Assembly (NCBI GenBank): GCA_030550455.1
Contig: JAUQPH010000001.1
Location: 128,259-192,258, forward strand
Direction: 5' to 3'
Length of the DNA: 64,000 bases
From: Thermoproteota archaeon
GTDB taxonomy: Archaea > Thermoproteota > Thermoprotei_A > Sulfolobales > NBVN01
Notes under the pieces: model-generated
Database searches by the model: none
What the model saw: the letters and a program-made list of their open reading frames with translations, nothing else
Told to the model about the DNA's origin: nothing
Translations under genes and position numbers: made by a program
Shown: positions 1-64,000 of the stretch, piece by piece
How the letters are laid out: each line of letters starts with the position of its first letter
Numbering within the stretch: position 1 is the first letter of the stretch

Positions 1-201
1 GGTTACATGCAGAGGAGATTGATAAACGCTCTACAGGACCTCTATGTCGAATATGATATGTCTGTTAGAAGTTCTTATGGAGAGCTCGTTCAGTTTAGAT
101 ACGGTGAAGACTCAGTAAACCCGAAGAAAACAGCTTTTGGTAAAGCGGTAGATATAGAGAGAATTATCGTAAAGAATATAGGGTGGAGGATGAGCCTATG
201 A
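1..201 (+). CDS. rpoA1: RNA polymerase subunit A' (Rpo1N), C-terminal fragment
   Basis: C-terminal end of the largest archaeal RNA polymerase subunit, first half. The gene is cut by the left window edge and the frame is open from base 1. The visible peptide carries the family ending, with a [11 protein letters not shown] helix, a segment containing [11 protein letters not shown], and a short tail. The stop TGA overlaps the ATG of rpoA2 as ATGA, the usual coupled arrangement of the archaeal rpoH-rpoB-rpoA1-rpoA2 operon. Identification is firm from this tail and the neighbour. Confidence 0.93.
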
Positions 202-1676
202 GTAAGAGCTCTAGGAGAGGTAGGAAAACTAAAGCCGCAGAACAGCCCCCTAAGGAAGTCGAACCAGGTACTTTAGAGGAAGTACGTAAGGCTGTTGCGG
301 AACCTGGTGAACTAGTAACTAAGTTGATAGAAGAATACGGACTTCATCAGAAGTTACCCCCGGTTTTAGTTAGTGCTATCAGATCGATAATCCTCAGTAA
401 GTATGGCGCGAGACCGGATGAGAGTAAGATAAGACAAGAGTTCGAACTACTTGTAAACCTATCTTATAGAGTATACACTAGTGTAGAACCAATACGTAAC
501 ACTGTTCCCCAAGCCATAGTAGATGAAGTACTCTCTAAGCTGGTAGAGGTCGCTCACAAGTACTCTCTAACAGATGAAGAATTAGCTAAAATAAGAGAAG
601 ACGTAGTGCAGTCTTACTTGCGAGCACTAATTGAACCCGGTGAACCTGTGGGAACTGTAGCAGCGCAATCCATTGGTGAGCCTAGTACTCAAATGACTTT
701 AAGGACTTTTCACTTTGCTGGCGTTAGAGAGCTTAACGTTACTCTAGGGTTGCCTAGGTTGATAGAGCTTGTAGACGCTAAGCGGAAGCCTGAGACCCCG
801 ATAATGGAGATCTACCTTAGGGATGAGTACAAACACGACCTAAATACAGCTCTTGAAATAGCGAGAAAGCTGGAGTACACCAACCTGGAGGCTATTACTG
901 AGTCAGCGGAAGTAGACTTAATAACTGAGAGCATAATAGTGCGGCTAGATAAGGACATGCTCGAAGACAAAGGTCTGAGAGTTGATGATGTAGTAGAAGC
1001 TCTCTCTAAGGGGAAAGTTCTAGCAGGTAGAGTGAGAGTAGATGAAGAAGATCCTCTAACTCTAGTTATCGAGGTTCCTAAGCCGTACGCACACATCTCT
1101 AAAATACTTAAGTTCAGGGAAAGACTACTTAAGACGAAAATTAAGGGAGTTAAAGGGATCAAGAAGGTCATACTGCAGAGGAGATATAATCCGTCTACTG
1201 GTAAGCACGAGTACGTTTTGTTAACTGAGGGATCTAATCTAGCAGAAGTTCTAGGAATACCCCAGGTAGACCATAGGAGAACTAAGACTAACGATATACA
1301 CGAAATAGAGAGAGTGTTAGGTATAGAAGCTGCGAGACAGGCTCTGATAAATGAGATGATGAACACTCTACGGGAGCAGGGTCTTGAGGTAGACGTGCGA
1401 CACGTAATGCTCGTAGCAGACCTCATGACTTGGTCGGGTGTCGTTAGGCAGATCGGGAGACACGGTGTCGTAGGTGAGAAAAAGAGTGTTCTAGCTAGAG
1501 CTGCTTTTGAGATCACCACGAAGCAGCTTTTTGATGCGAGTGCTTCAGGAGAGTTCGATAGTCTGCGGGGAGTAGCTGAAAACATCATCATAGGTCAGCT
1601 GATTCCCTTTGGAACTAGCATAGTGGAGCTTAAAACTAGTCCACAACAATTAGCTAGGGGTGGAGATACTCAGTGA
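198..1676 (+). CDS. rpoA2: RNA polymerase subunit A'' (Rpo1C)
   Basis: Second half of the split largest RNA polymerase subunit. The motif [19 protein letters not shown], at about residue 150, followed by LRTFHFAG, marks the bridge/trigger region. The C-terminal part ([19 protein letters not shown] and [17 protein letters not shown]) is typical of the jaw/clamp end. ATG at 198 is preferred over an in-frame GTG at 183 because it makes an ATGA overlap with rpoA1. The protein is about 490 residues, whereas I recall archaeal A'' near 390. The excess is a charged, Lys/Glu-rich N-terminal stretch plus a helical region before the conserved core. Confidence 0.95.
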
Positions 1677-1993
1677 GCGAGCTAACTAGACCAGAGCTGG
1701 AGAGAGAGATAAAGAACGTGATTAGAACAGGTAAATACATACTAGGAAGCAGGAGGAGCCTGAAGGCGGTATTGACCGGTAAAGCTAAGGCAATAGTTGT
1801 TGCCAGCAAGATTCTACCAACTATCGAGGCAGACGTACTCCACTACGCAACCCTCGGTGGGATACCCGTTATAAGGTATCCAGGCACAAGCTACGATCTA
1901 GGCTTAGTATGCGGAAAACAGTTTCCGGTCTCGGTGATGGCTATCCTAGATTTCGGGGAGTCTAGATTCGCGGAGGTGATAGGTTCTGTCTGA
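1673..1993 (+). CDS. rpl30e: 50S ribosomal protein L30e
   Basis: L7Ae/L30e-fold ribosomal protein of 106 residues. It contains the family patterns TGKYILGSRRSLKAVLTGKA, AKAIVVASKI and a C-terminal PVSVMAILDFGESRF. It starts with GTG, overlapping the rpoA2 stop as GTGA. Its place between rpoA2 and nusA matches the crenarchaeal RNA polymerase operon. The end overlaps the inferred CTG start of nusA by 8 bases, suggesting translational coupling. Confidence 0.94.
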   Translation: MSELTRPELEREIKNVIRTGKYILGSRRSLKAVLTGKAKAIVVASKILPTIEADVLHYATLGGIPVIRYPGTSYDLGLVCGKQFPVSVMAILDFGESRFAEVIGSV

Positions 1994-2420
1994 AATAAAG
2001 CTGAGTAACGAGGAGCTAAGGTATATGGCTTTATTTAGCGACGTTACCGGTGTTGACGTAAAGGACTGCATAATAGATTCCGATAGTGGTGCTATAGTGT
2101 TCATCGTTCCACCAGGTAAAGCCGGTCTAGCTATTGGAAATAGAGGGTCGAACGTTAAGAGGCTGTCCAAAATACTTGGTAAGCGGATAGAAGTAGTTGA
2201 GTGGGCAGATAACCTAGAGGACTTTGTTAAGAACTTGTTCTTGCCCGCGAGAGTTCTTGGAACAAGCTTGATGAAGCTCAAAGACGGTAAGAGAGTTCTA
2301 TACGTTAGAGTAAACCCAGAGGATAAAGGTCTTGCTATAGGTAAAGGAGGTAAAAACGTAAATAAAGCTAAGACCATACTTAAAAGATACTTCGATATTG
2401 ATGTAGTTTCGATTATTTAG
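1986..2420 (+). CDS. nusA: NusA-like KH-domain transcription factor (probable CTG start)
   Basis: Archaeal NusA homologue consisting of two KH domains and lacking the bacterial N-terminal and S1 parts. KH GxxG loops are visible as IGNRGSNVKRL and IGKGGKNVNKA. The first ATG/GTG/TTG in frame is the ATG at 2025, but the 12 codons before it encode SEIKLSNEELRY, which is the normal start of this family just after Met. The only plausible initiator before a TAG at 1980-1982 is CTG at 1986. That start would overlap rpl30e by 8 bases. Gene order supports the identity. The start is inferred and a base-call error (for example GTG read as CTG) is possible. Confidence 0.88.
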   Translation: MSEIKLSNEELRYMALFSDVTGVDVKDCIIDSDSGAIVFIVPPGKAGLAIGNRGSNVKRLSKILGKRIEVVEWADNLEDFVKNLFLPARVLGTSLMKLKDGKRVLYVRVNPEDKGLAIGKGGKNVNKAKTILKRYFDIDVVSII

Positions 2421-2462
2421 GCTTATAAGGTAATAATGCTTTGACAACTTGAGGTGTGGACT

Positions 2463-2906
2463 GTGCCAGGCTCGAAAGCACCTAAGGGTCTATACGCTGC
2501 TAGAAAACTGAGGTTAAAGAGGTTAAAGTTTAGGTGGTCGCAAAGAGAGTTCAGAGTGAGAATGATGAAGCTTAAGGAGAAATATGACCCGCTTGAGGGA
2601 GCACCCATGGCTAGAGGTATCGTTATAGAGAAGGTGGGAATAGAGTCTAGACAGCCTAACTCAGCTTTAAGAAAGTGTGTTAGAGTACAGCTAGTTAAGA
2701 ACGGAAAGGTTGTAACAGCCTTTGTTCCATGGGATGGTGGGATAACCTTCATAGACGAGCACGATGAAGTCATTATAGAGGGTATAGGCGGCACTAGGGG
2801 AAGGTCGATGGGTGACCTACCTGGAGTTAGGTATAGAGTAGTTGCTGTAAATGGGGTATCACTAAAGGAGTTATTGAAGGGTAAAAAGCAGAAGCCGATG
2901 AGGTAG
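2463..2906 (+). CDS. rps12: 30S ribosomal protein S12 (uS12)
   Basis: Decoding-centre protein of the small subunit. Signature segments are [20 protein letters not shown] and the C-terminal [18 protein letters not shown]. The upstream GTG at 2454 would add Met-Trp-Thr, but GTG at 2463 gives the family N terminus [16 protein letters not shown] and sits 6 bases after GAGGTG at 2451-2456. I therefore choose 2463. It follows nusA as in other Thermoproteota, but rps7 does not follow; an unrelated DHH gene does. Confidence 0.95.
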
Positions 2907-2925
2907 AGTAAAGGAAAGAGAAGCT

Positions 2926-3861
2926 TTGAGGATCGTAGTCACTCACACAGATCTAGACGGCATAGCGTCAGCAGCTATTATAACTCGCAGCCTAAGTAAA
3001 GTCGATAAGTACGTGTTCACTCAGCCTCACACTCTACATAGCGTTCTCTCTAGAATAAAGTGTCTTGAAGATTGCGATATATACATATGTGACCTCAGTC
3101 CAAATCATAGTAACATTAGCTCTATCTTGAGTACTGTCAGGAAGTTAGTCGAAAACGGTACTAAGATCTGGTGGTTTGACCACCACGTCTGGGAACCTTC
3201 GTGGGTTGAAAGCGTTCTTAGCGCAGGTGTTAGACTCAGTCAAGATACATCTACCTGTTCGGCAGGAATAGTATACAGGCATCTCGGGTTTGGAGATAGC
3301 ATATCAGAGCACATAGCTAGAGCAGCGTGTTCTTTAGACCTCTGGGTCTTTGACGACTGGTTGGGGAACTTCCTAGCTAGATATGTTGGCTACAGCAAAA
3401 GCGAGGATTGGAGGAAGAAGGTTGCTATTAAGCTATCTAAGGGCGTAATGCTCGACGAAGAGGTGTTGAAGGCCGTTGAGGAGAGTATGGACCGAGAGCT
3501 CAAGATCTTATCTGAAGCTATCAGAAAGGGTGGTGTGAGTGATATCTGCGGAATTAGGGTTGTCTACTACTATAAGTCTGTAAAAGACCACATTACTTCT
3601 TACGTAGCAACACTATTGATGTCGAGGTTCAACGCCGATATGGCCGTTATATGTAGAAGAGGATCCGTCAGCTTAAGAAGTCGGGGAAAAGTTGACGTTA
3701 GGGAGATCGCGAAAAAACTGGGAGGTGGAGGACACCCGAATGCCGCCGGTTTTTCTCTACGCCCACCATGGCCGTACAGGGTCCTTCTATTGATAAATAT
3801 ATCGAGACCTTACGTTAAATGGTGTATGTCTAGGATTAAGACAGTACTATGCGAGAAGTAA
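2926..3861 (+). CDS. DHH-family phosphoesterase (RecJ/NrnA-like)
   Basis: Predicted manganese-dependent phosphoesterase acting on short RNA or DNA, or on small phosphodiesters. Motif I is THTDLDGIASAAII near residue 6. The DHH motif sits in WWFDHHVWEPSW at about residue 87. The C-terminal DHHA1 signature is KKLGGGGHPNAAGFSL. About 311 residues is normal for the archaeal stand-alone family. The start is TTG, with GGAAAGAG shortly upstream. It follows rps12 by 19 bases and may be cotranscribed. Substrate cannot be told from sequence. Confidence 0.88.
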   Translation: MRIVVTHTDLDGIASAAIITRSLSKVDKYVFTQPHTLHSVLSRIKCLEDCDIYICDLSPNHSNISSILSTVRKLVENGTKIWWFDHHVWEPSWVESVLSAGVRLSQDTSTCSAGIVYRHLGFGDSISEHIARAACSLDLWVFDDWLGNFLARYVGYSKSEDWRKKVAIKLSKGVMLDEEVLKAVEESMDRELKILSEAIRKGGVSDICGIRVVYYYKSVKDHITSYVATLLMSRFNADMAVICRRGSVSLRSRGKVDVREIAKKLGGGGHPNAAGFSLRPPWPYRVLLLINISRPYVKWCMSRIKTVLCEK

Positions 3862-3923
3862 TTACTCACTGTGGCGACAGCATTTCCACCATGAGTCGTA
3901 AAATAGCCTCAAGTTACCGTGGA

Positions 3924-4475
3924 CTAACTTACCGGCTTTATTAGGTGTATTTTACCGTCTTCAGCACTAATAGTTAGCAGACAATCCCTTCTTACATAGC
4001 AGAACGCCACGAGAGCTGACACTATTGCGTCACGGATATCCTTGCTTAGCACCTTCCACCTATATATACCTAGATTTAATCCAAGTCTTTCTGCTAGTGT
4101 GAAACAGTCACTAATTCCAGAGCTTATTAAGGCACTTCGAGGGTGGGTCTCTATGACCTCAACCCCCTCCCTCGATAGTCTCTCGTATAGAGTCCAACCT
4201 CGCAGGGTAAGCTTCTTCATGTACCCAAAGTTGGGTGGCAGTACTCTAAAGCCTCTTCTTATAGCTTCTCTATCTATACGCCTAAACACAGGATCTCTAA
4301 TTAAGGGAGAATCTACGCTAACCAGCCTCACCTGGTCTGCTAATACGTTATTTACTATCTCGTCATCACTATAGAGACAAACTGCTTTAACTAAAGTCAA
4401 GGTATCTAAGTCTACAACAGCGTATCCACTACAATTATGGCTTTCGGCTGCTAAGTCAAGCCCAGAAACCTTCAT
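3924..4475 (-). CDS. DUF429 family protein
   Basis: Protein of 183 residues with an N-terminal acidic motif (SGLDLAAESHNCSGYAVVD), then VDSPL, RGFRVLPPNFGYM, a VIETHPRSAL segment and a C-terminal DAIVSALVAF. This order of Asp, Asp-Ser-Pro, Glu-x-x-Pro and Asp-Ala is what I associate with DUF429, which is thought to have an RNase H-like fold. No activity is established. It is convergent with the DHH gene and not in an obvious operon. Confidence 0.75.
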   Translation of the reverse strand: MKVSGLDLAAESHNCSGYAVVDLDTLTLVKAVCLYSDDEIVNNVLADQVRLVSVDSPLIRDPVFRRIDREAIRRGFRVLPPNFGYMKKLTLRGWTLYERLSREGVEVIETHPRSALISSGISDCFTLAERLGLNLGIYRWKVLSKDIRDAIVSALVAFCYVRRDCLLTISAEDGKIHLIKPVS

Positions 4476-4615
4476 ATGTCAACGCCTTCACTCGAATTCC
4501 TAGTTGGCGTACTAACAGACACATAAGTGTCCAGCTCTTATGTAGGCTTACTGTAAATATATTTCGGTGTGCCGCAATTCACCCTATCTTTATCTATATT
4601 AAGCTGGAGGATTAA

Positions 4616-4702
4616 GTGAGAAGAGGATGTATTAGACAAACGCAATTGAGAACAGTAAGTGAGGATTTCGAGAAGAGGGCTCTAATAGGCTTGCAGAAGT
4701 AG
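4616..4702 (+). other. Possible 28-residue ORF with strong Shine-Dalgarno
   Basis: A GTG at 4616 lies 5 bases after GGAGG (about 4606-4610), itself downstream of an AT-rich TATCTTTATCTATATT stretch that could be a TATA box. The frame encodes 28 residues, many of them charged, before TAG. The good initiation context is seen directly. No family is recognised, and the ORF could be the truncated head of a lost gene, since transposon debris begins about 20 bases downstream. Confidence 0.25.
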
Positions 4703-4720
4703 TTACGTAAACGGGGGGCT

Positions 4721-4810
4721 AGCTCTTGTGTTGGTTCACGTGTTGGTTTGTATGGGTTAACGTCATTGCCTTACTTAGCCTCCACGTTCTACTCTGGGAT
4801 TGAGCGCTAA
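4721..4810 (-). mobile_element. Solo right-end remnant of a tnpB (IS200/IS605-like) element
   Basis: Read on the minus strand, 4760-4721 gives AACCCATACAAACCAACAC, then an extra 12 bases, then AAGAGCT. This matches the end of the remnant at about 40031-40061 (AACCCATATAAACTAACAC followed by AAGAGCT), and more loosely the end of the tnpB pseudogene at 28277-28308. The extra 12 bases partly repeat AACCAACAC. Upstream (4761-4810) only weak similarity remains. The call is inferred from the shared end. Confidence 0.45.
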
Positions 4811-4961
4811 ACCAATTTAAAACTTATCATTAAAAAGAAACGTGATAACATCAGCGATCGATACAACATAGCTACCGAGGGTTCGCACCTTCCGAGTAAA
4901 GCCTCATGACTTTTAAGGTTTTAAGTTCGAAGCTTGGCCTCTAGTATGTCAGTAGATTACG

Positions 4962-5351
4962 TCACTTTCGTTCATCACTTTCCCAAATAAAGCTCGGAAC
5001 TTCTTGAACATTTATTATAGGAACGTTTATTACTCCTGCTTTAAATCCCTTACTTAACTCTATGTGTTCACCGGTTTCATCGGATTTCACTACGGCGTAG
5101 TTTCTATCCATCGGCATTTTACAGCCATCGTCGGACCAGTAGTATATGAGTGGAATTCCGTAATACCTGTAGAAGTCCTTGAATACCGCCATAATTCCGT
5201 AAACACACACATCTCCTCTTGTAACAAGCCTCAGTATGTAGGTAGGTTGACCCATCATTATACCTGAAGCAGCTAGTCTTACAAGATCGGCGAAGTCCTT
5301 CACCCTAATCTTTACGACCTTACTCTCCAATCCCTCCAATCTAAACCCCAT
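4962..5351 (-). CDS. Conserved-looking hypothetical protein, 129 residues
   Basis: No family recognised. The protein is soluble, with alternating beta-type segments (VKIRVKDFADLVRL, TYILRLVTRGDVCVYGIMAVF), an aromatic patch (YRYYGIPLIYYW) and an acidic, Glu-rich end. Codon use and length are normal and there is an ATG start. It sits alone between transposon debris on one side and the long gene-poor stretch on the other. A real gene is likely; function unknown. Confidence 0.6.
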   Translation of the reverse strand: MGFRLEGLESKVVKIRVKDFADLVRLAASGIMMGQPTYILRLVTRGDVCVYGIMAVFKDFYRYYGIPLIYYWSDDGCKMPMDRNYAVVKSDETGEHIELSKGFKAGVINVPIINVQEVPSFIWESDERK

Positions 5352-5724
5352 AGTTAGGGTAGCATAAGCTTAAAAAGAGGTTATCTACGTAGAGCGTCTC
5401 CTACCGTACAACACGTAGCAACACACGTGCTCCCTAAACCATCATTGGTATCCCAGCACTCTTAGACCTCAAAGTAATGCTTTCCAAGATATCCTCTCCA
5501 TCGTGATTATTGTTACTGAAGGTAGATACTCCGCAGTTGTAGTTCCTTTTCTCTATCTCTGCCTATAATCCATTAGTACCTGAGGTAACCCCTAGGAAGT
5601 ACTTCTATACAAGCTCTTTCTTAACTGACTTCTAACACTCTCCATGTACTATTATCCGCAGTACCTCGAGCAACCATTTCGAGTTTCATAAAGGTTCATA
5701 AGGTATGATGTAAGCTGCTTTATC

Positions 5725-5945
5725 GTGGGTCGAGCCCGCCCACGATGTGAGTGCGTGGTGAAGACCCGAGTGGGTAGGCGTTCAAAACCAGGATGTGGAG
5801 GTTTCCCCACGGTCGTGAACCAGATCTGAATGAGGGAGAGCTGTGGGTCGGGGCTACCCCGAGCGAGGGAGACCGACGATGTGGGTACTGATGAAAGGTT
5901 CTTCGAGGTCTGTGAAGCCAAGGGTCGACAGCAAACAACATCAAC
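5725..5945. other. GC-rich, structured island (transposon tail or ncRNA)
   Basis: About 220 bases stand out as GC-rich in AT-rich DNA. Visible inverted pairs include CGTGGG...CCCACG (near 5730-5750) and CGGGG CTA CCCCG (near 5851-5863). In one plus-strand frame a broken peptide reads CGGFPTVVNQI, a stop, then GLPRARETDDVGTDE, with a style like tnpB C-terminal tails. It could be a decayed tnpB 3' end with its guide RNA region, or an independent structured RNA. Neither is proven; no tRNA, RNase P or SRP signature was found. Confidence 0.35.
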
Positions 5946-6423
5946 CGACCCGAAACTCGAACCCCTTAGTGTTTCTCTTTAGTTACTAGTCTTTAGTTAT
6001 AGATTTCCTTCTCCACTCTAATCACATTCTCTCTTGGTACTCCATCGTACGTGCAGTGTGGATATATTATGATTATATTAAACGTTGTTCTACTCAAAGG
6101 TCTGTTCATGAGATTCCCACTCTCTTCTTCCGTTTTGCGTGCTCTGATACAGTTGATCTTTAAAATGATTTTACAACAACTGCCTACAAACCGAGTTCGA
6201 GGGCAAGGGTTTAACTGGCATATTTGCTGGACTTACTAAGGAATGAAGTACTGAAAAATGGAGAGCTTTCAGAGAAGCGGTGAGTGTGTATTTTATGGTT
6301 AAATATGTGTGTTTAGGTTCTATAGCCTCTCTGAAGACTCTCTCGAAGTAATGAATGATACCGGGCTAGGTAGAACTGGAGATTGAAATAAGATTACTCA
6401 GATTACTGTGAACAGGGTTTAGG

Positions 6424-6640
6424 TGGCTGCCCGCGCCCATCAGCGTGGTTGCTTTAGTTATTTCGGTTGCTTTAGGTTTTTCTGGGCGCAGGTTCACCCC
6501 ACCTGACCATCTCCATCCCCCCGCCTACGGCTCCAGAGGGTCGCTATGTTCCCCGGAGCCATCGGTGAAGAGTAGTTCACAGAGCATTGTCCCCCGCCAA
6601 CGGCTCACTAGCTCATCGACTCCTAGCTACTAAAACACGT
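6424..6640 (-). mobile_element. Probable tnpB 3'-tail remnant
   Basis: On the minus strand this GC-rich block has a short open stretch ending in GGVNLRPEKPKATEITKATT and MGAGSHLNPVH, a composition (Pro/Arg/Lys-rich, low complexity) like the C-terminal tails of archaeal TnpB proteins. No catalytic part is left. The assignment rests on general resemblance and on the presence of other tnpB tails in the window. Confidence 0.3.
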
Positions 6641-6883
6641 GGTTGTTTATACACCTTTATGTCAGCTCCCAAAACCCACAGAGGTAACCAGAATAACCGA
6701 GAAAAATAAGTAAACTAAATAACCTGCGGACATTCCACTTCATAAAGCTACTCCCTAGAGCCCTCAGAAGTTTGTCTTTGATGGCCGATGTGACCGCATA
6801 TGGTGTTGTAGCTTATGCGGATGTACTTTAATATAACTGCTTAAGCAGGGTACATGTAGAGATGTGCGAGAGGGGCTAACTTC

Positions 6884-9800
6884 ATGCTCGTTCATGAGGA
6901 CGAGCTCAACGAAAGAGTAGCTAGAGTTTTAAACGAAGGCTTCGGTCTTAACTGTAGATCTGAGAGACCTAGGTGTAGATCCTCCGGGGTGAGCATAAAG
7001 TGTTATTATTGTGGTTTTAGGGTGGTTATTGAAGCTTCTTATAGCAGTAGTGACGCTGAGAGTAATGCTAGGAAAAGAATTGAGGAGGGATTAGCTGATA
7101 TAGCCATAGCCCTTCACTACACTAGGCAGTATTTAGACGTTGAGAGGCAAGAGATCGATGAGTTATTAAAGAACTCAGATTTTGATGCAAAAGTACTAGT
7201 ACCCAGGGACTTCAAGGGTCTCGAGGGGTATGTTGCCAGTAAGACTAGAGCCGCGATCTCTAGGGATGGGTGGTTTAAGAATGTTAAACTCGAAACAGTA
7301 ATGGATATTATAAGGCATGCTGCTCGGTACATGCTAGAGGAGGTTGAAGTCTGGGAAGAAGTAGAGAGGATCAGGCAGTTGATATACGATTTCATCAATG
7401 TAGCCAGTAAAATAAGCAACAGTAACCAGCTGCGTGAAAGAATAGCGAATATTCTCTATAGGATCTACGGCTTCAGTGTTGCTGAAATAAGAGATGCCGA
7501 AGTCATTTTCGGTCAGGCAGCTTTAGCAGTTTTACTCTCAACAGTGTTCTACGAGCGCTTAAGGCACATCTACAGACTTCCTTCCGTGAAGAGTTACACG
7601 AAGTCTAAGGACCCCATCCACGGGCTTAGGAGCGCTATGGAGAGTATGCTTAAGATCAGTTATGAGCCAGCCCTAAAGCTGGCAATAGAGATACTGAACG
7701 AGATTCCCCCCGCTCTGAAAACTGAAGTTGAAAAATTAGTCGATGTAGCGCTTCGAATATCAGAGATGAGACACCTCTTGGCTAGAGATTTCGCTGGGAG
7801 GATCTATCACAAGATCACGGGAGATATCGCTGTGAGAAAAGGTTTCGCCACGTTCTATACGGAGGTTCCGTCAGCATACATGCTCACAGCTCTAGCTCTA
7901 AGAGTTGCTCTTAACTTGGACTACCCCACCGAGCTCTCAAGAGAGGAGGCTAAAAAGATTCTGGAGCGCGTGGCAAGGTTGAAGATAGCTGATTTCGCGT
8001 GTGGTAGTGGAACCCTACTTTCAGCATCGTTGTACAACGCCTCAAGGATCGCTAGAGTCCTCTGCTTTTTTCATGAGTTAGAGTGTCCAGATATCGAGAA
8101 AAAACTCGTCGAAGAAGGTGTCTACGGTCTAGATGCGCTTAGATACGCAACCCAGATAACCACCATAAATCTCGCGCTTATGTCTCCCACATCCGTAACT
8201 AGAGAGAACATAGTCACGGTCTACCTAGGCTACATCCCGCAGAGGGGGGTCTGGCTCGGTTCACTGGAGCTTCTCGAGAACAGTAAAAAGGTCGTGAGCC
8301 TATCGCAGTACATAGAGAAGGATGTGCTCGGAGTTATTGGAAGGGTGTCAGTGACTGAAATTACCGGCAAGAAGATAGAGATACCAGATTCGTACGATGT
8401 TATAGTAATGAATCCTCCGTTCACTAGGGCCACGGGGAGAGTGGGTGAGGAGTACAAAGAAGGTAAAAGAGGGCTCTTCGGGTTTATAGCAGACGAAAAT
8501 GTCAGGAGAAACTTCCTTAGAAGATACGATGAACTGCGTAAAAGAGTTCGCTCGAAACTCATCTCCGTAGCAGAAGAGTTGTTCTCAAGAGAGCATGAGT
8601 ATCTGAAGTCTCTAAGTTGCCTGAGCAGTATTGACCAGGCTAAGAAGATGGAACTCGACCAGTATTACAGCATCGGGCAAGCTGGGGAAGGGCTCTTGTT
8701 TCTCTACCTAGCCTACAGACATATCAAACCGGGTGGGGTAATAGCTTTTGTTCTTCCGAGAAATCTCCTCTCGGGAATATCCTGGTTTCTCGCTAGAGCG
8801 CTGCTCGCAGACAAGTTCCACTTGAAGTACGTAGTTGTCAGTAGTGACTTCGAGAAAGGTTATAACTTCTCTGAGGGCACGAGCCTAAGCGAGTGTTTAG
8901 TTATTGCTAGGAGGGTTGATAGCCATAGTCCGGAAGAAGTAACGAAGTTCATAAACCTACTAAAAAAGCCGAGCTCCGCTCTAGAAGCCACACTCTTATC
9001 GGAGGAGTTAATCCGAAGTAGCGGGGACTTGGTAGAGTTACCTTGCGGTACATCATGCCTTGTTCTAAGGGTTAGTAGAAGCGAGCTCTTAGAAAACCTC
9101 GATAATTGGAACAGGCTGGTCTTCTTACCCGAGAGTGAAGTTGTGAGCTTTGGTTTGAATACCTTAAAAGGAGATCTCAGCGTTCTAGGTATAAGAGTTC
9201 CGGTAGTTAGATTGATGGAGCTTGTAGAGAGCATGGGCGTGCATTCACCTATGTTTCATGAACACTTCAGTTACGCAAGTGCTGCGACACCCTACCCCAT
9301 AGTGTACGGTGGTAGAGAGGAAGTTAGGTCGGTGATGCGCGTGAAGCCGAACGCTTACGCAACTTGTAAGACCGACAAAGCAGCCGAAATCTACAAAAAA
9401 TTTTCTGGGAGGCTGTTGCTCCCGGATAGGATATGGCTAGATACAACCCACATTACAGCACTATTCTCGGATATTCCTGTACTATCCAACGTATTCTATG
9501 CTGTAAGACTAAAGAACTTGGGGGTCGATGCCGAGAAGGCTCTCGTGTTATGGTTCAACACGACGTGGGGGTTGCTCTCCATTATCGCAAATAGAGAGGA
9601 GACGAGGGGGAGGTGGATGAGGCTGAAAATGGCCCACTGGAGGCTTTTACCAGTACTAGATGTGAGTAGATTGAGTGAGAGTACTCTCATGAGGCTCTCG
9701 AGTAAATTCGATGAACTATCCAGCGTCAACCTTCGAAGAATACCGGAGCAGTACAGTGAAAACTCAGCACACGTCGACCCTATGAGACTCAAGGTAGACT

Positions 9801-9910
9801 TAGAGTTTCTTAAGGCCTTAGACCTCAGTTTAGATGAAGATAAAGCCAAGCAACTGCTGTTTGAGATCTATAGGAGAATAGCTATAGCATTTAAGCGGTG
9901 GATAGACTAA
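6884..9910 (+). CDS. Large N6-adenine DNA methyltransferase, solitary, possibly type IIG-derived
   Basis: Predicted S-adenosylmethionine-dependent methylase of 1008 residues. The SAM-binding motif (ADFACGSGTLL) is near residue 369 and the catalytic NPPF (YDVIVMNPPFTRA) near residue 509, the order of gamma-class N6-adenine enzymes. The region beyond about 650 would hold target recognition. The first 60 residues contain IKCYYCGFRVVIEASY and AESNARKRIEEGLADIAIAL, resembling the nuclease-like head of some archaeal fused restriction-methylation enzymes, but the E-x-K position reads Glu-Ala-Ser. No separate restriction subunit lies next to it. It is flanked by transposon debris and empty DNA, suggesting an acquired island. 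Confidence 0.85.
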   Translation: MLVHEDELNERVARVLNEGFGLNCRSERPRCRSSGVSIKCYYCGFRVVIEASYSSSDAESNARKRIEEGLADIAIALHYTRQYLDVERQEIDELLKNSDFDAKVLVPRDFKGLEGYVASKTRAAISRDGWFKNVKLETVMDIIRHAARYMLEEVEVWEEVERIRQLIYDFINVASKISNSNQLRERIANILYRIYGFSVAEIRDAEVIFGQAALAVLLSTVFYERLRHIYRLPSVKSYTKSKDPIHGLRSAMESMLKISYEPALKLAIEILNEIPPALKTEVEKLVDVALRISEMRHLLARDFAGRIYHKITGDIAVRKGFATFYTEVPSAYMLTALALRVALNLDYPTELSREEAKKILERVARLKIADFACGSGTLLSASLYNASRIARVLCFFHELECPDIEKKLVEEGVYGLDALRYATQITTINLALMSPTSVTRENIVTVYLGYIPQRGVWLGSLELLENSKKVVSLSQYIEKDVLGVIGRVSVTEITGKKIEIPDSYDVIVMNPPFTRATGRVGEEYKEGKRGLFGFIADENVRRNFLRRYDELRKRVRSKLISVAEELFSREHEYLKSLSCLSSIDQAKKMELDQYYSIGQAGEGLLFLYLAYRHIKPGGVIAFVLPRNLLSGISWFLARALLADKFHLKYVVVSSDFEKGYNFSEGTSLSECLVIARRVDSHSPEEVTKFINLLKKPSSALEATLLSEELIRSSGDLVELPCGTSCLVLRVSRSELLENLDNWNRLVFLPESEVVSFGLNTLKGDLSVLGIRVPVVRLMELVESMGVHSPMFHEHFSYASAATPYPIVYGGREEVRSVMRVKPNAYATCKTDKAAEIYKKFSGRLLLPDRIWLDTTHITALFSDIPVLSNVFYAVRLKNLGVDAEKALVLWFNTTWGLLSIIANREETRGRWMRLKMAHWRLLPVLDVSRLSESTLMRLSSKFDELSSVNLRRIPEQYSENSAHVDPMRLKVDLEFLKALDLSLDEDKAKQLLFEIYRRIAIAFKRWID

Positions 9911-10535
9911 AAGCTTTGGAGTGAAGAAAATAGTTAGTCTCCAACAGTACTGCCTTATGAGTCAAACTACAATACTATTTATAAAAGCTTATAAGAGCGT
10001 TATGTATCGCCTGCTACTAAGTGAGGACACTACAGCTCTAGTCTTTTCACTATACTACTAGTTACTTTACTTACTACAGCTATATACGCACAACACCCTC
10101 TAACTATAGATATAGAGTTCAAACGTCTTTAGTCACAGGACCCGGAGTTTAGAAGGTGTTGAGCTAAACTAACTATAATATCGGTGAGTATAGTGATCAC
10201 CGAAAATATCATACACACGAGGTATCTTAGTAATAGCTATGCTTATACCTGCTCTCGTTAGTAAATCAACAAGCATCGGCTATTTAATCTCGGCTCTTTC
10301 ATTTCAATCCTAGGAAACCCATAGTTCCAGGTGATATTGCTCTATACGACCACGTTTACCTACTATAGCGTTTCGACATATTATGTAATTGAGTCGTAAT
10401 AACCTTAGATGCGATTTTCGGTTGTAAACTTGAAACTTTCCTGAATCTTTCTCTATTCTCACTGATTCCGCAAGTATCTACGATTCGCTTTAATTTGCGG
10501 TAATGCTATTCTTCGATTACTCTCCAAGTTCACTT
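9911..10535. other. Intergenic, about 0.6 kb, no gene seen
   Basis: AT-rich stretch with stops in all frames. One inverted pair is visible, CGGTGA...TCACCG at about 10181-10203. No RNA gene, repeat of other window sequence or coding remnant was recognised. Confidence 0.4.
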
Positions 10536-10545
10536 GCTTATAAGG
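10536..10545 (+). promoter_or_regulatory. TATA box for the 88-residue gene
   Basis: GCTTATAAGG, a strong archaeal TATA element, ends about 28 bases before the ATG at 10574. The transcript would have a very short leader. Position and sequence are seen directly; the function is inferred. Confidence 0.6.
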
Positions 10546-10573
10546 TTTTCCTAGATACTAAGGTTGGTCATAT

Positions 10574-10840
10574 ATGAAGAGAGCTCAGCAATTAGTGCCA
10601 ACGGTTGTTGTTCTGGAGACTGTAGCTAGAGCAGGCGGTACGATGGCTGGCGACGCCCTCTTTATGGAACTTAGAAAAGCTAGCGATATCTCATTTAGTG
10701 AGTTCCTTAGGTTGTTAATGGTTTTAGAGTTGAGGGGATTAATTAGAGTAACAACTACTACGGAAGAAAAGTTTTTTGTACACATAACTGAAAAAGCTTT
10801 AAAAATCTTGACAACAAAAGAAGAGCCTAAAAGTGACTAG
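10574..10840 (+). CDS. Small winged-helix-like protein
   Basis: Protein of 88 residues. The pattern VVVLETVARAGGTMAGDALFMELRK, a second helix SFSEFLRLLMVLELRGLIRV, and a beta-hairpin wing (TTTTEEKFFVHIT) followed by a last helix is what a single winged helix-turn-helix domain looks like, so DNA or RNA binding is inferred. It begins with ATG shortly after a good TATA box. It is flanked by non-coding DNA on the left and a Mut7-C gene on the right, with its own promoter. Confidence 0.6.
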   Translation: MKRAQQLVPTVVVLETVARAGGTMAGDALFMELRKASDISFSEFLRLLMVLELRGLIRVTTTTEEKFFVHITEKALKILTTKEEPKSD

Positions 10841-10940
10841 CTTTAGCAGAGAGAAGTACAGTTTAGAGCTTTAGTGTGAGGTAGTCCGCACTTAGTACTA
10901 CAACCTGCTGACTACATGTCTACGCACATTTAAACGACGA

Positions 10941-10950
10941 GATCTATAAA
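10941..10950 (+). promoter_or_regulatory. TATA box for the Mut7-C gene
   Basis: GATCTATAAA lies about 17-26 bases upstream of ATG 10967. The expected transcription start is therefore at or just after that ATG, fitting leaderless initiation. Confidence 0.5.
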
Positions 10951-10966
10951 AGTCTTCGTAAGCTTA

Positions 10967-11503
10967 ATGCATGGATGCTACATAGTGGTTAAAGTCGTCG
11001 TAGATAGCATGCTAGGTAATTTAGCTCGCTGGCTGAGAGTGCTAGGTTACGATACTGAGTACTCCAGAAAAATGCAAGATGGAGATATCCTCAGTTTAGC
11101 TATACGTGATAGTAGGATCATAATCACTAGAGACTTGGGGTTGCACAGGAGAGCGATTAAAAAGAACCTGATGTCTGTATACATTCCTCCAGAGCTAACG
11201 GAAATAGCTGACATGCTTACATTAATAGCAGAAAAACTAGGTTTAAGCATAGATTTTGATAAGGGCAATACTAGATGCCCTCTCTGCAACAATAGACTAT
11301 CAATAGTGCCTAAGGCTCAAATAGCTTCTCTTGTACCACCAGAAGTCCTAAACAAGTACGATACGTTCTGGTACTGTAGTAAGTGCCGCAAAGTGTACTG
11401 GCAAGGAAATCACTGGAAGACCATAAGCGACACGCTCGAGATCGTGAAGAGTAGGCTAAATAGAAAAACCGGGGGACCGTCTTCTGCCGAATCCAGGGTT
11501 TAA
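10967..11503 (+). CDS. Mut7-C RNase domain protein (PIN-like fold plus zinc ribbon)
   Basis: Predicted nuclease of the Mut7-C (DUF82) family. The N-terminal half has the hallmark VDSMLGNLARWLRVLGYDT, then DGDILSLAIRDSRIIITRD with the acidic residues expected of a PIN-like fold. The C-terminal part is a zinc ribbon with CPLC (CPLCNNRL) and CSKC (FWYCSKCRKVYW). The ATG at 10967 fits leaderless start. A GTG at 10985, giving MVKVVVDSMLG, is closer to usual family length and cannot be excluded. RNA is the likely substrate by family; no target is known. Confidence 0.82.
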   Translation: MHGCYIVVKVVVDSMLGNLARWLRVLGYDTEYSRKMQDGDILSLAIRDSRIIITRDLGLHRRAIKKNLMSVYIPPELTEIADMLTLIAEKLGLSIDFDKGNTRCPLCNNRLSIVPKAQIASLVPPEVLNKYDTFWYCSKCRKVYWQGNHWKTISDTLEIVKSRLNRKTGGPSSAESRV

Positions 11504-11551
11504 TCAATCAAGCGGGATAACTGGATTATATGTGAACTCCCAATTGCGTGA

Positions 11552-12277
11552 CTAAGAATTCGCAGATTTAGAACGAATTCTCACACCATCTCCTATAACC
11601 CAGAATGCCCCCTCTTCCCTCACCTCGATCTTCCAGATTGCTGCCTCGCTTTTCACTCTCTCGACTACCTCCTGTAGTGCCTCAATAGCGCCCTTTCTTC
11701 CTCGACTAACGACTCCTACAGCAAAGACTACGTCTCCCGGTTTAAACGTACCTATGCTATGGTGTACAGCAATATACTTCACACCATCGATTTTCGAGGC
11801 CTCTAAAGCAATTTTTTCAAGAGCTTTCTCTGTATAGTCTTTATGGTGCTCATACTTGAGCTCTTTAACTTTACTACCATCCACCTCACCTTTAACTATG
11901 CCAAAGTATAGTGCTACAGCACCGTTTTCTGGAGTTAGTTTACTTAAGAGATCACGTAAGAAGGCCTCGGTGTTCACGGTTCGTTCGAATAGAATGCGGG
12001 CTTCAGCAGACCTTTCACCACCCGCAGAAAGAGGGATTAGATCTACGGTAGGGTCTAGACATAAGTCAAGTTCGTTGTCTAACTCTTTGATCATGTTTCC
12101 CCTGTGTATTAATAGAACGAGTCCTCTAGAAACAAGTTCGTATAGCTCCGGGTGCTTATGGGACACTGTTTCTAGAATCCCTCTAGCAGTTACGCGACAA
12201 GAATCAAAGGCTAGCTCCTCGCTACTCTCCCCAACTATTTCTCTTAGTATTGCGAAATATCTCGCTACTACCTTCAT
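11552..12277 (-). CDS. MoaD-MoaE fusion, molybdopterin synthase
   Basis: Single chain combining both subunits of molybdopterin synthase, which adds two sulfurs to cyclic pyranopterin in molybdenum/tungsten cofactor synthesis. Residues 1-87 are a ubiquitin-like MoaD with Gly86-Gly87 at the expected carboxyl end (IPLSAGG). Residues 88-241 are MoaE, with the conserved ALYFGIVKG, a KYEHHKDY segment, HSIGTFKPGD and VKSEAAIWKIE carrying the catalytic lysines. MoaD normally needs a free C-terminal glycine for thiocarboxylation, so cleavage after Gly87 is expected, as reported for mycobacterial MoaX. No other cofactor genes are adjacent. Confidence 0.9.
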   Translation of the reverse strand: MKVVARYFAILREIVGESSEELAFDSCRVTARGILETVSHKHPELYELVSRGLVLLIHRGNMIKELDNELDLCLDPTVDLIPLSAGGERSAEARILFERTVNTEAFLRDLLSKLTPENGAVALYFGIVKGEVDGSKVKELKYEHHKDYTEKALEKIALEASKIDGVKYIAVHHSIGTFKPGDVVFAVGVVSRGRKGAIEALQEVVERVKSEAAIWKIEVREEGAFWVIGDGVRIRSKSANS

Positions 12278-12513
12278 GGAAGTCCTACTGTAAAGATTCT
12301 AACAAACTAAAAAGCTAAATAACGGTTCAGTGAGAATACTTCACCACAAGGTTTGCTAAGTATCTGACTAAAGTATCTCGACTTCCACCTTGATCTAAGA
12401 TAGAGAGTTCGCTTAGTACTATAAAGAGATCGTGTATACTTTCGCAGGTGTTGACCTATGTCGAGGTTGAACTGTTCTATCTCTATGGTGGCGCAGACTT
12501 AGTCCAGGAGTGT

Positions 12514-13368
12514 TTAGTGTTTCGCGTGATATATTTCAAGCAGAAGGTTGAGTATAGCTAAAGATGCCACTAGTGCTTCGTACGTCCTGACAGTTAAAGT
12601 TCCTTGATTTGGAATAAAGTTTAATATGAGATCCGTCTTTACATTTTTCCCAGCAAGTTCGTCAAAGTCCTTCTTTGGATTACCGAACAGCAGGCATATT
12701 GATCTGGCACTACCTATCCTATTGAGGATTTCTCTATCCTCGAGGATATTGAGGACGTTAACGCCTGTTTTGCTAGTGTTTATAACTAAGTCGTAGTGCT
12801 TGAGAAAGTCGGTAAGACTATCACTATCCGCCAGGTTTACAACTCTGTAACCAGCGTAAATAGGGGGGTCAATAACTTCTCGACATAATAGTGGCTCCGT
12901 GCTTTCTAGTTTGACTAGCTTTATGTCGCCAGGTCTAGCGTAGTATACGTCGAGTAGCCTACAAGGCTTCTCCCAACCTATATCTACTAGACCATGTTCG
13001 CTAAGCACTAACCCGAACCTGATGTCTCCAGCGACTATCTGTCTACCTTCTGGGTTATGAGGATAGATAGTCAGTGGAGGCAATATTCCAGCAAACCGAA
13101 GGTCTTCACTTAGTGCCTCAGTTTTGATACGTAGGTAGGGTGGTACAAGCATGTATCTCGATATCTTTATAAAGAGATTGTAGTCTTCTATAGTGGAATC
13201 CGGGTCTTTAAATATGGCAAGAGTTGAAACCCTGAACACAGCTAGGGCTCTAACATAGTCTCCAACCATTCTTGTTTTTAGTCTCAGGTCTTTATATAGA
13301 GCAATGTTTGATGAAGGTATCACTACAGCTACAGAATGTGGTCCTCTCGGGGGAGGCCATCTAGACAC
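12514..13368 (-). CDS. SPOUT-fold RNA methyltransferase (COG2106/DUF171)
   Basis: Putative RNA methyltransferase of the archaeal/eukaryotic SPOUT1 group. It starts HSVAVVIPSSNIALYKDLRLKT, and the knotted C-terminal SAM site includes ICLLFGNPKKDF and LNFIPNQGTLTVRTYEALVASL. A central insert of beta character (about residues 95-180) is usual in this group. It starts with GTG. The family commonly sits next to rpl3 in archaea, as here on the opposite strand. The precise RNA target is not visible in the sequence. A 42-residue ORF lies 11 bases upstream in the same direction. Confidence 0.85.
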   Translation of the reverse strand: MSRWPPPRGPHSVAVVIPSSNIALYKDLRLKTRMVGDYVRALAVFRVSTLAIFKDPDSTIEDYNLFIKISRYMLVPPYLRIKTEALSEDLRFAGILPPLTIYPHNPEGRQIVAGDIRFGLVLSEHGLVDIGWEKPCRLLDVYYARPGDIKLVKLESTEPLLCREVIDPPIYAGYRVVNLADSDSLTDFLKHYDLVINTSKTGVNVLNILEDREILNRIGSARSICLLFGNPKKDFDELAGKNVKTDLILNFIPNQGTLTVRTYEALVASLAILNLLLEIYHAKH

Positions 13369-13379
13369 TAGTATCCCGA

Positions 13380-13508
13380 TTACTTACCCTTTTTCTCTTT
13401 CTCTTTAGTAGATTGCTTCCTACTTTCGCCCCTAGCTTTTTCGGCTTCTTTAGAGCCTCCACTCTCACCTATTCCCATGAAGAGAGTAGTCTTCTGCCTA
13501 CCACCCAT
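13380..13508 (-). CDS. Small basic protein, 42 residues, resembling the head of S25e
   Basis: An ATG preceded by GGTG at a suitable distance opens a 42-codon frame. It starts MGGRQKTTLFMG and ends in a Lys/Glu-rich tail (KEKEKKGK). The MGG-basic start and charged tail recall the N-terminal arm of ribosomal protein S25e, but the winged-helix body of S25e is absent. It precedes the SPOUT gene by 11 bases and is likely cotranscribed. It may be a genuine micro-protein or a truncated S25e. Confidence 0.5.
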   Translation of the reverse strand: MGGRQKTTLFMGIGESGGSKEAEKARGESRKQSTKEKEKKGK

Positions 13509-13565
13509 TTCACGCACCGAGAGTTGTGCATTCCGTAGTTTTTAAGTGTTATAGCTGATCAGCGA

Positions 13566-13622
13566 GTGGATGATGTGGAAGCCGAGTACCGAGCTGTGAG
13601 GTATCTCCCGAAGCCTGACCTT
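13566..13622 (+). ncRNA. Candidate C/D box sRNA
   Basis: Ordered boxes with archaeal spacing: C box ATGATGT (13570-13576), 12-base guide, D' box CCGA (13589-13592), a weak C' TGTGAGG (13595-13601), about 13-base guide TATCTCCCGAAGC, and D box CTGA (13615-13618). Guide 2 is complementary to CTTCGGGAGA and guide 1 to ACTCGGC, both of which I recall close together in archaeal 23S rRNA domain IV. D' and C' are imperfect and the terminal stem is weak. It lies between the divergent SPOUT-side genes and rpl3. Confidence 0.45.
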
Positions 13623-13721
13623 CTGTCTTAACTACTGGCTATATGTCGGAAGCTGTAGGGAGTACATAATCAAAAAGCTTTAAAGTTGAATACTGCTAGT
13701 GAAGTAGGTAAGGCGGTAGCG

Positions 13722-14744
13722 GTGGCACGAAGAAAGCACTCAGCTCCACGTAGGGGTAGTTTAGGGGTAAGACCACGAAAGAGAGCGCAGAGAATACTCC
13801 CAAGAGTAAGATCGTGGCCTGAAGTAGACCTAGCTAGCCCAAAGCCACTAGCTTTTGTAGGCTATAAAGCTGGAATGACTCACCTAGTTATAGTAGATAA
13901 CAGACCGGGTTCTATGACGTACGGTCAAGAGATCACAGTTCCAGCTACAGTAATAGAAGCTCCCCCAATGGTTTCGATAGGTGCGAGATTCTATACTTAT
14001 GGAAGCATGGGTGGTCTTAAGACACTAACTGAGGTGTGGGCAGAGCCGCCGAGAGAGTTAGAGCTGTGGCGCAAAATATCGACACTGTCCGTGGACCCGC
14101 AGAAGAACGAGCAGAGAGCCAAGATGGTTCTAAGCCACGTAGACAAAGTAGTCGACGTAGCGATAATAGCAGTAACCCAGCCCAAGTTAACCGGAGGCTT
14201 GAGTAAGAAAGTTCCAGACATCTTAGAGGTTAAAGTTGGAGGTGGAAGCATTTACGATAGAGTAAACTACGTGCTATCAGCTCTTGGGAAACCATTCGAT
14301 GTTTCCAGCGTCTTCTCTGCTGGTCAATTTGTTGATGTAATAGGTGTTACTAAGGGTAAGGGCTTTCAGGGAGTTATTAAGAGGTTCGGTGTTAGAGAAC
14401 TTCCTAAATGGCATAAGCACAGGAAAGGAAGCAGAAGAATCGGGGCCCGTTCTCCCGCTATGGGCTCCCTCAGTACGGTGCCACAAGCCGGTCAGATGGG
14501 TTTTCATAGAAGAACGGACTTTAACAAATGGATACTCGACATAGGTAATAACGGACACGAGATCACGCCATCCGGAGGCTTTCCCCACTACGGGGTAATT
14601 AGGTCTACCTATGTCCTGCTTCTAGGCAGCGTTTTTGGTCCACCAAAGAGGCCTATAGTACTTCGATGGCCTATAAGACCACCAGCAAAAGCTATATTAG
14701 AGCCTCCTAAAATTGTATACGTTAGCTTGGAAAGCAAGCAGTAG
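13722..14744 (+). CDS. rpl3: 50S ribosomal protein L3 (uL3)
   Basis: First gene of the S10-type operon here. Diagnostic parts are RRKHSAPRRGSLGVRPRKRA at the start, GYKAGMTH, and the peptidyl-transferase loop region (GVTKGKGFQGVIKRFGVREL, PGQ-like AGQMGFHRRT). The longest frame begins at TTG 13686, but GTG 13722 gives the usual MARRKH start and follows a GGCGGT ribosome-binding sequence. It leads a run of same-strand ribosomal genes with short gaps or overlaps. Confidence 0.95.
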   Translation: MARRKHSAPRRGSLGVRPRKRAQRILPRVRSWPEVDLASPKPLAFVGYKAGMTHLVIVDNRPGSMTYGQEITVPATVIEAPPMVSIGARFYTYGSMGGLKTLTEVWAEPPRELELWRKISTLSVDPQKNEQRAKMVLSHVDKVVDVAIIAVTQPKLTGGLSKKVPDILEVKVGGGSIYDRVNYVLSALGKPFDVSSVFSAGQFVDVIGVTKGKGFQGVIKRFGVRELPKWHKHRKGSRRIGARSPAMGSLSTVPQAGQMGFHRRTDFNKWILDIGNNGHEITPSGGFPHYGVIRSTYVLLLGSVFGPPKRPIVLRWPIRPPAKAILEPPKIVYVSLESKQ

Positions 14745-14750
14745 GGTGCG

Positions 14751-15566
14751 GTGAGCATGAGGACAATAGTGTTACCAGTTGAAGTAGCGCTGAAGAAGGT
14801 ACCGCTTTACGGTCTCGATGGAAATGTCGTGAAGGAAATAGAGCTGCCACCAGTCTTTTCTGTCCCAGTTAGGAAAGACGTAATAAGGAGGGCGTTTCTA
14901 TCGGCTTTAACAGCGCGTGTACAGCCTAAAGGTAGAGACGAGCTAGCAGGTAAGAGAAGGGTCGGTGAATCGTGGGGAATAAACTACTCAGTAGCCAGAG
15001 TTCCTAGACTCGATAACGGCAGAGCAGTATTCGCTCCCCAAGTCAAAGGTGGTCGACTAGCTTTTCCACCTACTACAGCTAAGGTAATACACGAGAGAAT
15101 AAATAAAAAAGAGAAGTTGCTCGCTCTAGCGTCAGCACTAGCTGCTACCTCCAACATTGAGCTCGTTAGGCTGAGGGGCCACAAGTTCTCAGCACCCGTT
15201 CTGCCGGTAGTTGTTATAGACGATCTAGAGAACATAGATAGGACATCGGCATTAAAGAAGGTTCTACAGACTCTCAAGGTATGGGATGACGTTGTTAGAG
15301 CTCGCAGAGGAACAAAGATTAGGGCTGGCAAAGGCAAGATGAGAGGGAGAAGATATGATGAGCCGAGGTCTTTACTAATAGTTGTCTCGAATGGAAAGAG
15401 TCCCGTTGTTAGAGCAGGCAGAGCCTTACCCGGTGTTGAGGTGGTCTCTGTGGAACTGCTTAGTGTTATGCACCTAGCCCCTGGGGGCCACCCCGGCAGG
15501 CTCATGGTAATTACAGCTAGTGCTCTCAGTAAGCTAGGAGAGAAGTTCGAGGTGATAACACTGTGA
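14751..15566 (+). CDS. rpl4: 50S ribosomal protein L4 (uL4)
   Basis: Large-subunit protein of 271 residues. It shows FSVPVRKDVIRRAFLSALTA near the start, the extended loop around KGGRLAFPPTTAKV, then RGTKIRAGKGKMRGRRYDEP and a C-terminal APGGHPGRLMVITASAL, all typical of archaeal L4. GTG at 14751 is used, with AGGGTG just upstream; ATG 14757 is an alternative. The stop overlaps the L23 start by 4 bases. Confidence 0.95.
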   Translation: MSMRTIVLPVEVALKKVPLYGLDGNVVKEIELPPVFSVPVRKDVIRRAFLSALTARVQPKGRDELAGKRRVGESWGINYSVARVPRLDNGRAVFAPQVKGGRLAFPPTTAKVIHERINKKEKLLALASALAATSNIELVRLRGHKFSAPVLPVVVIDDLENIDRTSALKKVLQTLKVWDDVVRARRGTKIRAGKGKMRGRRYDEPRSLLIVVSNGKSPVVRAGRALPGVEVVSVELLSVMHLAPGGHPGRLMVITASALSKLGEKFEVITL

Positions 15567-15826
15567 GCGAGCTACATAGCGTGATTAAAGCAGCAGTCTC
15601 AAGCGAGAAGGCAATAGCTTATATGGAGAGATACAATACGCTCATCTTCATAGTTGACTTAAAGGCAACTAAGCACGACGTCAAGAGAGCGGTTGAGGAA
15701 CTATTTGGTGTTAAAGTACTGAAAGTTCGAACTGTGATTACGCCTAAAGGAGAGAAGAAGGCTTACGTTAGGCTAACTCAAGAATATAAGGCATCAGACG
15801 TAGCCACTAAGTTAGGTATGGTGTAG
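15563..15826 (+). CDS. rpl23: 50S ribosomal protein L23 (uL23)
   Basis: Small protein of 87 residues located at the polypeptide exit of the large subunit, a docking point for SRP and SecYEG. Pattern: SSEKAIAYMERYNTLIFIVDL, then KHDVKRAVEELFGVKVLKVRT and a short basic tail ending with PKGEKKAYVRL. GTG start overlaps the L4 stop. Length and order (L4-L23-L2) are standard. Confidence 0.95.
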   Translation: MSELHSVIKAAVSSEKAIAYMERYNTLIFIVDLKATKHDVKRAVEELFGVKVLKVRTVITPKGEKKAYVRLTQEYKASDVATKLGMV

Positions 15827-15838
15827 CGGGTGGTCTAA

Positions 15839-16555
15839 GTGGGTAAGAGGATACTGTCGCAGAGAGCTGGTAGAGGGACTTCGGTATTCAGGAGCCCGTC
15901 CCATCTAAGGGTAGCACCAGCGAGGTACCCTACTCTTACTGAGAGCACTAAGAGGGGAGTTGTAGTAGAGCTAGTTCACGACCCTGGGCGTTGGGTACCT
16001 TTAGCACGAGTAGTACTGGAAGACGGGTCGGAGTTTTACACTCCAGCAGCTGAAGGCGTTTACGTGGGACAAGTGATCTACATAGGACCTCAGTCTCCGA
16101 TAGCTGTCGGAAACATCCTTCCACTAAACAAAATACCCGAGGGCACGAAGGTCTTTAACATAGAGCTAAGGCCGGGTGACGGTGGTAAACTCGCTAGGCA
16201 AGCCGGAAGCTACTCCGTAGTGCTGGGTAAGTCGGGAAGCTATGTAATAGTGCTTTTACCGAGTGGTGAGCAGAGGACACTCTTGGGAAGCTGTAGAGCT
16301 ACTATAGGTGTTCCAGCGGGTGCTGGTAGGCCGGAAAAACCGCTACTAAAAGCTGGGCTATCGTACCACAAGTGGAAAGTTAAAGCAAGAAAATGGCCGA
16401 GGGTTAGGGGAGTAGTGATGAACGCAGTATCTCATCCACACGGTGGTGGCTCTCACCAGAGCGTTTCGAGGTCTTCGACAGTATCCAGAAACGCACCACC
16501 AGGGCGTAAGGTAGGTCACATAGCTGCTAAAAGAACGGGAAGGACAAAGAGGTAG
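15839..16555 (+). CDS. rpl2: 50S ribosomal protein L2 (uL2)
   Basis: Core large-subunit protein of 238 residues, needed for subunit association. It starts GKRILSQRAGRGTSVFRSPS and ends with the nearly invariant VMNAVSHPHGGGSHQSV loop containing the His thought to lie near the peptidyl transferase centre. The GTG start has GGTGG-type pairing just upstream (GCGGGTGG). Length matches archaeal L2. Confidence 0.96.
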   Translation: MGKRILSQRAGRGTSVFRSPSHLRVAPARYPTLTESTKRGVVVELVHDPGRWVPLARVVLEDGSEFYTPAAEGVYVGQVIYIGPQSPIAVGNILPLNKIPEGTKVFNIELRPGDGGKLARQAGSYSVVLGKSGSYVIVLLPSGEQRTLLGSCRATIGVPAGAGRPEKPLLKAGLSYHKWKVKARKWPRVRGVVMNAVSHPHGGGSHQSVSRSSTVSRNAPPGRKVGHIAAKRTGRTKR

Positions 16556-16594
16556 CTTATTAAGCTGATAGCCAAGGTGTAGGGGGGATAGACC

Positions 16595-17086
16595 ACGCCT
16601 GATGCAAGGATTGAGTTACCGCCCGAGTGGACTAAGTTCAGGTATAGGGGTAAGTCGCTAGAGGAGCTTATGAACATGCCTATGGACGAGCTAGTGAAAC
16701 TCCTGCCTGCTAGAGCTAGAAGAAGCCTCTTGAGAATGTCAGACCCGGAGATAAGAGTTAAGATGGTTGAATACGGTATGCTGAAGTCTGAGAGGGATGA
16801 GCCAGAGAGACTAAAGCTACTGAGGAAGGTTCTTAAAGCTAGAGAGATGCTAGCTCGCGGGAAAAACGTAGTGGTAAAAACTCATGTAAGAGACGCAATA
16901 GTACTCCCCGTGATGGTGGGGTTAACTATAGCTGTATATAACGGCAAGGAGTATGTTCCAGTAAAGATCACGCCAGAGATGATAGGACACTACTTAGGAG
17001 AGTTTGCTATAACAACAAAGAAAGTAGAGCACGGTGAGCCAGGTCTTAAAGCGACTAGGTCCACACTGTTTGTGGCAATGAAGTAA
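16595..17086 (+). CDS. rps19: 30S ribosomal protein S19 (uS19), probable ACG start
   Basis: Small-subunit protein near the A site. The core is clear: [17 protein letters not shown] and [29 protein letters not shown]. The first ordinary start in frame is ATG 16670, but upstream codons read [20 protein letters not shown], a block shared with archaeal S19 and eukaryotic RPS15. The frame is open only from 16592 (after TAG) and has no ATG, GTG or TTG before 16670. ACG at 16595, 7 bases after AGGGGGG (16581-16587), would give [12 protein letters not shown]. An error in the sequence could also explain this. Confidence 0.88.
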
Positions 17087-17170
17087 TATTGATTACGGTA
17101 CCTCCCACAGTTTGGGAACGTACTTCAATTCTCAATACAGGTTTCTGAACAACATCAGACTGTCTTTATC

Positions 17171-17180
17171 CTTTATTAAT
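17171..17180 (+). promoter_or_regulatory. TATA box of the rtcB cassette
   Basis: CTTTATTAAT is a good archaeal TATA element, whose expected transcription start falls at about 17197-17202, inside or at the open frame that precedes rtcB. This implies that the inserted cassette has its own promoter rather than depending on rps19 transcription. Confidence 0.45.
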
Positions 17181-17194
17181 CATACTCAGAAGTC

Positions 17195-17707
17195 CTGAAA
17201 GGGAGTGCTTCGAGTAGTAATGGTAAAGTATCGGCTGATACAAGTAGTAGTAAGGAAACAGGCTTAGAGTGCTTAAGCAAGTTCTTTAAAGGTCTTATAC
17301 CCTTAGAGACTCTCAAGACGATCTTAATAGAAGCTGAGGAGTATGTTGCTAACACTATAAGAATGAGGTTTGATTTTAGTTGTAGTAAGAATCTGTTAAG
17401 AGATGCTGCGGTATCGATACTCTATACTCCACCAAGCGTCAACATGATTGTCGTTGAGTTGTTTCTGTCGTCTCAGGTCAACGCACGTGACTTCATAACA
17501 CGGATCTATCAATCCCTTATTTCAAAATCCTGTTACGTTGAGGCATCCACAGAGGGTATCTACGTAGCTAGGAAAGTTAGTTGCTTCAAAGTTCTAGAGG
17601 CGGAGTTCGTGGGAATAGTCAGCAGCATTCTAAGTGAAGTTGGTGAGAACTGTGTTATGAGCTTCTCAGGTTCTTACGAACTCCTTTGGAATACGGATGC
17701 CTTGTGA
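17195..17707 (+). CDS. Hypothetical protein upstream of rtcB, start uncertain
   Basis: The longest frame with a normal start begins at ATG 17363 (114 residues), but the frame stays open back to 17180 and reads as sensible protein: a Ser-rich linker, then LSKFFKGLIPLETLKTILIE. CTG 17195 lies at the transcription start expected from the TATA box, so leaderless CTG initiation is possible. The C-terminal half (MIVVELFLSSQVNARDFITR, YVEASTEGIYVARKV) has a beta-alpha-beta-beta-alpha rhythm recalling the KEOPS subunit Pcc1, but this is only a pattern impression. It overlaps rtcB by 11 bases. Confidence 0.5.
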   Translation: MKGSASSSNGKVSADTSSSKETGLECLSKFFKGLIPLETLKTILIEAEEYVANTIRMRFDFSCSKNLLRDAAVSILYTPPSVNMIVVELFLSSQVNARDFITRIYQSLISKSCYVEASTEGIYVARKVSCFKVLEAEFVGIVSSILSEVGENCVMSFSGSYELLWNTDAL

Positions 17708-19244
17708 TAAAGTATGGTGCTTAGAGTTATTAGCACCAGAGGCACCTAGTATACTGGTGAAGGCCGTGTTCGAAGAAGCTGCGTATAGGGGACCTCCTCC
17801 CAAGGTATCCATAAAGAGAATAGATGAGTATACATGGGAGATCCCCAGGGACTACAAGAACTGCATGAAAGTTCCCGCAGTTATATTCGCTGATGACTAC
17901 CTCATTAGCAAGATGAGAGAGGATCTGACTCTAGTTCAAGCAGCAAATGTTGCTTGCTTAAACGGAATAGTTTCAGCGTCCTACGTCATGCCGGACGGTC
18001 ATCAGGGGTATGGCTTTCCGATAGGTGGAGTGGCTGGAATGGATTACGAGGAAGGAGTTATATCTCCTGGTGGAGTAGGTTATGACATCAACTGCGGAGT
18101 CAGGTTGCTGAGGACTAACTTGAGCATAGACGATGTTAGACCAAAGCTAAAGGAGCTTATTGACACCATATTTCACAATGTTCCATCCGGTGTTGGAAGT
18201 ACTGGAAAGGTTAAACTCACTTTATCTGAGTTAGATAGAGTTTTGCACGACGGTGTGGAGTGGGCTATAGGCAAAGGGTTCGGATGGCCCGAAGACCCCG
18301 AGTACATAGAGGAAAGAGGCGCTATGCGTGGAGCAGATCCGAGTAAGGTTAGTAAAGTAGCTAAAGAGCGTGGAGCTCCTCAGTTAGGTACTTTGGGAGC
18401 TGGAAATCACTTCCTCGAGGTTCAAGTGGTAGACAAGATCTACGATACTGATGTAGCCAAGGTGCTTGGGATAGAGCATGAGGGGCAGATCATGGTGATG
18501 ATTCATACAGGTTCTCGCGGACTAGGACACCAAGTGGCCAGTGACTACTTGGTAATAATGGAGCGAGCCATGAGGAAGTACGGTATAACACCTCCGGACA
18601 GAGAGCTTGCTTCAGTACCCATAAAGACTAAGGAAGGAGAAGACTACTTTGCTGCTATGGCAGCAGCAGCCAACTACGCGTGGACTAATAGGCAGCTTAT
18701 AACTCATTGGGTTAGGGAGTCTTTTGGAAAGGTGTTCAACGTAGATCCAGATAAGCTAGGTCTCCAAATAATTTACGATGTAGCACACAATATAGCTAAA
18801 ATTGAGGAGCACGTTGTAGATGGAAAACGCTTGAAACTAGTTGTTCACAGAAAAGGAGCCACTAGAGCCTTTCCACCGGGTCATCCGGATATACCCAGAG
18901 CGCACCAATCCATAGGTCAGGTAGTGTTAATACCCGGCTCTATGGGGACTTCAAGTTACGTTATGGTGGGTATACCAGAGGGTAGCAGAACTTTCTACTC
19001 GGCAGCTCACGGTGCTGGAAGATGGATGTCGAGAGAAGCAGCTATTAGGACTTACAGACCTCAGAGCGTTACTCAAGAGCTTAGTTCGAGGGGGATTTAT
19101 ATAAGAGCAGCAACATCGAGGGTCGTGTCTGAAGAGGCTCCTGGAGCATATAAGGACGTCGATAGAGTGGCCATAGTTAGCCACAAGGTAAAGATAGCTA
19201 AGCTGGTAGCGCGCTTGAGACCCATCGGTGTGGCAAAAGGTTGA
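17697..19244 (+). CDS. rtcB: RNA-splicing ligase RtcB
   Basis: GTP- and Mn-dependent 3'-phosphate RNA ligase that joins tRNA exon halves. Metal and catalytic sites are all visible: PDGHQGYGFPIGG, the Cys in GYDINCGVRLL, LGAGNHFLEVQ, HTGSRGLGHQ, VAHNIAK and the guanylylated His in YSAAHGAGRWMSR. The usual N terminus corresponds to KVSIKRIDEYTWEIP at about residue 36. The first 35 residues (with Cys3 and Cys8) are an unusual extension, or the true start may lie further in. Its activator archease is encoded separately at 34978. Location inside the ribosomal operon is uncommon. Confidence 0.95.
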   Translation: MPCDKVWCLELLAPEAPSILVKAVFEEAAYRGPPPKVSIKRIDEYTWEIPRDYKNCMKVPAVIFADDYLISKMREDLTLVQAANVACLNGIVSASYVMPDGHQGYGFPIGGVAGMDYEEGVISPGGVGYDINCGVRLLRTNLSIDDVRPKLKELIDTIFHNVPSGVGSTGKVKLTLSELDRVLHDGVEWAIGKGFGWPEDPEYIEERGAMRGADPSKVSKVAKERGAPQLGTLGAGNHFLEVQVVDKIYDTDVAKVLGIEHEGQIMVMIHTGSRGLGHQVASDYLVIMERAMRKYGITPPDRELASVPIKTKEGEDYFAAMAAAANYAWTNRQLITHWVRESFGKVFNVDPDKLGLQIIYDVAHNIAKIEEHVVDGKRLKLVVHRKGATRAFPPGHPDIPRAHQSIGQVVLIPGSMGTSSYVMVGIPEGSRTFYSAAHGAGRWMSREAAIRTYRPQSVTQELSSRGIYIRAATSRVVSEEAPGAYKDVDRVAIVSHKVKIAKLVARLRPIGVAKG

Positions 19245-19687
19245 AAAAAGTCAGGGTTTTATATAGGAGTGGCAGGTTTTTAGTGCCAGCTACCATATTA
19301 CTAAACGAGAATGGTGTTGCTGAGGTATTTCTTGATTTGCGGGTTTTGGAATCGTACAAAACTAAAGGTTCACTATCACCACGAGAAGTTAGCAGTGTTG
19401 TACCAAGGCATGCGAAGCTTATTTTTAGCGAAGGACGATGCCGGTTCTCCGTAAGAAAGAGTAGGAGAAAAATAGAGGTGCTAGACAAAAATGAGGGAAG
19501 GTTACTCAAGTACATGGGGATAAACCCCAGTGAGGCTATAAAAGGCGGGGATGTATTTTACTGCGAGATCTACGTGATCAAGATAAGAAGTGGTGTCTCC
19601 GACTATACCTTAATAGCTAACAGGAGGTCTACCGCCGTTTTAGAAAACTATCTTGACAAATACTGTAAACGGGAAAGCGATTCCTAA
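19241..19687 (+). CDS. Hypothetical protein downstream of rtcB
   Basis: Basic protein of 148 residues starting at TTG, which overlaps the rtcB stop (TTGA). No family recognised. It is rich in beta-type stretches (RVLYRSGRFLVPATILL, AEVFLDLRVLESY, DVFYCEIYVIKIR) and Lys/Arg clusters (SVRKSRRKIEVL), compatible with an RNA-binding fold. Tight coupling to rtcB suggests a linked role, but this is inference only. Confidence 0.55.
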   Translation: MKKVRVLYRSGRFLVPATILLNENGVAEVFLDLRVLESYKTKGSLSPREVSSVVPRHAKLIFSEGRCRFSVRKSRRKIEVLDKNEGRLLKYMGINPSEAIKGGDVFYCEIYVIKIRSGVSDYTLIANRRSTAVLENYLDKYCKRESDS

Positions 19688-19819
19688 AGGCATGCGGCTT
19701 AGTATTCTCTAAAGCTATAGAACATCTCTTACATCCTTCTAAGGTTTTGTGTGATAATACCCGATTGTGTTGAGATAACGCACTACTAATAGAAAGTACT
19801 TCTTTATACATACCAGAAG

Positions 19820-19828
19820 CTTATAAGG
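19820..19828 (+). promoter_or_regulatory. TATA box before rpl22
   Basis: CTTATAAGG lies about 33-41 bases upstream of the ATG of rpl22 (19861). It would restart transcription of the rpl22-rps3 block after the inserted rtcB cassette. Confidence 0.5.
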
Positions 19829-19860
19829 CTTAGTCCAAACACTAAGGTTTGGTCTGGAGT

Positions 19861-20340
19861 ATGCCGGTATGGAGCTACTCGCTAAAGTTGCGGGATGAGT
19901 CGCGAGTAGCGAAGGCTATGATCTGGGACGCACCTATATCTAGGAAGGAAGCTTACGAGATACTTAAGATATTAAGAGGTAAGAAACTCAGTGAAGCCAA
20001 GAAGTTCCTCGAGGATGTAATTGCTATGAAGAAGGCTGTACCTTACGCTAGATACAAGCTTTCAATAGCGCATAAACCCGGTCTTTCGGATAGTTTTCCC
20101 AAGTGGAGTTCACCTATTGGGAGGTACCCTGTGAAAGCGGCGAAGTATATTCTTAGGCTTCTAAACAATTTAGAGAATAACGCGGAATCAAAGGGGTTGG
20201 ATCTGGAGAGATTAGTAATTATACACGCAGCAGCGCATAGAGGTCCTTACTTAAAGAGGTGGATGCCGAGAGCCTTCGGAAGAGCTACACCTAAATTCAG
20301 GTCTCTGACTCACGTTGAAGTCATGGTAAAAGAGGTGTAA
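19861..20340 (+). CDS. rpl22: 50S ribosomal protein L22 (uL22)
   Basis: Large-subunit protein lining the exit tunnel. Features: ISRKEAYEILKILRGKKLSEA, RYPVKAAKYILRLLNNLENNA, and the beta-hairpin tip KRWMPRAFGRATP. ATG 19861 (MPVWSYSLK) is preferred to TTG 19849 because it matches the family start and has TGGAG upstream. It is separated from rps19 by the rtcB cassette instead of following directly. Confidence 0.95.
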   Translation: MPVWSYSLKLRDESRVAKAMIWDAPISRKEAYEILKILRGKKLSEAKKFLEDVIAMKKAVPYARYKLSIAHKPGLSDSFPKWSSPIGRYPVKAAKYILRLLNNLENNAESKGLDLERLVIIHAAAHRGPYLKRWMPRAFGRATPKFRSLTHVEVMVKEV

Positions 20341-20343
20341 GCT

Positions 20344-20991
20344 ATGGTAGACATAAAGAAGTACTTTCTCGAAATGAACGTCACTAGATTGAAGATCGAT
20401 GAGTATCTTGCTAAAACTCTCTCTAAAGCCGGGTACGCCGGTGTCGACCTCTTTAGAACTCCTCTCGGTGATAGAGTAATTATATATGCGGATAGGCCTG
20501 CCATGGTCATAGGTAGAAGGGGTCAGCAAATAAAGAAATTAGCCGACCTTCTTTCTAAGTACTTCAAGTTAGAAAATCCTCAGATCACTGTAACTGGTCT
20601 CGAGGTTCCAGAGCTTAGTGCTAGAGTTATGGCGTCCAGGATAGCATTAGCCCTCGAGAAGGGCTATCACTTTAGGCGTGCGGCGTTTGTCGCCCTCAGG
20701 AGGATTATGGCTGCTGGAGCCGTTGGCTGTGAGATAGTGATTAGTGGCAAGTTGACCTCCGAGAGAGCGAGGTATGAAAAGGTCAAGGCCGGGAAAGTAT
20801 ACAAGACCGGAGGACACTCTGACAGGCTTGTCGATAGAGCTATATCGAGTGTTCTCCTAAAGCCCGGTATTTACGGCATCGAGGTCATCATAGTCAAACC
20901 AGGCACTCCCGACGATCTCGTCGTCGTTAAAGCGCAAACACAGGAGGCTTCACCGCAAGTGCCTCAGGAAGCTGGAGGTGGTGTTAAGTGA
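20344..20991 (+). CDS. rps3: 30S ribosomal protein S3 (uS3)
   Basis: Protein of 215 residues at the mRNA entry. The N-terminal KH domain with [15 protein letters not shown] is followed by the C-terminal domain [16 protein letters not shown] and [20 protein letters not shown] Gln/Pro/Gly-rich tail ends the protein, as in other archaea. It follows rpl22 after 3 bases. Confidence 0.96.
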
Positions 20992-21197
20992 GTTTATCAG
21001 CTAAAGAAATACGGGAAATGAGTCCAGAGGATAGGGTTAAGCTACTCGGAGAGCTTAGGATGGAGTTACTGAAGTTGAGGACTCAGGCTAGAGTAGGTAC
21101 ACTGACAAATACTGCGAGAATAAGGATAGTGAGAAAGAACATAGCCCGCATCCTTACAGTCCTTAACGAGGAGCGTAAGAGAGGTGTAAGTAAGTGA
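20988..21197 (+). CDS. rpl29: 50S ribosomal protein L29 (uL29)
   Basis: Two-helix ribosomal protein of 69 residues, with [33 protein letters not shown] and [17 protein letters not shown], the standard L29 pattern. GTG start overlaps rps3 by 4 bases (GTGA). It ends overlapping the RNase P protein gene in the same way. Confidence 0.95.
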
Positions 21198-21469
21198 AGT
21201 ATTCAAGAAGCAACCTTAAATGTCATGAGCTAATAGGACTGGAAGTAAGTGTATTAGAACATAGCGACAAAAGACTTGAAGGACTTAGTGGAGTAGTCGT
21301 GTGGGAAACCAGGAACATGCTCTTCGTCGAGTCCTCGGGTCGCGAAATTAAGGTCCCAAAGAGCTACGGAAGATTTTCTTTTAAGCTACCTAGTTCAGAT
21401 AGCTTAGTGATAGTTAGAGGTGAGGAGATCCTTAATAACCCTGAGGAGAGGGTTAAGATGTGTTGGTGA
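21194..21469 (+). CDS. rnp1: Ribonuclease P protein component 1 (Rpp29/Pop4)
   Basis: Protein subunit of RNase P, which trims the 5' end of pre-tRNA. The Sm-like barrel pattern is visible: HELIGLEVSVLEHSDKRLEG, GVVVWETRNMLFVESSGRE and KVPKSYGRFSFKLP. The position between rpl29 and rps17 is conserved in archaea. GTG start overlaps rpl29. No RNase P RNA gene was recognised in the window. Confidence 0.9.
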   Translation: MKYSRSNLKCHELIGLEVSVLEHSDKRLEGLSGVVVWETRNMLFVESSGREIKVPKSYGRFSFKLPSSDSLVIVRGEEILNNPEERVKMCW

Positions 21470-21474
21470 GGAAT

Positions 21475-21837
21475 ATGAGTGAAGGAGTTAAACTAAACAA
21501 TATTGGGATAAGCTATAAGGGGCTCAATCCTCCGCAAGAAGCATGCTCTGACCCGAAGTGCCCGTGGCACGGTCATCTGAAAGTTCGTGGTAATCTATTA
21601 GAAGGCAGAGTTTACAAGGCAAGAGCGTCGAAGATGGTTGTTATCGAGAGAGACTACTTAGTATATGTTAGAAAATTCCGTAGGTACGAGAAGCGTAGGT
21701 CTAGAATACACGCTTACTTACCTCCCTGTATAAAGGTATCTCCAGGAGACACAGTCTTGATAGGTGAAACGAGACCTCTAGCTAAATCTGTAGCCTGGGT
21801 TGTTCTAGGCGCAATCCGCAGGGGTGGTACTGAATGA
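21475..21837 (+). CDS. rps17: 30S ribosomal protein S17 (uS17)
   Basis: OB-fold small-subunit protein. The archaeal pattern [20 protein letters not shown], then [19 protein letters not shown] and a C-terminal [16 protein letters not shown] are present. ATG 21475, preceded by GGTGAGG, is chosen over GTG 21460, which would overlap the rnp1 end. Its stop overlaps the L14 start. Confidence 0.95.
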
Positions 21838-22253
21838 GTACGGTGAAGTCTACAGCCAGGTTTAGTAGACTAGGGAGGTCTCCGGGAATTATTAATGGAA
21901 CTAGACTTAATGTAGCAGATAACAGCGGTGCTAAAGAAGTGATGATGGTTGGTGTAACGGGAGTTAAAACTAGGTTGAGGAGGGTTCCCTTCGCTACCGT
22001 GGGGGACCTAATCGTAGTAACAGTTAAACGAGGTAAAACAGAACTAGTAGGTCAGGTAATGCAGGCAGTAGTTATTAGGCAGCGTAAGCCGTATAGGAGA
22101 CCGGATGGAAGCTGGATAGCGTTTGAGGACAATGCTTGCGTTATAGTTACACCGGAGGGTAATCCTAAGGGTAGTGAAATAAGGGGACCGGTCTCACGAG
22201 AGGCTGCTGAGAGATGGCCAGGGATAGCCAACTTAGCGACACTCGTGGTTTAA
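21834..22253 (+). CDS. rpl14: 50S ribosomal protein L14 (uL14)
   Basis: Interface protein of the large subunit, 139 residues. Hallmarks are [20 protein letters not shown], then [16 protein letters not shown] and [23 protein letters not shown] start overlaps rps17 by 4 bases. The C-terminal [20 protein letters not shown] is typical of archaea. Confidence 0.96.
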
Positions 22254-22263
22254 GGTGGTTATT

Positions 22264-22653
22264 ATGGTAGCACGAGAGATTAGTAAGCAACCCCGCAAAC
22301 AGAGGTTAGCTTTCTTTAGGGCCTACTTACACTCTAAACACAGGTACTTTAATGCTCCTCTCTCAGAAGATCTCGAGAAGGAGTACGGAGTTAAGAGGTT
22401 ACCAGTTAGAAAGGATGACGTAGTGAGAGTTGTTAGAGGTGACTGGGCTGGTCACGAGGGAAAGGTCTTAAGGGTCGACCTCAAGAGAGTTAGGCTGTAT
22501 GTTGAGGGAATAACGGTAAAGAAGGCTGATGGAACTCCTGTGCCTTACCCCATACATCCGTCTAAGGTAGTTATAGTTAAGCTCGGTAAGGTGGATAAGG
22601 TGAGGGAGAAGATCATTGCGAGAAGAAAGGCTGCTTCGAGAGGTGGTAGGTAA
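22264..22653 (+). CDS. rpl24: 50S ribosomal protein L24 (uL24)
   Basis: Early assembly protein with a KOW motif: VRKDDVVRVVRGDWAGHEGK, followed by VDLKRVRLYVEGITVKKADG. ATG 22264 (MVAREISKQPRKQRLAFFRA) is used rather than GTG 22255; GGTGG sits 5-8 bases before it. Ends overlapping rps4e by one base. Confidence 0.95.
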   Translation: MVAREISKQPRKQRLAFFRAYLHSKHRYFNAPLSEDLEKEYGVKRLPVRKDDVVRVVRGDWAGHEGKVLRVDLKRVRLYVEGITVKKADGTPVPYPIHPSKVVIVKLGKVDKVREKIIARRKAASRGGR

Positions 22654-23405
22654 TGGGTAGAATGGGAGGTAGTAGGCACTTGAAGAGATTGGCTGCTCCA
22701 GAGTTCTGGCCTCTATTGAGAAAGGAGGCTGTGTGGACCGTCAAACCATCACCTGGTCCACACTCGATAAGTAAATCTCTCCCGCTTCTGATCGTAATTA
22801 GGGACGTCATTGGATACGCTAAGACCTATAGAGAGGCTAGAAAGCTGATAGCTGAAGGTCACTTTAAGGTCGATGGACGCGTTAGACGTGATTACAAGTT
22901 TCCAGTAGGTTTGATGGATGTTCTCGAGATAGTAGATACAGGAGAGTTATTTAGAGTAGTCCCAGTACCCGTAAAGGTTTTAGCGCTTATCCCGATATCT
23001 AAGGAGGAAGCATCGTTTAAGTTGTGTAGAATCGAAAATAAGACTACACTTAAAGGAGGAAAGATTCAGTTGAACTTACATGACGGTAGGAACGTGGAGG
23101 TCCCTGCTGAAGAGGCGAGGAAGTACACCACGATGTCTGTATTAAAGATCTCAATTCCTGACAGTAAGTTGCTAGGCTATATACCTATGGAGAAGGGAGT
23201 TCTTGCGACGGTCGTAGGCGGCATGAACGTGGGTAGGGTCGGTAGAGTAGTAAGTATAAGCGAGGGGATGCGCCACTACAGAAAGCTAGTCCTTCTGGAG
23301 GATATCTCTGGTGGCAACTTCTATACATCGCTAGATAAAGTTTTCGTAGTAGGCACTGAAAAGCCAGAAATTGCTCTGCCGATAACTGTGAAACCGGTGA
23401 AATGA
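22653..23405 (+). CDS. rps4e: 30S ribosomal protein S4e (eS4)
   Basis: Archaeal/eukaryotic-specific small-subunit protein of 250 residues. It begins RMGGSRHLKRLAAPEFWP, followed by the S4-like RNA-binding segment (TYREARKLIAEGHFKVDGRV) and a KOW-like C-terminal part (VVGGMNVGRVGRVVSISEG). ATG start shares a base with the L24 stop. Confidence 0.95.
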   Translation: MGRMGGSRHLKRLAAPEFWPLLRKEAVWTVKPSPGPHSISKSLPLLIVIRDVIGYAKTYREARKLIAEGHFKVDGRVRRDYKFPVGLMDVLEIVDTGELFRVVPVPVKVLALIPISKEEASFKLCRIENKTTLKGGKIQLNLHDGRNVEVPAEEARKYTTMSVLKISIPDSKLLGYIPMEKGVLATVVGGMNVGRVGRVVSISEGMRHYRKLVLLEDISGGNFYTSLDKVFVVGTEKPEIALPITVKPVK

Positions 23406-23406
23406 A

Positions 23407-23979
23407 GTGTCAGCGACGGAAGTAGTGGAGGAAAAGATTAAGGAGTTCACTAGTAGGTGGGCTTCTAACAAAATGCTTGAGCCTAGGGTGGCTAAGGTTG
23501 TTATCAACATGGGTGTGGGGGCGTCCGGCGAGAGGTTGGAGAAGGCTGCAAAACTGCTTGAACAACTAGCTGGCCAGAAGCCGTCTCTTAGGAGGGCTAA
23601 GAGAACTATTAAAGAATTTAATATAAAGAAGGGAGAGCCTATAGCAGTTGCTGTCACACTACGGGGTTCTAGGGCTTTGGAGTTTCTCGATAAGGCACTA
23701 ACCGCTATTGGTCGTCGAATCAAGTATTCGAGTTTCGATGACTACGGTAACGTTTCTTTTGGCATAAAGGAGCATATAGTGCTTCCTGGAGCAAAGTACG
23801 ATCCGGATATAGGGATTTTTGGAATGGATGTAACAGTGAAGTTAGAGAGACCTGGATACAGAGTTATGAGGAGGAGAAGGTGTAGATCTAGTATACCTAG
23901 AAGACACCGAGTGAGTAGAGAAGAGGCAGCAGTATTCTTCATGACTAAGCTAGGCGTTAAGGTGGTCGGGTTTGGGTAA
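23407..23979 (+). CDS. rpl5: 50S ribosomal protein L5 (uL5)
   Basis: 5S rRNA-binding protein at the top of the large subunit. Markers: VAKVVINMGVGASGERLEKA, SLRRAKRTIKEFNIKKGEPI, and GNVSFGIKEHIVLPGAKYDP. GTG start lies one base after the rps4e stop. The end overlaps the TTG start of rps14 by 8 bases. Confidence 0.95.
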   Translation: MSATEVVEEKIKEFTSRWASNKMLEPRVAKVVINMGVGASGERLEKAAKLLEQLAGQKPSLRRAKRTIKEFNIKKGEPIAVAVTLRGSRALEFLDKALTAIGRRIKYSSFDDYGNVSFGIKEHIVLPGAKYDPDIGIFGMDVTVKLERPGYRVMRRRRCRSSIPRRHRVSREEAAVFFMTKLGVKVVGFG

Positions 23980-24136
23980 GTACCGAAGGCCAATAATTAG
24001 GAGGTATGGAAAAGGAGTTCAAATGTGCCGTAGATGTGGTAGTAGAGATGCGGTAATACAGAAGTACGGTCTCTACTTGTGTAGGCAGTGCTTTAGGGAG
24101 GTAGCGATGCAGCTCGGGTTTAGGAAGTACATGTAG
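23972..24136 (+). CDS. rps14: 30S ribosomal protein S14 (uS14), zinc-binding type
   Basis: A 54-residue gene starting with TTG at 23972 inside the end of rpl5. The protein starts MGKYRRPIIRRYGKG and has four zinc-binding cysteines in two CxxC pairs (Cys19, Cys22, Cys37, Cys40: CRRC and CRQC). It ends FREVAMQLGFRKYM, the standard archaeal S14 ending. Order L5-S14-S8 is conserved. Confidence 0.95.
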   Translation: MGKYRRPIIRRYGKGVQMCRRCGSRDAVIQKYGLYLCRQCFREVAMQLGFRKYM

Positions 24137-24145
24137 GGTGAGATT

Positions 24146-24547
24146 ATGGTGTCGGTAGATACTCTCGCAAACGCCTTATCAACAATATACAATAACGAGA
24201 TGAGAGGTAATAGAGAGGCTCTACTAATGCCGTCTTCAAAATTGGTTGCGTCTGTTCTTAGAGTGATGCAGAGGTATGGCTACATCGGGGAGTTCGAGCA
24301 CATTGATGATGGGAGGTGGGGGAAGCTTAAAGTACAGCTCTTAGGTAGAATAAACAAGTGCGGAGCCATTAAGCCAAGGTATTCAGTTAAGTACGTTGAT
24401 CTGCTGAGGATGCCGGATTGGCTAAAGAGTTACCTACCGTCTCGTGATATAGGTATACTAGTGCTCTCTACTTCTCAGGGAGTGATATCGCATATAGAAG
24501 CTATAGAGAGAAAGATCGGTGGTGTACTAATAGCATACGTCTACTAG
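24146..24547 (+). CDS. rps8: 30S ribosomal protein S8 (uS8)
   Basis: Central-domain 16S rRNA binder, 133 residues. It starts [18 protein letters not shown], and the C-terminal RNA-binding region [17 protein letters not shown] carries the STS(Q)G motif. An ATG preceded by GGGTGA fixes the start. It lies 9 bases after rps14. Confidence 0.95.
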
Positions 24548-24553
24548 GGGATA

Positions 24554-25105
24554 ATGATGGCTCGAGCTGTTAGGCTAAGGGAGGAGATAGCTATTCCGGC
24601 GGGAGTTAGTGTAGAGCTGGAGGGCAAAAAAGTACGAGTCAAGGGACCTAAGGGAGTAGTCGAGAGGGACTTTAGTTACGCTAAAGGAATAGCTATGAAG
24701 GTTGATGAAGGAGTTGTAACTCTTGAGACCTACTTTGCTAATAGAGAGCGGAAAGCGCAGTTTTACTCAATAGTATCACACATTAAGAATATGATAGATG
24801 GCGTTACGAAAGGCTATAGATACAAGCTTAAGATAGTATACTCCCACTTTCCAGTAACAGTTAGAGTAGAAGGTGATAAGGTGTACATCGAAAACTTTAT
24901 TGGGGAGAAAGCACCTAGAGTAGCTAAAATAATTGGAAACGTAAGAGTCACAGTAAGTAAGACTGACGTTATCGTTGAAGGATGCGACCTTGAGGCAGTA
25001 GCTCAAACAGCTGCTAACATAGAGCAAGCGACTAAGATAAGAGAGTTCGATAGAAGGGTTTTTGTGGACGGGATCTACATTTACGAAAGAGGTTACGCTG
25101 ATTGA
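24554..25105 (+). CDS. rpl6: 50S ribosomal protein L6 (uL6)
   Basis: Large-subunit protein near the factor-binding centre, 183 residues, with the tandem alpha-beta repeats of L6: IPAGVSVELEGKKVRVKGPK and VTVSKTDVIVEGCDLEAVAQ, then an ending typical of archaea (FVDGIYIYERG). Two ATGs in tandem (24554, 24557) are possible starts, with GGGGAT upstream. Confidence 0.94.
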   Translation: MMARAVRLREEIAIPAGVSVELEGKKVRVKGPKGVVERDFSYAKGIAMKVDEGVVTLETYFANRERKAQFYSIVSHIKNMIDGVTKGYRYKLKIVYSHFPVTVRVEGDKVYIENFIGEKAPRVAKIIGNVRVTVSKTDVIVEGCDLEAVAQTAANIEQATKIREFDRRVFVDGIYIYERGYAD

Positions 25106-25115
25106 GGTGGTAGTA

Positions 25116-25508
25116 GTGAGTAGTCAGATAAGCCCTGGCGAGGCTAAGAAGCTCATCAAGAAGAAGCTAAAGCTGTGTTTCTATAGAAATAAGTGGTGGA
25201 AGTTCTCGAAGTTCAGGAAAGACCCGAAGTGGAGAAAGCCGAGGGGTAAGGATAACCCAATGAGGTTAAGACTCAAAGGTCATCCTCCAGTAGCATCAGC
25301 TGGATATGGAACGCCGTCAGCTATTAGGGGTCTTCATCCCTCTGGTCTTAAGCCAGTAGTAGTCAGTAATTTGAGAGATCTCAGTGGTTTAGACCCGTCA
25401 AGGAACGTAGTCTATATTAGCTCTACCGTAGGACTAAGAAAGAGGCTGGAAATAATCAAAAAAGCTCAAGAGATGGGATTCCGAGTAGCTAATCCGGGTG
25501 GTACATGA
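25116..25508 (+). CDS. rpl32e: 50S ribosomal protein L32e (eL32)
   Basis: Archaeal/eukaryotic ribosomal protein. Core segments WRKPRGKDNPMRLRLKGHPP, VASAGYGTPSAIRGLHPSGL and the end GLRKRLEIIKKAQEMGFRV are recognisable. The frame extends to 25062 inside rpl6, but GTG 25116, about 5 bases after GAGGTGG, gives a normal-length protein. The stop overlaps the L19e start. Confidence 0.93.
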   Translation: MSSQISPGEAKKLIKKKLKLCFYRNKWWKFSKFRKDPKWRKPRGKDNPMRLRLKGHPPVASAGYGTPSAIRGLHPSGLKPVVVSNLRDLSGLDPSRNVVYISSTVGLRKRLEIIKKAQEMGFRVANPGGT

Positions 25509-25960
25509 TGGTAGACCTAATACTGCAGAGGAGGCTGGCTGCTGAGATACTAAATGTAGGTGAGAATAGGGTTAGGTTTGACCCTGAGAGAGTTGCTGAT
25601 ATAGAGTCTGCTCTAACTAAGGAGGATGTGAGGAAGTTAATTAAGGAGGGTGTGATATGGGCTGAACCCTCAGGAAGAAACTCGAGAGGAAGGTGGAAGG
25701 AAAGACATGAGAAAAGGAAGAGGGGTCATAGAAGGGGTCCAGGCAAAAGAAAGGGAGCTAAAGGAGCGAGAGAAGACCCGCATGAAAGGTGGGTTAAGAC
25801 TGTAAGAAAGATCAGAAGGTTTATTAAGTGGCTCAGAGATAACGATGTTATAGATACTGCTACCTATCGAAGGCTTTACAGACTAGCTAAGGGAGGAGCT
25901 TTTAAGAACTTACCCGACCTTAAGAGGCACTTAGTGGCCATGGGTATACAGGTGAGATAA
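25505..25960 (+). CDS. rpl19e: 50S ribosomal protein L19e (eL19)
   Basis: Long-helix ribosomal protein, 151 residues, with LQRRLAAEILNVGENRVRFD, a very basic GRWKERHEKRKRGHRRGPGK stretch, and a C-terminal helix RRLYRLAKGGAFKNLPDL. Two ATGs (25505, 25508) could serve. It is followed by L18 after one base. Confidence 0.95.
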   Translation: MMVDLILQRRLAAEILNVGENRVRFDPERVADIESALTKEDVRKLIKEGVIWAEPSGRNSRGRWKERHEKRKRGHRRGPGKRKGAKGAREDPHERWVKTVRKIRRFIKWLRDNDVIDTATYRRLYRLAKGGAFKNLPDLKRHLVAMGIQVR

Positions 25961-25961
25961 T

Positions 25962-26561
25962 ATGGCTAGAGGTGCTAGCTACAAGGTTCCTCTCAGAAGA
26001 AGGAGGGAAGGAAAAACTAACTACTATAGAAGGTATAGGATGGTTAAGTCTGGACAAAAACTTAGGGCTGTTGTAAGAAGGACTAACAACTACGTGGTAG
26101 TGCAGATAATGGAATTCGCACCTAAGGGAGACTTGACAAAAGTAGCAGTGCACAGTAAGTTCTTATCTAAGTTCGGTTGGAAGGGAGACTACAATAACAG
26201 CTCTGCTGCTTATCTAACGGGTCTTATTGCGGGACTCAAAGCTGTTAAGATGGGTATTACTAAAGTCATTCTCGATATCGGGCTACACAGACCTGTTAAA
26301 GGTTGTCGCATATTTGCCGCAGTGAAAGGATTGAGAGACGCCGGTGTCGACGTTCCGGTATCTGATGAAGTATTGCCTTCAGATGATAGAATACGAGGTG
26401 AACATATAGCAAGGTATGCTGAAGCGCTGGTCGCTAAAAGTGAGGATAAGTTCAGAACGCTCTTCTCTAAGTACCTAGAGAGAGGGCTCGACCCACGTGA
26501 TTTGCCAAAGCACTTCGATGAAGTCAAGGCGAATATAATTAAAGCCTTTTCTGGTGGTTAG
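25962..26561 (+). CDS. rpl18: 50S ribosomal protein L18 (uL18)
   Basis: 5S rRNA-binding protein of 199 residues. The start [20 protein letters not shown], the [14 protein letters not shown]-like segment, and [17 protein letters not shown] agree with archaeal L18, which is longer than bacterial L18. ATG start; in the usual L19e-L18-S5 order. Confidence 0.95.
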
Positions 26562-26563
26562 CC

Positions 26564-27202
26564 GTGTCTGAATCCGGCTCAGGTTTGGAGTCGTGGGTAC
26601 CGAGGACGAAGCTTGGGGCGATGGTTAAGGAAGGCAAAGTCGTTAGTATTAGAGAGATATTCGATAACAACTGGCTTATACAGGAGCCCGAGATCGTGGA
26701 CTACCTACTTCCAGATCTAAAGCATGAAGTCATCAACGTCTCAATCGTTCAGAAACAGACTGATGCTGGTGAGGTATCAAGGTTCCGCGTTATGGTTGTA
26801 GTCGGGAACTTTGATGGTTACGTTGGTGTAGGCATCGGTAAAGCTAAACAGTTGAGGCAGGCTATAGACAAAGCCATAAGGGAAGCAAAGCTAAACATAG
26901 TCCCAGTGAGAAGGGGTTGCGGTAGCTGGGAGTGCTCTTGCAGGGAGCCTCACAGTGTTCCATTTACTATAAGTGGGAAAGCTGGAAGTATTAGAATAGT
27001 CCTTAAGCCTGCTCCTAAGGGTACCGGTTTAGTCGCCGGAGATGTTGCTAAAGTAATTCTAAGGTACGCTGGGATTAGAGATGTTTGGACCTGGTCTAAG
27101 GGTGAGACTCGGACCTCACTTAACTTTGCTTTAGCAACCTACGATGCTTTAAGAAAGACCTATAAGTTTATGGCTCCTACCGATTGGCGAAGGGGTGTCT
27201 GA
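26564..27202 (+). CDS. rps5: 30S ribosomal protein S5 (uS5)
   Basis: Decoding-fidelity protein. The dsRNA-binding-like N part includes [20 protein letters not shown] and [20 protein letters not shown]. The C part has [19 protein letters not shown], the conserved S5 signature. Start is GTG two bases after the L18 stop. A Cys pair (SWECSC) in the middle is seen in many archaeal S5 proteins. Confidence 0.95.
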
Positions 27203-27205
27203 AGT

Positions 27206-27679
27206 ATGGTGCTGTACGCTATCGTGAGGGTAAGAGGAACTGCTGACGTACCACTAGACGTTGAGCACACTCTGCGCTTATTGAGGCTTGTAAGACCCTT
27301 CCACGCCGTGATCTACCCCAGGTCGGAGAGTCTTGAGGGGATGCTGAAGGTAGTTAAGGACTGGGTAACGTGGGGCGAGATCAGTAAAGAAGTACTAAAG
27401 CTACTGATTTTAAAGAGGGGCAGAGTTGTAGGAGGTAAACCGATAAGTGAGGAGGAAGTTAAGAGAGTGTTCGGAGTAAGTAGTCTCGATGAGTTAGTAA
27501 ATGAGCTGTACGAAGGAAAGATACTATGGCATAAATACGAAAATTATGTGAAGCCGGTCTTCAGGCTCCATCCACCGCGTGGAGGCTTTAAAGGAAGCGT
27601 TAAGAAGCCTTACGGGTCAGGAGGTGAGCTTGGATATAGAGGAGCAGAAATAAATAGTCTTCTCATCAGACTTATGTAG
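27206..27679 (+). CDS. rpl30: 50S ribosomal protein L30 (uL30)
   Basis: Protein of 157 residues (long archaeal/eukaryotic L7-type form). It begins YAIVRVRGTADVPLDVEHTL, followed by LRLLRPFHA-like RLVRPFHAVIYP, a central helical insert, and the end RLHPPRGGFKGSVKKPYGSG. ATG start. Order S5-L30-L15 is conserved. Confidence 0.95.
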   Translation: MVLYAIVRVRGTADVPLDVEHTLRLLRLVRPFHAVIYPRSESLEGMLKVVKDWVTWGEISKEVLKLLILKRGRVVGGKPISEEEVKRVFGVSSLDELVNELYEGKILWHKYENYVKPVFRLHPPRGGFKGSVKKPYGSGGELGYRGAEINSLLIRLM

Positions 27680-27692
27680 CAGGTGGTTCGAC

Positions 27693-28151
27693 ATGGTCGT
27701 GAGAAGGAGGAAGAAGAGCAGGTCGATGCGCGGTATAAGGACTCACGGCTACGGTAGTATAGGTCAACACAGGAAGAGCGGTAGCAGAGGTGGTAAAGGA
27801 GCTGCTGGCATGCATAAACACAAGTGGTCTTGGGTAGTTAAGTATTTCCCTAACTGGTACGGTAAGCACGGGTTTACTTATCCGATCAAGATCAAGGAGG
27901 AATATAGGACCATAAACGTTGGTGAACTAACTGAATTAGTGAAATACCTAGAATCTAGAGGTGAGATACAAAAAGAGGGAGAGCACTACGTTCTCGACCT
28001 AGCAACACTCGGGTACAACAAGCTTCTTGGTCGTGGAGAAGTAGACCTAAAACTCAAGGTAGTCGTATACAAAGCGACGAAAGAAGCTATAGAAAAGATA
28101 AGTAAAGCTGGCGGAGAAGTAACGGTACTCGCAAAGCAATCTGAGCAGTAG
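27693..28151 (+). CDS. rpl15: 50S ribosomal protein L15 (uL15)
   Basis: Last ribosomal protein gene before the transposon insertion. The basic head RRRKKSRSMRGIRTHGYGSI and GGKGAAGMHKHKWSWVVKYF are typical, and the C-terminal domain ends AISKAGGEVTV-like (KISKAGGEVTVLAKQ). ATG preceded by GCAGGTGG. Normally secY would follow closely; here 766 bases intervene. Confidence 0.95.
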   Translation: MVVRRRKKSRSMRGIRTHGYGSIGQHRKSGSRGGKGAAGMHKHKWSWVVKYFPNWYGKHGFTYPIKIKEEYRTINVGELTELVKYLESRGEIQKEGEHYVLDLATLGYNKLLGRGEVDLKLKVVVYKATKEAIEKISKAGGEVTVLAKQSEQ

Positions 28152-28276
28152 ATAGCAACCTCCATCTTTATACTCCCTATGCCGTAGTTGAACTAGATTA
28201 GTCGTGATCTTCTCATAGATCGAGCACATACTGCTGTATATAGCCAAGTTAGCTACGCTTCAGTCAATAACGTGAT

Positions 28277-28771
28277 TCAGCTCTCGTTTAGGTTTATATT
28301 GGTTGGTTTCATCGCCTCGTCCTCGTTCCCCCGCATCGGTCTTGAGTTTGCATCACCCTTGGGGACGTTCGGGAGTACCCCTAGACCTCCACATCTTGAG
28401 TACCCGTAGAACAGGTCTATACATGTTACTACATTTCTATCTCCTGCTAATCCATATTTAGAGCGCTTCAGTACTCTACTACCGCCATTTTCTAATCTGC
28501 TTCCACACCTTGGACACGTTGATGATGTTCTCATCGGGTTAATGTAGCTAACCAACAGCCCTCTCTCAAGAGCTTCATAGTTCATAGCGAACTGTATTCT
28601 CCTGTAAAACCACACGGACAGCTTCTCGTTGAATAAGCTACTACCACTGACCCTGCTTCTCAGCTTGCTTAAGTTTTCGAGAACTATGGTTGAACTATGT
28701 TCATCAGCTAGCCATGAGCAACTGTTTCGTTTTTCACATCTGTTCGTATCGGTTGGTATTGATAGAAACGC
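28277..28771 (-). pseudogene. tnpB (IS200/IS605 OrfB) pseudogene between rpl15 and secY
   Basis: A frame open over most of this stretch encodes the C-terminal part of a TnpB RNA-guided nuclease: STIVLENLSKLRSRV, WFYRRIQFAMNYEALERGLL, then the zinc finger. Only the first CxxC remains (TSSTCPRCGSRL); the second pair reads VLKRSKYG instead of Cys-x-x-Cys. The RuvC-III Asp survives in GDRNVVTCID. At the upstream end RFLSI is joined almost directly to mid-protein sequence, so about a hundred codons are deleted. The tail (YSRCGGLGVLPNVPKGD, MRGNEDEA) and right end (28277-28308) match other remnants. Inactive. Confidence 0.8.
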
Positions 28772-28917
28772 TTATAAACACCTTATTATACAGTGATATA
28801 CGTAGAGGTACTTCGATGAGGGATCGAGAGCCGAATTCGTTGCTTCTAGTTACTGGATAGCTTTTAAGCTATCAGTTCACTGACTTCTAGGCAAGGAATA
28901 GGAATGGTGTGTCGTAA

Positions 28918-30333
28918 ATGGGGGTACTAGACTTCCTCGCGCGACTAGGCGATATAATCCCGTCAGCTCCGAAACCGTCAAGAAGGCCTGACTTGAAGTA
29001 CAGGCTTTTGTTTACTCTGGCAGCTGTAGTCATATACTATGCTATGGCCTCCGTAACCGTTTATCCTGTAGCTGCCGCTGCTGGACCCCAGCTACCTGCC
29101 GTAATGCAGGTGGTATTTGCGGCTACTACTGGGACTCTAGCTCAGTTGGGTATCGGACCGATAGTGACGGCAGGTCTCATAATTCAGGTACTAGTAGGAG
29201 GTAAGCTCATAGAGTTAGACCTAACTAATCCAGATGACAGAAAGAAGTTTACCCAGTCGGAGAAAGGACTAGCTCTCATAATAGCGGTAGTAGAGGCTGC
29301 TGGATTTGCCTTAGCCTATAGACAGAACGTGTTTATAACTGTCTCTATCGCCCTACAGTTCTTCATCGGAGCCCTAATACTGATGATGCTTGATGAGTCG
29401 ATACAGAAGGGATACGGTATTGGCTCAGGTGTAAGCCTATTTATACTTGCCGGAGTTGCTAGAACCATCGTCTGGGATATATTTGCTCCAGTTAGCGTCC
29501 AGGTATATGCTCTAGATGGTTCCGCTAAGACATACCGCTACGGAGTAATCCCGTACATTATAAACGGGCTTGTGAGCGGGGAGATAGACACTGGGAGGTT
29601 GCTTTACGGTTACGTGCCTGGGTACTTAGCTGGAGGTGAAGCAGCCATGCTGCCATCACTAACAGGCATGATAGCAACGTTTATGCTGCTTATAATCATA
29701 ATATACCTACAGGGGATGAAAATCAACGTTCCTGTCACAATTCAGAGAGCCCCTGGAATTCGCGGTAGAGTTCCACTAAACTTTCTCTATGTATCTAACA
29801 TACCGGTTCTTCTAGTTGGCATAGTCATATCCAACATACTGCTGATAAGAAACATGGTCGAGGCTTACTTACCCCAGCTACCGTGGCTAAGCGGAGCTCT
29901 TAACAGTATTCTAATCTACTTAAGCCCTCCTAGAGGGCTCCTTGGAGTGATATACGACCCAGTGAGGTCGGTAATATATGCTACCGTGCTCATCGGTCTA
30001 GCAGTGCTCTTCGGGTTGATGTGGGTAGAGGTTGGAGGATTGAGTCCGGCGAGCCAAGCCGAAAATCTGGTAAAGTCCGGAATAAGCATCCCGGGAATGA
30101 GGTCTAACCCTAAGGCCCTCGAGTCCGTGCTTGCTAGGTACGTATACCCTCTAGCTGTACTCAGCTCTATCATAGTGGCTTCACTAGCTATTGTAGCAGA
30201 CATCTTCAATGTATATGGTGGAGGCATAGGTCTCTTACTTGCCGCAGGAATACTTCAGCAGATCTATACCGCATTAACATACGAGCAAGCCCTCGAAATG
30301 TACCCGGTACTCAGGAGACTCGTAGGAGAGTAA
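28918..30333 (+). CDS. secY: Protein translocase subunit SecY
   Basis: Membrane channel of the Sec system, 471 residues, with about ten hydrophobic segments. The start MGVLDFLARLGDIIPSAPKP, the plug region after TM1, and GQLGIG-like QLGIGPIVTAGLIIQVLVG are family features. A cytoplasmic loop contains INVPVTIQRAPGIRGRVPLN and another contains LVKSGISIPGMRSNPKALES, both contacts for ribosome/SRP receptor. It starts the secY-adkA-EMC3 block. Confidence 0.96.
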   Translation: MGVLDFLARLGDIIPSAPKPSRRPDLKYRLLFTLAAVVIYYAMASVTVYPVAAAAGPQLPAVMQVVFAATTGTLAQLGIGPIVTAGLIIQVLVGGKLIELDLTNPDDRKKFTQSEKGLALIIAVVEAAGFALAYRQNVFITVSIALQFFIGALILMMLDESIQKGYGIGSGVSLFILAGVARTIVWDIFAPVSVQVYALDGSAKTYRYGVIPYIINGLVSGEIDTGRLLYGYVPGYLAGGEAAMLPSLTGMIATFMLLIIIIYLQGMKINVPVTIQRAPGIRGRVPLNFLYVSNIPVLLVGIVISNILLIRNMVEAYLPQLPWLSGALNSILIYLSPPRGLLGVIYDPVRSVIYATVLIGLAVLFGLMWVEVGGLSPASQAENLVKSGISIPGMRSNPKALESVLARYVYPLAVLSSIIVASLAIVADIFNVYGGGIGLLLAAGILQQIYTALTYEQALEMYPVLRRLVGE

Positions 30334-30335
30334 CC

Positions 30336-30935
30336 ATGTTGAAGGTTGTTGTAGTAGTAGGCGTCCCGGGAGTAGGGAAAAGTAGCGTTCTAGCTGTAGC
30401 TACTAAGAAGCTATCCGAAAGAGGGTATAGGGTGAGGCTAGTAAACTTTGGTGACTACATGCTAGAGTACCTCAGGAAGTCTGGAGTAGTAAAAAGTCGA
30501 GACCAGATAAGGAGTCTACGCCTGGCTACTCAGCTAGAAGCCCAGAAGGTAGCTGCTAGAGATATCCGCAGCGAGTTTGAGGCCCTTCCTGGCGACAGAG
30601 TAATCGGTATAGTTGATACACATGCCGTAATTAAAACTCAACTAGGCTACTGGCCAGGTCTGCCTCTAGCCGTCTTACAAGAACTTAAACCTAGCGTTAT
30701 AGTGGTTATTGAGGCTAGTCCAGACGAGATACTATCGAGGCAACTAAGGGATTCAGGTAGGTATCGAGCTGATCTATCATCTAGGGAAACCATAGAGGAA
30801 CTTCTGCAAATAAACCGATACTACGCAATTGCGAGCTCGGTAATATCTGGGGCCGCTCTTCGTTTCATACAAAACAGCGAAGGGTGCGTTGAAATAGCGG
30901 CTGAGGAACTTATTAAGGTGGTTGAGGAAATATAG
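30336..30935 (+). CDS. adkA: Archaeal adenylate kinase
   Basis: Interconverts AMP, ADP and ATP. The Walker A motif is GVPGVGKSSVLAVATKKL at residue 9. An LRLATQLEAQKVAARDI region and DTHAVIKTQLGYWPGLP follow, and the lid area RQLRDSGRYRADLSS is like archaeal trimeric AdkA, unlike bacterial Adk. About 199 residues. Adjacent to secY in most archaea, as here (2 bases). Confidence 0.93.
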   Translation: MLKVVVVVGVPGVGKSSVLAVATKKLSERGYRVRLVNFGDYMLEYLRKSGVVKSRDQIRSLRLATQLEAQKVAARDIRSEFEALPGDRVIGIVDTHAVIKTQLGYWPGLPLAVLQELKPSVIVVIEASPDEILSRQLRDSGRYRADLSSRETIEELLQINRYYAIASSVISGAALRFIQNSEGCVEIAAEELIKVVEEI

Positions 30936-30937
30936 CC

Positions 30938-31435
30938 ATGGCCGCAAGTGTAGCTCTAATCGCTCTCAGTCTTGCGGTATATATAGTTCTACCCTTAGTC
31001 TGTCTTTTACCCATCACGTTCCTCATCAGAGCCTACATAAGGAAGGTTAGATTAGATAGGGTACTTCGAGAACTCGAGTACGTTGCTTTAAAACTTCGGG
31101 AAACTTCACCAAGTAAGCAGAAGAGATGGAGAACGATTAAGGCTAGGTACGATAGTCTCTATAAAAGCGTGAGGGGGTTAATGTGGATCAACCTCATCAC
31201 ACTGTGGGTAGGAGTCTTAGCCATGATCTATGTGACTCGCTACGCGTCGTACCTCCTTGGGGTTCCTCCACCGTATTCTCCGTTAAGGCTGAGTTGGACT
31301 CCTTTTACTCTAGTCGGTATAGCGGGAGAAGATGATTGGTATGTAGTCGACCTTTTTCTCTATTTAGCAGTAATAGGGATATTCAACACAATGCACCTCA
31401 GGGTATCCGGTCTGAAGTCTCTATATGAAGTTTAA
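30938..31435 (+). CDS. EMC3/TMCO1-type membrane insertase (DUF106)
   Basis: Protein of 165 residues with a hydrophobic N-terminal segment (about 5-30), a charged coiled-coil (RVLRELEYVALKLRETSPSK), then two or three further membrane segments (LMWINLITLWVGVLAMIYV and the end). This layout matches archaeal DUF106 proteins of the Oxa1/YidC/Get1 superfamily. It is placed after secY-adkA, as often seen, fitting a role in membrane protein insertion. Confidence 0.82.
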   Translation: MAASVALIALSLAVYIVLPLVCLLPITFLIRAYIRKVRLDRVLRELEYVALKLRETSPSKQKRWRTIKARYDSLYKSVRGLMWINLITLWVGVLAMIYVTRYASYLLGVPPPYSPLRLSWTPFTLVGIAGEDDWYVVDLFLYLAVIGIFNTMHLRVSGLKSLYEV

Positions 31436-31462
31436 AAACAAGAAAGCGTTGAGGTACTAAAC

Positions 31463-32521
31463 TTGAAGATCGTTAAAGAAGACCTTAAACATGGTGCTAT
31501 CGAAATTCGAGTGGAGTGTGAAGATGACTTATGGGTTCTAAAAAACGTGATCTCCAAGGAGGATGTAGTAATAGCGAAGACCCTGCGCGATGTCAAGATA
31601 GATGGAGAAGGTAAGAGGCGTCTGCCGATGGTTTTAGCTATTAAGGTTCAAAACGTATACTTTCAGCCTTTCAGTAGCAGGCTAAGAATACACGGAAGAG
31701 TAATAGAGGGTCCCGAAGGATATGGCTTGAAGGGTTCCTATCACACACTGAGTATTGACGTAGGATCTGAGCTAACTATAGTTAAACCCAAATGGACTCA
31801 GGAGCAGATTAGTAGATTAAAAAAGGCTTCGGCTAGAAGAGTAAGAGCTTTACTAGCAGCGTTCGACTTCGATGAGGTAGCAGTAGCCCTCGTCCAAGAA
31901 CAGGGAATTAAATACGTTACTGAGAGAAGCCTCCCTGGTTTACGGGATGATGGTCCGTCGGTCGAGGAGCTTGCTGAAACAATATCAGAAGTAATCGTTA
32001 ACGCCGCCCTGCGCGAGAACCCGGATGTCATTATTGTGGCTTCTCCAGCTTTTCTAAAGGACTACGTATTAGACATTCTCCGCAGAAAACTCGATAAGCC
32101 AGTTTTTGCGGACTCTGTCAGTACTGGAGGAAAGCCGGGTGTAGTAGAGCTAATGAAGCGAGATACCTTTAAGAACGTACTTCAAACTCACAACATCTTG
32201 GTTATCGAAACGGTTTTTGAGGAGTTTATGAAGCACCTCTCTACTGGAAGCAATAAAGTAGCATACGGACTCGGCGTTCTAAAAATGCTTGCTGATTCAG
32301 GTGCGATACTGAAGTTGCTCGTTAACGAAGACATGCTCTATGGTGAGCATATGGAGTTAGTTAACGAGATAATGGAGAAGGTGGAGACCAACGGGGGTGA
32401 GGTTAGGATAGTCCCTGAGGAGACACACGTTTTCAGTAAGGTAAAAGCGTTCGGCGGGATGGTGGCTATACTCAGGTACTCGGTAGACACGCATGGATTG
32501 GCAGAGAGAGTAGAGCAGTAA
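31463..32521 (+). CDS. pelA: Pelota (aPelota), ribosome rescue factor
   Basis: Dom34/Pelota homologue of 352 residues, acting with aABCE1 and aEF1A to release stalled ribosomes. The N-terminal Sm-like domain (KIVKEDLKHGAIEIRVECED), the central eRF1-like domain (VRALLAAFDFDEVAVALVQE) without the GGQ motif of release factors, and the C-terminal domain (KVAYGLGVLKMLADSGAILK) are in order. TTG start. Possibly cotranscribed with the upstream secY block. Confidence 0.93.
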   Translation: MKIVKEDLKHGAIEIRVECEDDLWVLKNVISKEDVVIAKTLRDVKIDGEGKRRLPMVLAIKVQNVYFQPFSSRLRIHGRVIEGPEGYGLKGSYHTLSIDVGSELTIVKPKWTQEQISRLKKASARRVRALLAAFDFDEVAVALVQEQGIKYVTERSLPGLRDDGPSVEELAETISEVIVNAALRENPDVIIVASPAFLKDYVLDILRRKLDKPVFADSVSTGGKPGVVELMKRDTFKNVLQTHNILVIETVFEEFMKHLSTGSNKVAYGLGVLKMLADSGAILKLLVNEDMLYGEHMELVNEIMEKVETNGGEVRIVPEETHVFSKVKAFGGMVAILRYSVDTHGLAERVEQ

Positions 32522-32639
32522 AGTGTGAGTATATTTAGTGCCACAGTTAGGCATATTACTGCATAACACGGCTTTTAGGTCTGAGTGTTCACTATTTACC
32601 TAATGTTGTGAGTAATTTATGCTAGGGACGTTATTCGCA

Positions 32640-32651
32640 TTTTAATATTAT
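32640..32651 (+). promoter_or_regulatory. AT-rich promoter element before the decarboxylase gene
   Basis: TTTTAATATTAT, about 62-73 bases before ATG 32713, is the best TATA-like element in this gap; GAGG at about 32698 may be the ribosome binding site. The assignment is tentative. Confidence 0.3.
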
Positions 32652-32712
32652 GTAATACTAAGAGTGCTATTAAGTCACACCACTTAGAAAAATCTCGAGG
32701 ACAAAAAGTAAG

Positions 32713-33057
32713 ATGGAAAGAGATAGGATAGTAGGTAAGCACGTGTTCGGGGAGATATACGGATTTAGAGAGCATACTCCGGAAGAGTTGAGGAACATAC
32801 TTCTTGATGCTGCCAACGTAGCTAACATGCACGTAGTTGAAGCCATAACATACGAAAAACCGACAGTGTATGGCGCTATAGTACTAGTTGAAGAATCTCA
32901 TTTAGCTATTCATGTGTATAAAGGATACTCCTATGGTATTGTAGACATTTACACGTGTGGTGAGAAAAGTAAACCCGAACTGGCTTACGATCTTGTACTG
33001 GAGAAGTTAAGACCTCTCAAATACACTAGAAACTACGCAGATAGGTCGTCTACGTAG
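32713..33057 (+). CDS. speD: S-adenosylmethionine decarboxylase family proenzyme (AdoMetDC or ArgDC)
   Basis: Pyruvoyl-dependent decarboxylase for polyamine synthesis. The self-cleavage site is LVEESHLAIH with Ser62 as future pyruvoyl group. GKHVFGEIYGF and GIVDIYTCG are further signatures. In Crenarchaeota this family includes true AdoMet decarboxylases and related arginine decarboxylases. The C-terminal LKYTRNYADRS recalls the latter, so the substrate is uncertain. About 114 residues, normal length. Confidence 0.88.
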   Translation: MERDRIVGKHVFGEIYGFREHTPEELRNILLDAANVANMHVVEAITYEKPTVYGAIVLVEESHLAIHVYKGYSYGIVDIYTCGEKSKPELAYDLVLEKLRPLKYTRNYADRSST

Positions 33058-33075
33058 AATTACATACTACCTCAA

Positions 33076-34083
33076 CTAACCTCCCTTTTCTGTTTTAACT
33101 TTTATTCCCTCGGAGCCAAGAGAAGTCTTCATAGTGAAGTCGCTCAAGAACTTCATTACCGTTTCTACGGTTTCCAGCTTCTCTGGTTGACTTAAGGCTA
33201 TGACGCACCCTCCTCCACCGGCACCAGTAAGCTTCGCACCAAGCGCTCCAGAGCTTCTAGCAGCATAAACAACCTCATTTAGTTTTCTAGTGGAAACCCC
33301 GAGAGAATCAAGGAGACCGTGGTTCAAGTTCATCAAGAGTCCCAGTTCGTGTAAATCATGTCTCACTAGTGCTTTTTCTGCCGCTCTTGCGACCTCCCCT
33401 ATCAGCTCAATTATTTTTCCATAGAGTTGTGGATACTTCGACAGCCTTTCACGTACCATTAAAACCATGTCCCTAGTCTTGAACTCTCTTTCCACGTAAG
33501 CTATAACTATCGGGAGGTCACCACTCACGTTCAGGCTCTCCCGCTTCACTCGATCACCACTGTACTCTATCTTCATGAACCCTCCATAGGTAGTTATCGA
33601 GGTGTCCATAGGTGATGCAACACCTTGAACAGCTCTTTCGACTTCCCATCCCAGCCTAGCTATTTCATCCATTGAGAGTTCGTAACCGCCACTATACGCA
33701 TAAGCAGCTATCGTTGCTACAGCAACAGCTGCCGAAGTCCCTAGACCGGCACCAACAGGCATTTCGGAGCGAACGACTAATTTAACACCATGCCTGCTAC
33801 CGAGGTACTTGGAAGCTATTTCTATGGCCTTATTAAGATACGAGATTGCTGGTAGCACTAAGCCGTATTCTGTTTCAACAGTTACTTCGCCCTCCTTGTA
33901 AGTAACAATTACACCAGGGACCCTAAGGTCGCGGGCTTCAATAGTTATAGTACCGTCAGGTTTAGGCTCAGCAAAAACATGGACTCTCTTATCTATGGAA
34001 GCCACAATAGCTGGCTGTCCATAAACAACAGCGTGTTCACCAAATAAAGTGACTTTTCCGGGGGCCGTCACGTATACTCTCAC
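33076..34083 (-). CDS. mvk: Mevalonate kinase
   Basis: GHMP kinase phosphorylating mevalonate for isoprenoid (archaeal lipid) synthesis. Motif 1 is APGKVTLFGEHAVVYGQPAI, motif 2 PVGAGLGTSAAVAVATIAAY at about residue 110, motif 3 KLTGAGGGGCVIALS near 280. The catalytic Asp is within GVASPMDTSITTYGG. GTG start. The gene is convergent with the decarboxylase gene. Other isoprenoid genes in the window: GGGP synthase and a geranylgeranyl reductase-like protein. Confidence 0.94.
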   Translation of the reverse strand: MRVYVTAPGKVTLFGEHAVVYGQPAIVASIDKRVHVFAEPKPDGTITIEARDLRVPGVIVTYKEGEVTVETEYGLVLPAISYLNKAIEIASKYLGSRHGVKLVVRSEMPVGAGLGTSAAVAVATIAAYAYSGGYELSMDEIARLGWEVERAVQGVASPMDTSITTYGGFMKIEYSGDRVKRESLNVSGDLPIVIAYVEREFKTRDMVLMVRERLSKYPQLYGKIIELIGEVARAAEKALVRHDLHELGLLMNLNHGLLDSLGVSTRKLNEVVYAARSSGALGAKLTGAGGGGCVIALSQPEKLETVETVMKFLSDFTMKTSLGSEGIKVKTEKGG

Positions 34084-34216
34084 TGGAATTACCCATAGAT
34101 GACTCTAGCTAGTCATGGTTTTAAGTATTTTCGAACCAGAGTGAAGCGGGCTATGTCCAGTAGCTACATAAAGGTTATATCTTTAACTAACATCCTTACA
34201 CACGCGGTCTAGTAGG

Positions 34217-34981
34217 ATGCACTCAGTATACGTAGGGTGCTGTGGTTACTGCATGAGTAGATCCAAGTACTACTCTACGTTTAAAACAGTAGAAATCCAA
34301 GAAACCTTCTACGACCTACCCACTGAGAATAGAATGAGGCTTCTCCGTGAAGAGTCTCCACCGGGTTTCGTGTTCAACATGAAAGCTTATCAGGGAATCA
34401 CGCACGACCTTGATTCACCAACGTGGAGAAGAGCTAGGAGAAAGCCAAGTGAGACCCTAAGAGGCAGTATAGGGCTTCTTAGACCAACGCGGGAGAACAT
34501 AGAACTATGGGAGGAGACAGTGAAGAGAGCTAAAGCTTTAGAAGCTAAGGTTATAGTAGTTCAGACCCCACCTTCTTTCGGTTTCTCGGACGAAAATCTC
34601 AGGAACTCTCTAGATTTCTTCTCTGTTATAACGCAGAGAGGGTTTGTAGTTGGCTGGGAACCAAGGGGTACTTGGATGGATCATCCTCAAGCAGTTAAAA
34701 GGGTTATAGAGTCGCAGGATAACCTTATACACGTAGTGGACCCTTTCAGGTCTAAGCCAGTTGTGGTAAAGGAGGTTAGCTACTTTAGACTTCATGGGAT
34801 CGGAGGAAGAGATGTTAATTACAGTTACAAGTACACAGATACAGACCTTAAGGTCCTCTGTGACTCACTAAGGGAGATAGCCAGGGATTCGAAAGAGATT
34901 TACGTTATGTTTAACAACGTCTCAATGGCTCAAGATGCCCAAAGGTTTATCTCGGTCTGCGCAGAGGTGGCATCGCAATGA
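34217..34981 (+). CDS. DUF72 family protein (TIM-barrel-like)
   Basis: Protein of 254 residues. It starts SVYVGCCGYCMSRSKYYSTF, where most relatives have GTSGW-like; then VEIQETFYDLPTENRMRLLR, PPGFVFNMKAYQGITHD, VVGWEPRGTWM and SYFRLHGIGGRDVNYSYKYT. These are characteristic DUF72 blocks. Biochemical role unknown; a TIM-barrel fold is known from structures. ATG overlaps the downstream archease gene at its stop (ATGA). Confidence 0.85.
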   Translation: MHSVYVGCCGYCMSRSKYYSTFKTVEIQETFYDLPTENRMRLLREESPPGFVFNMKAYQGITHDLDSPTWRRARRKPSETLRGSIGLLRPTRENIELWEETVKRAKALEAKVIVVQTPPSFGFSDENLRNSLDFFSVITQRGFVVGWEPRGTWMDHPQAVKRVIESQDNLIHVVDPFRSKPVVVKEVSYFRLHGIGGRDVNYSYKYTDTDLKVLCDSLREIARDSKEIYVMFNNVSMAQDAQRFISVCAEVASQ

Positions 34982-35412
34982 GTTGCGACTACATCAAGTT
35001 TCTTGAACATACGGCAGACGTTTACATCGAAGTATGTGGTGAAAGCTTAGAGAAAGCGTTCGAGTTAGCCGGTCTAGCCCTCTTCGAAGTAATGACGGAT
35101 ACTAGTAAGGTTGAGCCTAGAGTGGCCCGCGTTATAGAAGATAGAGGCTTCGACATGGAGAGCTCTCTTTACAGGTGGCTCGAGGACCTCTTAATAGAGT
35201 ACGGCAGGTCGAACCTTGTCTTCAGTCAAATCAGAGTTGAGTATGTTAAGAAAGAAGGGGATGAGTATGTGTTTAAGGCACTGTGCTTCGGTGATTATTT
35301 TGATCCGAGAAAGCATGAGGCAAGAACGGAAGTAAAAGCCGTTACTTACTCACTAATGGAGATAGTGCAGTCTGATGGTAGATGGATCCTCAGGTTCGTG
35401 CTGGACATATAG
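34978..35412 (+). CDS. Archease (RtcB activator)
   Basis: Small acidic protein of 144 residues that promotes multiple-turnover tRNA ligation by RtcB. Family features: KFLEHTADVYIEVCGESLEK, LAGLALFEVMTDTSKVEP, WLEDLLIEYGRSNLVFS and the C-terminal end EIVQSDGRWILRFVLDI. The conserved acidic residues of the metal-binding pocket (Asp in HTADV and the last Asp) are present. It is cotranscribed with DUF72, while rtcB lies 16 kb away in the ribosomal operon. Confidence 0.93.
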   Translation: MSCDYIKFLEHTADVYIEVCGESLEKAFELAGLALFEVMTDTSKVEPRVARVIEDRGFDMESSLYRWLEDLLIEYGRSNLVFSQIRVEYVKKEGDEYVFKALCFGDYFDPRKHEARTEVKAVTYSLMEIVQSDGRWILRFVLDI

Positions 35413-35470
35413 CTCTAAATCGACAGTATAAACAGTCCTGAGACTGACCTACTCTTAACATGAACGCTCG

Positions 35471-36661
35471 TTAGGGTAGCAAAGTATCAAATATATGGCG
35501 CTTTTTGCGGGTTCTGGCACGGTCTATGTACAGTGTGGCAGACTTCTTTCTTGCTAAAGCTATGAGAGACTCTTTGTTACTCAAAACTTCGTACAGGATA
35601 CCAAGATGATCGTCGTAGCTAACCCCGCGGCTCCATATGTCAAGCCGTAAACCCTCTATACCGACCGCTTCAGCCACCCTAATCGCAGTTTTAACTGCTT
35701 TTGCTAAGAAGTACTGCTTTTTTAGTTCTTCACTTAGTAGCCTTACTTCTCTTAAGAGGCTGGACTTTTGCGATATAAACGCACCCACGAATTTTGAAGC
35801 AAGCGATATTGCGTACAAGCCACCGCCACTCAGGCTCTTGACCATAGACACGCAATCACCTACCCCCACAGCTCTCTTGTTATATGGTCTTATAGGGTAG
35901 CCTCTAAGAACGATTCCTCCAAACGGTTTAGAGGAGAGCCTGACTCCTCCAACTACTTTAGATATTGCCGATAGCAACAAGCTTAGACACCTTACTGACT
36001 CAATCACATTAGGCGCCGTAGCACAACCAGCTAGTAAAGTTCTCTCCCCCGTTGGTACTACCCAGGCAAATCCGCCACCAAATTGCTTAGATAATACAAC
36101 TAAGACGGTATCTTCACCGACGATGCTTTGTCTACCTCCAGTCTCTAACTCTACTTGCACACCAGACAGTTTTTCTGCCTTACACGAGAGTCCAGCAGAC
36201 TTAACCAGCCTAACGTTATATCCTGAGGCTAGAACTAGAAGATCGTACCTGCTAATGCTGCTCTTAGAGTAGACACTCCACTTACCCTCATGGTGGGATA
36301 TAGCGAGAACAGGATCACCAAGGGAGACGTCCACTCCGAGGGATAAAAGCTCTTGGTATAGAGTGTTCTCCAGCCCAACCCTATCTATCCTAGTGAAGCC
36401 ACAGTCTTCAAAAGCTATATTAACTTCAGCTTTAAGTTCCGGAACTACGATCTTTACTGACGAATACTCATGTAAGACATGCCTTCTAGCGAAAGGTATT
36501 CTACTAACAGTCTCCGCAGATACGAGACCTGTGCAATGAGGTCTCCCAACACTATATCTAGCTTCATAAACCTTAAGGTACGAACATTCCGGTCTTTTCG
36601 CAGCATAGTACGCAGATAGAAGACCTGATATTCCAGCACCTACGATAGCAACGGCATCCAT
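35471..36661 (-). CDS. Geranylgeranyl reductase-like FAD oxidoreductase
   Basis: FAD-dependent protein of 396 residues. The dinucleotide-binding fold starts it: AIVGAGISGLLSAYYAAKRP. GRPHCTGLVSAETVSRIPF resembles the PxxCGGx(L/I) region of archaeal geranylgeranyl reductases, and a second FAD motif GVGDCVSMVKSLSGGGLYAI is near residue 265. By family it could saturate isoprenoid chains of membrane lipids; other substrates are possible. ATG start; head-to-head with the Lrp-like gene. Confidence 0.78.
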   Translation of the reverse strand: MDAVAIVGAGISGLLSAYYAAKRPECSYLKVYEARYSVGRPHCTGLVSAETVSRIPFARRHVLHEYSSVKIVVPELKAEVNIAFEDCGFTRIDRVGLENTLYQELLSLGVDVSLGDPVLAISHHEGKWSVYSKSSISRYDLLVLASGYNVRLVKSAGLSCKAEKLSGVQVELETGGRQSIVGEDTVLVVLSKQFGGGFAWVVPTGERTLLAGCATAPNVIESVRCLSLLLSAISKVVGGVRLSSKPFGGIVLRGYPIRPYNKRAVGVGDCVSMVKSLSGGGLYAISLASKFVGAFISQKSSLLREVRLLSEELKKQYFLAKAVKTAIRVAEAVGIEGLRLDIWSRGVSYDDHLGILYEVLSNKESLIALARKKSATLYIDRARTRKKRHIFDTLLP

Positions 36662-36727
36662 CCGTAAACTCCTCTCTGTATTCAGCTCCCGAAGTAAACT
36701 TTTAAAGATTCGACCTAACCCCGTTGT

Positions 36728-36985
36728 GTGGTGTTAGTTGTGGGTGTTAGAGCGTATATCCTCGTTACAACCTCGATAGGAAGCGAGTACGAGGTCTTGA
36801 ACGACCTAGTGAAAATAGTGGAAGCAGACATTAAAATTGAGGCGGACGTAGTTTATGGAGAGTATGATCTGGTTGTGATTCTTGAAGCGGCCGATTTAGG
36901 CTCTCTCGATAGAGTGATCACGCAGATGAGAAAGCACCCTAAGATAATGAAGACCACTACATTGATTTCTTCGAAAGCTAGGTAA
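36728..36985 (+). CDS. Stand-alone Lrp/AsnC ligand-binding (RAM) domain
   Basis: Protein of 85 residues made only of the regulation-of-amino-acid-metabolism domain: RAYILVTTSIGSEYEVLNDL, EADVVYGEYDLVVILEAADL and KTTTLISS. There is no helix-turn-helix, so it probably binds a small ligand or a partner and not DNA. Several GTG codons at the 5' end (36728, and others up to about 36742) are possible starts. Confidence 0.83.
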   Translation: MVLVVGVRAYILVTTSIGSEYEVLNDLVKIVEADIKIEADVVYGEYDLVVILEAADLGSLDRVITQMRKHPKIMKTTTLISSKAR

Positions 36986-37046
36986 TCATTTGGAGTTAGA
37001 AGAGTATTTTATAGTTCGTCCGGTAAATAGTGATTGAGGGAGTCAA

Positions 37047-38495
37047 ATGGGGGTATATAGAGACCTCGGGCGGGATTTTGACGAGTGGTTTGATTGGATA
37101 GTGCGCGAAGCCGAGATCTACGATTACGGGAGGTACCCAGTCAAGGGCATGGGTGTTTGGTTGCCGTACGGTTTCAAAATTAGGAAATACGTCATAGAGT
37201 TAATGCGGGATTTACTTGACTCTACAGGTCACGAAGAAATACTTCTCCCCATACTCATACCGGATAACATACTGGCCAAGGAGTCTGAGCACGTCCGAGG
37301 ATTTGAAGACCAAGTTTACTGGGTTACGCACGGTGGTCTTACTCCATTAGACGTAAAGCTAGCGCTGAGGCCGACTAGTGAGACCCCTCTTTCTTACTTA
37401 GAGTCTTTATGGATCAAGAGCTACAAACAGTTACCAAAGAAGTACTACCAAGTAGTAAGCATATTTAGGTATGAAACTGCGGCAACTAGAGCAATGATAA
37501 GAGTTCGTGAGGTTACAACCTTTAAGGAAGCACATACTCTTCACTCAACTTACGAAGATTCGGAGAGGCAGGTCGCTGAAGCTGTTGAGGTGTACAGTAC
37601 TTTCTTTAGGGAGCTTGGAATACCTTTCGTTATCTCCAAGAGGCCTGAGTGGGACAAGTTTCCTGGAGCAATCTACACTATAGCTTTTGATACCCTAATG
37701 CCTGACGGTAAGACTCTGCAGATCGGGACTGTCCACAATTTAGGCAGGTCCTTCACGATAGCGTTTAATGTGTGGATTCACATGCCTGACGGATCGATGG
37801 ATTTCGGCTGGCAAACTAGCTACGGAATTTCTGAGAGGGTTATAGCATCTCTAATATCGGTTCATGGTGATGAGACTGGGCTTAGGCTACCCTTCAAGTA
37901 CGCACCAGTCCAGGTTGTGATAGTGCCTATACCGGCCGGAACGGAAGAAGTGCGTAAAAAAGTAATAGAGCTGTGCGGTAGGGTCGCTGAGGTGCTCCGT
38001 GCTGGAGGATTAAGGTCTGTAATAGACGATAGAGAAGATATGACTCCCGGGGATAAGTTCTATTATTGGGAAAGAAGGGGGGTTCCTATTAGGATCGAAA
38101 TAGGACCTAAGGAGCTACAGGAAGAAAGCGTAACTATAGTCAGAAGAGACACGAGGTCAAGAAGCTTAGTAAGAATTAGTGAGCTCGTGGAGGAAGTCAA
38201 GAAAGTTGGTAGAGAGTATGATGAGGCTATCAAGTCCGAAGCTCTGCGAGGATTTGCTAGTCACGTAATTAAAGCCAGCAGCATAGAGGAAGCAGAGAAA
38301 GCAGTTTCTAGCGGTAACATAGTTGAGCTCCCTTGGTGTGGTAGAGTATCTTGTGCTACTGAGCTGGAAGTTAGAGTAGGTGGAAAAGCTCTGGGAACTC
38401 CTCTGAAAGTCGATGAGTCTGTGGTTATGGGGTTAAAGTGTCCTCTGTGCGGTAATGAGGCAAGGACGCTGATGAGGTACTCTAGAAGGTACTAG
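37047..38495 (+). CDS. proS: Prolyl-tRNA synthetase (archaeal/eukaryotic type)
   Basis: Class II synthetase of 482 residues. Motif 2 is in [20 protein letters not shown], with the TGLIRPTSE-like block seen as [13 protein letters not shown]. The anticodon domain starts around [15 protein letters not shown]. The C-terminal extension has zinc-type cysteines ([12 protein letters not shown] and KCPLCGNEA) and ends in Tyr, the eukaryotic/archaeal hallmark. ATG preceded by GAGGGAG. One-base overlap with the next longest frame. Confidence 0.95.
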
Positions 38496-38509
38496 TGGAG
38501 CTTAGGGCT

Positions 38510-39700
38510 ATGGTTACTAACCTACCGGCAGAAGCTAGAGCCAAGTGGGTTAAATACCTAGAGGCACGGACAACTGAGGAGAAGATAAGAGCTCTAGAGG
38601 AGTTTCTTTCTTCTGTTCCCAAGCATAAAGGTACTGAGAACTTAGTTGCCTGGGTTAGGAGGAAGCTCTCTGAACTCAGAGATGAGCTTGAGGAGAGTAA
38701 GCGTAAGAGAGGCGGCGGTCCATCGTTCTTCATCGAGAAGCATGGAGTAGCTCAGGTCGTTCTACTCGGGTACACACTCTCCGGTAAGAGTTCCATATTT
38801 AACGCTTTGACTAACGCTAAGTCCAAGGTAACAGGTATGCCCTTCACCACTATGTATCCAGTTCCAGGGATGATGTTATTTGAGGACGTCCAGATCCAGC
38901 TTGTTGATTCTCCCCCTTTCGTACCTGAAGCTACTTCGGGAAAGGTAAGTTGGGGGGCTAAGCTAATCGGTTTAGCACGAAACGCTGATGCCCTTGTTAT
39001 AGTTCTTGACTCTTCTGCGGACCCCGTAGGTCAGTACAGAGCCTTACTGAAGGACTTGGAGAGTGCAGGTATAGTGCTTAGAAAGCCTAGAGGCAGAGTT
39101 CAGATAGAGAGAAGTAAGGCGTACTCGGGTATTAGGCTTGCGAGAATGGGGAAGATTTTAGATGGAACAGAGGATGACGTGAGAAAGCTTTTGGAGTCGT
39201 ATAGAGTTTACAATGCTCTTGTTAAGATTTATGGTGAGGTTTCTATAGACGATGTAGAGAAAGCCCTCTTTGAGGCCGTAGTCTACAAGCCCTCAGTCGT
39301 ACTGCTAAACAAGGTAGACCTAGTGAGCTACGATGAGGTAGAAAAACATGTGAGAGAACTTAGCACCCTCACACCCCACGTCCAGATCATTCCAGTATCA
39401 GCTATTACGAAGCAGGGAGTCGACTTGGTCCCCGGGTCGGTCTTTAACGTATTAGAGTTGATTAGAGTATACACCAAGGAACCAAACTCTAGAGAGCCGT
39501 CAAAAGATCCCCTAGTAATACCGAAGGGTTCTACAGTTGAAGACGCCATTAAGCACATACGGGAAGACTTCCTCAAGCACTTCAAGTACGCAAGAATTTG
39601 GGGACCCTCGGCTAAGTACCCAGGAGAGAAAGTTGGTTTAGACCACGTTCTGTCAGACGGAGACATAATCGAGATAAGGACTCATATCAGAGGTATTTAA
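38510..39700 (+). CDS. TGS-domain GTPase of the DRG/Obg-related group
   Basis: Putative GTPase of about 397 residues. The P loop GYTLSGKSSIFNALTNAKSK follows an N-terminal helical region (LPAEARAKWVKYLEARTTEE). G4 is LLNKVDL, G5 area VIPVSAITKQG, and a C-terminal TGS domain ends with LSDGDIIEIRTHIRG. The G3 motif reads VDSPP, with Pro instead of the expected Gly. ATG 38510 is preferred over GTG 38495 because MVTNLPAEARAKW is the family start and GGAG lies upstream. Confidence 0.85.
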   Translation: MVTNLPAEARAKWVKYLEARTTEEKIRALEEFLSSVPKHKGTENLVAWVRRKLSELRDELEESKRKRGGGPSFFIEKHGVAQVVLLGYTLSGKSSIFNALTNAKSKVTGMPFTTMYPVPGMMLFEDVQIQLVDSPPFVPEATSGKVSWGAKLIGLARNADALVIVLDSSADPVGQYRALLKDLESAGIVLRKPRGRVQIERSKAYSGIRLARMGKILDGTEDDVRKLLESYRVYNALVKIYGEVSIDDVEKALFEAVVYKPSVVLLNKVDLVSYDEVEKHVRELSTLTPHVQIIPVSAITKQGVDLVPGSVFNVLELIRVYTKEPNSREPSKDPLVIPKGSTVEDAIKHIREDFLKHFKYARIWGPSAKYPGEKVGLDHVLSDGDIIEIRTHIRGI

Positions 39701-39814
39701 TGCGTTGCCCTAGCAGGTAATGTCGATTAAACCGGGTTATCTGCGGGTTCGTAACTAACGTCAACTATTCTTATTCAGCCTGAGACGTGATTTTACGGTT
39801 CCGACTAACGGTAA

Positions 39815-40061
39815 ATGAAGTTAAACGGTAGTAGCATCAAGCAGCTGTTTCGGGTTTCTACTGGTTTACGGTACTCGATTGATGCGTTGAGGCTACTCGA
39901 TGAGAGGAAGAGCCCCTTGGAGAGCTTTCCCCGAGTTACTCGAAATGTGGGGTGTTAGAGGTCGCCCTGAACGCCCCCATGCTCGATGAAAGCTCGAGCG
40001 AGATGCTGGGAAGAGTGTGAGGCAACGGTATCAACCCATATAAACTAACACAAGAGCTGAG
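39815..40061 (+). mobile_element. tnpB tail remnant with conserved 47-codon ORF
   Basis: Plus-oriented copy of a repeat found inverted at 57474-57701. Bases 39863-39954 are identical to 57529-57620. From ATG 39815 a 47-codon frame ends at TAG 39956-39958; its last 39 codons differ from the other copy by one residue. After the stop, weaker TnpB-tail-like sequence follows (AACGCCCCC...), and then a right end at 40031-40061 shared with 4721-4760 and 28277-28308. Probably a decayed IS200/IS605-family 3' end. Confidence 0.6.
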
Positions 40062-40074
40062 CTCATGAGGCTCG

Positions 40075-40102
40075 TCTATAACCTAAAATCTATAACCTAA
40101 AA
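40075..40102. repeat. Perfect 14-base tandem duplication
   Basis: TCTATAACCTAAAA occurs twice in direct succession (40075-40088, 40089-40102), 14 bases after the presumed right end of the adjacent transposon remnant and 91 bases before tldD. It may be a slippage product or a target-related duplication. Confidence 0.8.
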
Positions 40103-40152
40103 CATGTAAAAGTTGAGGGAGGCTGTTAAGGAGAATAATAATATCAGAAGGT

Positions 40153-40162
40153 TATTTTTAGG
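40153..40162 (+). promoter_or_regulatory. TATA box for tldD
   Basis: TATTTTTAGG lies about 32-41 bases before ATG 40194. GGTGAGC at 40181-40187 then acts as ribosome binding site with 6-base spacing. Confidence 0.4.
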
Positions 40163-40193
40163 TTTATCTGCTATATGATTGGTGAGCAAAGTA

Positions 40194-41591
40194 ATGATTG
40201 ATGTAGACACCGCGCACTGGGTTCTCGAAGAGACATTAAAGAGAGGGGCTGAACATGCCATTGTTAGACTTCAAGAAAGAATTTACGAGACCGTAGTCTA
40301 CGATACCGGAATTTTAAGGAGCTATACTGTAAGCAGAGTCATCGGTCTTGGAGTTAGAGCAGTAATTAAGGGAGGTACGGGTTATACCTATACTACGTCT
40401 ATGGATCGTGAAAGCATTCTCAAGGCAGTAGATAAGGCTATCGCTCTAACAAAAGTAGCAAGTCAGTACGGTAAGAAATCGTTTACTCCAACGGCTCCCG
40501 TTAAGGACAGGTATAGAGTAGAGTTTAAGATAGATCCTCACGCTGTTGAGCCTAAGCTAAAGGTAGACTTGGTGAAAGAAGTAAACACCAGTAGCATTAA
40601 GCGCGAAGGAATAGTATCGGCTGTGACACGCCTTGGGTTAGAGAGAGATAGAAGGGTTATAGTAACTAGCGAAGGTACTGTAGTCGAAGTAGATGTGGTG
40701 GGTGTAGGTCTTGCCCACATGGCTGTTGCCAAATACGGAGCGGTCATAGAGAGAGTAGGTGATAGAGAATCATACATCGGAGGATACGAACATATCGAGA
40801 AAAGAGATTGGAATGCGTTTGCGGAAGAAATAGACAAACTAGCTATTAAAGCTTCACAATCTAAGACTCCGCCACCAGGGACGTACGTAGCAGTTGTGGA
40901 TAACGAGGTAGTAGGACTATTACTACACGAGGCTTTTGGACATGCTAGTGAGGGTGATGGAGTAGTAGCTGGGGCGTCAATACTTAAGAACAGGATAGGT
41001 GAGAAAGTCGCTAGTGAGTTAATCACTATAGTAGATGCCGGCTTGGTTGAAGGTGGTTACCCAGTTCCCTATGATGATGAAGGAGTACAAAAGGGGAAGA
41101 CCATCGTGGTAGATAAAGGTGTACTCAAGGGTTACCTCACGAGTCGAGACACTTCCCAAGAGTTGAACCTTAAACCAACTGGGAACGCAAGAGCTCAGGA
41201 TATATCGTTCGATACGCTTGTCAGACAGACTAACTACTACGCCGAACCCGGAGAGTGGAAAGTCGAAGAGCTATTCGAAGGCGTTTCCCACGGCATTTAT
41301 CTAAGAGGTAGAGGTGCTATGGGAGGTCAAGTCAATCCATCCGTAGGAACGTTTACGTTCAGCATAGGTCCTTCCTATATAATACGAAACGGTGAGCCTG
41401 TAGAGCTCGTAAGGGGTGTTGTAGTCAGCGGCAACATTCTCGAAACTTTAAAAGAAGTTGACGCTGTAGCTAACGACCTAAAGATAACGACTAGCGTCTT
41501 CGGTGGATGTGGTAAGGGAGGTCAAACCGTTAGAGTTGGAGATGGAGGACCACATATACGGACGAGAAAAATAGTTGTCGGTGGTGGGTAA
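40194..41591 (+). CDS. tldD: TldD-family metalloprotease
   Basis: Catalytic subunit of the TldD/TldE protease, which by family degrades unfolded peptides or processes peptide substrates. The metal-binding motif is LLHEAFGHASEGD at about residue 240. SVGTFTFSIGPSYIIRNGEP and the glycine-rich C terminus (GGCGKGGQTV) are conserved. ATG 40194 with GGTGA at good spacing is preferred to TTG 40179. It is directly followed by the partner tldE. Confidence 0.93.
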   Translation: MIDVDTAHWVLEETLKRGAEHAIVRLQERIYETVVYDTGILRSYTVSRVIGLGVRAVIKGGTGYTYTTSMDRESILKAVDKAIALTKVASQYGKKSFTPTAPVKDRYRVEFKIDPHAVEPKLKVDLVKEVNTSSIKREGIVSAVTRLGLERDRRVIVTSEGTVVEVDVVGVGLAHMAVAKYGAVIERVGDRESYIGGYEHIEKRDWNAFAEEIDKLAIKASQSKTPPPGTYVAVVDNEVVGLLLHEAFGHASEGDGVVAGASILKNRIGEKVASELITIVDAGLVEGGYPVPYDDEGVQKGKTIVVDKGVLKGYLTSRDTSQELNLKPTGNARAQDISFDTLVRQTNYYAEPGEWKVEELFEGVSHGIYLRGRGAMGGQVNPSVGTFTFSIGPSYIIRNGEPVELVRGVVVSGNILETLKEVDAVANDLKITTSVFGGCGKGGQTVRVGDGGPHIRTRKIVVGGG

Positions 41592-41592
41592 A

Positions 41593-42936
41593 ATGATCGA
41601 GAACATCGTGGAACGCGGAATTAAGGTTGCTACGAAGCTTGGAGTAGGGGAGGTAGAAGTATACGCTATCAGAAGGATTGGAACAGACATAGTTGGAACT
41701 ACCAGAGGTATTGAGAGGCTGTCCTCGGGAGAGAGAATAGATGTCGGGGTTAGAGTAGTAATCGGCAAGAAAGTGTCTGTGCAGGGAGGAATGATTTCGC
41801 GAGCTGAAGACTTAGACTCAATAGTTGAGACTGCCGTGAAGATCGCTAGAACCCTTCCCGAAGACCCGCTGTGGGTCTCCTTACCTAAAGGACTAGGTAA
41901 ATCTCATGTGGAGGAAACTTTAGATCCCAAGATCGTGGAGCCGAATACCGACTACTTTATAGACGTAGTCCAGCTCCTTCTAAAGAGATCAAGTGAGATA
42001 GATAGGAGAGCTTTTACGAGTTCAGCTAGTGTTCACCTAAGTACAGTTGAGAGAGCTATAGGTAATAGCTACGGGGAGATTCAGCGAGAAGACTCTACTG
42101 AGTTCAGTGTGTTCGTTAGTGTTAAAGCTACTGAGGCTGGAGAAGAATCAGGTTATTACGAAGCGTATGTCGCACCAACTCTAACTCGGTTCAATCCAGA
42201 CGAGATCGTCAGTAAGGCAACGGAAGTAGCAGTTAAAACTCTTGGTGCTAGGAGAGTAGACACCGGTGATTACGAGTTAGTCTTTATACCGAAGGTTTTT
42301 GCTGGGGTTATACAGTCGCTCATTGTGCCAGCCGTATGCGCTGACTCAGTGCAGAAAGGTAGGTCACCACTCAAGGATAAGATCGGTCGCCAGGTGCTCT
42401 CCGAGAACTTGACCATTGTCGACGATGGCACATATCCCGGCCTTATGGGTACTAGGAGTTTCGACGATGAAGGTGTTCCAACTAAGAGGAAAGTAGTTTT
42501 CGATAGAGGAGTTCTAAACGGATTCCTATATGATACGTATACCGCCCTTGTAGAAGGCAAGAGCTCGACAGGCAACGCTTTTAGGAACGTACCATACTCT
42601 ACTCCAACACCATGGATATCGAACTTACTCGTAGAGCCTGGAAGCGGTGACTTAAGCGACTTAGTCAAGGACGTTAAGAAGGGTGTCGTAGTATATGCAA
42701 CTATAGGAGAGTGGCTTTCTAACCCCGTTAGTGGGTTGCTTAACGCAACAATAACAAACGGTATGTACATAGAAAGTGGAGAAGAGAGATTCCCGGTTAA
42801 GGGAGTCGTACTATCGGGTAACGTCTACGAAGTTCTAAAACCGGTTGAGGTTAGGGTTTCAGGAAGTCTCGAGAGGTTCGGGAGATTCTCTCTTCCAGCC
42901 ATTTACATACCTAGAATTACTTTAGCGGGCAAGTAG
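41593..42936 (+). CDS. tldE: TldE/PmbA-family partner subunit
   Basis: Homologue of TldD without the HExxxH metal site, about 448 residues. It shows VGVRVVIGKKVSVQGGMISR, GNAFRNVPYSTPTPWISNLL and GEWLSNPVSGLLNATITNG, typical of PmbA/TldE. Members of this pair assemble as a heterodimer. ATG 41593 follows GGTGGTGGG and the TldD stop directly; a longer frame from GTG 41575 is less likely. Confidence 0.92.
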   Translation: MIENIVERGIKVATKLGVGEVEVYAIRRIGTDIVGTTRGIERLSSGERIDVGVRVVIGKKVSVQGGMISRAEDLDSIVETAVKIARTLPEDPLWVSLPKGLGKSHVEETLDPKIVEPNTDYFIDVVQLLLKRSSEIDRRAFTSSASVHLSTVERAIGNSYGEIQREDSTEFSVFVSVKATEAGEESGYYEAYVAPTLTRFNPDEIVSKATEVAVKTLGARRVDTGDYELVFIPKVFAGVIQSLIVPAVCADSVQKGRSPLKDKIGRQVLSENLTIVDDGTYPGLMGTRSFDDEGVPTKRKVVFDRGVLNGFLYDTYTALVEGKSSTGNAFRNVPYSTPTPWISNLLVEPGSGDLSDLVKDVKKGVVVYATIGEWLSNPVSGLLNATITNGMYIESGEERFPVKGVVLSGNVYEVLKPVEVRVSGSLERFGRFSLPAIYIPRITLAGK

Positions 42937-42964
42937 TGTTAAAAGCGCGTATTTTTAGAAGCAC

Positions 42965-44134
42965 TTAATTTAACGTTCTCTTTATTAAATTTTTGCTAAC
43001 GATATATGAAACATTATAGGCTACCAGAACGGCGAATCCTAGAGAGGAAACCACGAGCGAAATCTTTAGAGAACCTAAGTACGTACCGCCTAGAGCTATC
43101 GCTAATGGAGGTCCAATCACATTTCCGATGTCAAACATTGCTGTATAGACTCCGGAGCCAAGCCCTCTACTCCTGGCGTTAATGCTGAGTAAGGCTAATA
43201 CCTGTAGAGACGGGATTAGGAGGCCTCCGCCTACTCCGGCTATAACCGCATATATCATTAAATACGGAGACGTCGTGCTAAGGATTATAAAGGTTATACC
43301 GAGGAGAGCTAGACCGAATCCTAGCGCCGCGGTTAGCGAATACTTAACTCTATTCATCACTATCGAGAGTACTATTCTAGAGGCGAAGTTCGATACAGAG
43401 ATTGTAGTAAACAGTATGGTAGTTACGGCCACATCCACGCCTAAAGCACTGTGGTGAGCGGGAAGAAATAGTGAAAAACAGTTATATAGGATGCTATACG
43501 CTACAATAGCAAAAGAAGAAATAAGAAAGTCTTTACTTAGAAGATCTTTTAACTGTCCACTGTCTCTTGTTTTCTCAGGGGTTTTCAGCTTCCTTAGAGC
43601 TAAGGAGTTCAGTAATCCGGATATTAGTAAGTACACGATAGTTGTGGTGAATAGGGATCTGTAACCGTAGGTACTTACTATAAAGCCGCCGATCGCTGGT
43701 CCAAGAGACATTGAGAACCCAATCATAGTGGACCTCCATGCTAGCGAACTAGCTGCATTTCTACTAGTTAAAGTAGCTGAGTATACTGAGGCCGGTATGA
43801 AGAGAGCTACTCCCATGCCTTGAAGGCCTCTTCCGACATATAGAAGGGTGACATTTGAAGAAACACTGTAGAAAGCTTGTGCTGCGATAGCTAGACCTAT
43901 TCCCAAAATCATCAGTTGACGCAATAAGCCCCTGTCAATAAGTGACCCGCTAATCGGTCTGAGCGTTATAGCTATCAGTGAAAGCGTAGGACCTAGCATG
44001 GCTACTTCGTACTCACCAGCGCCGAGAGATACAGCATACCTAGATATGTAGGGTGCTATAGAGTGAAGTGAAAGAAAGTAGAAAAGAGCTCCAAGATTTA
44101 GAGCTATCTCGTAAACGCTACTTTCTTTAGTCAT
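42965..44134 (-). CDS. Major facilitator superfamily transporter
   Basis: Membrane protein of 389 residues with about twelve hydrophobic segments. The MFS loop 2-3 signature appears as RPISGSLIDRGLLRQLMILG, and TM4-5 has VGRGLQGMGVALFIPASVYS. A C-terminal repeat contains SRGLGSGVYTAMFDIGNVIG. Related proteins export drugs, sugars or metabolites; the substrate cannot be told. No regulator nearby. Downstream end is convergent with tldE. Confidence 0.9.
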   Translation of the reverse strand: MTKESSVYEIALNLGALFYFLSLHSIAPYISRYAVSLGAGEYEVAMLGPTLSLIAITLRPISGSLIDRGLLRQLMILGIGLAIAAQAFYSVSSNVTLLYVGRGLQGMGVALFIPASVYSATLTSRNAASSLAWRSTMIGFSMSLGPAIGGFIVSTYGYRSLFTTTIVYLLISGLLNSLALRKLKTPEKTRDSGQLKDLLSKDFLISSFAIVAYSILYNCFSLFLPAHHSALGVDVAVTTILFTTISVSNFASRIVLSIVMNRVKYSLTAALGFGLALLGITFIILSTTSPYLMIYAVIAGVGGGLLIPSLQVLALLSINARSRGLGSGVYTAMFDIGNVIGPPLAIALGGTYLGSLKISLVVSSLGFAVLVAYNVSYIVSKNLIKRTLN

Positions 44135-44204
44135 CAGTACCGCATAATAACAATTAGCAAACGGTAAAATAAGAGCTCTATGAGCTTAAGAAGGGTTTAA
44201 CTCC

Positions 44205-44345
44205 GATATAGGTTTGTGTTAGTTGATCTCATAGCCATCCCCGTTCCCCGCATTCCGCTCGGGTTTTAATCGAGCTCGGGGGCGTTCGGTATGGCCCCGG
44301 GCACGTAGCATCTCGCGTGCTTCAGGGAGGGCCCATCTCATACAT
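44205..44345 (-). mobile_element. tnpB tail remnant
   Basis: On the minus strand a frame reads AIPNAPELD, stop, then NPSGMRGTGMAM, matching the TnpB tails at 28 kb (LPNVPKGD, MRGNEDEA) and 57 kb (ASNAPEPDENLSGMR). The right end (ATCAACTAACACAAACC) resembles that at 40 kb with an internal deletion. Everything upstream of the tail is lost. It lies in the gap between the MFS and DUF401 genes. Confidence 0.55.
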
Positions 44346-44478
44346 GGACTCTAACCTCCTCGTTGGGTAGTCTCCACGTGTTTAGTCAAAGTTACTTACA
44401 AACGTTTCCACCACATTCATCAAGCAACATAAATCAATACAAAACTTGAAGTAGCTTTGAGAAGCATCATCCCTTGGT

Positions 44479-45660
44479 CTAGATAGCTAGGTAGTACACT
44501 GTACCTACCACTAGAGCTAGAAGTACCGAGGGTAGGAGATACCTATAGGTACCTATCAGATTTGCTTTAAAGTACTTTACCGTATATAGAAGACAAAGAT
44601 GCGTAGGCGATGCCACATAGCCTAAGAAGGAGTACGTATAGATAAGAAGTACTGAGCCAATGCTTTCTGTACCTAGTGATGAGAGAATAGGTAAGCTAAC
44701 GAAGAGCCCGGTCATGACTGAACCTGTAGCTATAGATACTAGAGTAGATAGCATAGCTATAGCTATCTCTACTCGAATAAAGCCGCTAACGACCTCCTGT
44801 AGTTCTATAGATACACTACTTAATGATATTACCTCCCTAAGCACTATTACTGCTACGACAGCTAGGATGATATCACCTACTCGCTCGGAGATAAGGGCGT
44901 GTGGTAGTAGCTTTAAAGCCTTTCTGAGTTTGACGAGAACGAGGATAGCAACTGAAGTACCTAGTGGTATAGCCCAATTTCCAACAAGTGGCACTAGGGG
45001 TATTAAGAGGGCTACGGCTACTCCTAAGGGTATTAATGCTTTGATGTTCTCCCTATGGTGTCTCCTAGCTTGCTCTAGAGGTGTCACCTTAGCTTTCAAG
45101 AGAGTTGTTGCCCCGATGGCAGCCATTAGTATTGTCATAGGTAAGGTATTCATCATTAGGGTTAAAATCGGGATCCCCGTTAGCTGAGAAAGAACGACTA
45201 TTAGCTGAGAAAATGGGTATGAGTAAATAAGCACGTGCCTAAACCACACGTTTATGTAAGCTAGCGCTTCCGCTGAGAGTCCGACAGGTGCTCCGAGAGA
45301 CTCAACTACTGGAGCTGAGAGTAGGGCTCCACCGGCAACCGGCATGAGGCCAACTACCGCGGGTATGGTAGCGAGTCCCAATCTCGGGTCTCTCAAAGCG
45401 CTGGATAGCCCTTGACCGAGCTCTTCTACAGCGTTCGTAATTCTATAGAGTTCGGCTAGAGTAGCTATAGTCAATGCTGAGAGAACTAGTATCCAGGCAT
45501 CCTCGTCTAAAAGAGCTACTACTAATGCTCTCTGGAGGTTACCCATAAACAGTCCTAAACCTATAGTAGTTAAAGTAATGGATAGCCCCAGGCTTAAGCC
45601 GATCTTCAGACCACCTATGATAGCTACTACAACAGCTACTAGGGCTAATAGTCCCAGCAC
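44479..45660 (-). CDS. DUF401 family integral membrane protein
   Basis: Very hydrophobic protein of 393 residues with about ten membrane segments. RDPRLGLATIPAVVGLMPVA, GGALLSAPVVESLGAPVGLS, and FRHVLIYSYPFSQLIVVLSQ form the first conserved half; the second half contains TGSVMTGLFVSLPILSSLG and FLGYVASPTHLCL. This matches DUF401, related to ion/organic-acid transporter families. Substrate unknown. GTG start. Confidence 0.8.
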   Translation of the reverse strand: MLGLLALVAVVVAIIGGLKIGLSLGLSITLTTIGLGLFMGNLQRALVVALLDEDAWILVLSALTIATLAELYRITNAVEELGQGLSSALRDPRLGLATIPAVVGLMPVAGGALLSAPVVESLGAPVGLSAEALAYINVWFRHVLIYSYPFSQLIVVLSQLTGIPILTLMMNTLPMTILMAAIGATTLLKAKVTPLEQARRHHRENIKALIPLGVAVALLIPLVPLVGNWAIPLGTSVAILVLVKLRKALKLLPHALISERVGDIILAVVAVIVLREVISLSSVSIELQEVVSGFIRVEIAIAMLSTLVSIATGSVMTGLFVSLPILSSLGTESIGSVLLIYTYSFLGYVASPTHLCLLYTVKYFKANLIGTYRYLLPSVLLALVVGTVYYLAI

Positions 45661-45725
45661 CCTGATGTATCACCATCACTTAGTCCACCCCGAGAATTTG
45701 AGCTTTTAGATCGCCGTACGTAGCG

Positions 45726-46001
45726 TCAGGTGGAGCCTAGTTCGTCGCTTTCACGAAAATCTGACTTATCTACTAAGTCTATGAGGGTTTCAACAACTAG
45801 CTTAAGCTCAACTAGTATCTCGATAATCTTCTCCTTGCTTAACCCGGATGCTTCAAGCATACCGATGGCCTGCTTTTTTATTCTTTCGTTAACCTCCTCG
45901 GGGTCAACACCTCGCGATAGAAGATATCGCCTAAGCCTAAGCATCGAGAGAACAGCTCCTTCAACATATCTAATAACCTTGTCGCTCACTACTTTAGGCA
46001 T
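45726..46001 (-). CDS. Small helical hypothetical protein
   Basis: Charged protein of 91 residues that appears entirely helical: VSDKVIRYVEGAVLSMLRLR, SRGVDPEEVNERIKKQAIGM, SKEKIIEILVELKLVVETLI. No family recognised with confidence. ATG start, same direction as the DUF401 gene 65 bases downstream, so they may be cotranscribed. An acidic tail ends the protein. Confidence 0.6.
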   Translation of the reverse strand: MPKVVSDKVIRYVEGAVLSMLRLRRYLLSRGVDPEEVNERIKKQAIGMLEASGLSKEKIIEILVELKLVVETLIDLVDKSDFRESDELGST

Positions 46002-46061
46002 TTAACCACCGTTAGTCTCTAATTTGATCCTTAGCGAGCGCTGTAATAAGTGATCGTTATT

Positions 46062-46077
46062 ACGTTATTAATAACGT
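46062..46077. promoter_or_regulatory. 16-base perfect palindrome, possible operator
   Basis: ACGTTATTAATAACGT reads the same on both strands. It lies between the divergent 91-residue gene and the symporter operon. The left half overlaps a direct repeat CGTTATTA (46055-46062 and 46063-46070). A dimeric helix-turn-helix regulator site is plausible; no partner is known. Confidence 0.45.
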
Positions 46078-46233
46078 TCTCGAGGATTTAATTTTAAAGA
46101 GCTACTGAGTTAGTGTTTCGTAATTCTCATAGCGTTTCAACTTTAAGGGAAGGCGTATCTTCCAATAGGCAGAAGAGTTTCGACAACAAATATTTAGGTC
46201 TTAAACTTAAAGTTAATTTTGAGGTAGTAAGCC

Positions 46234-46440
46234 GTGTCTAGGAAAACTGCTACTGAAAGAAGATTTATAGCTGTTGCTGCGGTCATCTGGTTTATGCTAT
46301 CAGTCGTCCTACCAGTAGTCAATAGGCCCGACGTTCATGTTGTCGGCATACCACTACTGTGGTTCTGGGTGCTAGTATGGGTTTTCGCTGTCCCTATACT
46401 GTTAACTATAGCTTATTACGTGCTCGAGGTGAGACCATGA
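46234..46440 (+). CDS. DUF3311-type small membrane protein
   Basis: Protein of 68 residues with two membrane segments (RFIAVAAVIWFMLSVVLPVV and PLLWFWVLVWVFAVPILLTI) separated by a short hydrophilic loop containing NRPDVHVVG. Such proteins are usually encoded just before sodium:solute symporters and may be an accessory subunit. GTG start. The stop overlaps the symporter ATG as ATGA. Confidence 0.8.
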   Translation: MSRKTATERRFIAVAAVIWFMLSVVLPVVNRPDVHVVGIPLLWFWVLVWVFAVPILLTIAYYVLEVRP

Positions 46441-47867
46441 TAGAAGCAACAATAGCTACTTTAATCATTGCCATTATCCTAGCGATAACCTTCATTATAG
46501 GTATCTTAGCGTATAAACTGAGAATTAAAGTCCTTAGAGTCGATACGTATATGGTCGCTGGTAGGGCTCTAGGCTTCGTAGTAACCTTTCTGAACATGGC
46601 AGCGGTCATCTACAGCGGTTTCGCCTTTCTTGGGGCTTCGGGTTGGGCCTACGCCTTCGGTGCGCCAGTTCTTTATATATGGATCTACGGAGCTCTAGCA
46701 TACACTTTCGCGTTCTTTTTCGCACCGAGGATTTGGGAGATAGCTAAGGGTCAAGGACTCCTTACACAAGCGGATTTCTTTATGTGGAGATATGGCAGTA
46801 AACTACTAATGGTTCTCACAGCACTAGTGGGGATAACCTTTAACATACCTTACGGTCAGCTCCAGATTCTAACTACTAAGTACGTACTAGATCTTTCTAC
46901 CTACGGTGCCCTACCTACTCTACACGTCGCCGTGATATCATTTGTGGTAGTGATGATATACGTCTTCCTCGGTGGCATGGTTAGTGTAGCAATAACTAAC
47001 GTTTTTCTAGGCGCGATAATGCTTGCAGCAATGCTGGGTGGGGGGCTCTCACTAATTTTCTACTACTTCGGTGGACTACCCGGATTATTTGCTGCAGTAG
47101 AATTAGCATCCCCGAAACACACATATCTTTGGGCAGCAGTAGGTAGAAACTCTATTCAATGGGTTATAACAGCTGCTGTAGGCTGCGGGCTAGGGTTCTG
47201 GGTTTGGCCACAGCTAGCGCAGATGGTGTTTCCCGCAAAAGACGCTAAGGTTTTGAGAAGGAGTATAACTATGACCTCATGGTATCATGTCTTAGGGATA
47301 ATCTGGGCATCTCTAACGGGGCTTGTGGCTCTCGGCTTAGGCATGAAGCTGGCAGTAGCTGATCACGCCTTCCTAGCTCTCATAAGAGATACCTTCGGTC
47401 CAGTAGCCTTAGGTTTCATAGGTGCTGCTGGAATGGCTGCTGCACTGTCGTCAGCGGCAGGCATAATATTGACTCAAGCTAGTCTGTTATCTAGAAACAT
47501 ATACCAGGGGTGGATAAAGCCTGGAGCTAGTGAGAATGAAGTGATACTAGTTAGCAGGTTGGGGATAGTCGTATTCACTATTATAAGTGTTATCCTAGCC
47601 TACACAGCACCAGCATACATTGTTTACTTACTGCTGGTCGGGTACACTGGAATAACTCAGATGTTTCCCGGATGGGTTCTGGGGAGCATATGGAAATGGA
47701 TTACGCGAGAGGGTGTTCTAGCAGGTCTCATAGTTGGTTTAGTGGTAGGTGTCTTAACTTGCTTTGTTTGGCCGGACTACTTAGGGATACACTCAATAAT
47801 CTGGGGTCTACTCTTCAACCTGCCTATTACCTTAGTAGTATCTAAACTTACGTATAGAGGTGGTTGA
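46437..47867 (+). CDS. Sodium:solute symporter family transporter
   Basis: SSS-family transporter of about 476 residues with roughly 12-13 membrane segments. LRVDTYMVAGRALGFVVTFL is the typical TM1-2 region, and GMAAALSSAAGIILTQASLL matches the conserved Na+-site helix. ATG 46437 overlaps the DUF3311 stop; the longer frame from 46359 overlaps that gene and is unlikely. Placed before an M20 peptidase, suggesting uptake of an N-acyl amino acid or dipeptide-like substrate. Confidence 0.9.
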   Translation: MIEATIATLIIAIILAITFIIGILAYKLRIKVLRVDTYMVAGRALGFVVTFLNMAAVIYSGFAFLGASGWAYAFGAPVLYIWIYGALAYTFAFFFAPRIWEIAKGQGLLTQADFFMWRYGSKLLMVLTALVGITFNIPYGQLQILTTKYVLDLSTYGALPTLHVAVISFVVVMIYVFLGGMVSVAITNVFLGAIMLAAMLGGGLSLIFYYFGGLPGLFAAVELASPKHTYLWAAVGRNSIQWVITAAVGCGLGFWVWPQLAQMVFPAKDAKVLRRSITMTSWYHVLGIIWASLTGLVALGLGMKLAVADHAFLALIRDTFGPVALGFIGAAGMAAALSSAAGIILTQASLLSRNIYQGWIKPGASENEVILVSRLGIVVFTIISVILAYTAPAYIVYLLLVGYTGITQMFPGWVLGSIWKWITREGVLAGLIVGLVVGVLTCFVWPDYLGIHSIIWGLLFNLPITLVVSKLTYRGG

Positions 47868-47868
47868 G

Positions 47869-49101
47869 TTGGGTGAAGCAGATCGTATAGCAAAAAACAC
47901 TGAGTGGGGTCTAGAAGTTCTAAAAGACATGGTGTCCATACCGACAGTCAACCCACCAGGTGAAAAATACAGTGAATTCGCTAGGTTATCGAAAGAAGTG
48001 CTTGAAAACCTCGGCTTCGAGGTCTCCGTTTTCGAGGTCCCTCGAGATTACGTTGAGAGATACTACCCAGACTACTCTCAGTACCCTAGGTATATCGTGC
48101 TAGCAAAGTACGGTACCGGTAAACCAGTTCTACAGTTCAATGGACACTACGACGTAGTTCCTCCTGGAAGTGGTTGGAGTAAGAACCCCTTTGAGCCCAT
48201 CATCGAGGGGGGAAGACTGTACGGTAGGGGTTCCTCAGATATGAAGGGCGGTATTGCGGCATTTATTGCTGCTGCTAAGACCTTAGTTGAGTCTGTAGGT
48301 AAGGTTAGGGGTACCTTAGAGTTAGCTCTAGTACCAGACGAGGAGATCGGTGGTGAGACCGGTACTGGGTACTTAGTAAGAGAGATAGGCTCCAGACCTG
48401 ACTACGTAGTAATAGCTGAACCCAGTGGCTCCGGGACTATATGGATAGGGCATAAGGGGGCTCTCTGGGTATTAGTTGAGGTATACGGTAGACAGGCCCA
48501 CGGCTCGACCCCATGGTTAGGGGTTAACGCTTTCGAGTATATGGTTAAGGTAGCAAGTAGATTAATAGATGAGTACATACCTCAGCTAGAGTCTAGGAGA
48601 AGCGCTTACGAGTACGACGACCCGAGGGGGGCTAGACCTACTGCTATGATAGGTGGAGAGGTTAGAGGAGGTGCGAAGGTTAATGTAGTACCAGGTTACT
48701 ACTCTTTCTCCATAGACCGCAGAATAACGCCAGAGGAGAGAGTTGAAGAAGTAGAGAGGGAAATTAGGGATTTAATAGAGAAAGTATCTAAGGAGTTCAA
48801 GGAAGTCAAGATAGGAGTGAAGGTAACTAATAGGCTACCACCAGCATTAACAGACCCAAGCTCGGACTTAGTGAGAACAGCTAGAGAAGTAGCTAAAGAG
48901 GTTCTCGGATTTGAGCCTCGAACAACTGTTTGCCTAGGTGGATTGGACATGCGGTACTACACACAGGAGGGTATTCAGACAATTACGTACGGTCCCGGCC
49001 TCCTAGGTGTAGCGCATATAGCAGACGAGTACCTACCGACTGAGGAATTCGAGAAGATGGTCAAGACTTATTACTTACTAATGAAGAAGTACCTCGGGTA
49101 A
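47869..49101 (+). CDS. M20 family peptidase/deacylase (ArgE/DapE type)
   Basis: Dinuclear zinc amidohydrolase of about 410 residues. Metal site 1 is LQFNGHYDVVPPGSGW, followed by LYGRGSSDMKGGIAAFIAAA; the catalytic Glu pair is in LVPDEEIGGETGTGY. The dimerisation domain starts near WIGHKGALWVLVEVYGRQAHG. TTG 47869 has GGTGG about 7 bases upstream; GTG 47860 is the alternative. It is overlapping or adjacent to the symporter, forming a likely transport-and-hydrolysis operon. Confidence 0.9.
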   Translation: MGEADRIAKNTEWGLEVLKDMVSIPTVNPPGEKYSEFARLSKEVLENLGFEVSVFEVPRDYVERYYPDYSQYPRYIVLAKYGTGKPVLQFNGHYDVVPPGSGWSKNPFEPIIEGGRLYGRGSSDMKGGIAAFIAAAKTLVESVGKVRGTLELALVPDEEIGGETGTGYLVREIGSRPDYVVIAEPSGSGTIWIGHKGALWVLVEVYGRQAHGSTPWLGVNAFEYMVKVASRLIDEYIPQLESRRSAYEYDDPRGARPTAMIGGEVRGGAKVNVVPGYYSFSIDRRITPEERVEEVEREIRDLIEKVSKEFKEVKIGVKVTNRLPPALTDPSSDLVRTAREVAKEVLGFEPRTTVCLGGLDMRYYTQEGIQTITYGPGLLGVAHIADEYLPTEEFEKMVKTYYLLMKKYLG

Positions 49102-49251
49102 AAGCCTCCCTATATGTACGAGTAATACTTTTTCACTCTTAAGCGCAACACACTTCTATTTTTATGATGAATACGTTGCGATAAAGTAACTGAAGTATTT
49201 CTCTATTGCTACGTCCTCAGGATTCCACAAGTGTCCGCTGAGTCCTTCACT

Positions 49252-50517
49252 CTAGGCTATCTTCCTCAATACAGCCGTGAACTTTTCCACGAACTTCTCT
49301 AGAGTGAACTCTTTAGCTCTCTTGATAGACCTTCGTGAGTAGTTCCTCCACTGATTCTCATCTGTCATAAGTCTAGCTATAGACTCTACGGCTTCGACCT
49401 CGTCGTCGTATCCAAATCCGAAAGCGCCCATGGAGACCAGATCGCTCCACGCGCCACCAGACTTGTGTACGACGACTGGGAGACCCCTCGCCATAGCCTC
49501 TGCAACGGCTATCCCCCAGTGTTCGTTCACTGTCGCATGGAGGAATACCTTAGAGGAGTCTGCGATCTCATTTATGGTTTTTCTAGGTGCGTCTGCGATC
49601 AGGTAAACGTCGGCAACTGCTTCAAGAGACCTCGAAACTCTGAGACCTGCTTTCACAGCTAAGCTTTCTACTCTGCTTAAGTAAGACATCGAGGTCTTCG
49701 TCCTTGTACCGCCGAAGATGTACAGCTTTAACTTTCCGACTTCTTTAGCGAGCTTAGGCACTAGCTTCTCAACAACCCAGTGATATCTCTTCTCTTCAGA
49801 AAACCTACCGATCATGACGATAGAGTTCTCCCTGGCTACGAAGTCTCGCGGTTCTTCGATTATTTCAACGTTTGGAGCTATCGGTGGGTTGAGTACCTGC
49901 GGTTTCTCGCCGTACAGCTTTTCAACGAGTTCGGCTGTCCAGTTGGAGTTCGTTAGAACTGCTGAGGCGATGTTGAAAGGATTTTCCCTGATGAACCTTG
50001 GCGCTAAGCTCACAAATAATCTCCAGTAAATGTTAAGCGGAAATCTCCCGTATCTCTCCATGAAGTAAGGGTCTTCAGCATAATGTAGACTAGCTCTCTT
50101 AAGTTCTTGACGAAGCTCTAACTCTATCGGGTAGTGTACGTACTCCAACAACTTAACTCTCTTCTTAACTAATTGCTTCTCGATCCGTCCATAGAAGCAA
50201 CTATCAGTAAACACTAATTCCGCTCCGTATCTTTCGAGAGCCTTTTCGATAGCAGCCCAGTTGATGAGCCTTGAGTAAAGGCCGAAAGCTCTCAGTTTAA
50301 ACCCAAAGAGAGAATACCTGGGATACTTGGATAGGTCTATACCAAACCAATCGACGTACTTACTCGGGTCTAAACTAAAAACCGAGACTAGAACAGGTGC
50401 GTAGCCAAAGGCTTCAAGCCCTAAGGCAGAAGCTGCTGAAAGAAGTTCACCTCCTCCGGGTCTATCCCAGAAGTGGTGAACTACGAGAGCGTATCTCAAT
50501 CCTACCCCTTCTATCAT
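49252..50517 (-). CDS. GT4-type glycosyltransferase (Alg11-like)
   Basis: GT-B fold enzyme of 421 residues. Near the N terminus LVVHHFWDRPGGGELLSAAS provides the glycine-rich acceptor loop. IVMIGRFSEEKRYHWVVEKL starts the second domain, and the EX7E motif is VNEHWGIAVAEAMARGLPVV. The layout resembles Alg11-like mannosyltransferases, so a role in glycolipid or N-glycan assembly is likely; the sugar is not predictable. ATG start. Confidence 0.85.
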   Translation of the reverse strand: MIEGVGLRYALVVHHFWDRPGGGELLSAASALGLEAFGYAPVLVSVFSLDPSKYVDWFGIDLSKYPRYSLFGFKLRAFGLYSRLINWAAIEKALERYGAELVFTDSCFYGRIEKQLVKKRVKLLEYVHYPIELELRQELKRASLHYAEDPYFMERYGRFPLNIYWRLFVSLAPRFIRENPFNIASAVLTNSNWTAELVEKLYGEKPQVLNPPIAPNVEIIEEPRDFVARENSIVMIGRFSEEKRYHWVVEKLVPKLAKEVGKLKLYIFGGTRTKTSMSYLSRVESLAVKAGLRVSRSLEAVADVYLIADAPRKTINEIADSSKVFLHATVNEHWGIAVAEAMARGLPVVVHKSGGAWSDLVSMGAFGFGYDDEVEAVESIARLMTDENQWRNYSRRSIKRAKEFTLEKFVEKFTAVLRKIA

Positions 50518-50572
50518 AACTCGAATATATTTTAAAGCCTTTAGTGTGGTCGCAATTCAGTACCAACTGATG

Positions 50573-50689
50573 ATGGTTAGCCCTGATCTAGACTTTATAA
50601 CGTATGTTTACGCAGGATGGTTATCTAGAGATGCGACTCTTAGAGTTAAGAGGAATACTAGGATTCTTATTTACCCGAGATGCTATTAG
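50573..50689 (+). pseudogene. Coding fragment, 38 codons
   Basis: An ATG frame with protein-like composition (DLDFITYVYAGWLSRDATLR) ends in TAG after 38 codons. No family recognised. It may be the head of the gene whose further fragments follow at 50776 and beyond. Confidence 0.3.
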
Positions 50690-50775
50690 TCTACCCTTGT
50701 ACTGTTACTAAATCACTATTAGGTTGTTAGTGGTTGCGTGCGAAATACCTGCACTAAGGTCTAGACATCAGAGGT

Positions 50776-50913
50776 ATGAAGGTCCTCTCTTTAGTTAAAG
50801 AGGGAGATGTTGAGGCCATCTCACAGATGACCCGAGAGGACCACGAGAAGAAAAGCCTGGTGGAGATACCACCTATTTACACGTTTCATGAGGTAGTTTC
50901 TGAAGAAATATAG
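50776..50913 (+). pseudogene. Coding fragment, 45 codons
   Basis: After AGAGGT an ATG opens a 45-codon frame: MKVLSLVKEGDVEAISQMTR, then EDHEKKSLVEIPPIYTFHEV. It looks like the middle of a larger protein; the LVKEGDVEAISQ helix and EDH recall C-terminal parts of GHMP kinases, a weak impression only. It ends in TAG. Could also be a genuine micro-protein. Confidence 0.3.
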
Positions 50914-51105
50914 TGCTTACTGATGAAGTACTTCACCGCCATCAACTAAGTGCTTTCTCCCCGATATAGTAAGGAGCTTCAAAACTACCTCTACATCGAG
51001 CCACAGGTTACTCGCTGAACCGAGTATGGGGGCTGTTTTCTTCTTGGTGTTTTTAGGAAATGCTTGTAAGCGTTGTTTTTGCTCTATGTTTATTGAAAGC
51101 TCTGG

Positions 51106-51250
51106 GTGGTGACGGGGCCATGCTCCAAGCCACCCGAGGCTTAAGCTAGATGGGAGCTCCGTGCCGTTGGGTTCAACAGCCACCCATGAACCCATACAGA
51201 TACCAATATCAGTATGGGTGAGGTGGAAGCCCCTGGATACAGCTACGAAC
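51106..51250 (+). mobile_element. GC-rich tnpB-tail-like island
   Basis: A plus-strand frame after TGA at about 51109 reads HAPSHPRLKLDGSSVPLGST, then ATHEPIQIPISVWVRWKPL. The Pro/Gly/Ser/Arg-rich low-complexity style is similar to TnpB C-terminal tails, and the island stands out by GC content. No catalytic part remains. The downstream continuation (to about 51360) stays open and may be another remnant. Confidence 0.3.
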
Positions 51251-51468
51251 GAAAATAAACTAATAGGAGTGAGCATCCAGGGACAAACGGTAAAAGTCTA
51301 TGAGCCAAATGCACACATCATTGATTCAGCGAGCTCTATTCTCTTTCGAAACCTTGTGTAGGCCGCTGATACTATGAACTGTGTAAGGTAGTGCGAGAGT
51401 TCGCTTTAGAATATAGGAGAAGGGTAAGATGAAAAGAGAGTCGGCAAAGATATGCGCAGGTTGTCTTT

Positions 51469-51645
51469 ATGAGAATACTACCGCACTCAGGCTTTAGTAG
51501 AACACGCACGGTGAGCCCCCATATTTCAGTAGAGGTAACCGGAGTTCACGCAGTAAGGTTAATGAGCGACACGCTCAAGCCGACTTCAAGTGAAGTTAGG
51601 AGTATACTAGTGAAATTAGCTATAGACTTAGGCAAAGGGACGTGA
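51469..51645 (+). pseudogene. Coding fragment, 58 codons
   Basis: The frame is open from 51433 and includes ATG 51469. Its C-terminal part, VHAVRLMSDTLKPTSSEVRS followed by ILVKLAIDLGKGT, has clear protein-like helices. No family recognised. It stops at TGA 51643-51645. Confidence 0.3.
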
Positions 51646-51708
51646 TAGCAGCTACGACTATGGATTTCTAAGCATATACATGTTCATCTATATATCACTG
51701 AGCACTAA

Positions 51709-51885
51709 GAACCCCGGGTCTCTATTCTTCAAGTCCATCTGTCTTTAGACTTAAACCAAGGTGGGTTTTTAGAAGACTTTAAAAGAGTCATTAGCAAATA
51801 CCAGCAGTCCGAGGTATACATTGCGGTAAATTCGGAGCCTGTGAGAGTTCCTTTTGTGGAAGGAGAGTTAGGCATGTTCGGCTAG
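51709..51885 (+). pseudogene. Coding fragment without start codon, 58 codons
   Basis: A frame between TAA 51706-51708 and TAG 51883-51885 lacks an early start yet reads SILQVHLSLDLNQGGFLEDF, then KRVISKYQQSEVYIAVNSEP and VRVPFVEGELGMFG. This is convincing as the C-terminal end of a lost protein. Function unknown. Confidence 0.35.
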
Positions 51886-51966
51886 ATAGTCGGTATTGCT
51901 TTTCTGAACAACAACGTTTTGTAGATGAGAGGAAGTAAGGAAGTCATAGATAGACTCTCTTGGGGA

Positions 51967-52045
51967 TGGTGCGGCGGCCGGGATTTGAACCCGGGATCGC
52001 CGGCTTGGGAGGCCGGCGTCCTAGACCAGGCTAGACGACCGCCGC
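51967..52045 (-). tRNA. tRNA-Gly (anticodon CCC)
   Basis: Full cloverleaf on the minus strand: acceptor GCGGCGG/CCGCCGC, D arm GTCT...GGAC, anticodon stem CCGGC/GCCGG with loop CTCCCAA (anticodon CCC), variable loop CGATC, T arm CCGGG TTCAAAT CCCGG. Discriminator A73 at 51970, followed by encoded CCA (51967-51969). No intron is seen. All stems pair perfectly. Confidence 0.95.
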
Positions 52046-52134
52046 CAGAGTCTATATCAATAGCTGCTTTTTATGTGTTTCTCTCAGGTAGGTTGTGTTA
52101 GAAGTAGAGAGCTCTTTATTAGGTTTTCTTTCTT

Positions 52135-53262
52135 TTGGTGAGTAAAGTGCTTAAAGCAATTGGTTACTTATTTGCTAGTCTCTCGAAGTTAGTTACTAAA
52201 AAACGTGAATTCCTTTATCGAGGGTCTGTATCTACCTTAGCAGCTTCGATGATAGCTCTACTGGCACTCTCTCAGGTAGTAGCAGCCGTATTTTATACTA
52301 TATCGAATAGCGGTCGGTACTTCATTGACGTAGCTGGTTCCGTAAGTAAAGCTAGCTCTGTAGAGATTCGTGCCTCAGTGCTGTCTAATAGGTCTATCGT
52401 GCTAACTACAAGCTTTCCCATTAAGATACTGTCTGCGCACTTGATCAAAAACGGCACTATAGTTGAGAGTTATGGAGGTGGTCTTGTTGAAGGAGAGAAG
52501 GTATTTCCTGTAGCAACTAGTGGTGGAGATTCGCTACTAGTGATCTTAGAGGGCGGTAAGTTTCTAGAAATTCCACTTCAAGGCTCGAGTAAGTCAGACC
52601 GTAGCACATTAGTTCTAGAAAGCTTAGGTTATAAGCTATCTATAGCTCACTTGTTGAATTACGTTGAGTACATGATGTACGGACCCGTACACGTGAGAAC
52701 TGCTATGAGTCAGCCGCCTACTTATGCGGATACCGGTTATAGACCCTTGTTTCAGGGAAACGTCGTGTTCTACTTCACGGGTTTAACGTATAACATCAAG
52801 ACTGGGAATTATTGGAGGATAGAAGGAGAATATCTCGTAGTATATCCTAATCAAGCTATACTAAGTACTGGAGTCAGCCAGAACCCAGCGGCTTTAACTC
52901 AGGTATTAAAGGTGGTCAAAAGCGTCGATTCTGAAGTTCGGGTTAGCGCACGTATTGAAGTTAGTAATACCTCTATAACGCAGTACTACCCTCGGATACT
53001 AGTTGTATACTACTTAGTTCCAGAAAAGGCAGGACTTCAGCTTCCTACAGCAATACACCAGCCTCCAGCTATAAGTCACGAGCCCTGGACCTTAAGGGAG
53101 GTTCTCTATTTAGCACAACCTGGGCAGGCGGTGATTGAATACACGGGAGTAATAAAGCTTAGTGAAGTGCCTGAAGACAGCTATGTGTTAATAGGAACTG
53201 AAGTTCTAACTCTTGGAGTAAGTACTGTTGTTAAAGTATGTATCTCAATATCAGTAAACTGA
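52135..53262 (+). CDS. Secreted or membrane-anchored hypothetical protein
   Basis: Protein of 375 residues. Residues about 30-50 (STLAASMIALLALSQVVAAV) form one hydrophobic segment after a basic head (TKKREFLYRG), so it is a signal peptide, anchor or type IV pilin-like leader. The rest is Ser/Thr- and Val-rich beta sequence, suggesting an extracellular domain. No family recognised. The start is uncertain: TTG 52135, GTG 52138 or GTG 52147; TTTATTAGG at 52115-52123 is a likely TATA box. Confidence 0.65.
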   Translation: MVSKVLKAIGYLFASLSKLVTKKREFLYRGSVSTLAASMIALLALSQVVAAVFYTISNSGRYFIDVAGSVSKASSVEIRASVLSNRSIVLTTSFPIKILSAHLIKNGTIVESYGGGLVEGEKVFPVATSGGDSLLVILEGGKFLEIPLQGSSKSDRSTLVLESLGYKLSIAHLLNYVEYMMYGPVHVRTAMSQPPTYADTGYRPLFQGNVVFYFTGLTYNIKTGNYWRIEGEYLVVYPNQAILSTGVSQNPAALTQVLKVVKSVDSEVRVSARIEVSNTSITQYYPRILVVYYLVPEKAGLQLPTAIHQPPAISHEPWTLREVLYLAQPGQAVIEYTGVIKLSEVPEDSYVLIGTEVLTLGVSTVVKVCISISVN

Positions 53263-53292
53263 TTGCGAGTGGCAGCTCATTAGGTAGCGTAA

Positions 53293-54036
53293 CTAAGAGC
53301 TTTTTCTAACACTTTTAACTGCTCTAACTATGCTGACTGCCTTCTCGAGACTATCTTCAACTATATTGCCGGTTACAATTACGTCAGCACCTGCTTGAGC
53401 TAGTTGGGTCGCTGTATCAGGATCTCTTATACCACCCCCTACGATTAGAATAGCGTCTGGTACAGCTGCCTTCACGAGTTTAACCGATTCTAGTGGAACA
53501 GGTTTAGGTGCTCCAGAACCAGCCTCGAGGTAAATGTAGTTCATTCCAAGCATATAAGCTGCTAGTGCGTAAGCAACTACTATCTCGTGTTTTTCGTAGG
53601 GTATGGGTCTAGCTCTACCTACGTAGCCGGCGGTTCCACCATATCCGACAACGATGTAACCTGTTGGTAGAGCCTCAATACCGTACCTAGCAACTACGAC
53701 AGCACCAGCTACTTGGGCCCCCACAATGTAGTAAGGATCTTCAGAATTCAGTAGGGACATAAAGAGAACAGCATCGACGTATTTCGAGAGCCCACTAATG
53801 TTTCCGGGAAAAGCTATTATGGGAATACCGAACTTCTTTAGCTTGATAGCTATTTCGTCTACGTCTCTCTCAGATACTCCAAGCGAGCCACCTATCATAA
53901 AGCAGTCAGTTCCAGCGGCAACTAGCGCGTCAGCTATTTTCTCAGCAGAACTTAAATCCGGCAGTTTTGCTGGGTCTATTAGCGTAAAGTGGAGTGTCTG
54001 ACCCTCTCTAACTTTATCTTTAATATACTTACTCAC
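53293..54036 (-). CDS. Geranylgeranylglyceryl phosphate synthase
   Basis: Makes the first ether bond of archaeal lipids from glycerol-1-phosphate and geranylgeranyl diphosphate. Family signatures: LHFTLIDPAKLPDLSSAEKI, FPGNISGLSKYVDAVLFMSL, YLEAGSGAPKPVPLESVKLV, IVGGGIRDPDTATQLAQAGA and VTGNIVED. The longest frame starts at 54081, overlapping the upstream gene by 53 bases; GTG 54036 (VSKYIKDKVREGQ) fits family length and gives a short overlap with the Elf1 stop. Confidence 0.92.
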   Translation of the reverse strand: MSKYIKDKVREGQTLHFTLIDPAKLPDLSSAEKIADALVAAGTDCFMIGGSLGVSERDVDEIAIKLKKFGIPIIAFPGNISGLSKYVDAVLFMSLLNSEDPYYIVGAQVAGAVVVARYGIEALPTGYIVVGYGGTAGYVGRARPIPYEKHEIVVAYALAAYMLGMNYIYLEAGSGAPKPVPLESVKLVKAAVPDAILIVGGGIRDPDTATQLAQAGADVIVTGNIVEDSLEKAVSIVRAVKSVRKSS

Positions 54037-54346
54037 TCTGTCTTCTCTCTTCACTCTCAGAGAGACACTCAAATTTGACACCTATTTCACCTGCATTATA
54101 GAGGTCTAGAAACTTATGGTATGCGTCTACAGCTTCAAATATCATAGGTAAACCTGCGATCTCCGTCTTTAAGCAGCAGGAGGGGTTATTGCAGGTTATT
54201 TGAGCTATCTTAGCTAACCCAGTTTCTGTCTCGACTTCGTCTATACCGACGGTTAGAGTTACCTGCCCGCACGCTGGGCACTGAAATAGCTTCGGTAATC
54301 TTCTAACTATCTTTACTACTTTCCTTCTCTTTTTTCTCCTACCCAC
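54029..54346 (-). CDS. Elf1-like zinc-finger transcription elongation factor
   Basis: Small protein of about 105 residues. A basic head (GRRKKRRKVVKIVRRLPKLF) leads to a zinc finger with FQCPACGQVTLT and TCNNPSCC as CxxC and CxxxxCC-type pairs. This is the architecture of Elf1, which binds elongating RNA polymerase II in eukaryotes and has archaeal homologues. GTG 54346 with GGTG upstream is chosen over GTG 54352. It is cotranscribed with the GGGP synthase gene. Confidence 0.85.
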   Translation of the reverse strand: MGRRKKRRKVVKIVRRLPKLFQCPACGQVTLTVGIDEVETETGLAKIAQITCNNPSCCLKTEIAGLPMIFEAVDAYHKFLDLYNAGEIGVKFECLSESEERRQSE

Positions 54347-54401
54347 GAGCACACCTTATATTTAGGGTCTTTTTAGCATAAAAATGCGTAATATGCTCTG
54401 G

Positions 54402-54411
54402 ACTTATAATA
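54402..54411 (+). promoter_or_regulatory. TATA box for the carboxyltransferase gene
   Basis: ACTTATAATA lies about 27-36 bases before ATG 54438, placing the transcript start within a few bases of the start codon. A short GGGA before the ATG may serve as ribosome binding site. Confidence 0.5.
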
Positions 54412-54437
54412 TGGTAGACGATATGCATTAGGGAAGC

Positions 54438-55826
54438 ATGGTTAGGATAATAGATACGACACTCCGAGATGCGCATCAATCACTACTTGCGACAAGGTTT
54501 AAGACGGAGGACATGGTCCCCATACTAGAAAAACTAGATAGAGCAGGTTTCTACAGTCTCGAGGTCTGGGGAGGCGCTACATTCGATGTAGCTATTAGGT
54601 ACCTTAGAGAAGATCCATGGGAAAGGCTGAGAACAATACGAGAAAACGTTAAGAAGACTAAGCTACAGATGCTCCTCCGAGGTCAAAACTTAGTTGGCTA
54701 TCGACACTATCCCGACGACGTTGTAGTTAAGTTCGTTGAGCTTGCCTACAAGAACGGAATAGATGTATTCCGCATATTTGACGCTTTAAACGATTTCCGC
54801 AACCTAGTCACTAGTATTAAAAAGGCTAAATCCATCGGTGCCATAGTACAGGGAGCTATATGCTATACGATAAGCCCTATCCACACTATAGACTACTACA
54901 TGAAGTACGCTGAAGAATTAGTAGCTCTAGAAGTTGACATGATTACTATAAAGGACATGGCCGGTATACTAGACCCCTATACAGCCTACACTCTAGTTAG
55001 TGAGCTTAAGTCGCGATTTAAGATACCTGTAAACGTACATACTCATACGACAAGCGGAATGGCTGTGGCTACGTACGTAAAATCTGTTGAAGCCGGAGCA
55101 GACTTCATAGATACAGCTATAAGCCCACTAGCGTTTGGCACGGCCCAACCGGGCATCCAGACCGTCTATTTCTCGCTAAGGGAAGACCTAAGACCGAAAA
55201 TAGATCTCGAGGTCATAAGCGAGATCTCGGAGTACCTAGAGGACGTCATTACGAAGAAATACTCAAAGCTACTCACACTCAAGGCGCTGATGCCGGACCA
55301 CAACGTACTAATACACCAAATCCCCGGCGGTATGGTTACTAACCTAATAGCTCAGCTGAGGGACTTAAAGGCTGAGCATAGATTGAAAGAGGTTCTAGCT
55401 GAAGTACCTAAAACTAGGGAAGACCTAGGGTGGCCACCCCTCGTCACACCTTTGTCACAAATAGTTGGAACGCAAGCAGTTCTAAACGTCTTGTTAGGGA
55501 GGTACAAAGTAATAGCAAAAGAAGTCATGGAGTACGTAGCCGGTTACTACGGGAAACCTCCAGGCAAGATCAACCCCGAGATAAGAGAAAGAGTGCTTAA
55601 AAACATGAAGGAGATCCAGTCGAGACCGGCGGATATCCTAGAACCGGAGCTCGACAAGTGTTACGAGGAGGTAAGTAAGATGGATATACCGCTTACAGAT
55701 GAGAACATAGTAACATACTGCCTCTTCCCGGACGTGGCCAAGGACTTCTTTAGAGAATATTACGGCGAGTACATGAAGAAAATAAGGGAACTCGAAGTCG
55801 AGGCCATGATCGGGTACTCTCAGTAA
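54438..55826 (+). CDS. Pyruvate/oxaloacetate carboxyltransferase (PycB/OadA type, no biotin domain)
   Basis: TIM-barrel carboxyltransferase of 462 residues. DTTLRDAHQSLLATRFKTED, GFYSLEVWGGATFDVAIRYL, ENPWERL-like DPWERL, IKDMAGILDP and VNVHTHTTSGMAV are the conserved active-site blocks, with the catalytic Lys in ITIKDMAG. The C terminus (PDVAKDFFREYYGEYMK) ends without the biotinyl-lysine domain (AMKM) present in many OadA proteins, so a separate carrier must exist. Role: oxaloacetate/pyruvate interconversion. Confidence 0.88.
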   Translation: MVRIIDTTLRDAHQSLLATRFKTEDMVPILEKLDRAGFYSLEVWGGATFDVAIRYLREDPWERLRTIRENVKKTKLQMLLRGQNLVGYRHYPDDVVVKFVELAYKNGIDVFRIFDALNDFRNLVTSIKKAKSIGAIVQGAICYTISPIHTIDYYMKYAEELVALEVDMITIKDMAGILDPYTAYTLVSELKSRFKIPVNVHTHTTSGMAVATYVKSVEAGADFIDTAISPLAFGTAQPGIQTVYFSLREDLRPKIDLEVISEISEYLEDVITKKYSKLLTLKALMPDHNVLIHQIPGGMVTNLIAQLRDLKAEHRLKEVLAEVPKTREDLGWPPLVTPLSQIVGTQAVLNVLLGRYKVIAKEVMEYVAGYYGKPPGKINPEIRERVLKNMKEIQSRPADILEPELDKCYEEVSKMDIPLTDENIVTYCLFPDVAKDFFREYYGEYMKKIRELEVEAMIGYSQ

Positions 55827-55995
55827 CTAAGTGTTTAGGTTTGAGCACTTCATAAAGACACCAGACTCGCCCAAAAATCTCAGTGTGTTTCAAAGTTTTG
55901 CAAGCTTTAAGTATTAACTCCAGAAGTGTGAATAAGACAAAACAATTCTCTAAGTAGAGAATACACTATATAATCAAAAATGGATTACGAGGAGG

Positions 55996-56664
55996 TCAGT
56001 GACCTTGCTCTGCTGGAGCCGACTGCGTCTGCGGAATAGTGATTGGAGACGGGAGTGTTGGGAACATCTCCTTCATTCTCTGTTCGGCAACTACTCTGGC
56101 TTCTTCGAGTATCTTCTTTGCTTCAGCCGACGCAGCTATTCCAGAACCTGGGACTCCAACGACTTCACCTATCTCGATCATCGTCTCATTGAGTATGTCG
56201 TGTACTTCACCTAGCTCTATCCCGATTTCAGGTAGGACGTCCTTTATCGCTACCCTGAGGTCTTTAATGAGTTCTACTACGGGTGCTAAGTTAATTGCTA
56301 TGTCTCCAAGTTCCTGTATGGACTCCAGCCTCAAGGATATCTGTTCTAGAGCTACCTGAGTTAAGAACACTGCTTTAGCGATCTTCCTTATCTCTGCTAC
56401 CTCGTTGGCGAACATAGTCGCCCTTATCTGGTCTTTAGCCATAAGAGCGTCTACTACTTTGTTGAACAGGTCTTGATCCCTAGACCTTAGTTTTTCACCG
56501 TATACTTCGAGCTTTCTAACCATAGAGTTTATTCTGTACCTCGCACTAGCTAGTCTATACCTAATGGGTCTTTCTCTACTGAATAGCTTCTTAAATACGT
56601 CGCCAACTGTTTTCTCCTTACCCGACCACTCCCTCTTAAAGTCCCTCAGCTCGGGTAACCCCAC
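55996..56664 (-). CDS. ESCRT-III-like cell division protein (CdvB family)
   Basis: Snf7-domain protein of 222 residues. A basic amphipathic start (KKLFSRERPIRYRLASARYR) is followed by long helices (INSMVRKLEVYGEKLRSRDQ; ATMFANEVAEIRKIAKAVFL) and an acidic helix (LGEVHDILNETMIEIGEV). The C-terminal tail MFPTLPSPITIPQ is Pro-rich like the MIM2 motif bound by CdvC. No winged-helix domain follows, so it resembles CdvB1/B2-type paralogues. No cdvA or cdvC is next to it. GTG start. Confidence 0.88.
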   Translation of the reverse strand: MGLPELRDFKREWSGKEKTVGDVFKKLFSRERPIRYRLASARYRINSMVRKLEVYGEKLRSRDQDLFNKVVDALMAKDQIRATMFANEVAEIRKIAKAVFLTQVALEQISLRLESIQELGDIAINLAPVVELIKDLRVAIKDVLPEIGIELGEVHDILNETMIEIGEVVGVPGSGIAASAEAKKILEEARVVAEQRMKEMFPTLPSPITIPQTQSAPAEQGH

Positions 56665-56740
56665 GGTCCTCGCCTCGACTTAACTCTAGGTAGTAAAGCG
56701 TTTTTAAAAAGCAGTAACCACGTAATACAGAGAGGTCTGT

Positions 56741-57283
56741 ATGAGGTCAAGCGTTCCCGACTTCAATCTCATAGTTGTTCACGAGCCAGGAATCGAGAAC
56801 TACGAGAGAGTTAGAAACTACGTTAAGCAGCTTCTAGGGAACAGAGTCATTTACACGTACTCGTACCAATCAGTAGTGCTATATAAGTGCTTGGACGACC
56901 CTCACGAATGTGCGAAAACCATTAGGGAAGGCTCTCACAGGGCGGGGGTACCTATAATCAAAGCAATACCTGTTGATTACGTTGTTAAAGCAAACATAGA
57001 ATTCGTTAAAGAAGCAGTAAGAAAGCTTGTGGACAGGATACCTCAAGGTGAAACCTTTAGAGTAACTCTCCAAGGACACCTAGAGAAAATAGAGGAAGAC
57101 TACTCTATTGAGTTAAGCTCTAACGAGGCTGTAAGGGAGATAGCCAGCGAAGTCAATAGACCGGTGAACTTAGTGGAGCCTGATTGGGTCGTATATGTTA
57201 GAGTGATCAAAATAGGCTTAGCAAAGGTTGCGGCTGTATCGGTTCTCAAACCGTACGAACTCGCGAGGATCCCCGTAGAGTAA
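56741..57283 (+). CDS. THUMP-domain RNA-binding protein
   Basis: Protein of 180 residues. The N-terminal part (PDFNLIVVHEPGIENYERVR) is ferredoxin-like, and residues about 70-175 match THUMP: AIPVDYVVKANIEFVKEAVR, GETFRVTLQGHLEKIEEDYS and VNLVEPDWVVYVRVIKIGLA. Tan1 relatives aid tRNA acetylation at position 12; other THUMP proteins carry modification domains that are absent here. Divergent from the CdvB-like gene with a short spacer. Confidence 0.82.
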   Translation: MRSSVPDFNLIVVHEPGIENYERVRNYVKQLLGNRVIYTYSYQSVVLYKCLDDPHECAKTIREGSHRAGVPIIKAIPVDYVVKANIEFVKEAVRKLVDRIPQGETFRVTLQGHLEKIEEDYSIELSSNEAVREIASEVNRPVNLVEPDWVVYVRVIKIGLAKVAAVSVLKPYELARIPVE

Positions 57284-57473
57284 TCACCTACATACCTATG
57301 AGAAACTACATGACACCGCCTCAACACCATTAACAGAAGATATAGTAGCAGAAAGAGCATTCTTCGTAAAGGGACCTAGAGCCGTACTTCGCAGATAGTT
57401 TAGTACGGAAAGGCCGCACTCGTCTGCTCTCTTAACCGCTGCTTCAAGTACTCACATATTTGAATATATTTCT

Positions 57474-57701
57474 CCCGCATTCCGCTCAGGTTTTCATCGG
57501 GCTCGGGGGCGTTCGAGGCGACCCCTAGCACCCCACATTTCGAGTAACTCGGGGAAAGCTCTCCAAGGGGCTCTTCCTCTCATCGAGTAGCCTCAACGCA
57601 TCAATCGAGTACCGTAAACCTGTAGAAACCTGAAACAGCTGCTTGAGGCGTAGCTCGAAGTCAGTTAAATCGAGGCGTACTGGATTAGGTTGCCAAGGAA
57701 G
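57474..57701 (-). mobile_element. tnpB tail remnant, inverted copy of the 40 kb one
   Basis: Minus-strand copy of the repeat at 39836-40015. A frame open from 57701 ends at 57525-57527. It reads RLDLTDFELRLKQLFQVSTG, then LRYSIDALRLLDERK, without a normal start. In another frame the 3' part encodes YSKCGVLGVASNAPEPDENL and SGMR, the recognisable TnpB tail. Identical to the other copy over 92 bases (57529-57620). No right end like that at 40 kb is preserved. Confidence 0.6.
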
Positions 57702-57947
57702 CTATGGTTAATGCGGAGTGAACCGTAAGGAATTTGCCCCCGAGATTTAAGCATAGAGAAAGTATGCTGCTAGATTTTTTATCGAGAACGGCTAAAACCG
57801 CGGTGCGGCAGGCACTTAAGGGTTAGCGCGTTAGAAAAACATGGAGTTCAGCTCTTGTAGCTAGTGAGGACTCGGTTGTAGGGAGCGGAGCTATAGAGCT
57901 TCGCGGTATTATCCATAAGCTGATATAAGAGCTGAATCTCAATCTCC

Positions 57948-59354
57948 ATGGTGCCACTATTGCCTAAGCTTTTCGGCACATCGGGAGTTCGAGGTGTGTT
58001 CCCAGATAGAGTAAACCCAGAGCTAATGATTAGAGTAGGCAGAGCCATCGCTCAGTACTTTAATAGATCTTCACTTGTTGTCGGTCATGATGCCAGGACT
58101 TCATCTAAAGCTTTAAGTCTCGCATTAACGTCTAGCCTAATATCCTCAGGTGCTTCCGTAGTAGACCTCGGTCTAACTCCAATAGGGGTTTTAGCATGGT
58201 CGGTAAAGAAGTTTAACCTAGGTGGAGGTATATACATCACGGCGTCTCATAATCCACCACAGTACAACGGGTTCAAAGTGTTTAAGAGAGGTGGGGTTGA
58301 AATAACTACGGTAGATGAGGAAATCATCGAGGAGAATCTAGATAGGGCAAGCTACGCTTCATGGAGTGAGTTAGGTCGGTACTCTACTCTCAACCCTCTG
58401 GAGGATTACGTAAGCGAGCTAAAGTCCTCGCTAAGCGTGCAACATTCCAGGTACAAACCTAAGGTAATCTTAGATACGGCTAACGGACCCACAGTCTTAG
58501 TTGCTCCCAGAATCTTAACTGATATTGGGGCATCGATACTTGTTGTCAATGGAGATATTGATGGAAGGTTCCCTGGTAGGTACCCGGAACCAAGACCAGA
58601 CGTTCTAGAGCCCCTGCTTCCTGTTCTATCTGCGGTAGGGTTCGACGCGTTATTCGCCTTCGACGGAGATGGGGATAGGCTATCTGTGGTGACTCCTAAC
58701 CGGGGCTTCATAAAGCAGGACCGAATAATAGCTCTATTTGCTCAACGAATCTTATCGGAGAGAAGAGGAGTAGTAGTTGTCTCTGTCGACTGCGGTAATG
58801 CCGTTAGAAAAGTAGTAGAGGACGCTGGAGGTAAAATGGTTCTTTATAAGTTAGGAAAGACTCACGAAGGATTTTTAAAATATGGCAATACCGTTTTAGC
58901 TGCCGAGCCGTGGAAGGTCATAGACCCTCGGTGGGGTCTCTGGATCGATGGGATATACCAAGCAGCTTACTTAACTAAGCTAATGATGGAGGAAGGCAAG
59001 AACCTTGAGCATATCTTGAACCGCATACCCGATTTCCCGCAAGCTAGGTGCTCCATAGCGGTCCCAGAGGACCTTAAGGCCGAGGTCTACGAGGAGGTGG
59101 TTGAGGCCATGAAGAGCCGTTACTCTGAGAAAGCTGAAATCACGGAGATCGATGGTCTTAGGATAGACTTCGAGGATTCCTCGTGGATCCTCATTAGACA
59201 GTCAGGTACGGAACCAAAGATAAGGCTATATGCTGAGGCCGCAGATATAGAAAGACTTAGGTCCTTGGTTAACTCTGTACTAAACTTGGTATTGAGCTCA
59301 CTAAGTTCTCGCGGCGTCAAACCACACTCGATAGAGAAGTCTATTCTACCTTAG
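57948..59354 (+). CDS. Phosphohexomutase (phosphoglucosamine/phosphomannomutase)
   Basis: Alpha-D-phosphohexomutase of 468 residues. FGTSGVRGVFPDRVNPELMI starts domain 1, the phosphoserine loop is ITASHNPPQYNGFKVF, the metal loop FAFDGDGDRLSVVTP, the sugar-specificity area is near LAAEPWKVIDPRWGLWIDGI, and the phosphate-binding loop is LIRQSGTEPKIRLYAEA. GEXS-type residues are replaced by EPWK, so the exact sugar is uncertain (glucosamine is plausible). It converges with the radical SAM gene, the stops overlapping by 4 bases. Confidence 0.9.
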   Translation: MVPLLPKLFGTSGVRGVFPDRVNPELMIRVGRAIAQYFNRSSLVVGHDARTSSKALSLALTSSLISSGASVVDLGLTPIGVLAWSVKKFNLGGGIYITASHNPPQYNGFKVFKRGGVEITTVDEEIIEENLDRASYASWSELGRYSTLNPLEDYVSELKSSLSVQHSRYKPKVILDTANGPTVLVAPRILTDIGASILVVNGDIDGRFPGRYPEPRPDVLEPLLPVLSAVGFDALFAFDGDGDRLSVVTPNRGFIKQDRIIALFAQRILSERRGVVVVSVDCGNAVRKVVEDAGGKMVLYKLGKTHEGFLKYGNTVLAAEPWKVIDPRWGLWIDGIYQAAYLTKLMMEEGKNLEHILNRIPDFPQARCSIAVPEDLKAEVYEEVVEAMKSRYSEKAEITEIDGLRIDFEDSSWILIRQSGTEPKIRLYAEAADIERLRSLVNSVLNLVLSSLSSRGVKPHSIEKSILP

Positions 59355-60160
59355 ATCATCTCGCTGGGAACTCTATCGGGTAGAACTACATACCTAGGTC
59401 TCAATCCAGTCTTCTTTATAAGCTCCTTGACGTGTTTGTAGAGAATTATGTATTCCTCGTCAACGAGTTCTGAAAGCCCTGGATGTATGAGCTGAAGGAT
59501 ATTAGAGAACTTCCTCAAACCATCCTCACCACTTAAGCTGAGCATGACCGCTGGGTATACCTCTCGTGCTGGTTCTAGCCCCACTTCGACTAAGTTTTTA
59601 AGGGCCTCTATCTGAATATACCAAAACCTGGGATCAGCACCTGTCAATTCGTAAAACTCTTCTGGAGAAGTACCTTTAACAGACACTCGAACCTCTATAC
59701 CACTTCCCTTAAATCTCCCTACCTGCTCACTGTACTCTCTGCGCAAACCGAGGAGAACACCGTTGGTTTCGAGAACAAAGCTCAAGCCGCTCGATATCAC
59801 CTTACCTACAACTTCAATAAGGTGTTTAAACCCTATAGTGGGTTCTCCCCCACTCAGTCTAGCCCGCCGATATCCTGAGCTCTCAGATAAACTAACCAGC
59901 TTTCTAGAGACTTCATCAGCTGTATAGTAGTCACCCCTATTAATATCTCCCCACGTGAAGTACCATGCCCAGCAGAACTTACACCTCATATTGCAACCAA
60001 CTACGTCGCCTGTTACAATACCGCCGTACCACCTATCGATCCTAAACCTGAAGTACTTCCTATAGCCAGTTCCTGCTCTTTCTACGTATACTCTGGGCTC
60101 GACAGACTTAGTTACTTCAAGTGGGTCGTAGCCTAGCATCTTCTCACTGAGATAGAGCAC
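59351..60160 (-). CDS. Radical SAM protein
   Basis: Radical S-adenosylmethionine enzyme of 269 residues. The [4Fe-4S] cluster motif is VVGCNMRCKFCWAWYFTWGD at about residues 54-73 (Cys-x3-Cys-x2-Cys). RARLSGGEPTIGFKHLIEVV is the glycine-rich SAM motif and FVLETNGVLLG follows. The family resembles pyruvate formate-lyase-activating-type archaeal proteins of unknown substrate. GTG start. No obvious substrate gene is adjacent. Confidence 0.85.
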   Translation of the reverse strand: MLYLSEKMLGYDPLEVTKSVEPRVYVERAGTGYRKYFRFRIDRWYGGIVTGDVVGCNMRCKFCWAWYFTWGDINRGDYYTADEVSRKLVSLSESSGYRRARLSGGEPTIGFKHLIEVVGKVISSGLSFVLETNGVLLGLRREYSEQVGRFKGSGIEVRVSVKGTSPEEFYELTGADPRFWYIQIEALKNLVEVGLEPAREVYPAVMLSLSGEDGLRKFSNILQLIHPGLSELVDEEYIILYKHVKELIKKTGLRPRYVVLPDRVPSEMI

Positions 60161-60287
60161 TAACGGCAGTTATATCCACTTCTTGAGCTATCTCTAGGGT
60201 TTCTGCACATCATAAGCATCGCACATCTCTGCTGGACAGAATGGAGGTTGAGAATATATTACTGGTAAAGCGCACATAAATAAGGTA

Positions 60288-60950
60288 GTGATGCCTAAAA
60301 TAGCTTTAAACTTAAGCTCTGAGCAAGTTGAGGCTTTAAGCAAGATGTTTCCCGATCTTCCGATCGAGGACGCCCTCATGACGATAATAACGAACGCTCT
60401 ATCTTCCGGAAAGCCACCTAAGGTTGAAGACAAAGGTCTCAAATCAGTAATCGACATGATTAATGCTTACACCGGGAAAATAGAAGAAGTAAACAGGAAG
60501 ATATCCTACTTGCTTGAGGTACTGGAGGATCTGTCAGCTAGGATCCAAAGCTTAGAGGACCAGATTAGGAACTTACCTCATGCGGTTCAGCCGGCTAAAA
60601 CTGAGGAAAAGCGTGAAGCTAGGAAGTCAGCGATAGACATTCTAAGAGAGCAGAAGATTATGTTTGAATCGGATATAGCGAGTAAAATCAAAAACCGAGA
60701 CGCTTTCTTTGAGAAATTACGGAGGAGTGGTGCTGTCGTAATTGAGTTAGCAAAGGAGAGAGTGGCCATCGACCCAGACTACTTCAGTAAGTTCATTGAG
60801 AAAGTCGAGAAAGTCGCAGTTAGTTCTGACGAAGCATTAAGCAAAGAGCTTAGCAAAGAAGACTTAAAGCTGTTGAAAGCCTTAATGAACTCCGGGCTTG
60901 CCTACTTCGACAGTATAAAGAAGAAGTGGGTCATAGATATAAATGCCTAA
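60288..60950 (+). CDS. Coiled-coil hypothetical protein
   Basis: Protein of about 220 residues. An N-terminal region with NLSSEQVEALSKMFPDLPIE leads into a coiled coil (NRKISYLLEVLEDLSARIQS, LEDQIRNLP), a basic linker, and a C-terminal domain with winged-helix rhythm (AIDILREQKIMFESDIASKI, KNRDAFFEKLRRSGAVVIEL). It might bind nucleic acid. No family is recognised with certainty. GTG 60288 or ATG 60291 may start it. It overlaps the next gene by 8 bases. Confidence 0.6.
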   Translation: MMPKIALNLSSEQVEALSKMFPDLPIEDALMTIITNALSSGKPPKVEDKGLKSVIDMINAYTGKIEEVNRKISYLLEVLEDLSARIQSLEDQIRNLPHAVQPAKTEEKREARKSAIDILREQKIMFESDIASKIKNRDAFFEKLRRSGAVVIELAKERVAIDPDYFSKFIEKVEKVAVSSDEALSKELSKEDLKLLKALMNSGLAYFDSIKKKWVIDINA

Positions 60951-61638
60951 CTCTCGACAGGTAGTTTACGAAGTTCTAGAAATTTACGACGAGATATCTA
61001 GGGGATACGCATATTGGAGGAGTAGGGCGTGGGAGCTAGTGAGAGTACTTAGGGGTGGAGTAGTCTTGGACCTTGGTTCTGGTCACTGCATCAACGGGCT
61101 CCAGATAGCGCTTACAAGAGAGGTTAAATACCTCGTTTGCGCAGATATCGCTCCGTCAATGCTAGTAGAGGGTAGGAAGTTGCTGAATAAGAAAGGCTTT
61201 CTTAAGGCAGACTTTATAGCTGCTGATGCAACTAGAATACCTCTGAGAGACTCGGTAGTGGATAGCTTAGTTTCAATAGCGCTCGTACACCATCTACCGA
61301 GAGAAGAGTTGATTGAAGTAGCTAAGGAAGTTTCTAGAGTGCTTAAGCCCGGAGGTCTGGCTCTACTAACTTCGTGGTCGAAGAGACAGCTTAGGTTCGT
61401 TAAACAAACAATAGTTAATTGTTTAGCGAGGCTTCTTGGCATTAGAAAGTCGTTCGAGTATCGCGTAAAGTGGAGGACTCGCAGAAAAACGTATGTAAGG
61501 AGGTACTTCTTATACGAAGTGAACGAACTGAAGAAAGTAACCGAGAGAGCCGGTCTAAAGGCTATTTCTGCGGGGTACGTAAGTCGCTCAAATAGCTTAA
61601 ACTCATTCGTAGTTCTGACTAAAAACACCTACAGCTAG
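60943..61638 (+). CDS. Class I SAM-dependent methyltransferase (Trm9-like)
   Basis: Methyltransferase of 231 residues. Motif I is VVLDLGSGHCINGLQIALTR, motif II-like YLVCADIAPSMLVEGRKLL, motif IV LVSIALVHHLPREELIEVAK and post-motif SRVLKPGGLALLTSW. The start (VYEVLEIYDEISRGYAYWRS) and the region YFLYEVNELKKVTERAGLKA resemble the Trm9/ALKBH8 group that methylates wobble uridines. An unmistakable substrate assignment is not possible. It overlaps the coiled-coil gene and is probably cotranscribed. Confidence 0.85.
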   Translation: MPNSRQVVYEVLEIYDEISRGYAYWRSRAWELVRVLRGGVVLDLGSGHCINGLQIALTREVKYLVCADIAPSMLVEGRKLLNKKGFLKADFIAADATRIPLRDSVVDSLVSIALVHHLPREELIEVAKEVSRVLKPGGLALLTSWSKRQLRFVKQTIVNCLARLLGIRKSFEYRVKWRTRRKTYVRRYFLYEVNELKKVTERAGLKAISAGYVSRSNSLNSFVVLTKNTYS

Positions 61639-61674
61639 TTGCCAAGTCCCCATGGCACTATCTCGTCAGAACTT

Positions 61675-63045
61675 TTACGCTGATTTTTTCACGAACTTGT
61701 AGCGCTCATATATCATAGTAACTCTATCTTTCTCAATGAAGAACTCTGCGTCAATTCTACTTCCGTAGCTAACTGTATAGTACTTAGCGTATTCATCACT
61801 TAACTCAAGTGGCACTAGAGGAGTTACGATCTCTCTGTATCTGTCCTTGTACTCTATAGCTAGGAAGTCTCCCATTCTTTTAACGTATACCCTATAGGTC
61901 CCTTTATATGTTTCGTAAACACCGGTAAGCTTGTCTATGATTTTATCCTGCTTTATAAAGTAGAGAGAGTTCTCGGGGTCGTAACCTAATGTAAGAGCTA
62001 GAGCATACATTCCTATAAATGATAGTGGGTAACCGCTGGCATTCGCTAGAACCACTACCCCCACTTTATCACTCGGTATGTAGCCCATGAACGCTGTATA
62101 TACGAGGACGGATCCACTATGTCGAACGAGTTTTCTACCAAGGAATTCATCAGTTATGGTCAATCCATAACCATACGAATCATCCTTAAACAACCCGGAG
62201 GGTATTCTTATATACTTTCTCTCCATTAATTCAATGCTATAGCGACTTACGACCTCTACCTCATTGTAGCTACCTCTGTTGATGAGCATCAGTATGTATT
62301 TAGCCATATCTTCGCAATTGCTCAGTAATCCTCCATCTGCTTTTATACCGTAGGGAAACCTGCTCCTTATGTACCGCCCATCCCTATCTATAATGTAGGG
62401 TACTGCCACATCTGAATCTCTCGACACTTCGCTCTCTTCGAAGTAGGTTCGCTCCATACCGAGGGGCTTTAGTATATTAGTTCTTACAAAATCTTCGTAG
62501 CTCGTTCCACTAATTCTTGAGACTATGTAACCTAAGAGGACGTAGCCCTCGTTTAAGTAAAAGTACCTAGTGCCTGGTTCCGAGTGAACCCAGGAACCGT
62601 AATCCGACATGAACGCTATTACGTCCTCTGGTGTGGAAACTGGAAGCCAGCGTGTGTCGAGACCAAGGGAGCCTCTAATGAATGCTTCAGCATAAGCTAG
62701 TGCCGGAATACCGCTTGAGTGAGTGAGCAAATGGTGCACTTTAATCGGCTTTCCCAATGCTTCCAGCTTTATTGGAACATATTTTGAAACTTCGTCATCA
62801 AGAGAGAGCTTACCGTTTTCAACTAGCTTCAGTATGGCGAGTGCTGTAAAGGATTTAGTGACTGAGCCAATACCATAGATAGTCTTAGTGGTTGGAGCTA
62901 ACCCTCTCTCAACGTCTTTAAACCCGTAACTTCTCGAGTACACCACTTTACCGTCCTTCACTATCGCTAGTGATAGCCCGGGAATCTTGGTTTGAGACAT
63001 CTTTTCAATAACGAAAGAATCAAGCTTATTGAACTCCATATACAT
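61675..63045 (-). CDS. Serine beta-lactamase-fold hydrolase
   Basis: Penicillin-binding-protein/beta-lactamase (class C-like) family hydrolase of 456 residues. The SxxK nucleophile motif is GIGSVTKSFTALAILKLVEN, the YxN motif is FYLNEGYVLLG, and HSG appears in LVRHSGSVLVY as the third motif. A C-terminal beta-rich domain (about residues 350-456) is present, as in archaeal relatives acting on peptides or esters. No signal peptide is visible, so it is probably cytoplasmic. Confidence 0.9.
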   Translation of the reverse strand: MYMEFNKLDSFVIEKMSQTKIPGLSLAIVKDGKVVYSRSYGFKDVERGLAPTTKTIYGIGSVTKSFTALAILKLVENGKLSLDDEVSKYVPIKLEALGKPIKVHHLLTHSSGIPALAYAEAFIRGSLGLDTRWLPVSTPEDVIAFMSDYGSWVHSEPGTRYFYLNEGYVLLGYIVSRISGTSYEDFVRTNILKPLGMERTYFEESEVSRDSDVAVPYIIDRDGRYIRSRFPYGIKADGGLLSNCEDMAKYILMLINRGSYNEVEVVSRYSIELMERKYIRIPSGLFKDDSYGYGLTITDEFLGRKLVRHSGSVLVYTAFMGYIPSDKVGVVVLANASGYPLSFIGMYALALTLGYDPENSLYFIKQDKIIDKLTGVYETYKGTYRVYVKRMGDFLAIEYKDRYREIVTPLVPLELSDEYAKYYTVSYGSRIDAEFFIEKDRVTMIYERYKFVKKSA

Positions 63046-63067
63046 CCTAGCTCTACGTTAAGTACGA

Positions 63068-63077
63068 CTTTATATGT
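63068..63077 (+). promoter_or_regulatory. TATA box for the DUF711 gene
   Basis: CTTTATATGT lies about 38-47 bases before ATG 63115, giving a predicted short leader. The same gap also holds the upstream region of the divergent hydrolase gene. Confidence 0.4.
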
Positions 63078-63114
63078 TTATTACGTATTCAGGACATCAT
63101 ATCTGGTACCCGCT

Positions 63115-64000
63115 ATGCCTATGGTTAGAGCACTAACTCTACACGTTAAATCTGAAAAATATAAACCCCAAGAACTAGTTCAGCTCTTAGGGGATCTCAA
63201 GAAGTCCATAGAGAGCCGAGGTATATCGGTTTGGACTCTAAGAGCATCATTTAGTGAAGACCTCGATTGGAGAGAGGCAATAAGTTACTGCGGAGATAAG
63301 GTGATGATAGCAGCTTACCATAAGAGTGTGGATGAGGTGAGGGTTTCAGACTTAGTAGAATACCTTAAGAAGTGCGGGAACGGCTATGCTACTATACTGG
63401 CAACTGAGGATAACCTAGAGTACCTCTCTAGGCTTTACGTAGAGTTGTCGAGAATATTAAGCGAAGACTATTTTACTAGAATTGGTGTTAGCTATGGGAG
63501 CTACGTACAAACTCCGTACTTTCCGATATCAACAGCCCGTGAGGACTCTGTATCCGTAGCGTACCGCTATATAGACTTGCTACTTTCATCAGAACCAAAT
63601 AGATGGACTGAAGTAATTCAAGAAATAACGAGAAAAGTAGGTCTTTTCCTTAAAGATGTAGCTGGAGGAATTGGTTTGAGAGTTTATCACGACATATCTA
63701 TCTCTCCATGGATGACTGAAAGCTCGGTCGATGTAGTCGAGAAGCTTGGTGCGGTATTTCCTGAAGTAGGAACTTTAGGCTCAGTATATAGAGTAAACCG
63801 CGTACTTACGGAAGCATCGAGCCGCATTGAGAGTACAGGGTTCAATGAGCTCATGATGCCGGTAGCTGAAGACGATAGATTAAAGGAGCTTGTGAAGAGA
63901 GGAAAGCTGAGGTTAGAGAACCTTATAGGGCTTAGTACTGCCTGTGTGGCTGGATTAGATATGGTCGCAGTACCGAGAGACCTCAACTACTTAAAGAACT
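63115..64000 (+). CDS. DUF711 (UPF0210) family protein, truncated by window end
   Basis: Open to the last base without a stop, about 295 codons seen. It starts MVRALTLHVKSEKYKPQELV, with SVWTLRASFSEDLDWREAIS, GVSYGSYVQTPYFPISTARE and KDVAGGIGLRVYHDISISPW, and continues through TGFNELMMPVAEDDRLKE. These match DUF711, a family with distant similarity to glycyl-radical-type barrels but unknown function. ATG 63115 is used; ATG 63121 is also possible. Confidence 0.85.
   Translation, partial: MPMVRALTLHVKSEKYKPQELVQLLGDLKKSIESRGISVWTLRASFSEDLDWREAISYCGDKVMIAAYHKSVDEVRVSDLVEYLKKCGNGYATILATEDNLEYLSRLYVELSRILSEDYFTRIGVSYGSYVQTPYFPISTAREDSVSVAYRYIDLLLSSEPNRWTEVIQEITRKVGLFLKDVAGGIGLRVYHDISISPWMTESSVDVVEKLGAVFPEVGTLGSVYRVNRVLTEASSRIESTGFNELMMPVAEDDRLKELVKRGKLRLENLIGLSTACVAGLDMVAVPRDLNYLKN

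Follow-up and report, generated by a model that had tools for sequence, protein, structure and literature searches.

What has been conserved in two inverted copies of a short repeat whose similarity falls just after a shared stop codon? The window analyzed here, a 64,000-nucleotide stretch of DNA from a Thermoproteota archaeon, contains such a pair. The preliminary description favored selection on a 47-codon frame, or on an RNA ending near the stop, over simple decay of tnpB. The near-identity on which it built is real: of the 123 bases of 39836-39958, 4 differ in the reverse complement of 57525-57647 (3 without the first base), namely, as copy 1/copy 2, at 39836 A/C, 39852 G/A, 39862 T/A, and 39955 T/C. 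Pair comparison of the two copies also recovers the 92-base run without a difference (39863-39954) and the fall in similarity, which begins after about 39954-39955. The match is far beyond chance (blastn E = 5.8e-66), and its onset is sharp, at 39834 in one copy and 57649 in the other, the left end of the element. Relative to the family consensus, the part after the stop carries 10 substitutions in copy 1 and 5 in copy 2, and copy 2 lacks the right end, family similarity ending near 57470. The drop is a combination of divergence in copy 1, partly compensatory, and right-end loss in copy 2. The left-part subtype common to both window copies is rare; it is also found in copy L025. The features are listed in the table.

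Table. Features of the repeat family in the window (positions are those of the window; R1 is the covariance model).
Feature	Position	Strand	Basis or remark
Solo element copy 1, without tnpB, 232 bp	39834..40065	+	End motifs common to 26 other full-length copies
Presumptive TnpB guide RNA (omegaRNA/reRNA) scaffold, corresponding to tnpB C-terminal region/right end	39929..40065	+	R1 135.5 bits, E 3.2e-34
Predicted guide segment, DNA straight after right end	40066..40085	+	TnpB biology
47-codon frame of the preliminary description, judged no gene	39815..39958	+	Start outside element; frame not kept in other copies
Solo element copy 2	57447..57649	-	Left end 57649; R1 83.6 bits; right end lost
Third, older solo copy	44192..44465	-	RNA part 44192-44327, R1 88.9 bits; left end (about 44465) placed by weak motif match
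tnpB 3' remnant, last ~148 codons, open frame	28272..28723	-	Right end/RNA 28272-28410, R1 107.2 bits
Possible very degraded copy	4714..4882	-	R1 alone, 22.3 bits, E 3.4e-4

Most copies of the family derive by internal deletion from a ~1.5-kb tnpB element, the ends of which are GCCTCACGCAACTG (left) and CAGAGCTGAACCCC (right). Full-length solo copies with identical end types number 27; they measure 232-289 bp, the majority 270-290 bp, and the 232-bp one is the window copy. Alignment of a solo with a tnpB element gives three blocks, the left end (1-45), the tnpB start (89-152), and the tnpB C-terminal region with the right end (157-282), the last being 95% identical between the two. In the solo, the left end with some 20 initial tnpB codons is thus fused to the final ~40 codons and the right end; missing are roughly 1 kb of tnpB and most of the stretch separating the left end from the tnpB start. 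Decay of tnpB, which the preliminary description ranked lower, is itself correct in part: the sequence does derive from tnpB, by internal deletion, but fixed ends and dozens of copies do not describe a random pseudogene. The tnpB 3' remnant in the window matches P0001, an intact TnpB with paralogues of 444-455 aa, at 64% over residues 268-415 (G000:C4:156538-156981). At about 28280-28860 of the window (L196/L052), a tnpB 3' remnant adjoins an inverted solo left-end fragment in a rearranged composite.

A sequence search of the source genome located 36 matching places, and the covariance model, built on the downstream part of the repeat, gave 88 matches at E<=0.01 and 83 at E<1e-4. Only 8 of the 83 copies adjoin tnpB or a remnant of it; about 75 (~90%) are gene-less. 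The tnpB genes are a handful, at least 3 of them with ORFs intact over the full length, and the TnpB protein contains a TNB domain and matches solved TnpB/Cas12f chains in sequence. Young solos lie at the starts of contigs C3, C7, C9, and C10 and at the end of C14; the assembly therefore probably breaks there, and the copy number may be too low. A search for solos inside coding genes produced three candidate spanning frames, none convincing: two are short, and one crosses the upstream region of a gene that, from its translation, we take to be a spermidine synthase.

No segment of the family is shared more widely than the one downstream of the stop, which contains covarying helices. The RNA reading of the preliminary description thus holds in kind but not in extent, since the presumptive RNA does not end at the stop and runs through to 40065. 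In tnpB-borne copies the RNA match begins about 2 bases downstream of the TNB match, and tnpB terminates 6 bases short of the right end; in some of them, the last 38-40 tnpB codons traverse the conserved segment. Judged by sequence, the segment has the properties expected of an omegaRNA/reRNA: it overlaps the tnpB 3' end, is predicted to end at the right end, and forms a covarying scaffold. Because the structure was chosen from a look at the first alignment, and because relatedness among the copies inflates covariation, the statistics are support rather than proof: in 34 distinct copies, 90.4% of the cells in five short helices are paired, versus 87.3 in shuffles and no more than 57.1 in slides, and 16 cells have both sides changed, versus 4.4 in shuffles. 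In a 78-copy alignment, which was fitted to the covariance model and leans towards it, the both-sides-changed cells number 57 versus 27.9, with 0 of 500 shuffles as high. A candidate pseudoknot (68-70/82-84) is 91% paired and covaries weakly. The window copy retains the terminal helix through a change from GAUG/CAUC to UGUG/CACA, and the central helix through CCG/CGG to UCG/CGA with an extra C-G pair. The tnpB frame, which is not the 47-codon frame, is broken before its usual end in 67 of 78 copies, and pair retention is equal in broken-frame (0.76) and intact-frame (0.73) copies. An Rfam search of the window returned a tRNA as the sole match.

Upstream of tnpB lies a promoter-like box, GAAAC-TTATAAA, with a counterpart in many young solos; a strict TTATAAA/TTTATAA match is present in 20 of 69 solo copies, in one of which (L187) it sits at the outer edge of the left end. 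The window subtype has no TATA-like promoter segment, and the two window copies are therefore probably relics or dependent on read-through. Recombination between copies is suggested by mosaics, among them L030 with its two joined types of central helix. Two further observations concern the left part of the family. A divergent ORF of ~47 codons (MARVEIVRCSIIKYRKKDIVLYPLGRDKEKIKHLHGKEVYVLIIAEE) on the reverse strand is conserved between the left end and tnpB, as seen in the left part of L046 (G000:C5:259000-263500), L048, L045, and L053; it has no match in Pfam or NCBIfam and is gone from the solos. The beginning of tnpB, codons 1-25, contains a hairpin sequence, GAGAGCTC...GGCTCTCCCCGAG (for example near 1880-1950 of L049, read in the direction of tnpB), which is retained in solos with variable loop lengths and is possibly an RNA element in its own right.

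The element ends, GCCTCGTG... and ...TGAACCCC, form no terminal inverted repeats, and inspection of the listed copy flanks revealed no evident target-site duplication. A classical MITE, defined by both, was accordingly rejected. The sole motif in the left flanks is A/T at -1 (28 A, 9 T, 2 C; n=39), with no clear TAM beyond it, and no empty site was recovered. A short GAAAC-T-GTTTC palindrome was found by eye in the alignment of the left end. Inspection by eye also showed a subterminal inverted repeat that could be a recombinase site: TATYGGTTG on the left-end side and its reverse complement on the right-end side, each about 35-50 bases inside the element. The Y1 (HUH) TnpA domain PF01797 is unmatched in the genome with positive controls, an absence that is uncertain at 87.8% genome completeness. 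Serine recombinase signals are present. One intact resolvase, on C3, adjoins a tnpB without the ends of the family, and in an IS607-like element (L050) the family left end is followed by a MerR-type HTH start and a tnpB; the recombinase of L050 is broken by a run of N. From the missing Y1 match, the serine recombinase signals, and the left end common to the IS607-like element, the left end being the only sequence shared, we infer that the elements probably depend on an IS607-type serine recombinase for movement in trans.

The covariance model matches in 29 of 117 related genomes (30 of 118 with the source genome), and fuller counts in five relatives range from 19 to 34 copies. The one-contig genome G057 has 27 copies, none of which adjoins a TNB-domain match, and its only tnpB close to P0001 is a fragment matching residues 18-138. 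In G116, with 34 copies, the P0001-like tnpB is a remnant with two stops. Both genomes are near-complete, and more distant TnpBs were found in both. The G057 solos keep the same RNA segment, with the left end joined at another point of tnpB (codons around VIACINLF); on the six copies inspected, they look like an independent deletion derivative. At the loci fetched from same-genus relatives, where the flanking genes are 65-74% identical, the window insertion is absent, and it therefore appears to be lineage-specific. Genome matches to P0001 are confined to Thermoproteota and Bathyarchaeota MAGs. Similar DNA was not found in phage and plasmid collections, nor a tnpB relative in viral contigs.

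Standalone guide RNAs are already known for other families. Altae-Tran 2021 reportedly describes standalone omegaRNAs of IscB/TnpB systems, that is, guide-RNA genes without an adjacent nuclease gene, and Meers 2023 is said to describe PATEs in Geobacillus. These belong to other hosts and families and, like the solos, have no adjacent nuclease gene. The PATEs of Haloquadratum walsbyi are short, gene-less, multi-copy elements that outnumber transposons and have neither terminal inverted repeats nor target duplication, some being core-deleted tnpB (IS1341/IS605-type) elements (PMC3119063). The solos resemble them in being gene-less, multi-copy, core-deleted tnpB derivatives that outnumber tnpB elements, with fixed ends and no transposase gene. 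PATEs, however, are haloarchaeal and IS605-related, have near-terminal palindromes, and were reported in 2011, when guide RNAs had not yet been discovered, whereas the solos occur in Thermoproteota, are probably of IS607 type, and carry a complete covarying guide-RNA scaffold.

In SisTnpB1 of Sulfolobus islandicus (PMC10640517) and the Halobacterium omegaRNAs (PMC12558985), the RNA overlaps the tnpB coding end and a flank-derived guide follows. The same order is found here, with the RNA at the tnpB 3' end and then the flank as predicted guide; archaeal IS200/IS605 omegaRNAs have been described beside tnpB, whereas about 90% of the present copies are without it. Sulfolobus islandicus also has SMN1, a non-autonomous element of 320 bp that depends on ISC1733; by description it is similar in size, thermophilic archaeal host, and trans mobilization, and the available part of its report describes no guide RNA (PMC3718332). 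The solos are best filed as PATE-like non-autonomous derivatives. New are the Thermoproteota host, the probable IS607 type, and the covarying guide-RNA scaffold that about 75 copies have retained.

We propose, with good though not full confidence, that the window repeats are worn members of a tnpB-derived non-autonomous family with a guide-RNA end, mobilized in trans and presumed to produce a TnpB-loaded RNA. The solos arose from a tnpB insertion sequence of ~1.5 kb that lost its interior, and an IS607-type serine recombinase would move them in trans. The flanks past the right end are different in every copy. According to established TnpB biology (PMC10640517, PMC10711439), a transcript extending beyond the right end would take its guide from the flank, so the guide of each solo RNA would be the DNA flanking that insertion, at the RNA 3' end. 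The few intact TnpB proteins may load these RNAs in trans, and loaded TnpB would cut the element-free allele, helping each solo copy to persist. Against this stand G057 and G116, which have no intact tnpB close to P0001; the RNAs there are without an obvious partner, the distant TnpBs aside. A bolder extension, which we regard as possible but rather doubtful, is that the ~75 scattered guide-RNA genes constitute a distributed repertoire of insertion-site guides that share a few TnpBs for self-defense in trans, with another partner where the close tnpB has been lost.

The strongest competitor, to which we give a little less than an even chance, is that the solos are plain MITE/PATE-like parasites in which the 3' segment is kept as the recombinase right end and the inherited RNA structure is idle. 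It fits the decay of old solos, some of which keep paired positions down to 0.25-0.5; helix upkeep could reside in the source elements alone, rather than in each solo. It also fits the many-solo genomes without an intact close tnpB, and terminal-only IS605 derivatives down to 52 bp apparently move in Haloquadratum (PMC3119063). Yet a ~130-nt RNA segment is kept here and in the G057 solos, although a 52-bp end suffices in Haloquadratum. A long recombinase-binding end could account for this retention; the TATA-like promoter retained upstream in many young copies argues the other way.

Host co-option of the RNA or DNA hairpins for a TnpB-independent role, such as that of a terminator or a regulatory RNA, would agree with copies that persist where an intact close tnpB is absent and with solos that were not found to disrupt any convincing coding gene. 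We consider it improbable, as the same-genus loci without the window insertion indicate no old, fixed host feature.

A conserved small peptide can be dismissed almost entirely: the frame is indeed open in copy 1 (translation MKLNGSSIKQLFRVSTGLRYSIDALRLLDERKSPLESFPRVTRNVGC*) and the two window copies differ little, but it is open and in register in 1 of 27 full-length copies, that of the window, the remaining 26 being interrupted by a stop or a frameshift (typically by a TAA located five codons ahead of the shared TAG), and its ATG at 39815 lies 19 bases outside the repeat. Conservation of the frame across copies, as expected of a small-protein gene, was not found, and selection on it is unsupported; the synonymous versus nonsynonymous count invoked for the window pair is uninformative with just 4 differences. 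The shared TAG is merely part of the conserved guide-RNA sequence GGGGTGCTAGGGG.

To return to the preferred reading of a trans-mobilized family with a guide-RNA end, the covariance model and the many-copy relatives make it testable. If TnpB loads the solo RNAs, gene-less parasites would be exploiting, in trans, a nuclease guided by RNA to secure their own retention. This would bear on the persistence of non-autonomous elements and on how guide-RNA genes part from their nuclease, a separation that is a step in a proposed route to CRISPR-Cas12.
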